NCBI RefSeq assembly: GCF_024642165.1
Contig: NZ_JAHEBP010000008.1
Span: 1 to 34,788, forward strand
DNA: 34,788 nucleotides
From: Demequina sp.
GTDB taxonomy: Bacteria > Actinomycetota > Actinomycetes > Actinomycetales > Demequinaceae
Direction of reading: 5' to 3'
The notes under the pieces were generated by a model, which saw nothing but the letters and a program-made list of their open reading frames with translations, was not told the DNA's origin and ran no database searches. The translations under genes were made by a program, and so were the position numbers. Shown piece by piece: positions 1-34,788 of the stretch (the stretch's first letter is position 1; each line of letters starts with the position of its first letter).

Positions 1-201
1 GAGGTCGAGTGCGAGATCCGGCACAAGGGCCCGTCGATCGAGGACCGGACGCCCGTGGGCAGGGCGAACCGGTACCGTGAGGTGCTGACGGCGGTGAGCG
101 CGCGGCGCATCCGAAGCAGGATGTCCTCCACGCGAAGCGCCGTCGGCCATCGCCTCCGTCCGCATCGTGGGGAGGCCTCGACCGCGAGGGAGGACGCGTG
201 A
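1..201 (+). CDS. 3' end of an unrecognised gene (partial)
   Basis: Frame 1 is open from the left edge of the window to a TGA at 199-201, giving about 66 residues. The tail is rich in Arg, Ser and Glu, and I recognise no domain in it. Its stop overlaps the GTG start of pheA in a GTGA arrangement, which is typical of translational coupling and is the main reason to think the frame is real. The frame could also be open by chance, because high-GC DNA has few stops. No function is proposed. Confidence 0.35.
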   Translation, partial: EVECEIRHKGPSIEDRTPVGRANRYREVLTAVSARRIRSRMSSTRSAVGHRLRPHRGEASTAREDA

Positions 202-1127
202 CGCGACCGCGCTACGCCTACCTGGGACCCGCCGGCACCTTCACCGAGGCGGCCCTGCGCGCCATGGTCGACGCCTCCGAGGTCGAGATGGTCCCCACGG
301 TTGACGTGCTCACGGCGCTGACAGCGGTGCGCGAGGGCGACGTCGATCACGCGATCGTCGCGATCGAGAACACCGTCGAGGGAGGCGTCACCGCCACCCT
401 CGACACCCTGGCCAGCGGCGCGCCGCTGGTGATCCTCGGCGAGGTGGTGCTGCCCGTCGCCTTCGACCTGGTCGCTCGGCCGGGTACCACGATCGACGGG
501 ATCCGCGCGGTGGCCGCGCACTCCCACGGGCTGGCCCAGTGCCGCCGGTGGCTCGGCGTGCGACTCCCGGGTGCCGTGCAGGTCTCCGCGACCTCCAACT
601 CCGCCGCCGCCCGCAACCTCCTGGAGGGCGCGGACTACGACGCCGCGCTGGCCCCGCCCGGGCTGGGCGAGCGGCTCGGCCTCGAGGTGCTCGCGACCGC
701 GGTGGCGGACAACCCGCACGCCGCGACCCGGTTCGTGAAGGTGGGACGGCCCGCAGCGGTGCCCGCGCCTACGGGTGCGGACAAGACCACCCTGGTGGTC
801 CATCTGCCCGACGACCGCGCGGGTGCGCTGCTGTCGATGCTTGAGCAGTTCGCCGCGCGCGGCGTCAACCTCTCCCGGATCGAGAGCCGGCCGCGCAGCG
901 ACAGGCCGGGCGAGTACAGCTTCTCCATCGACGCGCTGGGTCACGTCGACGAGCCGCGCATGGCCGAGGCGCTGATGGGCCTGCGGCGCACCAACCCGGT
1001 GGTGGTGTTCCTGGGCTCCTACCCGGCGGCAACGGGCTACCCGACGCCGGTGTCGGACGGCACCTCTGCCGAGGACTTCGCCGAGGCGCGCTCCTGGGTG
1101 AACGGCATCAGGTCGGGGCGCTTCTAA
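198..1127 (+). CDS. pheA: Prephenate dehydratase
   Basis: Converts prephenate to phenylpyruvate, the committed step of phenylalanine synthesis, in the cytoplasm. The 309-residue protein has a periplasmic-binding-like catalytic part (about 1-190) opening with YLGPAGTFTEAA and carrying the catalytic TRF motif at about 177-179. A C-terminal ACT domain (about 195-275) has the GALL (about 209) and ESRP (about 229-232) motifs that bind phenylalanine for feedback inhibition. The length suits the monofunctional actinobacterial form with no chorismate mutase domain. The GTG start is chosen because GGGAGG lies just upstream and the start overlaps the upstream stop by 4 bp. The 3' end overlaps the convergent lipid kinase gene by 4 bp. 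Confidence 0.95.
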   Translation: MTRPRYAYLGPAGTFTEAALRAMVDASEVEMVPTVDVLTALTAVREGDVDHAIVAIENTVEGGVTATLDTLASGAPLVILGEVVLPVAFDLVARPGTTIDGIRAVAAHSHGLAQCRRWLGVRLPGAVQVSATSNSAAARNLLEGADYDAALAPPGLGERLGLEVLATAVADNPHAATRFVKVGRPAAVPAPTGADKTTLVVHLPDDRAGALLSMLEQFAARGVNLSRIESRPRSDRPGEYSFSIDALGHVDEPRMAEALMGLRRTNPVVVFLGSYPAATGYPTPVSDGTSAEDFAEARSWVNGIRSGRF

Positions 1128-2323
1128 CCGTCGGTTCCGGCCGCCGCGCCCGGCGTTGCACCCTGCTGCGCGGCGCCCTTCACCGTCGAGGCCGGCACGC
1201 GCAGCACGAGCGCGCCGGCGTCCACCTCCGCGCGGATGCGGGTCGCACGTCCCATCGACTCGCCGTCGACCTGCACCTTCTGGGCCTCGCGGACCTTGAT
1301 GTCGACGCGTTCGCCGCGCACGTGGTCGATCCGCGAGGTCTTCCAGGTTCTTATCACCCACGGATCCCGGATGCCCGCGCCCTGCGCCATGACGGTGCCG
1401 AAGAGCTCGGACCAGCCCACGATGCCGCCGCGCGCGTCGATCGAGGCGACGTCGATCTTGCCGTCGTCGAAGCTCGCGTCGGGAATCAACTGGATCCCCG
1501 CGGGCAGACGTCCCACGTTCGCGAGCAGCACGGTGCGCATGTGGCTCACCACCGGCTCACCGCCGTCGACCGAGATGGTGGCCTCCATGCGCTTGCCCAT
1601 GTGCCGGACCGCGGCGAAGAAGTACGCGACCCAACCCAGCCGCTTCTTCAGCTGGTCGTCCGCGCCGGCGACCATCTCCGCGTCCAGGCCCGCGCCCGCG
1701 ATCACCAGGAAGATGTGGCGCTCGCCGTCGCCGTCGCCGTTGGGGGTGCGGCTCAACTCCAGCCACCCCACGTCAGAGGTGCGTTCGGCGCCCTCGAGCG
1801 CCGTGCGCAGCAGTGCGGCGGTGTCGCCGAGCGGCAGGTCGAGGTTGCGCGCGAACAGATTGCCGGTGCCGATCGGCATGATCGCCATGGGCACGCCCGT
1901 TCCCGCCAGCGCCTCGGCGACGGCGCGCACCGTGCCATCGCCGCCCACGGCGACCACCACATCGGCGCCGGCCGCCACCGCCGCCCGCGCCTGGCCCACG
2001 CCCGGGTCCTCGGCCGTGGTGTAGAACCACATCGGCTGCGGAAGGTAGCGGATCGCGCACGCGCGCAGCGCCTGTTCGCGCAGCTCCGCGACGCCCGGCT
2101 TGGTCGGGTTGGCGATGAACGCCACCCGCTCCTGGGCGTCGGTCCGCTGGGTCGCGGCACCGAGCTCCATCTGGGGCAGGGGCCGGATGCGCAGGATGCG
2201 TCGCCACACCGCCGGAACCGCCACCGGATCCCGCACACCCAGACGCCGGGTCATCGTGATCGCGAGCGAGAGCGCGATCAGGGCGACCACCAGCGCGGAT
2301 AGCGCGAGGATCAGGGTGGGCAT
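1124..2323 (-). CDS. Diacylglycerol kinase family lipid kinase
   Basis: A 399-residue member of the DAGK catalytic-domain family (YegS/LCB5/DgkB-like), which phosphorylates diacylglycerol or a related lipid. Residues about 3-23 form one hydrophobic segment that probably anchors it to the membrane. The nucleotide-binding signature GGDGT lies at about 127-131 and GTGN at about 152-155; the beta-rich C-terminal domain typical of the family follows. The substrate cannot be told from sequence. The start has a TAGGCT -10 six bases upstream and no Shine-Dalgarno sequence, so the mRNA is probably leaderless. The gene is divergent from serS and convergent with pheA. Confidence 0.88.
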   Translation of the reverse strand: MPTLILALSALVVALIALSLAITMTRRLGVRDPVAVPAVWRRILRIRPLPQMELGAATQRTDAQERVAFIANPTKPGVAELREQALRACAIRYLPQPMWFYTTAEDPGVGQARAAVAAGADVVVAVGGDGTVRAVAEALAGTGVPMAIMPIGTGNLFARNLDLPLGDTAALLRTALEGAERTSDVGWLELSRTPNGDGDGERHIFLVIAGAGLDAEMVAGADDQLKKRLGWVAYFFAAVRHMGKRMEATISVDGGEPVVSHMRTVLLANVGRLPAGIQLIPDASFDDGKIDVASIDARGGIVGWSELFGTVMAQGAGIRDPWVIRTWKTSRIDHVRGERVDIKVREAQKVQVDGESMGRATRIRAEVDAGALVLRVPASTVKGAAQQGATPGAAAGTDG

Positions 2324-2329
2324 GAGGAG

Positions 2330-2354
2330 AGCCTACGTCCCGCGTCGATAGACT
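2330..2354. promoter_or_regulatory. Back-to-back leaderless promoters for the lipid kinase gene and serS
   Basis: On the minus strand TAGGCT (2330-2335) ends 6 nt before the lipid kinase ATG. On the plus strand TAGACT (2349-2354) ends 7 nt before the serS ATG. Both fit the actinobacterial TANNNT -10 box, and the spacing puts the transcription start at or next to the start codon. Neither gene has a ribosome binding site. The whole intergenic region is 38 bp, so the two promoters overlap and may compete. Confidence 0.6.
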
Positions 2355-2361
2355 GGCGCCC

Positions 2362-3633
2362 ATGATCGACCTCAAGCTGCTGCGCACGCAACCCGACGTG
2401 GTGAGGGCCAGCCAGTCCGCCCGCGGCGAGGATCCCGGCGTGGTCGACGAGGTGCTCGCGGCGGACGCCGCCAGCCGCGCGGCGCTCCAGGGGTTCGAGG
2501 CGGCCCGCGCCGAGCAGAAGGCGCTGGGCAAGGATGTCGCACGCGCGTCGGGCGAGGAGAAGCAGGCGCTGCTCGTCCGCACCCGCGAGCTTGCCGCGCG
2601 TGTCAAGGAGCTGCAGGCCGCAGCCGACGCCGCGGGCGTCACGGCGTCGGATCTGGCGCGGTCGCTGGGCAACATCCCCGAGCCGGGAGTCCCCGTGGGC
2701 GGCGAGCAGGACTTCACCGTGCTGCGGCAGGTGGGCGCGGTGCGCGACCTTTCCGCCGAGGGAGTGACGGTCCGCGACCACCTCGAGCTGGGCGAGGGGC
2801 TCAGGGCCATCGACATGGAGCGCGGCGCCAAGGTCTCCGGCGCACGCTTCTACTTCCTCACGGGGATCGGGGCGCGGCTCGAGCTCGCCATCCTCAACGC
2901 CGCGATGGCAGCCGCGCTCGACGCGGGCTTCACGCCCATGATGACGCCCACCCTGGTGCGGCCCGAGGTCATGGCGGGCACCGGATTCCTGGGCCAGCAC
3001 TCGGACGAGATCTACCGCCTCGAACGCGACGATCTGTATCTGACGGGAACCTCGGAGGTGGCGCTCGCGGGATACCACTCCGGCGAGATCCTCGACCTTG
3101 ACGCCGGGCCGCTGCGCTACGCGGGCTGGAGCGCGTGCTACCGCCGTGAGGCGGGTTCCGCGGGCCGCGACACTCGCGGCATCATCCGGGTGCACCAGTT
3201 CCACAAGGTCGAGATGTTCACCTACTGCCGGCCGGAGGACGCCGCCGCCGAGCACGCCCGATTCCTCGAGACGGAGGAGCGCATGCTGCAGGCGCTCGAG
3301 TTGCCCTACCGGGTGATCGACACCGCCGCAGGCGACCTGGGCTCCAGCGCGGCTCGCAAATTCGACTGCGAGGCATGGCTGCCGAGTCAGGAGCGGTGGA
3401 TGGAGGTCACCTCGACGTCGAACTGCACCACCTACCAGGCGCGACGTCTTGGAATTCGCGAGCGCCGGGAGGGCGGCACGGAGCCGGTCGCGACCGTGAA
3501 CGGCACCATCGGCACCACCCGCTGGCTGGTCGCCCTGCTCGAGAACCACCAGCAGCCCGACGGCTCGGTGCACGTGCCCGAGCTGCTGCGCCCGTACCTG
3601 GGCGGGCTCGAGGTGCTGGAGCCGGCGCTCTGA
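2362..3633 (+). CDS. serS: Serine--tRNA ligase
   Basis: Charges tRNA-Ser with serine in the cytoplasm; a class II synthetase. The 423 residues comprise the N-terminal two-helix coiled-coil arm that grips the long variable arm of tRNA-Ser (about 1-110) and the class II core. Visible core motifs are the serine-binding TSE (about 230), motif 2 around [20 protein letters not shown] (about 259-278), and motif 3 around [14 protein letters not shown] near residue 385. The length is normal for bacterial SerRS. No Shine-Dalgarno sequence precedes the ATG; a TAGACT box 7 nt upstream implies a leaderless transcript. Two of its tRNA-Ser substrates are encoded at 13381 and 13559. Confidence 0.97.
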
Positions 3634-3666
3634 GGCCGCGGCGCGCCGGTCCCCGGCCCCGCGCCC

Positions 3667-3688
3667 GGCGCCGCTCGTGCGCGGCGCC
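3667..3688 (+). terminator. Hairpin after serS
   Basis: GGCGCCGC and GCGGCGCC form a perfect 8-bp stem around a 6-nt loop, 33 bp past the serS stop. No U-tract follows, so it may be a weak terminator or an mRNA stabiliser. It lies just before the -10 box of the next gene. Confidence 0.45.
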
Positions 3689-3694
3689 GCACCG

Positions 3695-3700
3695 TAGGGT
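3695..3700 (+). promoter_or_regulatory. -10 box (TAGGGT) of a leaderless promoter for the HAD gene
   Basis: TAGGGT ends 6 nt before the ATG at 3707, the spacing expected when transcription starts at the start codon. No Shine-Dalgarno sequence is present. The arrangement matches those of serS and the lipid kinase gene. Confidence 0.5.
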
Positions 3701-3706
3701 CGAGCC

Positions 3707-4561
3707 ATGACCCCTCGCGAGCTGCGCCCGCCCCTCGCGATCGACGCCTGGCGACTGGTGGGCCTCGATATCGACGGCACGCTCATGCACTGGGGCGGCG
3801 ACATGTCGGACGTGGTGATCGACGCCGTGGAGCGGGCGCGCATGTGCCGCAACCACGTGGTCCTCGCGACGGGCCGGAACATCGTGGGCACGCTTCCGGT
3901 CGCGGAGCGCCTGGGCATCCGCAGGGGGTGGGCGGTGTGCTCCAACGGCGCCGTCACGGTGCGGCTGAACCCCGCGGCGACCGGCGGCTACGACATCGTG
4001 GAGAAGGTGACCTTCAACCCACGCGCGGCACTGGAGCTGATCCGCGAGGAGATGCCCGACGCCTACTACGCGGTCGAGGATCTGGGAGTGGGCTTCCTGG
4101 TCAACCGCGAATTCCCCGAGGGCGAACTGGTGGGCCGCCAGCGGGTGGTCGAGGACTTCGACGAGCTGTGTCACGACGAGGCCACACGCGTCGTCATCCG
4201 CGCTCCGGGGGTGGACGTCACCCACTTCGACGCGCTGGTGCACCGCATCGGCCTCAACGACGTCACCTACGCCGTGGGCTACTCGGCCTGGCTCGACCTC
4301 ACCCCGCCCGGCGTGTCCAAGGCCTCCGCGCTCGAGATGCTGCGGCGTCAGCTGGGCGTGTATCCGGACCACACCGTGGCGGTGGGGGACGGTAACAACG
4401 ACATCGAGATGCTGCGATGGGCGGGGCAGTCGGCCGCCATGGGCACCGCGCCCGACCACGTGAAGGCCGCTGCGGATGAGGTGGTGGGCTCCGTGGGGGA
4501 GGACGGGGTCCTCACCGTGCTGGACCGGCTCATCGACCCGGAGCGCCTCGCCGTGCTGTGA
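3707..4561 (+). CDS. Cof-type HAD family phosphatase
   Basis: A 284-residue haloacid dehalogenase superfamily hydrolase of the Cof/subfamily IIB type, which dephosphorylates small phosphorylated metabolites in the cytoplasm. Motif I is DIDGTL (nucleophile D21, acid/base D23); motif IV is GDGNNDIEML near residue 227, with the two Mg-binding aspartates. The central insert (about 85-190) is the substrate-selecting cap. The serS-HAD order is common in actinobacteria, but the substrate cannot be inferred from it. The gene is convergent with the quinone oxidoreductase, with a 15-bp gap. Confidence 0.9.
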   Translation: MTPRELRPPLAIDAWRLVGLDIDGTLMHWGGDMSDVVIDAVERARMCRNHVVLATGRNIVGTLPVAERLGIRRGWAVCSNGAVTVRLNPAATGGYDIVEKVTFNPRAALELIREEMPDAYYAVEDLGVGFLVNREFPEGELVGRQRVVEDFDELCHDEATRVVIRAPGVDVTHFDALVHRIGLNDVTYAVGYSAWLDLTPPGVSKASALEMLRRQLGVYPDHTVAVGDGNNDIEMLRWAGQSAAMGTAPDHVKAAADEVVGSVGEDGVLTVLDRLIDPERLAVL

Positions 4562-4576
4562 GCCGTGCGCCGGCGC

Positions 4577-5539
4577 TCACGCCACGGTGAGCACCAGCTT
4601 GCCGAACACCTCGCCGGATTCGAGGGCACGATGCGCGTCCGCGGCGCGGTCGAGCGGAAAGGTCGCATGGACCACCGGTCGGACGCGGCGAGGGACCAGT
4701 GGCCACACGTCCTCGCGCACCCGGGCCACGATCGCCGTGCGCTCCGCGAGCGGCCTTCCCCGCAGCGCGGTGCCGATGATGCGGGCGCGCTTCGCCAGCA
4801 GCGCGCCCAGGTCGAGATCACCGCGCGAGCCGCCCTGCAGCCCGATCACCACCAGCCTGCCGCCGGTCCGCAGCGCCGACAGGTTGGCGTCCAGGTAGGC
4901 CGCCCCCATCACGTCGAGGATCACGTCCGCGCCGCCCAGCTCGCGAACCTTCGCCGCCCAGTCGCCGTCGCGGTGGTCCAACCCTGCGTCGGCACCCAGT
5001 TCCACGCACCGCCGCACCCGGTCCGGTCCGCCGGCCGTCGCCACCACGCGCATGCCCCGCGCCTTCGCGATCTGGATCGCCGCGGTGCCGATCCCGCCCG
5101 AGCCGCCGTGCACCAGCAGGGTCTCCCCGGCGCGCGCGTGCGCCACGTCAAGGTTCGAGACCACGGTGCACGCGGCCTCGACCAGCGACGCCCCGTCGAC
5201 GTCGGACACGCCGGGCGGAAGCGGGAGCACGAGCCCGGAGTCGACCGCGACGAACTCGGCATACCCGCCGCCGGGAACCAGGGCGCAGACGCGATCGCCC
5301 ACGCTCCATGGGGACTGCGCGCCGGCCTCGGCAACGGTGCCGGCCACCTCCAAGCCGGGCCACGCGGGAGCTCCCGGAGGCGGAGCGTAGCGGCCCTCGC
5401 GCTGCAGGACGTCCGCCCGGTTGACTCCGGCGGCTGTGATTCTGATCACAGCGTCATGAGGGCCCGGTTGCGGCACAGGCGCATCTACCAGGAGTAACGC
5501 CTCCGGCCCTCCCGGTGAGGGCGCGATCACGACCTTCAT
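4577..5539 (-). CDS. Quinone oxidoreductase (zinc-less MDR, PIG3-like)
   Basis: A cytoplasmic NAD(P)H-dependent oxidoreductase of the medium-chain dehydrogenase/reductase superfamily, closest to the quinone oxidoreductase/PIG3 branch. The 320 residues start MKVVIAPSPGGPEALLL. GVNRADVLQREGRYAPPPG is the hallmark N-terminal stretch, and HGGSGGIGTAAIQIAKARG is the Rossmann nucleotide-binding motif. The catalytic zinc ligands of alcohol dehydrogenases are not apparent. The frame is open upstream to 5566, but the start at 5539 is preferred because GGAG sits 7 nt before its ATG. A promoter is visible at 5562-5590. The physiological quinone is unknown. Confidence 0.88.
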   Translation of the reverse strand: MKVVIAPSPGGPEALLLVDAPVPQPGPHDAVIRITAAGVNRADVLQREGRYAPPPGAPAWPGLEVAGTVAEAGAQSPWSVGDRVCALVPGGGYAEFVAVDSGLVLPLPPGVSDVDGASLVEAACTVVSNLDVAHARAGETLLVHGGSGGIGTAAIQIAKARGMRVVATAGGPDRVRRCVELGADAGLDHRDGDWAAKVRELGGADVILDVMGAAYLDANLSALRTGGRLVVIGLQGGSRGDLDLGALLAKRARIIGTALRGRPLAERTAIVARVREDVWPLVPRRVRPVVHATFPLDRAADAHRALESGEVFGKLVLTVA

Positions 5540-5561
5540 GGGTAGTTCTCCGCTATTCCCC

Positions 5562-5590
5562 GTCATAGTTGGGACCTAATACCCTCTCAA
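5562..5590 (-). promoter_or_regulatory. Housekeeping-type promoter of the quinone oxidoreductase gene
   Basis: Reading the minus strand, TTGAGA (5585-5590) is followed after exactly 17 bp by TATGAC (5562-5567). This is a good match to the principal sigma factor consensus. It leaves a leader of about 20 nt that carries the GGAG ribosome binding site. Confidence 0.55.
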
Positions 5591-5614
5591 ACTACAACTC
5601 GCGTGGATGCGGGC

Positions 5615-5641
5615 TCAGGTTTACGGGCGCACGGCCGATAG
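5615..5641 (+). promoter_or_regulatory. Sigma-28 (FliA/SigD/WhiG)-type promoter for the conservon
   Basis: TCAGGTTT, exactly 11 nt, then GCCGATAG. The E. coli FliA consensus is TAAAGTTT-N11-GCCGATAA, so the -35 matches 6 of 8, the -10 matches 7 of 8, and the spacing is exact. It would give a leader of roughly 70 nt before the kinase ATG at 5717. The match is seen directly; use by a motility or sporulation-type sigma factor is inferred. Confidence 0.6.
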
Positions 5642-5716
5642 ACCAGGGGAGCGGCCGCTCGACATCCATGCACGGAGGCGTTCGTCGTGCACGACGGCTC
5701 GTGAGGGGAAGGTTTC

Positions 5717-8700
5717 ATGCTCCAGAGGCTCGGCATCCGGGGAAAGCTCCTGGCCGTCGTCATGGTGCCCGTGCTGGTGCTCGTGGTTGCCGTGGGGTAC
5801 ATCTCCGTGACCTCCGTCGCCGAGTATCGAGCATCCGCGAACGCCCAGGAGCTGATCGACACCCTGGGTGCCGCGAGGGAGACCGAGGCCGACCTTCAGA
5901 CGGAGCGGCGCGCCGCGATGAACTTCGTCGACATCGTCCAGAGCTCCACCGAGAGCCTGGCGGAGTCGCGCGCCGAGGTGGCGACGCGCTTCGAGACGTT
6001 CGCGCGGGTGGCCGATGCCGCAGATACCGCTGAGGCCGACAAGCTCTACGCGGATACCGTCGCAGCGTTGGGCGGGGTCGGCGGGGACACGCTGGCCGCG
6101 GAGCGCGCCGTCAAGGTCATCGCGCCGGAGGCGGCGGGGGACTGGCTGCAGTTCCCCACGGACGACGAGATCGCGACCATGGATGCCGGCTACGCCGACG
6201 CGGCCGCCGAGCTGGACGCGCTGGGAGCGGGAGCGCCGGATGGCCTCCAGAACTCGCTGGCGGCCCTCGCGTTCGCCGTACGCGACGAGGCGTCGCAGGC
6301 GCACACCCTCATGGTGGACCCGCAGGCCTTCCAGGCGACGCTCGAGACCACCTTCCCCGCGGTGGACAGCGGCTTCGACGGCATTCGGGACGCGGCGGCC
6401 CAGGTGGACCAGACCCCGGAGAACGCCCAGGCGCTCGCCGCGGTCGCCGCCGGCTCCGAGCTGCGCGCGGCGCTGCCGGAGATCCGCGCCGCGGTGCGGT
6501 CCGCGCAGACCTCGCCGGCCTCGGTCATCAGCTTCTACACCGAGGTGGTGGACACCTTCGTAGGTGCCGCGGACGCGGTCGCCGTCGCCATCCCCGACCG
6601 CGCGATCGTGGCATCGATCCAGGCCTACGGAGCCCTCGACACCTTCATGGAGAAGATGCAGTTTGAGGGCGTCTCCTTCGAACAGCTGATCCGCAGGGGC
6701 CAGTTCGTCACGGCCGAGATCGCGTCGACGCGCAACATCGTCGAGCGGCAGCGCATCGCACTCGAGCAGGCCCAGAGCCGCGGGCTCGGCATGCAGCCCG
6801 CGCTCGCGGTGCCGGAGATCGGCGCGACCGACACGACCACCGGCAGCTCGTTCGCCCAGATCGAGGGTTCGATCCTTGGCGGCCTGGACTCGTCGCTGAT
6901 CGCGGCTCGATCCGCGAACTGGCCCGAGAAGGTCGACGGCGAGCTCGCCCAGTATGAGCCGCTGCGCGAGCAGGCGTGGAACCTTACTGCGGAGCGCGCC
7001 TCGACCAACACGTCGAACGCGCTCACCGCGTCGATCGTGACCATCGCGCTCGGGATCCTCGCCATCGTCGCGTCCCTCGTCATCACCTTCATCATCGCCC
7101 GCCGCATCGTCAACCCGCTGCGGCGCCTGACCACCACGGCGACGGCCGTCCGCGAGGAGCTGCCGCGACTGGTCGAGAGGGTGGCGATGCCCGGCGAGCA
7201 GGTGGACGCCGCCGAGGTCCAGATCCCGGTGGAGTCCACGGACGAGGTGGGTCGCCTCGCGGAGGCGTTCAACGGGGTCAACGCCGCCACGCTCGAGATC
7301 GCCCGCGAGCAGGCCGCGCTGCGTGCCTCGATCTCGGAGATGTTCGTCAACGTCGCCCGCCGCGACCAGGTGCTGCTCAACCGTCAGCTCTCGAGCATCG
7401 ACGAGATGGAGCGTGCGGAGGACGACCCGACGCGCCTCACCAAGCTGTTCGCGCTGGACCACCTCGCGACGCGCATGCGCCGCAACTCAGAGTCGCTCCT
7501 GGTACTCGCCGGCATCGACACCGGACGCCGCCTGCGCCGGCCGATGCCCCTGTCCGACGTGGTCCGCACCGCTTCCTCTGAGATCGAGCTCTACGAGCGG
7601 ATCGACCTCGACCTGGTGGTGGACCCGGCGATGCTGGGTCACCAGGCGCTCACCGCCGCACACCTGTTCGCCGAGCTGCTGGAGAACGCGACGGTGTTCT
7701 CCGACCCCGGGTCGCGGGTGACCGTGCGCACCGGACGGACCCCGGACGGCTTCACGGTCGAGGTGATCGACTCGGGGATCGGGATGACGCCTGCGGAGCT
7801 TGCCGAGGCCAACAGCCGCGTCATCTCGTCGGCGGCGTCGGAGATCCTGGGCGCGCAGCGCCTCGGCCTGTTCGTGGTGGGACGCATCGCCCGACGCATC
7901 GGCGCCCAGGTGGCGATCCGGACCCAGGAGGGTCGCGGCTCGGTGGCCACCGTGCTGCTGCCCGTGACGCTGTTCGAGGCGGCCCCGGAGGATGCGCCCG
8001 CCGTGGAGCCCGTCATGGATCCTGCCGCGGTGTCCGCTCCGGAGCTCGTGGCCACGCTCGACGAGCTCGGCGTGGCCGAGACGGCCGCCAATGTGCTCGA
8101 TCACACGGACCTTGCGAGCCACCCGGACCAGGCCGAGCCGCTGGGGGAGGACGATTCGATCCCCATGCCCGTGAGCCTCGGCGCGCTGATCGCGGCCGAC
8201 GCCGCAGTGGCGCCCGACTCGGAGCCCGTGTCCGGTGAAGAACTCACCGACGGCATGTCGAGCGCGGGCCTGCCCACGCGCCGTCGCCGAAGTGAGCCCG
8301 AGGATGGGGGCGCAGCCGACGAGCGCAACGTCATCGGCCTTCCCGTGCGCGCGACTGCCGATCAGCTGAGCGCCCTCGACGCCGAGTCGGCGTCCTTCAC
8401 CCCCACGGTGTCGCCCACCGAGGTGTCGCCCCAGACCCCCGAGCAGCGTGCGTCTGTCTTCCGCGGCTTCCGTGCCCGGGGCGGCGAGCCGGAGCCCGTG
8501 CCGTTCGACGAGGTCGACGCGTCGCCACGCCCGATGGCCGATGCCCTTGCCGTGCCTATGCTCGCGCCGGACGATGCGGCCGACGAAGTCGTCGACGCCC
8601 AGGACGAGTTCGCCCCGACCGAGGCGACCGAGCAGGAGCGCCCTGACGAGCCGGCGCTGCCCAGCGCGGCGGCTCTGGGCGGTGCATTCGCGGCCTTTGA

Positions 8701-10294
8701 CGCGATCCGCCGCGCGTCGGCCGCGCAGGCGCAGGCCGATGAGCCCGACGTCGAGCCCGAGCTTGAGCCTGAGCCTGAGCTTGAGCCCGACGTCGAGCCC
8801 GAGCCTGAGGTCGGACTTGAGCCCGCGGTCGAGCCGGAGGCTGCGAGCCCCGCGCTGCCGTCCTTCGCGATGCCCAAGCTCACGACGGCGGAGATCGCGA
8901 CCGCCGCGCTCGCTGACGAGGCCGAGCAGTTCGAGGCCGAGTTCGACGAGTCTGCGGAGCCGGAGTCGCCCCTGCCGTTGTCGCCGTACCTCGCGTCCGT
9001 TGTCGAGTCCGCCACGGAGGACGCGGCGGAGCCAGAGTCCGAGCCCGCGATCGACTTCGCCCCGGACGACCTCGCGGGTCTGGACGGCCTCGAGGACGCG
9101 GTGGACGCAGACTCGTACACCGAGGAGGCGGCGGAGCAGGAGCCCGCGCCCGTCCTGTCGCTCGAGCCTGACGACGAGTACCCGGCGGACGAGTCGAGCG
9201 AGCCCGAAGACGCGGATGGCTACGTCTACGACCTCTCGGCGATTCCAGGCCTTGAGCCCGACGCCGAATCAGAGTTCGAGATCGAGGACGTCGACGTCGA
9301 CGTCGACGTCGACGTTGCCGCCGAGCCCGAGGCCGAGGCGCTGGCCGACGCACCGTGGCTCGACGCGGCGGCCTTCGCCGCGGCGGGAGCCGTCGCCGCG
9401 GATGCGCCGATCGACCGTGCGCACGATCCAGCAGCCGAGTCCGTCGACGATGAGGTCACTGCTGACCCGGAGGCCACCTCCTTCGAGCCCATGGACGCGT
9501 CCGGCGTGCAGGACGTCGCTCTCGACGACACGCTCTACGGGTATAGCCCCGTCGAACCCGAGGCCCCTGACGCGGAGCCGACCATGGATGAGATCATGGC
9601 GGACGCCTCGGGTGAGCACGCCGCTCGGGTCGGCTTCTTCGGCCGCCTGTTCGGCCGCGGACGCCACGACGGCGACTCATCGAAGTCCGCCCCGGCGGTC
9701 GTGCCGCCGCCGGCGCCGTTCGCGCCGCCGGCCTTCGAGCCCACCGCGTTCGAGGCGGACGGCAATGACCTTCCCGACTTCTATGTGCCGCCCGCCCCAG
9801 CCGCCCGCGAACTCGAGCCCGAGCCCGAGCTGGCGCCCGCCCAGCCCACCGTCCACTCCGCATCGTTCTCTCCCGAGGAGCTTGCCGATCCGCAGGGATG
9901 GGAGGCCGCGGGCGAGAGCGCGCTGGCTGCGGCCACCGACGAGGGGTCGCACCACTCCTACGAGCCCGCGTTCGACACCGAGAACGCTTCCGGCCGATCG
10001 TTCGCGGACGAGGAGGCGGACCTCACGAGTGCCGTGTTCTCCGAGCTGAGCTCCCTGTCCGCGTCACGCCCCAAGGTCGAGAAGACCAAGGCCGGCCTGC
10101 AGAGGCGCAGGGGCGCCGCGGAGGAGCCGGCGGAGGTCACGCCGATCGAGGAGGAGGTCTCCCTCGCCCCGAGGGAGCGCGACGCGGAGGCGGTGCGCAA
10201 CCGCTTCAGCAGCTTCTACTCTGGCACCCAGCGTGCTCGGTCGGATGCCGCCGAGCTCCAGATGCGCTCCACGCCCCAGCCGGCGAACGAGTAG
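5717..10294 (+). CDS. NIT-domain sensor histidine kinase-like protein (CvnA type) with giant acidic tail
   Basis: A 1525-residue membrane receptor of the conservon type. TM1 lies at about 11-30. An extracytoplasmic all-helical region (about 35-430) resembles the nitrate/nitrite-sensing NIT domain. TM2 (about 437-462), HAMP (to about 525) and a kinase-like core follow. The core has LDHLATRMRR with H582 as candidate phospho-acceptor, N-box ELLENATVF (about 653) and G1 box DSGIGM (about 685). Such kinases usually signal through the roadblock/DUF742/GTPase partners encoded next to them. From about 760 to the end the chain is low-complexity Glu/Asp/Pro/Ala, with GLPTRRRR plus TPEQRASVFRGF (851-918) and a related GLQRRR...AVRNRFSSFYSG at 1460-1510. 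Homologues end soon after one such motif; this one seems to have two. The start has GGGGAAGG upstream. Confidence 0.88.
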   Translation: MLQRLGIRGKLLAVVMVPVLVLVVAVGYISVTSVAEYRASANAQELIDTLGAARETEADLQTERRAAMNFVDIVQSSTESLAESRAEVATRFETFARVADAADTAEADKLYADTVAALGGVGGDTLAAERAVKVIAPEAAGDWLQFPTDDEIATMDAGYADAAAELDALGAGAPDGLQNSLAALAFAVRDEASQAHTLMVDPQAFQATLETTFPAVDSGFDGIRDAAAQVDQTPENAQALAAVAAGSELRAALPEIRAAVRSAQTSPASVISFYTEVVDTFVGAADAVAVAIPDRAIVASIQAYGALDTFMEKMQFEGVSFEQLIRRGQFVTAEIASTRNIVERQRIALEQAQSRGLGMQPALAVPEIGATDTTTGSSFAQIEGSILGGLDSSLIAARSANWPEKVDGELAQYEPLREQAWNLTAERASTNTSNALTASIVTIALGILAIVASLVITFIIARRIVNPLRRLTTTATAVREELPRLVERVAMPGEQVDAAEVQIPVESTDEVGRLAEAFNGVNAATLEIAREQAALRASISEMFVNVARRDQVLLNRQLSSIDEMERAEDDPTRLTKLFALDHLATRMRRNSESLLVLAGIDTGRRLRRPMPLSDVVRTASSEIELYERIDLDLVVDPAMLGHQALTAAHLFAELLENATVFSDPGSRVTVRTGRTPDGFTVEVIDSGIGMTPAELAEANSRVISSAASEILGAQRLGLFVVGRIARRIGAQVAIRTQEGRGSVATVLLPVTLFEAAPEDAPAVEPVMDPAAVSAPELVATLDELGVAETAANVLDHTDLASHPDQAEPLGEDDSIPMPVSLGALIAADAAVAPDSEPVSGEELTDGMSSAGLPTRRRRSEPEDGGAADERNVIGLPVRATADQLSALDAESASFTPTVSPTEVSPQTPEQRASVFRGFRARGGEPEPVPFDEVDASPRPMADALAVPMLAPDDAADEVVDAQDEFAPTEATEQERPDEPALPSAAALGGAFAAFDAIRRASAAQAQADEPDVEPELEPEPELEPDVEPEPEVGLEPAVEPEAASPALPSFAMPKLTTAEIATAALADEAEQFEAEFDESAEPESPLPLSPYLASVVESATEDAAEPESEPAIDFAPDDLAGLDGLEDAVDADSYTEEAAEQEPAPVLSLEPDDEYPADESSEPEDADGYVYDLSAIPGLEPDAESEFEIEDVDVDVDVDVAAEPEAEALADAPWLDAAAFAAAGAVAADAPIDRAHDPAAESVDDEVTADPEATSFEPMDASGVQDVALDDTLYGYSPVEPEAPDAEPTMDEIMADASGEHAARVGFFGRLFGRGRHDGDSSKSAPAVVPPPAPFAPPAFEPTAFEADGNDLPDFYVPPAPAARELEPEPELAPAQPTVHSASFSPEELADPQGWEAAGESALAAATDEGSHHSYEPAFDTENASGRSFADEEADLTSAVFSELSSLSASRPKVEKTKAGLQRRRGAAEEPAEVTPIEEEVSLAPRERDAEAVRNRFSSFYSGTQRARSDAAELQMRSTPQPANE
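8741..8845 (+). repeat. Degenerate GAGCCC/GAGCCT hexamer repeat in the kinase tail
   Basis: Tandem imperfect hexamers encode alternating Glu-Pro, Glu-Leu and Asp-Val dipeptides (about residues 1009-1043). Synonymous variation (GAGCCC, GAGCCT, GAGCTT) shows the run is not freshly expanded. It lies in the cytoplasmic acidic tail. Confidence 0.7.
9287..9315 (+). repeat. Perfect GACGTC tandem repeat encoding (Asp-Val)n
   Basis: About five perfect copies of the 6-bp unit GACGTC encode the DVDVDVDVDV run near residue 1195. A perfect in-frame microsatellite like this can change length by slippage without breaking the frame. Confidence 0.8.
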
Positions 10295-10320
10295 TCCCAT
10301 GCCCACCCCCGTACCCACCC

Positions 10321-10340
10321 GCCGAGCCCCCGGGCTCGGC
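10321..10340 (+). terminator. Intercistronic hairpin between kinase and roadblock genes
   Basis: GCCGAGCC and GGCTCGGC form a perfect 8-bp stem with a 4-nt loop, in the only sizeable gap of the conservon operon (66 bp). No U-tract follows, and the strong AAGGAGGA site of the next gene begins about 10 nt later. It is more likely a partial terminator or an mRNA processing/stability element than a full stop. Confidence 0.5.
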
Positions 10341-10360
10341 ACCCCCTTCAAGGAGGACAA

Positions 10361-10801
10361 GTGACCGCCCTCAGCACCGAGGCCACCAATTTCGGGTGGC
10401 TCCTGGACAACTTCGTCGAGTCCGTGCCCGGCACGCGCCACACGCTCGTCGTGAGCGCCGACGGCCTGCTCATGGCCATGTCGAAGAACCTGGACCGCAC
10501 CGAGGGCGACACGCTCGCGGCGATCGTCGCGGGCATGTCCAGCCTCACGCGCGGCGCCGCCCGGCAGCTGGGCGCGGGCGAGGTGCGGCAGTCGATCGTC
10601 GAGATGGACGAGCTGTTCCTGTTCCTCATGAGCGTGTCGAACGGCTCGGTGCTCGCGGTCGCCGCCGACTCCACGTGCGACGTGGGCCTCGTCGGCTACG
10701 AGATGACCCTGCTGGTGTCCCGGTTCGAGAACGCGCTCACCCCGCAGCTGATCACCGAGATGCGTCAGCACCTCCCCACGGATGGCCACACCCGCGGCTA
10801 G
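10361..10801 (+). CDS. Roadblock/LC7 domain protein (CvnB type)
   Basis: A 146-residue cytoplasmic roadblock/LC7 protein. The fold spans about 8-130, with the characteristic VVSADGLLMAMSKNL strand-turn and the LAVAADSTCDVGLVGYEMT strand-helix. In conservons these proteins assemble with the DUF742 protein, the GTPase and the kinase at the membrane; related MglB-like proteins act as GTPase-activating partners. The GTG start is fixed by AAGGAGGA a few bases upstream. The DUF742 gene starts 2 nt after this stop, so the two are tightly coupled. Confidence 0.92.
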   Translation: MTALSTEATNFGWLLDNFVESVPGTRHTLVVSADGLLMAMSKNLDRTEGDTLAAIVAGMSSLTRGAARQLGAGEVRQSIVEMDELFLFLMSVSNGSVLAVAADSTCDVGLVGYEMTLLVSRFENALTPQLITEMRQHLPTDGHTRG

Positions 10802-10803
10802 CC

Positions 10804-11202
10804 ATGAGTGACGCCACCCTGCCGCTCGACGGCGAAGACGAGGCCTACACCGTCAGGCCGTACGCCGTGACGGGCGGGCGCGTGAGCGCCGCCCACGCGG
10901 GTCTGCCGATGGAGGCCCTGGTCGAGGCGACGTCCGACCCACAGACTTTGACGGGGCTCACCCCTGAAAAGAAGAAGATCCTGCAGCTCGCTACAGGTCA
11001 GTTCCAGTCCGTGGCTGAGCTCTCGGCCCACACCCGGCTTCCGCTGGGTGTGGTCAGGGTGCTCGTGACGGACCTTGCCGAAGTTCATCATTTGAAGATC
11101 CACGTGGGCGGAACGGTTCAGGACGCGAGCACTCATGATGCGTCCGGCGGTCTGTCCCTGAGCCTCCTGGAGAGTGTCCTCGATGGCATCGCAGCCCTCT
11201 AA
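10804..11202 (+). CDS. DUF742 protein (CvnC type)
   Basis: A 132-residue member of the DUF742 family. It carries the family signature RPYAVTGGR at about 18-26 and a helical C-terminal half resembling a winged helix (KKKILQLATGQFQSVAELSAHTRLPLGVVRVLVTDL). In conservons it is thought to be an adaptor in the kinase-roadblock-GTPase complex. The frame is open far upstream inside the kinase gene, but the true start is the ATG 2 nt after the roadblock stop. The last 20 bp overlap the GTPase gene. Confidence 0.9.
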   Translation: MSDATLPLDGEDEAYTVRPYAVTGGRVSAAHAGLPMEALVEATSDPQTLTGLTPEKKKILQLATGQFQSVAELSAHTRLPLGVVRVLVTDLAEVHHLKIHVGGTVQDASTHDASGGLSLSLLESVLDGIAAL

Positions 11203-11785
11203 CGCGGCAGTCGCCGCGCCAGCGGCTACCACCGCACCTACCGTCGTGAAGATAGTCATCGCCGGCGGCTTCGCCGTGGGCAAGACCACCTTCATCGGCT
11301 CCATCTCCGACATCGACCCGTTGAACACCGAGGCCGCCATGACCGAGCATTCGGTCGGCGTCGACGATGCGGGCGGAGTCACCGACCGGAAGACCACCAC
11401 TACCGTCGCCATGGACTTCGGCCGCATCGCGCTGCCGGGGTCCCTCTGGCTCTACCTGTTCGGCACGCCGGGCCAGGATCGCTTCCTCTTCATGTGGGAC
11501 GACCTGGTGCGCGGCGCGATCGGCGCCGTCGTGCTGGTCGACACCGAGCGTCTTGACCAGTGCTTCCCGGCGGTCGACTACTTCGAGGGCCGGGGCATCC
11601 CGTTCGTCGTGTGCGTCAACTGCTTCGACGGCGTGGCTCGCCACACCCTCGAGGACGTGCGCGAGGCGCTGGGCATCTCCTTCGACGTTCCGATCATGTA
11701 CACCGATGCGCGCGAGAAGGGTGCCACCAAGCAGGCCCTGATCGCGGTGGTCCAGTTGGCCATGCGCCGCATCAAGGACCGCTGA
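11183..11785 (+). CDS. Conservon GTPase (ATP/GTP-binding protein, CvnD type)
   Basis: A 200-residue Ras-like small GTPase of the MglA/CvnD branch, the presumed switch of the conservon complex. The P-loop GGFAVGKTT lies at about 28-36. The switch II region reads GTPGQDRF, and the usual NKxD base-recognition motif is NCFD, as is common in this family. Two starts are possible: GTG at 11174 and ATG at 11183. I take the ATG; either overlaps the DUF742 gene, which indicates coupled translation. It is the last gene of the operon; the cytochrome P450 found at the end of some Streptomyces conservons is absent. Confidence 0.92.
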   Translation: MASQPSNAAVAAPAATTAPTVVKIVIAGGFAVGKTTFIGSISDIDPLNTEAAMTEHSVGVDDAGGVTDRKTTTTVAMDFGRIALPGSLWLYLFGTPGQDRFLFMWDDLVRGAIGAVVLVDTERLDQCFPAVDYFEGRGIPFVVCVNCFDGVARHTLEDVREALGISFDVPIMYTDAREKGATKQALIAVVQLAMRRIKDR

Positions 11786-11800
11786 GCGGGGTCGATGCGC

Positions 11801-11857
11801 CCTGGCGGGACATGAGCGTCAGATTCGTCGAGAGTCTGACCCTCAGGTCCCGCCAGG
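11801..11857. repeat. Long palindromic element, left copy (57 bp)
   Basis: Arms 11801-11823 and 11835-11857 are inverted repeats matching at 21 of 23 positions around an 11-nt loop. Each arm has CCTGGCGGGAC at the outer end and GTCAGA at the inner end. The element lies 15 bp past the conservon GTPase stop and contains the stop codon of the nuclease-like gene, whose last residues PGGT are encoded by the right arm. A related element flanks the other side of that gene at 12845-12901. It could also act as a bidirectional terminator. Confidence 0.9.
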
Positions 11858-12784
11858 ACGAGCGAGGCGGCGTGCGACCACCGCGAGCAGGCGTTCGCGG
11901 CACCATTCGGGGCGCTTCGTGAGGTCGGTCCACCCGAAGCGCACCACCGCGTAGCCGGCCGCCGCGAGGTCTGTCTGGCGCTCGCGATCCGCATCGCGGG
12001 CCGAGCGCGTCGAGTGGTAGCGATCGCCGTCGAGCTCAACCACGACTCCCAGACGCCGGTGCAGCATGTCGACCGTCGCGCGACGTGACGGTAGGGCGAG
12101 CGCCACCTGCCACTCGAAGTCGCGGAACCTCGCGTCGGCGAACGTCTCGTGCCGCGCGCGCACCTCGAGCGGTGTGGTGGCGCCGTCTGCGAACCAGCCG
12201 AGTACGCGCTCGAGGTCGCGCCGTCCCGCGACTCGGAGCGTGCGATCGAGCTCTCGCCGCAGTTGCCGCCACGTACACACCCTGGCCCACATCGCCTCCC
12301 ACAGGAGGTTGCGCCGCGCGTCCGGATCGCACAGGGTCCAGGCGTCGAGCAGCGCCCGCTCGGGGACGGTGCACTCGACGCCGCTGGGTGCGCTCGACAC
12401 CCGGATCCGCTCGCCCTGGAGGCAACGCAACCATGCGGGCGCCCGGGGGCGGGTGCCGTTGGTGACCCTGAGGTCGGCGGTGGCGGGCGCGGGCAGGCGG
12501 TCGGCGTACAGGTGCAGCGCCAGCGCTCCGGTGACGCGCCCCGCGGGATGCCACAGGTTGAGGGCCTCGCCGCGCACGATCGGCGCCTGCGAGTGGACGC
12601 TCGCCGCGTAGACGCCCGGCAGGACTCGCCGCGCGCCGCCGCCGCGTACCGCGTTCTCCAGCGCCCTTCGCGTCCAGTGGCCGAGCAGTTCGGCTCGGCT
12701 GAACGCATGCGGATTGGCGGCGAGGAACTCCGGCAGCGGACGGCCGACGGCCCGCAGGCCTGGGATAGGGCGCATGCACGGCAT
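11843..12784 (-). CDS. AbiEi-like wHTH plus DUF559 (Vsr/PD-(D/E)XK nuclease-like) protein
   Basis: A protein of about 313 residues. The N-terminal part, ending in ARRVLPGVYAASVHS, looks like the winged-helix domain of AbiEi-type antitoxins. The C-terminal part (from about 230) looks like DUF559: VVVELDGDRYHST, then DRERQTDLAAAGYAVVRFGW, the Glu/Asp-rich core and G-x-x-V-x-R strand shared with Vsr and other PD-(D/E)XK nucleases. Such genes are abundant in actinobacteria without a settled role. I see no methylase or AbiEii toxin partner. The start is uncertain: ATG at 12784 is taken, ATG at 12775 is possible, and the frame is open to a TTG at 12835. It lies between two copies of one palindrome and has its own strand, unlike its neighbours. 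Confidence 0.75.
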   Translation of the reverse strand: MPCMRPIPGLRAVGRPLPEFLAANPHAFSRAELLGHWTRRALENAVRGGGARRVLPGVYAASVHSQAPIVRGEALNLWHPAGRVTGALALHLYADRLPAPATADLRVTNGTRPRAPAWLRCLQGERIRVSSAPSGVECTVPERALLDAWTLCDPDARRNLLWEAMWARVCTWRQLRRELDRTLRVAGRRDLERVLGWFADGATTPLEVRARHETFADARFRDFEWQVALALPSRRATVDMLHRRLGVVVELDGDRYHSTRSARDADRERQTDLAAAGYAVVRFGWTDLTKRPEWCRERLLAVVARRLARPGGT

Positions 12785-12844
12785 CCGACCACCCGGCGTG
12801 GTGCCGCGACACCCTGGCGGCACTTCTGTGGACAACGGCCGCGC

Positions 12845-12901
12845 CCTGGCGGGACGTGAGCGTCAGAATCCGGCCGGATCTGACCGCCATGTCCCGCCGG
12901 C
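12845..12901. repeat. Long palindromic element, right copy (57 bp)
   Basis: Arms 12845-12867 and 12879-12901 pair at about 17 of 23 positions, and the centre continues as the perfect palindrome TCCGGCCGGA, giving a long hairpin. The left arm matches the left arm of the copy at 11801 at 22 of 23 positions. With four more bases on the left (12841-12867 against 11797-11823) it matches 26 of 27. The loop sequences differ, so structure and arm sequence are what is shared. Confidence 0.88.
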
Positions 12902-12932
12902 GCGCGGGTGCGGTGGGTCGGGCGCCCGGCGC

Positions 12933-12938
12933 TACCCT
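12933..12938 (+). promoter_or_regulatory. -10 box (TACCCT) of a leaderless promoter for the PIN gene
   Basis: TACCCT ends 6 nt before the GTG at 12945, and no ribosome binding site is present. The geometry is that of the leaderless promoters at 2349 and 3695. Confidence 0.45.
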
Positions 12939-12944
12939 TGCACG

Positions 12945-13373
12945 GTGATCTACGTCGACGGCTCCGGGCTGTGCCGCTTCCTGCCCGGAGTGCGCTACTT
13001 CGACGAGTTCAACGACTTCGCGGTACCGCGCCTCCGCGAGCTCGCCACCACGCAGCTGGGCTTCACGGAGCTGCGTCAGGCCGCCGAGCTCTACCCCCGC
13101 GAGACCAAGTCCAAGGCGTTCGACGTGGTCGAGATGGTGCGGTCCTCGATCCCCGTGATCCGGTTCTCCGAGCACAACGTCTCCATCTCGACGCACGCCG
13201 TGGCCGTGCTGAAACCGTTCGCGGCCCTGCACCTGGGCGCCGCGGTGGCGCACCCGGAGATCCACGCGCTGCTCACGTACGACGCCGAGCTCGCGCGCGC
13301 CGCGGAGCTGTACGAGCTCCAGGTGCTGAGCCCGGGGCTCGCCCCCGGCTGGCACAATATGACCGGCGCGTGA
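12945..13373 (+). CDS. PIN-domain protein (VapC-like)
   Basis: A 142-residue protein that reads as a PIN-like ribonuclease fold. It begins IYVDGSGL with the first conserved Asp (D5). Mid-domain acidic residues lie in FTELRQAAELY, and the C-terminal acidic site is LLTYDAELARAAELYELQVLSPG, the usual end of VapC-type domains. No antitoxin gene is adjacent on either side, so it is an orphan or a domesticated member. The GTG start is chosen because it directly follows the TACCCT box and MIYVDGSG is the normal PIN N-terminus. The stop lies 7 bp before tRNA-Ser(TGA). Confidence 0.65.
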   Translation: MIYVDGSGLCRFLPGVRYFDEFNDFAVPRLRELATTQLGFTELRQAAELYPRETKSKAFDVVEMVRSSIPVIRFSEHNVSISTHAVAVLKPFAALHLGAAVAHPEIHALLTYDAELARAAELYELQVLSPGLAPGWHNMTGA

Positions 13374-13380
13374 GCGTCAA

Positions 13381-13468
13381 GGAGAGTTGACCGAGCGGCC
13401 GAAGGTGACAGTCTTGAAAACTGTTGAGGCGTGACCCGCCTCCGTGGGTTCGAATCCCACACTCTCCG
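13381..13468 (+). tRNA. tRNA-Ser (anticodon TGA)
   Basis: The acceptor arm GGAGAGT (13381-13387) pairs with ACTCTCC (13461-13467), with discriminator G. The anticodon arm ACAGT-CTTGAAA-ACTGT gives anticodon TGA, reading UCA. A long variable arm marks it as class II. The T arm is GTGGG-TTCGAAT-CCCAC. The 3' CCA is not encoded. Confidence 0.95.
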
Positions 13469-13475
13469 CCGTGGG

Positions 13476-13512
13476 GGGACGATGCGCGGGACCCGTGCCC
13501 GGGCATCGTCCC
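13476..13512 (+). terminator. Rho-independent terminator of tRNA-Ser(TGA)
   Basis: GGGACGATGC (13476-13485) pairs with GCATCGTCCC (13503-13512), with extra CGGG/CCCG pairing inside, followed by GTGTTTTG. Confidence 0.8.
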
Positions 13513-13517
13513 GTGTT

Positions 13518-13546
13518 TTGGTGGGCAGGTCCCGTCCGGGTATCCT
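13518..13546 (+). promoter_or_regulatory. Promoter of tRNA-Ser(GCT)
   Basis: TTGGTG (13518-13523), a 17-bp spacer, then TATCCT (13541-13546). The predicted transcription start is a few bases before the mature tRNA at 13559. Confidence 0.55.
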
Positions 13547-13558
13547 GGCACCCACCTT

Positions 13559-13650
13559 GGAGACGTCGCATAGCCAGGTCTAGTGCGCGGTCCTGCTAAG
13601 ACCGTGAGGGGCTTAAACCCCCTCCGTGGGTTCGAATCCCACCGTCTCCG
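13559..13650 (+). tRNA. tRNA-Ser (anticodon GCT)
   Basis: The acceptor arm GGAGACG (13559-13565) pairs with CGTCTCC (13643-13649), with discriminator G. The anticodon arm CGGTC-CTGCTAA-GACCG gives GCT, reading AGC/AGU. The long variable arm contains GGGG...CCCC. The T arm GTGGG-TTCGAAT-CCCAC is identical to that of the neighbouring tRNA-Ser. CCA is not encoded. Confidence 0.95.
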
Positions 13651-13659
13651 CTCCAGGAA

Positions 13660-13681
13660 GGCCCCGTCGCGAGGCGGGGCC
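13660..13681 (+). terminator. Terminator of tRNA-Ser(GCT)
   Basis: GGCCCCG pairs with CGGGGCC around an 8-nt loop, followed by TTTCG; a short GC-rich rho-independent terminator. Confidence 0.7.
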
Positions 13682-13774
13682 TTTCGCCTGTCGGGACGCC
13701 GGGACGATGTGGGGCGTCGCGCGTGGAAGCGGACGGTTCGGCCGTAGGGCGACCGGCCTGTCATTCAGTTATGA

Positions 13775-13786
13775 TTGGATATTCAA
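13775..13786. promoter_or_regulatory. Possible operator upstream of the DUF1593 gene
   Basis: TTGGATATTCAA is a 12-bp near-palindrome (10 of 12 symmetric) in an AT-rich island directly after a TATGAT box (13770-13775). It lies about 40 bp before the DUF1593 start. No matching copy was seen elsewhere in the window, so the regulator is unknown. Confidence 0.25.
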
Positions 13787-13823
13787 GCGGCCGCGCAGCG
13801 CGGCGCTCGCAAGGAGGCACGCC

Positions 13824-15296
13824 ATGACCGACCGCCCGCCGCATGGGACGCCGGGGCGGCCCCGCGTCATCGTGACCACGGACCCCGAGCTCGACGACCT
13901 CAACTCGATGCTGCGCCTGGTTCTGTACTCGAACGAGATCCGCCTCGCCGGTCTCGTGTATTCGTCGAGCATGTTCCATGCCGAAGGCGATCCCGAGCTG
14001 GGCGTCCCGCCGCACCGATGGCCCCCCGCGGGAGCCCGGGGTCACATCGACCAGGCGTTGGACGCGTATGAACAGGTCTGGGACAACCTCCGCCGGCACG
14101 ATCCCCGGTATCCAGAGCCCGCTGCCTTGCGCGCGATGGTTGCGCAGGGAAATGTCGCGACCATCGGAGACGTCGCTACCGAGTCCGACGGCTCGCGGCT
14201 CATTGAGAGGGTCCTGATGGATGGAGCCGACGACCGGGTCTTCCTGCAGGCATGGGGCGGTCTCAACACGATCGCTCGAGCGCTCATGAGCATCGAGGAG
14301 CGGGCGCGCAACGAGGGCACGTGGGAACAGGTGTATCGCGATCTTGTGCGTCGCATCGTCATCACCAGCTTCGGAAAGCAGGACTCTACCTACGACGAGT
14401 ACATCCGACCGAACTGGCCCGAGATCGAGCTTCGCGAGGTGGCGACGCTCGCGTGGGGCTACTTTGCCCGCTCGGCCGCGCGGCCCGAAGACCAGCGGTA
14501 CCTCACGGCCGAGTGGATGCGTGAAAATGTTTCCCAGGTGGGTCCGATCGGTGCCGCCTATCGTGTCTGGGGCGACGGCAAACAGATGGCGGAAGGGTTC
14601 GACGACGAAGACTACTTCGGCGTCGCGGACAAGGACGCGGCAGAGCTCGAGGCGATGGGGTATCGAGTGTGGTGCCCGGTGGAGCCGCGGGGCGCCTGGG
14701 TCTCCGAGGGCGACTCGTCGAACTTCGCGCTCCTGATCGACAACGGACTACGGGGCTGGGAGAGCCCGGGCTTCGGCAGCTGGGGCGGACGTCAGGCGCC
14801 CAGCGTGGACCACCCCTACGAATGGTCGAGCGCCCTCGCGGAGGATGACCTGCCGGAGGGGATGCGGCCGGCGGAGACGCCCTTCGGTCCGCCGATCAAC
14901 GACTACGCGGCCGCGCGCTGGATCGGGGCGTTCCAGCGCGATCTTGCGGCCCGGTTGCGGTGGAGTGTGACTCGTGATGCGAACGGCGCCAACCACCACC
15001 CGTCTGTGGCGGTCGAGGGCGGGCTCACGGCCGAGGCGGCGCGCGGCACCGCCGTGATGCGCACGCTCATCGCAGCCGACCCGGACGGCGATTCCGTCGA
15101 CCTCGTGGCCTGGAACTACCGAGAGGCCGGCACCTGCGGCGGCGAGCCGAGTGTGCGCGTGACGGGCTCGACGCTCCAGGTCGGCGTGCCCGCGGAGGCC
15201 GCGGCGGGGGAGACCTTGCACGTGATCGTCGAAGCGACCGATCGCGGGGAGCCGGCGCTCACTTCCTACGCCCGCCTGATCGTCACGGTCACGTGA
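13824..15296 (+). CDS. DUF1593 (nucleoside hydrolase-like) carbohydrate-related protein
   Basis: A 490-residue DUF1593 family protein. The N-terminal domain (about 12-300) opens RVIVTTDPELDDLNSM, which resembles the aspartate cluster of inosine-uridine nucleoside hydrolases, so a related N- or O-glycoside hydrolase fold is likely. The C-terminal part (about 390-490) reads as the beta-sandwich DUF1593 C-terminal domain and ends in a strand-rich ALTSYARLIVTVT. Family members are often annotated as cellulose- or sugar-binding, but no reaction is firmly known to me. No signal peptide is visible. A perfect AAGGAGG lies 6 nt before the ATG. It is followed after 90 bp by the GH1 gene, suggesting joint expression. 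Confidence 0.8.
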   Translation: MTDRPPHGTPGRPRVIVTTDPELDDLNSMLRLVLYSNEIRLAGLVYSSSMFHAEGDPELGVPPHRWPPAGARGHIDQALDAYEQVWDNLRRHDPRYPEPAALRAMVAQGNVATIGDVATESDGSRLIERVLMDGADDRVFLQAWGGLNTIARALMSIEERARNEGTWEQVYRDLVRRIVITSFGKQDSTYDEYIRPNWPEIELREVATLAWGYFARSAARPEDQRYLTAEWMRENVSQVGPIGAAYRVWGDGKQMAEGFDDEDYFGVADKDAAELEAMGYRVWCPVEPRGAWVSEGDSSNFALLIDNGLRGWESPGFGSWGGRQAPSVDHPYEWSSALAEDDLPEGMRPAETPFGPPINDYAAARWIGAFQRDLAARLRWSVTRDANGANHHPSVAVEGGLTAEAARGTAVMRTLIAADPDGDSVDLVAWNYREAGTCGGEPSVRVTGSTLQVGVPAEAAAGETLHVIVEATDRGEPALTSYARLIVTVT

Positions 15297-15386
15297 GTCC
15301 GCACGGATGCGTGATCTAGTCTCGAAGGAACGGACGAGTTCGGTTGCGCGCGAGGCTCGATTGTCATGACCAGCGAGGAGACATCG

Positions 15387-16595
15387 ATGTTCCATTTCCC
15401 CGACGGATTCCTGTGGGGCGCATCGACTGCCGCCCACCAGATCGAGGGCAACAACGTCGCCAGCGACTTCTGGGCGATCGAGCATGCCGAGGGCAGTGTG
15501 CTCCCCGAACGGTCCGGCGATGCATGTGACAGCTACCATCGCTGGCGCGAGGACCTCGCCCTGCTCCGAGCCGCCGGGCTCAACTCCTACCGATTCAGCA
15601 TCGAATGGAGCCGGATCGAGCCCGCACGCGGCGAGATCTCCCGGGCCCAGCTCGCCCACTACCGCGCGATGATCGACGGGTGCCTCGAGGTGGGGGTGGC
15701 GCCCATCGTGACTCTTCACCACTTCACGAGCCCACAGTGGTTCGCGGCGGCGGGCGGCTGGCTCGCACCCGACGCGGTGGATACCTTCGCGAGGTTCGTG
15801 GAAACCGCCTGCGCGGTGCTGGACGACGTCGAGTGGGTCTGCACCTTCAACGAGCCGAACATGCTCGCGATGCTGACCGCGCTTCTCGGCGGGGGCTCGG
15901 AGCCTGTGGAACTGGTGGCCGGCGCGTTGCCGCCGCCCGACCCGACGATCGGGGATGCTCTCATCGAAGCGCATCATCGCGCCCGCGGCATCCTTCGGGA
16001 GCGCACTCAGGCGCGCGTGGGTTGGACCATCGCCAATCAGAACTTCCAGGCCGAGCCGGGGGCCGAGGCTGTCGCCGAGGAGTGGGGCTGGAGCCGGGAG
16101 GACCGGTTCATCGACGCGGCCGCTGACGACGACTTCATCGGCGTTCAGGCCTACACCCGGGTGCGCATCGGGCGTGAGGGCGCACTTCCAATTCCGCCCG
16201 GAGCGGCCACCACTCTGACGGGTTGGGAGTACTTCCCCGCGGCGGTGGGGCTGGCCGCGCGGCACACCGCCCGACGACTCCCCGACACGCCCATCATGGT
16301 GACCGAGAACGGCATCGCGACCGGCGACGACGAGGAGCGCATCCGATACACCGCTGGTGCGCTGAGTTCGCTTGCCGACGCCATCGGAGACGGCGTCGAC
16401 GTTCGTGGCTATCTCCACTGGAGCCTGCTCGACAACTACGAGTGGGGCTCGTACGGTCCGACCTTCGGGCTGGTCGCGGTAGATCGAGAGTCCTTCGAGC
16501 GCCGTCCCAAGCCCAGCCTGAGTTGGCTTGGACAGGTGGCCCGCCAGAACGGATTCGCGCGGGACGATGCGGGGCGTCAGGCGGACATCAAGTAG
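15387..16595 (+). CDS. GH1 beta-glucosidase
   Basis: A 402-residue glycoside hydrolase family 1 enzyme that hydrolyses beta-glucosides (possibly also galactosides or fucosides) with retention. It starts FPDGFLWGASTAAHQIEG, the family N-terminal signature. The acid/base is E156 in TFNEP and the nucleophile is E307 in VTENG; the substrate-binding YLHWSLLDNYEW follows. It is somewhat shorter than the usual 440-450 residues. No signal peptide is present, so it is cytoplasmic. An ATG at 15366 is also in frame, but GAGGAG sits 7 nt before 15387. Its last 19 bp overlap the convergent TetR gene, within a 15-bp tandem duplication. Confidence 0.92.
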   Translation: MFHFPDGFLWGASTAAHQIEGNNVASDFWAIEHAEGSVLPERSGDACDSYHRWREDLALLRAAGLNSYRFSIEWSRIEPARGEISRAQLAHYRAMIDGCLEVGVAPIVTLHHFTSPQWFAAAGGWLAPDAVDTFARFVETACAVLDDVEWVCTFNEPNMLAMLTALLGGGSEPVELVAGALPPPDPTIGDALIEAHHRARGILRERTQARVGWTIANQNFQAEPGAEAVAEEWGWSREDRFIDAAADDDFIGVQAYTRVRIGREGALPIPPGAATTLTGWEYFPAAVGLAARHTARRLPDTPIMVTENGIATGDDEERIRYTAGALSSLADAIGDGVDVRGYLHWSLLDNYEWGSYGPTFGLVAVDRESFERRPKPSLSWLGQVARQNGFARDDAGRQADIK

Positions 16596-17239
16596 GCGGA
16601 CATCAGATAGATGGGCTCCGCGCGCCTGAGCTTGTTGTGGAGGTACTGGTTGAGGAAGTTCCGCACCAGCTTCTCGAGGTCGATGGCCCCGCGGTCGAGC
16701 AGCCACTGCACCTGAAGACCGTCCAGCAGCGCGATGGTCTGCGCCGCGATCGCCTCCGGGTCCGCGGAGCGCTTCAGTTCACCCTCCTCCTCGAGTTCCC
16801 GCAGGGCGTCGATGAGGATCTCTCGTTGCCAGGCGTACCGCTCGCGGAAGTACTCGTGCGCGGGGTGGTCGGGCGCGGTGGCGGCGGCCGAAAGGGTGGC
16901 GAAGACCTCGACGGCGCCGGGTGTCTCGGCGTTGTATCGCGTGATGTCGATGAACGCCTGCAGCATGGCACGCCCGTCGCGCGCGCTGTCGGGCAGCAGG
17001 TCGATGCCGCGATCGTCGCGCAGGCGCAGCGCGTCGACCAGCAGGCATGCGTCGTCGGGGTAGCGGCGCCGGAGCTCGGCCACGGTGATGCCGGCGGCGG
17101 CGGCGATCCTCGCGAACGACTCCTTGCGGTAGCCGCCGTGGCGGATCTCGTCGAGCGCCGCGGCGAGGATGTCGTGCTCGGGCGCGGCGAGATGAAGGCG
17201 CGCGCCTCCAGGTCCCTGGATCACCGTCTCGTGCGTCAT
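16577..17239 (-). CDS. TetR family regulator (head of the oligosaccharide operon)
   Basis: A 220-residue TetR-type repressor. The N-terminal helix-turn-helix (about 22-65, HDILAAALDEIRHGGYRKES onward) is divergent, with recognition helix TVAELRRRYPDDACLL instead of the usual GLLHHYPSK type. The ligand domain ends LLDGLQVQWLLDRGAIDLEK and closely resembles that of the regulator at 26806-27438, so the two are paralogues. The gene is divergent from the importer operon with about 200 bp between them, the classic setting for repression of that operon and of itself. The start at 17239 is chosen over in-frame codons up to 17323 because GGGAGG lies 5-6 nt upstream. The C-terminus carries a duplicated YLMSA. 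Confidence 0.88.
   Translation of the reverse strand: MTHETVIQGPGGARLHLAAPEHDILAAALDEIRHGGYRKESFARIAAAAGITVAELRRRYPDDACLLVDALRLRDDRGIDLLPDSARDGRAMLQAFIDITRYNAETPGAVEVFATLSAAATAPDHPAHEYFRERYAWQREILIDALRELEEEGELKRSADPEAIAAQTIALLDGLQVQWLLDRGAIDLEKLVRNFLNQYLHNKLRRAEPIYLMSAYLMSA
16581..16610. repeat. 15-bp tandem duplication at the GH1/TetR convergent junction
   Basis: GCGGACATCAAGTAG (16581-16595) is followed at once by GCGGACATCAGATAG (16596-16610), identical at 13 of 15 positions. The first copy carries the GH1 stop codon. On the other strand both copies encode YLMSA in the tail of the TetR protein. Confidence 0.85.
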
Positions 17240-17328
17240 CTCAACCTCCCGAACGTCGTCGTACCGGCCTCTCGACTGTAGACCCGCGGATTCACCCCAC
17301 GCGACCCCTGTCGTGTGCTGCATATCTA

Positions 17329-17346
17329 TTCGTGCTCTATAACGAA
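17329..17346. promoter_or_regulatory. Candidate TetR operator upstream of the importer operon
   Basis: TTCGT and ACGAA form an inverted repeat with an 8-bp centre (TTCGT-N8-ACGAA) in the AT-rich part of the region between the TetR gene and the importer operon. It sits just upstream of the predicted importer promoter. The site is short and its recognition by the adjacent regulator is inferred. Confidence 0.35.
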
Positions 17347-17358
17347 ATGATAAATACC

Positions 17359-17387
17359 TTGCGCTCGCTCGGAATTAGGCCTAGCGT
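17359..17387 (+). promoter_or_regulatory. Promoter of the oligosaccharide importer operon
   Basis: TTGCGC (17359-17364), exactly 17 bp, then TAGCGT (17382-17387), which fits TTGNNN-N17-TANNNT. The palindrome TAGGCCTA overlaps the start of the -10. The leader to the ATG at 17439 is about 45 nt. Confidence 0.45.
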
Positions 17388-17438
17388 GTGTGCTGACGGC
17401 CCAAGGTGGGGCCAGTCCCTCACAAGGAAGGAACAACG

Positions 17439-18995
17439 ATGTTCTCTAAGAAGCGAGCATTGGTCGCCACCACGGCGGCGTTCGCAGTCGCAGCTCTCGC
17501 CGGCTGCTCCGGCGGAAGCTCCTCAGACCCGACGACCTCCGGCGACGGTGGCACCGGCTCGGGCGACGCAGTCCGTGGTGAGCTCCTCACTCTCGGCGTC
17601 ATCTCGCAGGTCACGTCCTTCGCGGCGGCCAACTCCAACTGGGCGAACGAGTCGCCCATGATGCAGGCGGTGTACGACTCGCTGCTCAAGATGGAGCCGG
17701 ACGGCACCATCGTCGCCAATCTGGCAACGGATTGGTCGTGGAGCGAGGACCGCCTCACGCTGACCCTCGACCTTCGCGACGACGTCACGTTCTCGGACGG
17801 CCAGGCCCTCACCGCGGACGTCGCCGCGCAGAACGTGCTTCGCTTCCGCGACGGCACGTCGCCGAACGCGTCGAACCTGGGGCGCGTCGCCGACGCGACC
17901 GCGGTCGACGAGGACACGGTAGCGATCACCCTCAGCGAGCCCGACCCCGCGCTTGAGACCTACCTCACCCAGAACGCGGGCCTCCAGGAGAGCCCCGCGG
18001 CATTCGACACGGCTGACGTCGACACCATTCCCGTGGGCTCGGGCGCGTACGTGCTCAACACCGGCGAGACGGTGGCCGGCACCTCCTACGTGTTCGACGC
18101 CAACGCGGACTACTGGAACCCCGAGGACCAGCACTACGACAAGATCGTGATGAACGTCTACTCGGACACCACCGCCATGCTCAACGCCGTCCAGGGCGGC
18201 CAGGTCAACATCGCGGGCGTCGCGGACAACACGCAACTCGAGCAGATGTATGCCGCGGGCTACAGCGACGTGAGCAACGAGCTGGACTGGACCGGCCTGA
18301 TCCTGGGCGACCGTGGCGGAGTGCTCAACCCCGCCCTCGGTGACGCCAAGGTGCGCCAGGCGATCGCTTATGCATTCGACCGCGACGCGATCCTCCAGGC
18401 GTTCGTAGCCGGCAACGGCACGGTCACGGGTCAGATCTTCCCGACCTACTCGCCGTCGTTCGACGCGGCGCTCGACGAGCGCTACCCGTACGACCCCGAG
18501 ATGTCCAAGCAGCTCCTTCAGGAGGCCGGCTACGCGAGCGGACTCGAGATCTCGATGCCCAAGACGTCCGGACTGCCGGAGGCATGGTTCACGCTCATCC
18601 AGCAGCAGCTGGCCGACGTGGGCATCACCGTGGTCTATGACGACCTGCCGATCACGGACTTCATCGGCGACATGGTGGCGGGCAAGTACCCCGCCACGTA
18701 CATGATCCTCCAGCAGGACCCGACCGACTGGCAGCTCGCATCGTTCCAGATCGCCGCGGCCTCTACCTTCAACTTCAACCACTACGAGGACCCCACCGTT
18801 GAGGGCCTCATCGGTGACCTGCAGGTGGGCGACGAGGCGGCGGGAGCCGAACTCAACCAGTACCTGGTCGAGCAGGCCTGGTTCGTTCCCTTCTACCGGG
18901 TGCTCAACGTGAAGGTCGTGGACGCGAACACCACAGCCGAGGCTCAGGTGGGCAACACCTGGCCGTACCTGTGGACCATCAAGCCGGTCGCGTAG
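17439..18995 (+). CDS. ABC transporter substrate-binding lipoprotein, family 5 (oligosaccharide/oligopeptide type)
   Basis: A 518-residue extracytoplasmic binding lipoprotein of the SBP_bac_5 (DppA/OppA) family. The signal peptide is MFSKKRALVATTAAFAVAAL, with lipobox LAGC and lipidated Cys23, followed by a Ser/Gly/Thr linker. The SBP_5 body runs through LATDWSWSEDRLTLTLDLRD and VRQAIAYAFDRDAIL. Members are known for peptides, but in actinobacteria and Thermotogae several bind beta-linked oligosaccharides. The GH3 and GH43 genes in the same operon favour xylo- or cello-oligosaccharides here. AAGGAAGG precedes the ATG. A strong hairpin separates it from the permease gene. Confidence 0.93.
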   Translation: MFSKKRALVATTAAFAVAALAGCSGGSSSDPTTSGDGGTGSGDAVRGELLTLGVISQVTSFAAANSNWANESPMMQAVYDSLLKMEPDGTIVANLATDWSWSEDRLTLTLDLRDDVTFSDGQALTADVAAQNVLRFRDGTSPNASNLGRVADATAVDEDTVAITLSEPDPALETYLTQNAGLQESPAAFDTADVDTIPVGSGAYVLNTGETVAGTSYVFDANADYWNPEDQHYDKIVMNVYSDTTAMLNAVQGGQVNIAGVADNTQLEQMYAAGYSDVSNELDWTGLILGDRGGVLNPALGDAKVRQAIAYAFDRDAILQAFVAGNGTVTGQIFPTYSPSFDAALDERYPYDPEMSKQLLQEAGYASGLEISMPKTSGLPEAWFTLIQQQLADVGITVVYDDLPITDFIGDMVAGKYPATYMILQQDPTDWQLASFQIAAASTFNFNHYEDPTVEGLIGDLQVGDEAAGAELNQYLVEQAWFVPFYRVLNVKVVDANTTAEAQVGNTWPYLWTIKPVA

Positions 18996-19006
18996 TTCGA
19001 CCCTCC

Positions 19007-19043
19007 TCGGGTGCCGGGCCGCGACCCCCGGCCCGGCACCCGA
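19007..19043 (+). terminator. Strong hairpin between binding-protein and permease genes
   Basis: Perfect 14-bp stem, 19007-19020 with 19030-19043, around a 9-nt loop, with no U-tract. It sits directly after the binding-protein gene. Such hairpins often block 3' decay or terminate part of the transcripts, so that the binding protein is made in excess over the membrane subunits. Confidence 0.7.
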
Positions 19044-19079
19044 TCCCCCTCTCGATTGATCCTGGCAAAGGAGCCTCCG

Positions 19080-20021
19080 ATGGTGCGCTTCACCCTTCGA
19101 CGCCTAGGCGCGGGCGTCGTCCTCCTCTTCGCGATCTCGACGATCGCCTACCTGCTGCTCTATCTGAGCGGCGGAGACATCGCACGTACGATCCTCGGGC
19201 AGTCCGCTTCCCAGGAGACCGTGGATCTCAAGGCCGAGGAACTCGGCCTCAATGAACCTCTCATTCCCCGGTACCTGGGTTGGCTCAAGGGCGCGGTCAC
19301 CGGCGACTTCGGCCGGTCGTGGTTCTCGAGCCAGCCGGTGACGGAGCTGATCTCCTCGAGGCTGGCCGTCACCCTGTCGCTGGTGATCGGCACCATCATC
19401 ATCACGGCGATCGTGGCCGTGGCGATCGGTGTATGGGCCGCGCGCAAGCGTGGAGCCGCGGACCGCGTGATCCAGGTGCTCTCCATCCTGGGCTTCGCTA
19501 TCCCCAGCTTCCTGATCGCCATCGCGCTCGTGAACGTCTTCGCCCTCAATCTGGGCTGGTTCAAGCCCACCGGGTACGTGCAGATCGGCACATCGGTGAC
19601 CGGCTGGCTCGGCTCCGTGACGCTCCCGATCATCGCGCTCTCCATCGGTGCGGTGGCCGCCGTCGCACAGCAGGTGCGCGGCTCGGTGATCGATGCCCTG
19701 CGTCAGGACTGGGTACGCACGCTGCGCAGCCGCGGCGTACGCGAGAACAAGGTGGTCTACAAGCACGTGCTGCGTAACGCCGGCGGACCCGCGCTCGCGG
19801 TGCTCGCGCTGCAATTCGTGGGCCTGCTGGGCGGTGCCGTCATCGTCGAGCAAATCTTCGCGATCCCCGGTCTTGGACCGATTTCCATCCTTGCGACCAG
19901 CCAGGGCGACCTGCCCGTGGTGATGGGACTCGTGGTCGCCATCGGTCTCATCGTCGTCCTCGTGAACCTCGTCATCGACCTGTTGCAGGGGTTCCTCAAC
20001 CCGAAGGTGCGTCTGTCATGA
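19080..20021 (+). CDS. ABC transporter permease (DppB/OppB type)
   Basis: A 313-residue inner-membrane permease of the oligopeptide/oligosaccharide importer. It starts VRFTLRRLGAGVVLLFAIST with the first membrane helix; about six helices follow. The binding-protein-dependent transport loop is near VIDALRQDWVRTLRSRGVRE, which contacts the ATPases. GDFGRSWFSSQPV is the family's periplasmic motif. The frame is open upstream to 19011, but AAAGGAG lies 7 nt before the ATG at 19080. Its stop overlaps the next start in ATGA. Confidence 0.93.
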   Translation: MVRFTLRRLGAGVVLLFAISTIAYLLLYLSGGDIARTILGQSASQETVDLKAEELGLNEPLIPRYLGWLKGAVTGDFGRSWFSSQPVTELISSRLAVTLSLVIGTIIITAIVAVAIGVWAARKRGAADRVIQVLSILGFAIPSFLIAIALVNVFALNLGWFKPTGYVQIGTSVTGWLGSVTLPIIALSIGAVAAVAQQVRGSVIDALRQDWVRTLRSRGVRENKVVYKHVLRNAGGPALAVLALQFVGLLGGAVIVEQIFAIPGLGPISILATSQGDLPVVMGLVVAIGLIVVLVNLVIDLLQGFLNPKVRLS

Positions 20022-21841
20022 GCAACGCCGCCGAGGTCTCGCTCGAGACCGCCGAGAACGCGGGCCGCCGCTCGCACCTGGTCCGCCGGATGCTGAAGAA
20101 CCCGACCGGGCTGTTCGCGATCATCTCGATCGTGGTCATCCTGCTGGTCGCGATCTTCGCCCCGCTGCTCACCAGCCAGGACCCGGACTACGCGGACATC
20201 CGCAACATCCTGGCGTCCCCGGGGGGCGACCACCTCCTGGGCACGGACTCCGCCGGCCGCGACGTGTGGGCGCGCCTGGTGTTCGCCACGCGGTACAGCC
20301 TCATGGGTGCCGCGCTCGCCACCGTCCTGTCCGCGATTATCGGAGTCACCTCCGGATTGGTCGCCGGCTACTACGGCCGGTGGTTCGAGTCGCTCGCCGC
20401 GTGGCTCACGAGCCTGATCATGGCCCTGCCGGGCATCGTGGTCCTGCTTGCCACCCGCGCAGTGATCGGTCCCACCCTGTGGGGAGCGATGACCGTCTTC
20501 GGAATCCTGCTCGCGCCGGCCTTCTACCGGCTCACGCACGCCGCTGTGGTGGGCGTACGGGGTGAGCTGTACGTCGACGCGGCGCGCGTCGCCGGCGTCA
20601 AGGACGCCTCGATCATCGGCCGCCACATCCTGGCGGTGGTCCGCGCGCCCGTCATCATCCAGGCCGCGACGGTCACGATCATCGCGATCGCGATCCAGGC
20701 GGGCCTGGGCTTCATCGGCATGTCCGACCCGAACATCCCGACGTGGGGCGGAATGCTCAACGACGCCTTCTCGCGCATGTACCAGCAGCCGGTTCTGCTG
20801 ATCTGGCCGTCCGCGATGATCGCGCTGGCGTCGGTGGCGTTCGCGCTGTTCGCCAGCTCGCTGCGTGACGAGCTCGAGCGCTCCGGTGGAGCCAAGAAGC
20901 TCAAGGGCAAGGCGAAGGCCGCCGCGGCCGCCGCAGTCGACACCAGCGGCGAGCCTCCGGTGGTGCACGCCGAGCTGGAGGAGTCCGACGCTCCGGTGCT
21001 CCTCGAGGTGTCCGACCTGGTCGTGGGATATGACCAGCCCGACGGATCCCTCACGCAGGTGGTCAACGGCGTGTCGCTCGCCGTCCGCAAGGGCGAAGTT
21101 CACGGCCTCATCGGCGAGTCTGGATCGGGCAAGACGCAGACCGCGTTCTCGATCCTGGGGCTGCTGCCCGAGGGCGGCCGCGTCGCGGCCGGCTCGATCG
21201 TCTTCGAGGGCGACGAGCTCTCGGAGAAGTCGCCGAAGGCGATGCGCCGCATCCAGGGCAAGAAGATCTCCTACATCCCGCAGGAGCCCATGTCCAACCT
21301 GGATCCGTCGTTCACCATCGGCAGCCAACTCGTGGAGCCGATTCGGGAGACGTTGGGTCTGTCCGCCAAGGACGCGAAGGACCGAGCACTCGACCTGCTT
21401 GCGAAGGTGGGTCTTCCCGACCCGGAGAAGACCTTCAGGTCGTATCCGCACGAGGTGTCTGGCGGTCAGGCGCAACGTGTCCTCATCGCCGGCGCGATCT
21501 CGTGTGAACCCGACCTGGTGATCGCCGACGAGCCGACCACGGCTCTCGATGTCACCGTTCAGGCCGAGATCCTCGACCTGCTGCGTGGGCTTCAGAAGGA
21601 GCTCGACGTCGCGGTGCTGATGGTCACTCACAACTTCGGCGTGGTCGCGGACCTGTGCGATCGGGTCTCGGTCATGCAGAACGGCCGCATCGTCGAGACC
21701 GGGCCAGCGCGGTCCATCTTCGCCGGCCCGCGTCACCCCTACACCAAGTCCCTGTTCGACGCGATCCTCGAGGACGGCGCGGCCCGCGGCCCGCTGGCCC
21801 ACGCCGCGGATCGCAACACCAATGCCGGAGGTGCCAAGTGA
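20018..21841 (+). CDS. Fused ABC transporter permease-ATPase (DppC-DppD type)
   Basis: A 607-residue fusion of the second permease with one ATPase subunit. Residues 1-287 are a DppC-type permease (LLGTDSAGRDVWARLVFATR motif, coupling loop YVDAARVAGVKDASIIGRHI). A Lys/Ala-rich linker (about 288-325, with an AAAAAAV run) leads to the ATPase (about 328-607). The ATPase has Walker A GESGSGKT, Q-loop YIPQEPMSNLDP, signature VSGGQAQR, Walker B LVIADEPTTALD and H-loop VTHN. The fusion is open in a single frame and known in other actinobacteria. It fixes the stoichiometry of the two subunits and leaves the second ATPase to be supplied by the next gene, with which it overlaps by 4 bp. Confidence 0.93.
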   Translation: MSNAAEVSLETAENAGRRSHLVRRMLKNPTGLFAIISIVVILLVAIFAPLLTSQDPDYADIRNILASPGGDHLLGTDSAGRDVWARLVFATRYSLMGAALATVLSAIIGVTSGLVAGYYGRWFESLAAWLTSLIMALPGIVVLLATRAVIGPTLWGAMTVFGILLAPAFYRLTHAAVVGVRGELYVDAARVAGVKDASIIGRHILAVVRAPVIIQAATVTIIAIAIQAGLGFIGMSDPNIPTWGGMLNDAFSRMYQQPVLLIWPSAMIALASVAFALFASSLRDELERSGGAKKLKGKAKAAAAAAVDTSGEPPVVHAELEESDAPVLLEVSDLVVGYDQPDGSLTQVVNGVSLAVRKGEVHGLIGESGSGKTQTAFSILGLLPEGGRVAAGSIVFEGDELSEKSPKAMRRIQGKKISYIPQEPMSNLDPSFTIGSQLVEPIRETLGLSAKDAKDRALDLLAKVGLPDPEKTFRSYPHEVSGGQAQRVLIAGAISCEPDLVIADEPTTALDVTVQAEILDLLRGLQKELDVAVLMVTHNFGVVADLCDRVSVMQNGRIVETGPARSIFAGPRHPYTKSLFDAILEDGAARGPLAHAADRNTNAGGAK

Positions 21842-22716
21842 ACGCCACACCCGCAGCCAGTGAGCCACTGCTCGTGGTCGAGGACCTCGTGGTCGAGTAT
21901 CCGATCAAGGGCGTGGGCCGCAAGCCGTTCCGTGCCCTCAAGGGCGTGTCGATCGACGTACGCGCCGGAGAGTGCGTGGGTCTGGTGGGGGAGTCCGGAT
22001 CGGGCAAGACCACGCTCGGACGCGCGGTGCTGGGGTTGGCCCCTGTCACCGAGGGCTCGATCCGATTCAAGGGTCAAGAGATCGGGCAACTGTCCCGCAA
22101 GGCGCGTCGCTCGCTCTCGGACCAGATCCAGGTGGTCTTCCAGGACCCGTACACGTCATTGAACCCGTCTCTCACCATCGAGCAGACCCTTGCCGAGCCG
22201 CTGCGGGTCAAGAACATCCCCAGCGCCGAGGCTTCGAAGCGAGTCCGGAAGCTGCTCGACCAGGTGGGCCTGCCCTCCGATGCCGCGCAGCGTCTGCCGC
22301 GGGAGTTCTCCGGTGGCCAGCGTCAACGCATCGCGATTGCCAGGGCGCTCGCTCTCGAGCCCGAGCTGATCGTGTGTGACGAGCCGGTGTCCGCGCTGGA
22401 CCTGTCTACGCAGGCGCGCGTGCTGGACCTGTTCAAGGGCATCCAGGAGGCCACGGGCGTCGCCTACCTGTTCGTCTCCCACGACCTTGCGGTGGTGCGC
22501 CACCTCAGCCACCGCGTCGCCGTGATGTATCACGGTGAGATCGTCGAGTACGGCGATGGCGACAAGGTCACCTCCGACCCCGAGCACCCGTACACGCAGC
22601 GCCTGCTCATGGCTGCGCCCGTCGCGGACCCGGATCGCCAGGCCCAGCGCCGCGCGGACCGCACCCGCATGCTCGAGGCCCAGCGCCAGGCCGACCTCCA
22701 GGCGGGGGCGGCCTGA
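21838..22716 (+). CDS. ABC transporter ATPase (DppF/OppF type)
   Basis: A 292-residue second ATPase of the importer, cytoplasmic at the membrane face. Walker A is GESGSGKTT, Q-loop VFQDPYTSLNPS, signature FSGGQRQR, Walker B LIVCDEPVSALD and H-loop VSHD; the C-terminal HPYTQRLLMAAPVADP is the oligopeptide-importer signature. The GTG start overlaps the previous stop (GTGA), with GGAGG 6 nt upstream. The frame is open further upstream inside the fusion gene and is not used there. Confidence 0.94.
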   Translation: MNATPAASEPLLVVEDLVVEYPIKGVGRKPFRALKGVSIDVRAGECVGLVGESGSGKTTLGRAVLGLAPVTEGSIRFKGQEIGQLSRKARRSLSDQIQVVFQDPYTSLNPSLTIEQTLAEPLRVKNIPSAEASKRVRKLLDQVGLPSDAAQRLPREFSGGQRQRIAIARALALEPELIVCDEPVSALDLSTQARVLDLFKGIQEATGVAYLFVSHDLAVVRHLSHRVAVMYHGEIVEYGDGDKVTSDPEHPYTQRLLMAAPVADPDRQAQRRADRTRMLEAQRQADLQAGAA

Positions 22717-22770
22717 CCCGGCCCCCCCGCATCGTCCCCTCACCCCTTCACCCACGTTAGGAATCACCTG

Positions 22771-25224
22771 ATGACCACGCACGACGTCGACGCCGCCGTC
22801 GATCTGGACGGCCTTGTCGCCCAGCTCAGCCTCGAGGAGAAGGTCGAGCTCCTCACGGGCCGCGACTTCTGGTCGACGGTCCCCATCGAGCGGATCGGCC
22901 TGAGGTCGATGACCCTGTCCGACGGCCCGTCGGGCGTGCGCGGCCCTGTGTGGGACGAGCGGTCGCCATCGCTCAACCTGCCCAGCGCATCGGCGCTGTC
23001 CTCCTCCTTCGACGCGGACATCGCCTACCGCTACGGGCGGGTCGCGGCGGCCGAGGCCCGTCGCAAGGGTGTGGACGTGGTGCTCGGCCCCACCATCAAC
23101 ATCCACCGCTCGCCGCTGGGCGGCCGCCACTTCGAGGCGTTCAGCGAGGACCCGCTGCTCACCGGCGACCTGGCCGCGGCGTACGTGGACGGGCTCCAGG
23201 ACGCCGGTGTGGGTGCCACCCCCAAGCACTACATCGCCAACGACTTCGAGACGGATCGCTTCAATGTCGACGTCGAGGTCTCCGAGCGCGCGCTGCGCGA
23301 GGTCTACCTGCTGGCGTTCGAGCGGGCCGTGGCGGAGTCGCAGGCGTGGCTGGTCATGAGCGCCTACAACTCCATCAACGGCACCACCGCGACGGAGAGC
23401 GACCTGCTGACCACCCCGCTGGTGGACGAGTGGGGCTTCGACGGCGTGGTCGTGTCCGACTGGACCGCGGTGCGGTCCGTCGCGTCAGCGGCCGCCGGCC
23501 AGCACCTGGTCATGCCCGGCCCGATCGGCCCCTGGGGCGCGGCCCTGGTGGCGGCCGTGGGCGCCGGCGAGATCGACGAGGCCGTCATCGACGACAAGGT
23601 GCGGCGGATCCTGCGTCTCGCCCACCGCGTGGGCGCGCTCGGCGACTCGGTCGCCGCGCCGGTCGAGGCCGAGGACGGGCCTACGTTCGCCCGTGAGGCC
23701 GCGGCCGAGGGCATGGTGCTGCTGGAGAACCGCGGCGAGCTGCCGTGGGATGCGTCCGCGTTGCGTTCCGTCGCGGTCATCGGGTCCAACGCTGAGCAGG
23801 CGCGCACGCAGGGCGGCGGTAGCGCCACCGTGGTGCCCGAGAGGGTCGACTCGCCGCTCGAGTGCCTGGTCAAGGCCCTTCCCGGGGTCGACGTCCGCTA
23901 CAGCGTGGGCGCCCTCAACCAGGTGGGCCTCGCCGGCTTCGCCGCCGACGTCCTCACCAATCCTGTGACCGCCGGGCCCGGCGCCCGCGTGTCGTTCCTG
24001 GCCGCCGACGGCGCCGAACTGGCGGTCGAGGACCGGCTCGCGACGGACTTCGTATGGTTCGGCGGCGATGCCCCCATCGCCGCGAGCGCCGCGGTCGAGG
24101 TCGCGTTCGCCGTGACGCCCCAAGCCGATGCGGAGATCGAGCTCGGTTGCGCCGTCACCGGCCGTGCACGCCTGTGGATCGACGGCGGACTGCACATCGA
24201 CGAGGTGCTGACTCCGGATGGCGACGACCTGGGCGCGGCGCTGCTGTCGCCGCGCGTCACCGCGGTGCCGGTGTCGCTGCGGGCAGGTGTCCCCGTCGAG
24301 GTGCGCTTCCGTGTGGACCTGGGGGAGCGGGACGATGCGCTCTCCGGCGCGCTCGCGTTCACCGTGGGCAGCCGCCCGCTGCAGGCGGCGCCCGAGGCGC
24401 TCATCGCCGAGGCGGCCGCCGCCGCGGCCGCGGCGGACGTCGCCGTGGTGGTGGTGGGCACCAACTCCAAGGTCGAGTCCGAGGGCTTCGACCGCGACTC
24501 GCTCGCGCTGCCGGGACATCAGGACGCGCTGGTCGCGGCGGTCGCGGCCGCCAATCCCCGCACGGTCGTGATCGTCAACGCGGGTGCCCCCGTGATCCTG
24601 CCCTGGCGGGATGACGTGGCGGCGGTGCTGCTGGGCTGGTTCGGCGGCCAGGAGTTCGGCCACGCGCTCGTCGACGTCCTCACGGGTGTCGTGGAGCCCG
24701 GCGGACGCCTGCCCACGACCTGGGCTGCCACCGAGGCCACCGTCCCCGTGCTCGACGTCACCCCGGTCGACGGCATCGTCCGCTACGACGAGGGCATCCA
24801 CGTGGGCCACCGCGCCTGGCTGCGCTCGGACGCGGCGCCCGCCTACTGGTTCGGACACGGCGGCGGCTACACCGAGTTCTCGACCACGGACCTGACGGCG
24901 CCCGCGACCATCGCCGCGGACGGCTTCGCGGATGTCGAGCTCACCGTGACCAACACCGGCACCCGCGCCGGCAAGCACGTGGTGCTCGTCTTCGCCGAAC
25001 GGCCCGGGTCCGCCGTCGAGCGCCCCGCGCGCTGGCTGGTGGGCCACGCCGTGGTCCGCCTCGACGCGGGCGCCTCGACGCGCATCGGCGTGCCGGTGAA
25101 GGCCCGCTCGCTCGCCTACTGGGACGGAGCCTGGGTGTTCGAGCCCGGCGACTTCACGCTCCGGGTGGGCACCACCGCTGTCGACCTGCCGCTCGCCGCG
25201 ACCATCTCCCTCGAGGAATCGTGA
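22771..25224 (+). CDS. GH3 beta-glycosidase with PA14 insert
   Basis: An 817-residue family 3 glycoside hydrolase, probably a beta-glucosidase or beta-xylosidase acting on imported oligosaccharides. The nucleophile is D230 in VVVSDWTAV and the acid/base is probably E569 or E571 in KVESEGFDRDSLALPGHQ. TPKHYIANDFETDR is the KH/NE substrate-binding motif. An inserted PA14-like beta-barrel (about 390-540) lies inside the second catalytic domain and usually narrows the pocket for short substrates. A fibronectin III-like domain closes the chain. No signal peptide is present, so it is cytoplasmic. It begins 54 bp after the ATPase gene and overlaps the GH43 gene by 4 bp, placing it in the importer operon. 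Confidence 0.93.
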   Translation: MTTHDVDAAVDLDGLVAQLSLEEKVELLTGRDFWSTVPIERIGLRSMTLSDGPSGVRGPVWDERSPSLNLPSASALSSSFDADIAYRYGRVAAAEARRKGVDVVLGPTINIHRSPLGGRHFEAFSEDPLLTGDLAAAYVDGLQDAGVGATPKHYIANDFETDRFNVDVEVSERALREVYLLAFERAVAESQAWLVMSAYNSINGTTATESDLLTTPLVDEWGFDGVVVSDWTAVRSVASAAAGQHLVMPGPIGPWGAALVAAVGAGEIDEAVIDDKVRRILRLAHRVGALGDSVAAPVEAEDGPTFAREAAAEGMVLLENRGELPWDASALRSVAVIGSNAEQARTQGGGSATVVPERVDSPLECLVKALPGVDVRYSVGALNQVGLAGFAADVLTNPVTAGPGARVSFLAADGAELAVEDRLATDFVWFGGDAPIAASAAVEVAFAVTPQADAEIELGCAVTGRARLWIDGGLHIDEVLTPDGDDLGAALLSPRVTAVPVSLRAGVPVEVRFRVDLGERDDALSGALAFTVGSRPLQAAPEALIAEAAAAAAAADVAVVVVGTNSKVESEGFDRDSLALPGHQDALVAAVAAANPRTVVIVNAGAPVILPWRDDVAAVLLGWFGGQEFGHALVDVLTGVVEPGGRLPTTWAATEATVPVLDVTPVDGIVRYDEGIHVGHRAWLRSDAAPAYWFGHGGGYTEFSTTDLTAPATIAADGFADVELTVTNTGTRAGKHVVLVFAERPGSAVERPARWLVGHAVVRLDAGASTRIGVPVKARSLAYWDGAWVFEPGDFTLRVGTTAVDLPLAATISLEES

Positions 25225-26726
25225 CCGTCATCCCCAATCCGGTGCTGCCCGGGTTCAACCCGGACCCGTCGGCCGTTCGCGTGGGCGACGCGTACTACCT
25301 GGTCACCTCCACGTTCGAGTACCTCCCCGGGCTCCCGATCTATTGCTCGACCGATCTGGCGGAGTGGACGCTCATCGGCCACGTCATCACCACGCTCGAG
25401 CAGGGCGAGCTCGCGAACGCCCCCACCGGCGGCGGCGTGTGGGCCCCCACCATCCGACACCGCGACGGCACGTTCTACGTGATCGTGACGATCGCGATGG
25501 GCCGCGGCTGCGTGGTGTTCTCCGCGCAGGATCCCGCGGGCCCTTGGGACGGCGGCGTCCTCATCGAGGGCATCGAGGGGATCGACCCCGACCTCGCGTG
25601 GGACGAGGACGGCGTCGCCATCGTCACGTACTCCGGGCTGGTCACCAAGGGCGAGGACTTCGGCACCCACACCGGCATCCGTCAGGTCGACGTGGATCTC
25701 GCCACCGGCGAGCTGCTGTCCGAGAAGCGCTCGCTGTGGTCGGGCTCCGGATTCATGTTCCCTGAGGCGCCGCACCTGTTCCAGCGCGACGGCTGGTGGT
25801 ACCTCTTCATCGCCGAGGGCGGCACCGAGCGGGGCCACGGCGAGTCCGTCGCGCGCTCGCGCGACCCCCGTGAGGGCTTCGAGCCCGGGCCGAACAACCC
25901 GTTCATCACCGCGCGCAGCACGGAACGCCCGGTGCAGAACACGGGCCACGGCGACTTCGTGGACACCCCTGAGGGCGAGACCCTGATGTTCCTCCTCGGG
26001 GTGCGCCCGCGCGGCGCCGTGCGGTCCTTCTCGGCGCTCGGGCGGGAGACCTTCCACACCCGGGTGCGGTGGGTGGACGGCTGGCCGGAGGCCGATCCCG
26101 TCGAGCTCGCGCTGCCGCCCGGACCGTTCTCCCAGTCCATCGACCTGGGCGGCCCGCTCGACGCGGGCTGGATGGCGATCCGCCGCGAGCCCGCGACCAT
26201 CGTGGACCTCGACCCGGAGGCCGGGACGCTCACCCTCCACGGCGAGGGCGCCGGGATGGACGCGCAGTCGCCGGTCTTTGTGGGCCGTCGTCAACTTCAC
26301 CAGACCGCCTCGGTTCACGTCACCGTCGAGGCGGACGATGCCGTGGGCGGCCTGGTGGTCCGCTACGACGAGGCGACGTTCTACGAGCTCGCGGTCGACG
26401 GCACGGGCGAGAGGACGGTGGTGACCGCGCGCGGCTGCATCCCCGGCTTCGAGCGCGTCGCCTCGGTCGAGCTTCCCGCCGGCCCCGTCGAGCTCGAGCT
26501 GGCGGCGGTGCGGCCCGAGGTCGACGGCTTCCTCTCCATGATCGCGGCCGACGTGGTGCGGCTGGTGGTGCGCGCCCAGGGTGAGGAGCATGTGCTCGCC
26601 GAGATCGACGGCCGCTCGCTGTCCGCCGAGACCGCCGGCTCGTTCACCGGCCGCGTCGTAGGCATGTTCGCCGTGAGCGGCGACGTGTCCTTCCGAGACT
26701 GGCGCTACGAGGGGTCCGACGCGTAG
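25221..26726 (+). CDS. GH43 beta-xylosidase / alpha-L-arabinofuranosidase
   Basis: A 501-residue family 43 enzyme with a five-bladed propeller (about 1-300) and a C-terminal concanavalin-like domain (about 310-500), the layout of GH43 beta-xylosidases. It starts NPVLPGFNPDPSAVRVGDAY with catalytic base D15. The pKa-modulating Asp lies in GIDPDLAWDED (about 122-124) and the acid E182 in FMFPEAPHLF. The likely reaction is release of xylose or arabinose from imported xylo-oligosaccharides; the exact specificity is not visible. There is no signal peptide. The GTG start overlaps the GH3 stop by 4 bp. It ends the operon, just before a strong hairpin. Confidence 0.93.
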   Translation: MTVIPNPVLPGFNPDPSAVRVGDAYYLVTSTFEYLPGLPIYCSTDLAEWTLIGHVITTLEQGELANAPTGGGVWAPTIRHRDGTFYVIVTIAMGRGCVVFSAQDPAGPWDGGVLIEGIEGIDPDLAWDEDGVAIVTYSGLVTKGEDFGTHTGIRQVDVDLATGELLSEKRSLWSGSGFMFPEAPHLFQRDGWWYLFIAEGGTERGHGESVARSRDPREGFEPGPNNPFITARSTERPVQNTGHGDFVDTPEGETLMFLLGVRPRGAVRSFSALGRETFHTRVRWVDGWPEADPVELALPPGPFSQSIDLGGPLDAGWMAIRREPATIVDLDPEAGTLTLHGEGAGMDAQSPVFVGRRQLHQTASVHVTVEADDAVGGLVVRYDEATFYELAVDGTGERTVVTARGCIPGFERVASVELPAGPVELELAAVRPEVDGFLSMIAADVVRLVVRAQGEEHVLAEIDGRSLSAETAGSFTGRVVGMFAVSGDVSFRDWRYEGSDA

Positions 26727-26732
26727 CGCCTC

Positions 26733-26766
26733 GCCGGTGCGGGAGGAGCGCCCCTCCCGCGCCGGC
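26733..26766. terminator. Terminator hairpin of the importer operon
   Basis: A 14-bp stem with one G-U pair, 26733-26746 with 26753-26766, and a 6-nt loop. It lies between the convergent GH43 and TetR genes and could serve both strands. No clear U-tract. Confidence 0.65.
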
Positions 26767-26805
26767 ACCCTCGCGGGCCGGTGACGGCGCTCGGGTGCGG
26801 GATGG

Positions 26806-27438
26806 TCAGGGTTCGCGAGGATCCTGGAACGGCTCGACCACCAACGAGTCCAGGTAACGCTTCACCTCGGTGGTCATGTTGAGCACCGAGCGGTCCAGCA
26901 GCCACTGCACCTGCAGGCCGTCCATCAGCGAGACCATGTGGATCCCCGCCGCGGTGGGGTCGACGCCCTCGCGCAGGTCACCGCTGGCCTGGAGCTCCTC
27001 GAAGGCGGCGATGATCATTCCGCGCACCCAGGTGTAGCGCTCGACGAAGTACGCGTGCGCGGGATGCTCCGGCGTGGTCGCCTCGGCGGAGAGGGTGCAG
27101 TACAGCTCCACCACGCCTGGCTGGTGCATGTTGCGCTCGGTGATGTCGATGAAGCTCTGCGCGACCTCGCGGGGATTGGTCTGGTCGATGTGGAAGTCGG
27201 CCACGGCGATGTCGTCGCGGTGGCGAAGGGTTGCCTCGAGCAGCGCCACCTTGCTGGGGTAGTGGTGGAGGAGCCCGGCGTCGGAGAGGCCCACGCGCTC
27301 GGCGATCTCGCGGAGCGATCCCGAGCGGAAGCCGGACTCCGCGAACACGGCGATCGCCGCATCGAGGATGCGCTGCTTGGTGGCGCGGCTCTTGGCGTAC
27401 GGGCCCCGCGGGCCGCGTGCCTTGGTCGTCTCCACCAT
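26806..27438 (-). CDS. TetR family regulator (tail of the oligosaccharide operon)
   Basis: A 210-residue TetR repressor with a canonical helix-turn-helix: KQRILDAAIAVFAESGFRSG, then LREIAERVGLSDAGLLHHYPSK (about 18-62). The ligand domain contains HPAHAYFVERYTWVRGM and LMDGLQVQWLLD, close to the regulator at 16577-17239. The start at 27438 (MVETTKARGPRGPYAKS) is chosen as the normal TetR N-terminus, with GAAGGGA upstream; the frame is open to 27603. The gene is convergent with the importer operon and has a 10-bp palindrome in its own promoter region. The two related regulators probably sense related sugars, or one tunes the other. Confidence 0.9.
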   Translation of the reverse strand: MVETTKARGPRGPYAKSRATKQRILDAAIAVFAESGFRSGSLREIAERVGLSDAGLLHHYPSKVALLEATLRHRDDIAVADFHIDQTNPREVAQSFIDITERNMHQPGVVELYCTLSAEATTPEHPAHAYFVERYTWVRGMIIAAFEELQASGDLREGVDPTAAGIHMVSLMDGLQVQWLLDRSVLNMTTEVKRYLDSLVVEPFQDPREP

Positions 27439-27524
27439 CGCGTTCCCTTCGGCTCGGCACATCGACGGGCCGCGTCGCCCGCCGTCGCGCATCGCGTACG
27501 CCCGGAACCCCCAAAGGAAAACCG

Positions 27525-27534
27525 AGCGATCGCT
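27525..27534. promoter_or_regulatory. Palindromic operator candidate of the second TetR gene
   Basis: AGCGATCGCT is a perfect 10-bp palindrome flanked by AT-rich sequence containing TTAATAGT on the minus strand, about 90 bp before the regulator start. The position fits autoregulation. The core is not repeated in front of the importer operon. Confidence 0.4.
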
Positions 27535-27610
27535 TACTATTAACACTGTACCCACCACTCGCCGCTTGCGCCAGCGCCTTCGGGTGTGTGTCGCGGAGGG
27601 CAACTGCCTG

Positions 27611-27616
27611 TATAGT
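27611..27616 (+). promoter_or_regulatory. -10 box of the tRNA-Arg promoter
   Basis: TATAGT lies 24 bp before the mature tRNA. I see no convincing -35 at 17 bp. Confidence 0.45.
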
Positions 27617-27640
27617 AATGACTCGGTTCTCAGGGACCAC

Positions 27641-27716
27641 GCGCCCGTAGCTCAACGGATAGAGCATCTGACTACGGATCAGAAGGTTGGGGGTTCGAAT
27701 CCCTCCGGGCGCGCCA
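27641..27716 (+). tRNA. tRNA-Arg (anticodon ACG)
   Basis: The acceptor arm GCGCCCG (27641-27647) pairs with CGGGCGC (27706-27712), with discriminator G. The anticodon arm TCTGA-CTACGGA-TCAGA gives ACG (inosine-modified, reading CGN). The T arm has GGTTCGAATCC. CCA is encoded at 27714-27716, unlike in the two tRNA-Ser genes. The 27717-27855 stretch that follows holds only a small hairpin, GGACC-TGTG-GGTCC. Confidence 0.95.
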
Positions 27717-27855
27717 GATTTCTAGGCCGGACCTGTGGGTCCCGCCGTTCGCCATGAGTCCGCCGTGGGCAGCGATGTGCCGTGATAGTCGAGGTGGGGC
27801 GCAACGCTCTAGAGAGCCGTATGCATCAGGAATGCAGGGCTGGACCGTTGACTAT

Positions 27856-30132
27856 TCAGTTCACCTCGAACTTTGCGTGGAGCATTTCGGGGTCGTTGGA
27901 GTGTTTCCCGATCTGAATGTCGAACCGGCCGCTTTCGACGCCTCGGTTGCCTTCTGCGTCCACCACGGTAAGGTCCGCTATCGGAACGCTGATCGATGCC
28001 TCCATGGTGCTGCGGGGCGGTACCAAGACCTGGGTGAAGCCCTTCAATTCGCGCACGGCCCAGGTAACGCTGGTGACCTCATCCGTGACGTAGAGCTGGA
28101 CCGTCTCAAGACTCGGTCGTTGCCCGGTATTGGTCAACGTGAATGAGGCCGTGAGGGTGTCGTCGCGAGTGAACGTGTCAGCGTTGAGCGCCACATCGCT
28201 GTACGCCACGCGCGCGTAACTCAGGCCCTCGCCGAACGAAAACAGCGGCGCTTGAGTCATGTCGGCGTACCTGTCGCCGTGCTGGCCCCGGACCTGATTG
28301 TAGAAAATCGGAAGCTGGCCCGCGTGGCGGGCGACAGTGATCGGAAGCCTCCCGGTTGGCTCGACGAGTCCGAAGAGAAGTTCGGCCAGCGCGCGCCCGC
28401 CCTGCATGCCGGGGTTGAACGCCTGGATGATGGCGGCCGCTTGCAGTGCGGATTCCGGCAAGGTTGACGGTTTGGATTGGACCAAGACCACGATCATCGG
28501 CGTACCAGTCTCTGCCAGGGCGTCGAGCATGGCTATCTGGCTACCCATGAGGTCAAGCGTTGCTGTGGAGCGGCCCTCTCCGGTCAACGCGACCGTGTCG
28601 CCGACGACCGCGACGACCCAATCTGCGTTCTCGGCGAGCGCCCGCGCTTCGGCGATTGCGTGTGGATCGCGTTCGGCGGCCACAAACACTGGAGGACGAG
28701 GCTGGCCGTCGGGAAACGTCGTGCCGGCGGGGTCGGGCTCCAAGTGACCGATCTCCGCACCGCGCGCGTGGTCGACGATCCATCCCGCTGGAGCAATGGC
28801 GCGGATACCGTCGAGCATTGTGGTGACGGTCTCTCGCGGATGCCCATCGGGCATCCAGTCGATCTGCCCTGACGCTCCCGCCCAGTCACCGAGTTGCGCG
28901 TTCGGATCATCGGCATTGGGCCCGACGACGGCGATGCGTCGGCGACCATCCGTTTGCCCGGTCGCAAGAGGCAACGTGCCGTCATTGCGGAGCAGCACGA
29001 GTGAGCGGCGGGCGACATCAAGGTTGATCGCGGTGTGTTCCGCCGAGCCAATGACAGCGGCCTGGCGGTCCTTGTCGGGAATCCGTGCATCCTCGAAGAG
29101 GCCAAGTTGGAACTTGAGAGAGAGGATTCGGGCGACCGCGGCGTCGATCAATGCAGCGTCAAGGCGGCCGGCCCGGACGGCTTCTTGCGCGGCCTCGAAG
29201 AACTGCGGGGTCGTCATCACCAGGTCGTTGCCTGCGGTGACGGCGACAATCGCGGCTTCGACGTCGTCCGCGCACACGCGCTGCTCCCAGACCATTCGAC
29301 CTACGTTGTCCCAGTCTGTGACCAGCGTGCCCTTGAATCCCCAGGCTTCCTTGAGCACGTCGTTGAGGAGCCACTTGTTGGCGGTTACGGGGACACCGTC
29401 GATCGCCTGATATCCGATCATGAACGTGGCCACGCCTGCGTCAACCGCCCGCTTGAACGGGGGAAGGAACCACGATTGCAGTTTGCGTCGGCTCAAGTCC
29501 GCCTCGCTTGCATCCCGGCCGCCCTGGGTCTCCGAATACCCTGCAAAGTGCTTCGCCGTGGCTAGCACGGCGGTGGCGTCTTCGAGGCCCGATCCCTGGT
29601 ATCCGCGGATCATCGCGGCGCCTAGCTCGCCAATAAGGTGAGGATCCTCCCCAAACGTTTCGTCGACACGACCCCAGCGAAGATCTCGACTGATGCACAG
29701 GACGGGTGAGAACGTCCAGTGGATGCCGGTCGCGGAGATCTCCACAGCAGCGGCGCGCGCGCCGCGTTCAACCAGGGCGGGGTCCCACGTCGCCGCCATG
29801 CCTAGCTGGGTGGGGAAGATCGTGGCCCCGCTCCAGAATGAGTGTCCGTGAATGCAGTCATCAGCCATAAGCAGGGGGATCTCAAGGCGCGTTGAGCGCA
29901 TGAGTTGATACGCGCGACGCACGCGTGCAGGTGAGGCGTGCAGCAGCGAGCCTGCCCGCTTGTTCAGCACCAGTTCGTCAAGATCGCCGCGAGCGTCAAG
30001 CTGCAGCATCTGTCCCACCTTCTCCGCCAAGGTCATGCGGTCGAGGAGGTCGGCGACGCGGACGTCGACCGGCAGGTCGGCGTTCTTGTACGGCGCGTGT
30101 TGGAGACTGGTGGGTGACGATGCAGGATCCAC
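27856..30132 (-). CDS. GH3 beta-glucosidase (BglX-like)
   Basis: A 758-residue family 3 glycoside hydrolase with the BglX layout: TIM-barrel (about 30-360), alpha/beta sandwich (about 380-620) and a fibronectin III-like end. The nucleophile is D273 in GTLVTDWDNVG, and the substrate motif is TAKHFAGYSETQGGRD (about 192-207). The GEGRSTATLDL loop probably holds the acid/base. Unlike the first GH3 enzyme it has no PA14 insert. No signal peptide is present, although many BglX proteins are periplasmic, so it is likely cytoplasmic. It starts with GTG, with GGAAGG about 8 nt upstream. It lies 26 bp downstream of the LacI gene and is probably co-transcribed. GC is lower than in the housekeeping part. 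Confidence 0.92.
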   Translation of the reverse strand: MDPASSPTSLQHAPYKNADLPVDVRVADLLDRMTLAEKVGQMLQLDARGDLDELVLNKRAGSLLHASPARVRRAYQLMRSTRLEIPLLMADDCIHGHSFWSGATIFPTQLGMAATWDPALVERGARAAAVEISATGIHWTFSPVLCISRDLRWGRVDETFGEDPHLIGELGAAMIRGYQGSGLEDATAVLATAKHFAGYSETQGGRDASEADLSRRKLQSWFLPPFKRAVDAGVATFMIGYQAIDGVPVTANKWLLNDVLKEAWGFKGTLVTDWDNVGRMVWEQRVCADDVEAAIVAVTAGNDLVMTTPQFFEAAQEAVRAGRLDAALIDAAVARILSLKFQLGLFEDARIPDKDRQAAVIGSAEHTAINLDVARRSLVLLRNDGTLPLATGQTDGRRRIAVVGPNADDPNAQLGDWAGASGQIDWMPDGHPRETVTTMLDGIRAIAPAGWIVDHARGAEIGHLEPDPAGTTFPDGQPRPPVFVAAERDPHAIAEARALAENADWVVAVVGDTVALTGEGRSTATLDLMGSQIAMLDALAETGTPMIVVLVQSKPSTLPESALQAAAIIQAFNPGMQGGRALAELLFGLVEPTGRLPITVARHAGQLPIFYNQVRGQHGDRYADMTQAPLFSFGEGLSYARVAYSDVALNADTFTRDDTLTASFTLTNTGQRPSLETVQLYVTDEVTSVTWAVRELKGFTQVLVPPRSTMEASISVPIADLTVVDAEGNRGVESGRFDIQIGKHSNDPEMLHAKFEVN

Positions 30133-30158
30133 GGCCTGTGCCTTCCGTGCTTCGGTGA

Positions 30159-31193
30159 TCAGTTGAGGAGTGGGGCGGGCGCCGCGCTGGAAGCCCGCAT
30201 GCGAAGCTCGGGCGTGACGACCTCGTGGCGCGAATCCGTCCGGCCGCCGACAATTCGCTCGAGCAGGAGCTCGATGGCCAGCGCGCCCATGTGACGCCCG
30301 AACTGAGACACCGTGGTGAGCGAGATTCGCGGGTGAGATGCAAGCGGAATATCGTCATAACCGACGACCGCGACGGAGTCAGTGGTCAGGTCGAGGTCGG
30401 CTAGCGCGCGAAGTACCTCGATGGCGAGCGCGTCGTTGCCGACGAAGATGGCAGTGATCTGGCCGGAGGCGATGAGCTCCCGTCCCGCCGCATACGCGCT
30501 CGCACTCGAGTACTCGCATGTTGACACGACGGGCGTGAGCCCGCGGGCCTCAAGAGTGTCGATGTAGGCGCGATGGCGGATCCCATGGGGAGTCCGTGGC
30601 CACGACTCCTCGTCACTCGAGATGGTCAAGTGAGCGATGCGTTGGTGGCCGCGCTCGATCAGGTGCGACACGGCAAGTTCAGCACCGAGTGCGTCGTCGT
30701 TCGTCAAGGTGTCGTAGGAAATCGCACGGTCGTGGCGACCAAGCATCACCATGGGGATCTCCTCGCCGAGCCTTTCCAACCACTCGCTCGACACGCCAGG
30801 GGAGATGGCGATCATGCCGTCGACCTGGCGGTCGGAGAGGCTCTCCAGTACCTGCGCTCCGCGGCCGTCGCCGAGGCCGGGTGCGATGATCATTTGGTAG
30901 GGCGAGCCGCGGAGCTTGCTGCTCGCCCCCGCCATGACTTCGGTGAAGAACTCATTGCCCAGGTTCGGGATCTCGACGCCAATCGTGAAACTCTGCCCCC
31001 GCATCACGCGTGCCGCGACCCGCGGCCGGTACTCCAGTTCCGCGATCGTCCGTTCGACGCGATCCCGCATCTCCGGGCTCACGCCGTATGCGTGGCGTAT
31101 CACCTTGGAAACCGCGGCCTTCGAGACGCCGGCCGCTCGGGCGACATCGTCCATCGAAGGGCGGCGCCGAGCCTCGCCGGATGGTTGTGCCAT
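30159..31193 (-). CDS. LacI family transcriptional regulator
   Basis: A 344-residue LacI-type repressor. The N-terminal helix-turn-helix (about 12-32, PSMDDVARAAGVSKAAVSKV) and hinge (YRPRVAARVMRGQ) precede the periplasmic-binding-like sugar domain (about 70-335; VDGMIAISPG, IFVGNDALAIEVLRALADL, VAVVGYDDIPLASHPRISLTT). It binds a sugar and presumably controls its own operon with GH3 and the divergent importer. Three operators sit in the shared region, one inside its own promoter spacer. The ATG has GAGAGGA upstream. Confidence 0.95.
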   Translation of the reverse strand: MAQPSGEARRRPSMDDVARAAGVSKAAVSKVIRHAYGVSPEMRDRVERTIAELEYRPRVAARVMRGQSFTIGVEIPNLGNEFFTEVMAGASSKLRGSPYQMIIAPGLGDGRGAQVLESLSDRQVDGMIAISPGVSSEWLERLGEEIPMVMLGRHDRAISYDTLTNDDALGAELAVSHLIERGHQRIAHLTISSDEESWPRTPHGIRHRAYIDTLEARGLTPVVSTCEYSSASAYAAGRELIASGQITAIFVGNDALAIEVLRALADLDLTTDSVAVVGYDDIPLASHPRISLTTVSQFGRHMGALAIELLLERIVGGRTDSRHEVVTPELRMRASSAAPAPLLN

Positions 31194-31242
31194 TACGCAC
31201 GCGTCCTCTCAGTGCATCGTTGCTACTCCTGAAGCATGCTCG

Positions 31243-31271
31243 AATATAACAGTTTGGAAACCGGTCTACAA
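31243..31271 (-). promoter_or_regulatory. Promoter of the LacI-GH3 operon
   Basis: On the minus strand TTGTAG (31266-31271), exactly 17 bp, then TATATT (31243-31248). The first operator's ACCGGT core lies inside the spacer, so binding would block this promoter. Confidence 0.5.
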
Positions 31272-31272
31272 A
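31253..31272. promoter_or_regulatory. LacI operator 1
   Basis: TTTGGAAACCGGTCTACAAA is centred on ACCGGT, with symmetric TTTG/CAAA ends. It resembles LacI-family sites with a central CG pair. Confidence 0.65.
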
Positions 31273-31277
31273 TCTTG

Positions 31278-31293
31278 TGTATACCGGTTGACA
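31278..31293. promoter_or_regulatory. LacI operator 2
   Basis: TGTATACCGGTTGACA fits TGTNNACCGGTNNACA. Its centre is 23 bp from operator 1 and its right half contains the TTGACA -35 of the importer promoter. Confidence 0.7.
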
Positions 31294-31317
31294 CGACCCG
31301 GGCCTACTGCATATCGT
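31288..31317 (+). promoter_or_regulatory. Promoter of the CUT1 importer operon
   Basis: Perfect -35 TTGACA (31288-31293), 18 bp, then TATCGT (31312-31317). Operator 2 covers the -35 and operator 3 lies about 30 bp downstream of the -10. The leader to the ATG at 31411 is about 90 nt and includes GACCG-CGAA-CGGTC. Confidence 0.55.
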
Positions 31318-31342
31318 CGACCGCGAACGGTCCGAGTGTGAC

Positions 31343-31358
31343 TGTCAACCGGTCTACG
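31343..31358. promoter_or_regulatory. LacI operator 3
   Basis: TGTCAACCGGTCTACG shares the GTNNACCGGTNNAC core with operators 1 and 2. It lies in the transcribed leader, centred 65 bp from operator 2, a distance compatible with looping. Confidence 0.6.
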
Positions 31359-31410
31359 TGGCGCTCAGCGCTTCTCGACTTGATCGGTCTCTTTACAAGG
31401 AGGTAAGGAA

Positions 31411-32751
31411 ATGCAGCGATTCAATCGCAGGGGTACGGCGATAGCCGCTCTCCTCGGCGCGGGTGCCTTCGCACTCGCTGGGTGCTCGTCGAGCGGCTCG
31501 GATACGGATCCGTCCGAGTCCGCCGGTGGCGGCGGGGACACCATGGAGCCCGTCGAGCTTTCGTTCCTGGTGGACAACGGCGGCACCACTCTGGGATCGG
31601 TCGAGGCTTTGACCGCGGCATACACAGCGGAGCACCCGAATGTGACGTTTGCGATCGAGCAGCGTCCCGGCGGCAGCGAGGGCGACAACATCGTCAAGAC
31701 GCGTCTCCAGACGGGCGAGATGTCTGACATCTTCCTGTACAACTCGGGGTCGCTGTTCCAGGCGCTGGCGCCGACCAAGACGTTGCTCCCGTTGGACGAC
31801 ATCGCCAATGCGGGCGCGATCCAGGACACCTTCAAGGCCGGCGTGTCCGTCGAAGGCTCGCTCTACGGGGTGCCGGTGGGTACCGCCATGGGCGGCGCGG
31901 TCCTGTACAACATCCCGATCTACGAGGAGTTGGGTCTGGAGATCCCCACGACGTGGGATGAGTTCATGGCGAACAACCAGCGAATCCTCGACGAGACGGA
32001 TGCTGCTCCCGTCATCCAGACGTTCAAGGACACGTGGAGCTCGCAGCTCTTCGTGCTGGGCGACTTCGGCAACGTCCTTGCGGCGGATCCTGAGTGGGCC
32101 GACAAGTACACCGCGAACGAGGTCAAGTACGCGGACGGTCCTCCTGCGATCAATGGCTTCGTTCACATGCAGGAGGTGTATGAGGCGGGCTTCCTCAACG
32201 AGGACTTCGCGTCGTCGACGTTCCCGGACGGCGCGCGGATGGTCGCCCTAGGCGAGGGTGCGCACTATCCGATGCTGACCTTTGCGCTGTCTGAGATTCA
32301 GACCGCCGCGCCTGACAACGTCGACGATGTGGGTGTTTTCGCCATGCCGGGCGATTCCGGACCGTCGCCCTTGACGACGTGGCTCGCATCCAGCCTGTAC
32401 GTTCCGGCCGATACCGAGCACCCGGATGCCGTGAAGGAGTTCCTCAGCTGGGTCGCGACGCCCGAGGCGTGCGACATCATGACCGAGGCCGTCGGCGCGC
32501 AGGGCCCGTACTTCGTGGACGGCTGCACGCTGCCCGACGATGTGCCTCGCATCGTTGCGGACATGCTGCCCTACTTCGAGGCGAACAACACTCAGCCTGC
32601 GCTGGAGTTCCTCTCGCCCATCAAGGGCCCTGCTCTCGAGCAGATCACCGTCGAGGTCGGATCGGGCATCCGCTCCGCCGAGGACGGCGCAGCCCTCTAT
32701 GACGAGGACGTGAAGAAGCAGGCTCAGCAGCTGGGCCTCGAGGGCTGGTAA
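31411..32751 (+). CDS. Sugar ABC transporter substrate-binding lipoprotein (CUT1, family 1)
   Basis: A 446-residue extracellular sugar-binding lipoprotein. The signal peptide MQRFNRRGTAIAALLGAGAF leads to lipobox LAGC with lipidated Cys25, then a Ser/Gly/Asp linker. The family-1 body begins VELSFLVDNGGTT, and NIVKTRLQTGEMSDIFLYNS is typical of carbohydrate-binding members. A GPSPLTTWLASSLYV stretch near 325 lines the usual sugar site. The sugar is not visible from sequence; neighbouring GH3 and GH78 genes suggest a rhamnosyl glucoside. AAGGAGG lies upstream of the ATG. A 12-bp hairpin separates it from the permeases. Confidence 0.94.
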   Translation: MQRFNRRGTAIAALLGAGAFALAGCSSSGSDTDPSESAGGGGDTMEPVELSFLVDNGGTTLGSVEALTAAYTAEHPNVTFAIEQRPGGSEGDNIVKTRLQTGEMSDIFLYNSGSLFQALAPTKTLLPLDDIANAGAIQDTFKAGVSVEGSLYGVPVGTAMGGAVLYNIPIYEELGLEIPTTWDEFMANNQRILDETDAAPVIQTFKDTWSSQLFVLGDFGNVLAADPEWADKYTANEVKYADGPPAINGFVHMQEVYEAGFLNEDFASSTFPDGARMVALGEGAHYPMLTFALSEIQTAAPDNVDDVGVFAMPGDSGPSPLTTWLASSLYVPADTEHPDAVKEFLSWVATPEACDIMTEAVGAQGPYFVDGCTLPDDVPRIVADMLPYFEANNTQPALEFLSPIKGPALEQITVEVGSGIRSAEDGAALYDEDVKKQAQQLGLEGW

Positions 32752-32774
32752 GGCCTTGAGCAGTCGCTGACCAC

Positions 32775-32804
32775 GCGGTGCCCGGCTCTCGGGCCGGGCA
32801 CCGC
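32775..32804 (+). terminator. Hairpin between binding-protein and permease genes of the CUT1 operon
   Basis: Perfect 12-bp stem, 32775-32786 with 32793-32804, and a 6-nt loop with no U-tract. Same position as the hairpin at 19007-19043 in the other importer operon. Confidence 0.7.
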
Positions 32805-32827
32805 TCCACCCCTCAATGGAGCTCACC

Positions 32828-33769
32828 ATGACCCAGCAGACACTGCAGCAACCGCCGCCGGAGGCGCCCCAAGCGCCACGCGGCCGCGGGGCACGTGGAG
32901 CGCGCAAGCCGCGCACTCGTAGCCCCTACCCGATGTGGTTCTACCTTCCGGCGGCGATCATCTATGGCGTGCTGTTCGTGGTTCCCACGTTCGCATCGTT
33001 CTACTTCAGCCTCACGCGCTGGACCATCTTCGACTCGGAGTTCATCGGCTTCGACAACTTCGTGACCTTCTTCTCCGAGCCCTTCCTGTTCGATTCTTTG
33101 GTCAACACGATGATCTTCGCGGTCATCACCTCGGGCGCGAAAGTTGTCCTAGGACTGCTGTTCGCGGTGTTCCTGTCGAGTCAGATCATCGCCCGCGGTT
33201 GGCTTCGCTCGGTAGTGTTCTTCCCCGTCCTGGTATCCGCGGTGGGAATCGGCGTCACATTCTCCGTTCTCATGGATCCATTCGACGGCCTGATCAATCA
33301 GGCTCTGGGATGGTTCGGCGTCGATGGGCCCGGCTGGCTTACGGATCCTGACCTTGCGCTGATCTCCGTCGCGATGGTCGATGTCTGGCGTGGCGTGGGT
33401 ATCGCCACGCTCATCTACATCGCCGGCGTGGTCGCCATTCCGCAGGAGTACTTCGAGGCCGCGAAGGTGGACGGCGCCAACGCTACGAAGTCCTTCTGGC
33501 ACATCACCTTGCCCCTCATGCGTCCCGCGACTACCACGGTGATCATCCTGTCGCTGATCGGTGGGCTGCGCTCCTTCGACCTGATCTGGACGATGACCCG
33601 CGGAGGGCCGGGCTTCAGCTCCGACGTGCTCGCGTCAGTGGTCTACAAGCAGTACCAGGCGGGCTTCTACGGTCTCTCCACCGCCGGCAACGTCGTGCTG
33701 TTCTTGCTCGTCGCGGCCATCATCATCCCGTTGTTCTGGTTCCTCAATCGCAAGGAGGTCGACCAGTGA
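32828..33769 (+). CDS. Sugar ABC transporter permease (MalF type)
   Basis: A 313-residue inner-membrane CUT1 permease. A Gln/Pro- then Arg-rich cytoplasmic N-terminus (1-35) precedes about six membrane helices, the first near YLPAAIIYGVLFVVPTFASF. The EAA loop EYFEAAKVDGANATKSFWHI (about 218) contacts the ATPase. An ATG at 32816 is in frame, but GGAG lies 6 nt before 32828. Its stop overlaps the next gene by 4 bp. Confidence 0.94.
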   Translation: MTQQTLQQPPPEAPQAPRGRGARGARKPRTRSPYPMWFYLPAAIIYGVLFVVPTFASFYFSLTRWTIFDSEFIGFDNFVTFFSEPFLFDSLVNTMIFAVITSGAKVVLGLLFAVFLSSQIIARGWLRSVVFFPVLVSAVGIGVTFSVLMDPFDGLINQALGWFGVDGPGWLTDPDLALISVAMVDVWRGVGIATLIYIAGVVAIPQEYFEAAKVDGANATKSFWHITLPLMRPATTTVIILSLIGGLRSFDLIWTMTRGGPGFSSDVLASVVYKQYQAGFYGLSTAGNVVLFLLVAAIIIPLFWFLNRKEVDQ

Positions 33770-34620
33770 GCACCTCTGCTGGCACCCCTAGGCTCAACCG
33801 CACGTACTCGTGGGTAAGCGGACTCACCGCGATCGCGATCAGCACCGTGGTGTTCATCGTCCCGTTCATCTTCATCTTCTTCACCGCATCCAAGACCACG
33901 ATCGAGTCTTCGCTCCTCGAGTTCACACCCCCTACCGAGTGGGCATTCTTCGAGAACTTGGTCGAGGTCATCCAGACCCGTGACTACATCCTCGTGACGG
34001 CGTTTGTGAACTCGACCATCATCACCGTGGGGTCTGTCGCACTGATGGTGGTGGTCTCGGCGCTCGTCGGCTACGTGCTGCAACGGCGTAAGAGCCGACT
34101 GAACCCGTTGATCAACTTCTTGGTTCTGGCTGGTCTCATCGTGCCGCCCGCCGTGGTCCCCACCATCTGGGTGATGCAGGGACTCGGCATCTACAAGACG
34201 CTGCATGGCCTCATCTTTGTCGAGGTGGCGTTCGGCATGGCCTTCTGCATCCTCATGTTCCGCGCGTTCGTCTCCACCATTCCGCGCGAGCTCGACGAGG
34301 CCGCGGTGATGGACGGCGCGGGCCCCATCCGGTTGTTCTTCAAGGTGATCTTCCCTTTGCTGAAATCCGTGATCGTCACGGTGATCGTGGTGCAGTCGGT
34401 CTTCGTCTTCAACGACTTCCAGAACCCTCTGTACTTCCTGCCGGGGGACCAGGGCGCGACGGTGCAGCTCACTCTGTACAACTTCCAGAGCCAGTTCCAG
34501 ACCTCGTGGAACCTGCTGTTCATGGACATCCTGCTCATCACGCTGCCCATGCTGCTCATGTACATCTTCTTCAACCGTCAAATCGTCGCGGGCATGACAT
34601 CCGGCGCAGTCAAGGGGTGA
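33766..34620 (+). CDS. Sugar ABC transporter permease (MalG type)
   Basis: A 284-residue second CUT1 permease with about six membrane helices and the EAA loop ELDEAAVMDGAGPIRLFFKV (about 178). The GTG start overlaps the MalF-type stop (GTGA), with AAGGAGG upstream. No ATPase gene follows; actinobacterial CUT1 importers commonly share one MsiK-type ATPase encoded elsewhere, which is probably the case here. Confidence 0.94.
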   Translation: MSTSAGTPRLNRTYSWVSGLTAIAISTVVFIVPFIFIFFTASKTTIESSLLEFTPPTEWAFFENLVEVIQTRDYILVTAFVNSTIITVGSVALMVVVSALVGYVLQRRKSRLNPLINFLVLAGLIVPPAVVPTIWVMQGLGIYKTLHGLIFVEVAFGMAFCILMFRAFVSTIPRELDEAAVMDGAGPIRLFFKVIFPLLKSVIVTVIVVQSVFVFNDFQNPLYFLPGDQGATVQLTLYNFQSQFQTSWNLLFMDILLITLPMLLMYIFFNRQIVAGMTSGAVKG

Positions 34621-34622
34621 AC

Positions 34623-34788
34623 GTGTCCGCAACCACCAGCGTCACTGCTCGCGTCGAGTCGGGCACCTTCGGCGACGTCGTGATGACCCGCACCCCGCGG
34701 CTGTCGTGGGCCGTATCGACCCCCGCTGCCGACTGGACCCAGGCGGCCGCGGAGGTCGAGTGGTCCTCCGCGTCCGGCGCGCTGATCC
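34623..34788 (+). CDS. Start of a probable alpha-L-rhamnosidase (GH78), cut by the window edge
   Basis: The frame opens with GTG two bases after the permease stop and runs to the edge, about 55 residues. It contains TPRLSWAV, which matches the N-terminal PRLSW motif of GH78 alpha-L-rhamnosidases, followed by a Gln/Ala/Glu stretch where family members have the QxAYxI strand. No signal peptide is seen. Only the N-terminal beta-domain is in view, so no catalytic residue can be checked. It is in the importer operon by spacing. Confidence 0.55.
   Translation, partial: MSATTSVTARVESGTFGDVVMTRTPRLSWAVSTPAADWTQAAAEVEWSSASGALI

Follow-up and report, generated by a model that had tools for sequence, protein, structure and literature searches.

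The window, a stretch of 34,788 nucleotides from a 2.2-Mb draft genome of the genus Demequina, carries a DUF559 gene framed by two long palindromes (Table 1). The two copies, at 11797-11854 and 12841-12898, are 79% identical over 58 nt, and their 27-nt left arms differ at a single base. Each folds into one hairpin, with energies of -48.1 and -51.7 kcal/mol (z = -8.07 and -7.10), and none of 200 shuffled sequences folded as well. A scan of hairpin energies does not discriminate in GC-rich DNA of this kind. An arm pattern of 20 nt, with up to three mismatches allowed, matches the window four times, at both arms of the two elements, against 0.02 matches expected. An Rfam search of the window returned three tRNAs and nothing else.

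A single ORF lies between the palindromes on the minus strand, and its stop codon and terminal residues PGGT sit within the downstream palindrome, as had been read from the sequence in the original prediction. Alignment and folding also agree with the earlier description of two hairpins that frame one gene and share 26 of 27 left-arm bases. The encoded protein exceeds the Pfam cut-offs for both DUF559 (31.5 bits, cut-off 20.6), the family first assigned to it, and MTES_1575 (40.2 bits, cut-off 38.2), and matches no other Pfam family. The gene is flanked by a GTPase gene, which we take to be of the conservon type, and a PIN-like gene.

The true start of the gene is probably ATG 12775 or 12784 rather than TTG 12835, as judged from sequence features. 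The TTG codon is doubtful because it falls within a DnaA-box-like motif and because seven orthologs, all from Demequina, align to the protein from residue 14-37 onward. As this TTG opens the longest ORF and overlaps the motif, automatic start calls may err here.

Table 1. Features of the palindrome-framed locus, in window coordinates
Feature	Position	Strand	Basis
GTPase gene marking the site, Pfam ATP_bind_1	11174..11785	+	Pfam
Downstream (3') palindrome, holding the stop codon (11843-11845) and last residues	11798..11860	.	Hairpin, pair score
DUF559/MTES_1575 protein, longest ORF, 330 aa	11843..12835	-	Pfam profiles, ortholog alignment
Vsr/EDxHD-like nuclease domain, residues 219-325	11861..12181	-	Pfam, structure model
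N-terminal part, residues 29-213, winged-helix-like start	12197..12751	-	Structure model, weak AbiEi resemblance
DnaA-box-like motif TTGTCCACA, between 5' palindrome and gene	12827..12835	-	Sequence; enrichment in relatives versus controls
Upstream (5') palindrome	12842..12905	.	Hairpin, pair score; 63 nt in flank scoring (L031)
PIN-like gene marking the site, PF01850 under its cut-off	12945..13373	+	Pfam

Domains of the DUF559 protein

A structure model based on eight sequences is of moderate quality, with a pLDDT of 74 and a pTM of 0.50. The closest structural matches of its C-terminal domain include 3hrl (Z 12.5), I-Bth0305I (3r3p_A; Z 12.4, rmsd 2.4, 96 of 97 residues aligned), and Vsr (Z 9.8 for 1cw0, and 9.4). 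Foldseek places I-Bth0305I at E 0.026-0.029 with a TM-score by target of 0.79, and returned no match to the model at E <= 0.001. A sequence search against PDB chains gave a best E of 0.96. In fold, the modeled nuclease domain is close to I-Bth0305I, an EDxHD homing endonuclease, and to Vsr. Residues E241, D256, E267, D269, H274, and D283 are invariant in eight orthologs.

I-Bth0305I is described as a dimer whose target spans almost 60 bp (passages of PMC3943268), a length close to that of the palindromes. Unlike the case of that enzyme, no intron or intein is seen at the DUF559 locus, and the gene has an intact palindrome on either side. The protein differs from Vsr in its extra N-terminal part and in its pairing with palindromes. 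MTES_1575 is presented as a REase of the Vsr type with fusions to other domains, and the window protein is a member by sequence; the passages of that report concerned with the family mention no palindrome association (PMC3710099).

The N-terminal part gave no match in the Pfam search and was modeled poorly when taken alone (pLDDT 60). Its opening residues resemble a winged helix, at a low Z. Residues 29-213 can be weakly superimposed on AbiEi (Z 5.0, rmsd 7.9; in a second comparison Z 4.0, rmsd 7.7). The AbiEi-like end of the original prediction survives as this weak structural resemblance and not as a Pfam match, and the genes flanking the protein here, GTPase and PIN-like, set it further apart from AbiEi. 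The anti-phage profiles Hhe, ProA, and PDC-S37, of 1,550-1,911 positions, gave no full-length match. They align with 45-58 residues of the nuclease domain, and the window protein scores 21.5 bits for Hhe against a cut-off of 2000 and 20.7 bits for ProA against 1500.

Paired and dispersed palindromes

The first eight orthologs were inspected by eye. Seven carry a palindrome at both ends of the gene, and L027 has half of one at its downstream end. For a larger comparison, the self-complementarity of the 14-nt outer arms and the identity between the two flanks were added into a pair score with a maximum of 56, for palindromes 34-66 nt in length. The Demequina sample of 71 genes consists of 30 loci, 40 stretches taken down the ranked match list, and L013. 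The sample from other actinobacteria, 40 genes whose open frames span 290-485 codons, was hand-picked before scoring. Controls (n = 453) were geometrically equivalent placements in the window and in L024-L030.

A pair score of at least 44, a threshold chosen out of five between 36 and 44, is reached by 49 of the 71 Demequina genes, by 24 of the 40 genes of other actinobacteria, and by none of the 453 control placements. The last figure rules out a plain terminator or a chance palindrome. Lowering the threshold to 42 gives 53/71, 24/40, and 6/453. When the two flanks are drawn from different genes, 79 of 700 draws in Demequina and 11 of 700 in the others reach 44, the former because species share palindrome types. 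The genes below 44 number 22 in Demequina and 16 in the others; among them at least one, L054, is a methodological miss, since a stop codon inside the match misplaced the gene end. A direct-match test over 24 nt (at least 21 identical), applied to the Demequina sample less L013 and the N-containing L032, is less sensitive and agrees with the pair score: 32/69 and 17/40 genes pass, against 1/151 and 1/252 controls and 1/1500 and 4/1000 mismatched pairs. The predicted tie between the palindrome and DUF559 genes is borne out by these counts, and by the dispersal of cognate types described below.

Loci of named records, a set drawn from the matches other than H5 and H7, give the same picture in three of five cases (score at least 44). 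Tsukamurella tyrosinosolvens NCTC13231 has two DUF559 genes with two unrelated palindromes, and both pairs reach 56. The Arthrobacter loci score 50 and 42, and the Nonomuraea locus misses with 33. Seven of 674 placements in the class-level control reach 44, one in L104 and six in L127 and L128, which are not clean controls because they themselves carry DUF559-type genes of ~310 codons.

The flanking copies, compared by their inner parts, have no uniform relative orientation: 19 pairs are direct, 12 inverted, and 17 tied among 48 Demequina genes, and 12, 6, and 5, respectively, among 23 genes of other genera. The stop codon falls inside the downstream palindrome in 31 of the 48 and 8 of the 23. 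By eye, the palindromes of the scored genes have no common GTAG-type head beside them.

The palindrome also occurs away from the gene. A search of the host genome found the window palindrome at nine further places (contigs C22 twice, C26, C31, C67, C81, C108, C123, and C142), so that it is dispersed rather than unique to the locus. None of the nine frames a DUF559 gene, as the six domain matches in the genome sit on other contigs. One further pattern match, C119:7905, was dropped because it is not palindromic.

Relatives of the window protein are present in all 44 Demequina genomes, and the window's own palindrome type in 11 of them, at a length of 49 nt at all but four places; a reversed control pattern has no match. 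All six genomes whose fetched gene carries this type (G000, G006, G011, G030, G032, and G042) are among the 11 (hypergeometric p = 6.5e-5), including G030, which has half a palindrome downstream and a pair score of 33. The other five have no cognate gene among those fetched, and two of these, G014 and G021, hold several copies. A second type, of 47 nt, is found in nine of the 44 genomes, comprising all five with a cognate gene (G008, G015, G018, G020, and G023; p = 1.2e-4) and four without one among the genes fetched. The fetch covered part of the listed genes, and the pattern counts take in the flanking copies. A third type occurs at 8-46 places per genome in five of seven searched genomes of one family and in none of five from elsewhere, with no control match. 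Overall, exact patterns are found at 1-46 places in each genome that has any.

Thirty hand-picked copies of the third type (61 nt, four genomes) show complementary changes on the two sides of the stem. Pairs 16-20 and 24 are complementary beyond shuffles through such two-sided changes, and positions 21-23 and 25-30 are no better than shuffles; the outer 11 positions are set by the search pattern. The two Tsukamurella palindromes turned up in Tsukamurella records only, one at 20 places in 8 records and the other at 12 places in 9 records, counts in which some places may appear twice because a palindrome can match both strands. Among the best matches, 7 of 8 and 6 of 9 have no annotated feature beneath them in a gene table that is incomplete.

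Several arrangements of copies were seen in passing. Close pairs 150-270 nt apart, recalling BIME/REPIN doublets, occur at G014:C33 (373483/373672), G023:C1 (554644/554798), and G102:C1 (4482632/4482895). Three palindromes of the window's own type stand in series at G006:C32 (188732, 189265, and 190299) and likewise at G042:C21 (120934, 121467, and 122501), the first two of each series enclosing ~530 nt outside a DUF559 gene. Two identical 62-nt palindromes lie ~20 kb apart at G145:C2 (74916 and 94569), a sign of recent copying.

Empty sites and joint change of palindrome and protein

The site between the GTPase and PIN-like genes lacks the DUF559 gene in all 29 other Demequina loci examined, a set exclusive of 14 further genomes with PIN matches. 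The gap measures 39-315 nt in 28 of them and holds 1,287 nt of other sequence in G018. This insert (L183) contains an ORF resembling a sugar-nucleotide epimerase, and the gap may be insertion-prone. None of the three outcomes that the original prediction had named as refuting it was seen, the one at this site being relatives that all have the gene but no flanking repeats.

The gap in G009 holds a solo palindrome that, by eye, is like the flanks of another DUF559 gene in that genome, L097, whose own pair score is 35. A solo copy in G042 (L212, G042:C14) lies in an apparent coding linker and is missing from the four relatives aligned, L226 and L227 being set aside as they gave no plus-strand match. 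The L212 palindrome seems to be in frame within a membrane-protein-like gene, which suggests that the repeat can turn coding.

At one site shared by 14 Demequina genomes, which form a single cluster through homologous sequence on either side, the ortholog is kept and both palindromes switch jointly. Thirteen of the pairs score at least 43, and about ten types can be distinguished by reading, with the two flanks of each gene agreeing. A second site, shared by five genomes, has four types; four of the five pairs score at least 48 and the fifth is L054. The idea of a mobile cassette thus covers part of the picture: the gene is absent at the window's site in the 29 relatives, but in Demequina it often stays at shared sites while its palindromes turn over quickly.

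The distance between palindromes follows the distance between proteins across 35 genes. When the rest of the protein is controlled for, the partial r is 0.25 for residues 34-80 and 0.30 for residues 81-140 (p = 0.001 for each). In the same genes, residues 141-190 give p = 0.09, and the nuclease domain shows no link with palindrome distance. Palindrome divergence tracks residues 34-140 and not the nuclease domain.

A DnaA-box-like motif was spotted in these loci and counted afterward, so the count is post hoc. Within 270 nt around the expected start, TTNTCCACA occurs with at most one mismatch in 50 of 71 Demequina genes and 26 of 40 others, and perfectly in 20 and 11. The corresponding figures are 6/122, 6/168, and 8/123 in controls and 5/71 and 0/40 inside the gene, where none is perfect. 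In many of the loci the motif falls between the 5' palindrome and the coding sequence. Its presence hints at a coupling of expression or activity to replication. We read it as a DnaA box only tentatively, since the stricter TTRTCCACA is matched in 6/71 and 10/40 and the commonest third base in Demequina, C, departs from the DnaA-box consensus.

A probable cognate pair of endonuclease and palindrome

We regard it as likely that gene and palindrome form a cognate pair, comparable to REP/RAYT systems and built on an unrelated enzyme: a Vsr/EDxHD-fold endonuclease, probably dimeric, that recognizes its own palindrome. The N-terminal part would read one specific palindrome of ~45-65 nt, with one subunit of the dimer on each outer arm. 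The enzyme would cut or nick at the palindrome, and repair of the cuts would spread palindromes and occasionally move the gene. Scattered copies would then be non-autonomous elements. The chances seem evenly balanced that the pairs constitute an undescribed class, widespread among actinobacteria, in which a dimeric Vsr/EDxHD enzyme propagates its cognate palindrome as non-autonomous elements, specificity changes fast and jointly, as in the ~ten types that sister species have at one locus, and activity is timed by a DnaA box. PRDM9 and its hotspots, with their rapid turnover, offer a parallel to the switching of enzyme and palindrome.

To our knowledge, no enzymes other than RAYTs have been linked with palindromes scattered through bacterial genomes. 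RAYTs belong to the tyrosine transposases, have a relationship to IS200/IS605, and are described as always lying between two inverted REPs (passages of PMC2817692). The DUF559 pairs share with them the layout, one gene between two copies of a genome-dispersed palindrome, as well as the cognate pairing and the complementary stem changes. However, the enzyme has a Vsr/EDxHD-like fold and is no IS200/IS605-type tyrosine transposase by Pfam or fold, and the palindromes are longer, number 1-46 places per genome, are of mixed orientation, and have no common head of the GTAG type. The predicted likeness to REP/RAYT thus holds for the layout and fails for the enzyme family and the orientation of the flanking repeats, which makes the DUF559 pairs an analogue and not a member.

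As had been anticipated, no description of the pairing was found. Titles and abstract openings in the literature searched, outside most subscription journals and bioRxiv, contain no link between DUF559 and palindromes. A term search of PMC3733652, on prokaryotic palindromic repeats, gave no hit for actinobacteria, mycobacteria, Streptomyces, Micromonospora, or Vsr. We favor the reading of a REP/RAYT-like pairing with another enzyme at its core, in genes not so described in the literature searched. It ties an unrelated nuclease family to dispersed palindromes in several actinobacterial families, in genes labeled just DUF559. It also gives this abundant uncharacterized family a testable function and offers an explanation for palindromic repeats in actinobacterial genomes. 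The natural enzyme/site pairs present a readable specificity on long palindromes, with a turnover quick enough to be studied between sister species.

Three other explanations were weighed against the cognate pair. The nuclease may be host-domesticated and serve replication, repair, or the organization of the chromosome by acting at palindromes, with the repeats functional rather than selfish. The presence of relatives in every Demequina genome and the DnaA-box-like motif are consistent with such a role. So is a search with the window protein that gave no hit among 72,556 plasmid and 50,697 phage records. Yet a relative from another genus matched seven records of the plasmid collection, and the rapid turnover of palindrome types at one site looks like conflict, not housekeeping. 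We consider this explanation unlikely, though worth keeping in view.

Alternatively, the cassette may move only as a whole, in a homing-like manner, and solo palindromes may be scars left by recombination between the flanking copies, like solo LTRs, so that the enzyme spreads no lone palindromes. Cassette and solos do share a palindrome, relatives lack each of the two at some sites, and a homing endonuclease is among the closest solved folds of the nuclease domain. This account is improbable in the face of palindromes that outnumber genes, as in G145 with 46 places against four domain-family matches, and of a gene that often occupies shared sites instead of being dispersed.

An autoregulating DNA-binding protein, with the 5' palindrome as operator, the 3' palindrome as terminator, and the dispersed copies as other regulated sites, would fit the promoter-like position of the 5' palindrome, the winged-helix-like start, and the stop codons within downstream palindromes, but it is quite improbable, for a terminator need not match an operator and yet both flanks switch together at one site, a solo copy sits within an apparent coding linker and many others have no annotated feature at their position, and copies are missing from relatives.
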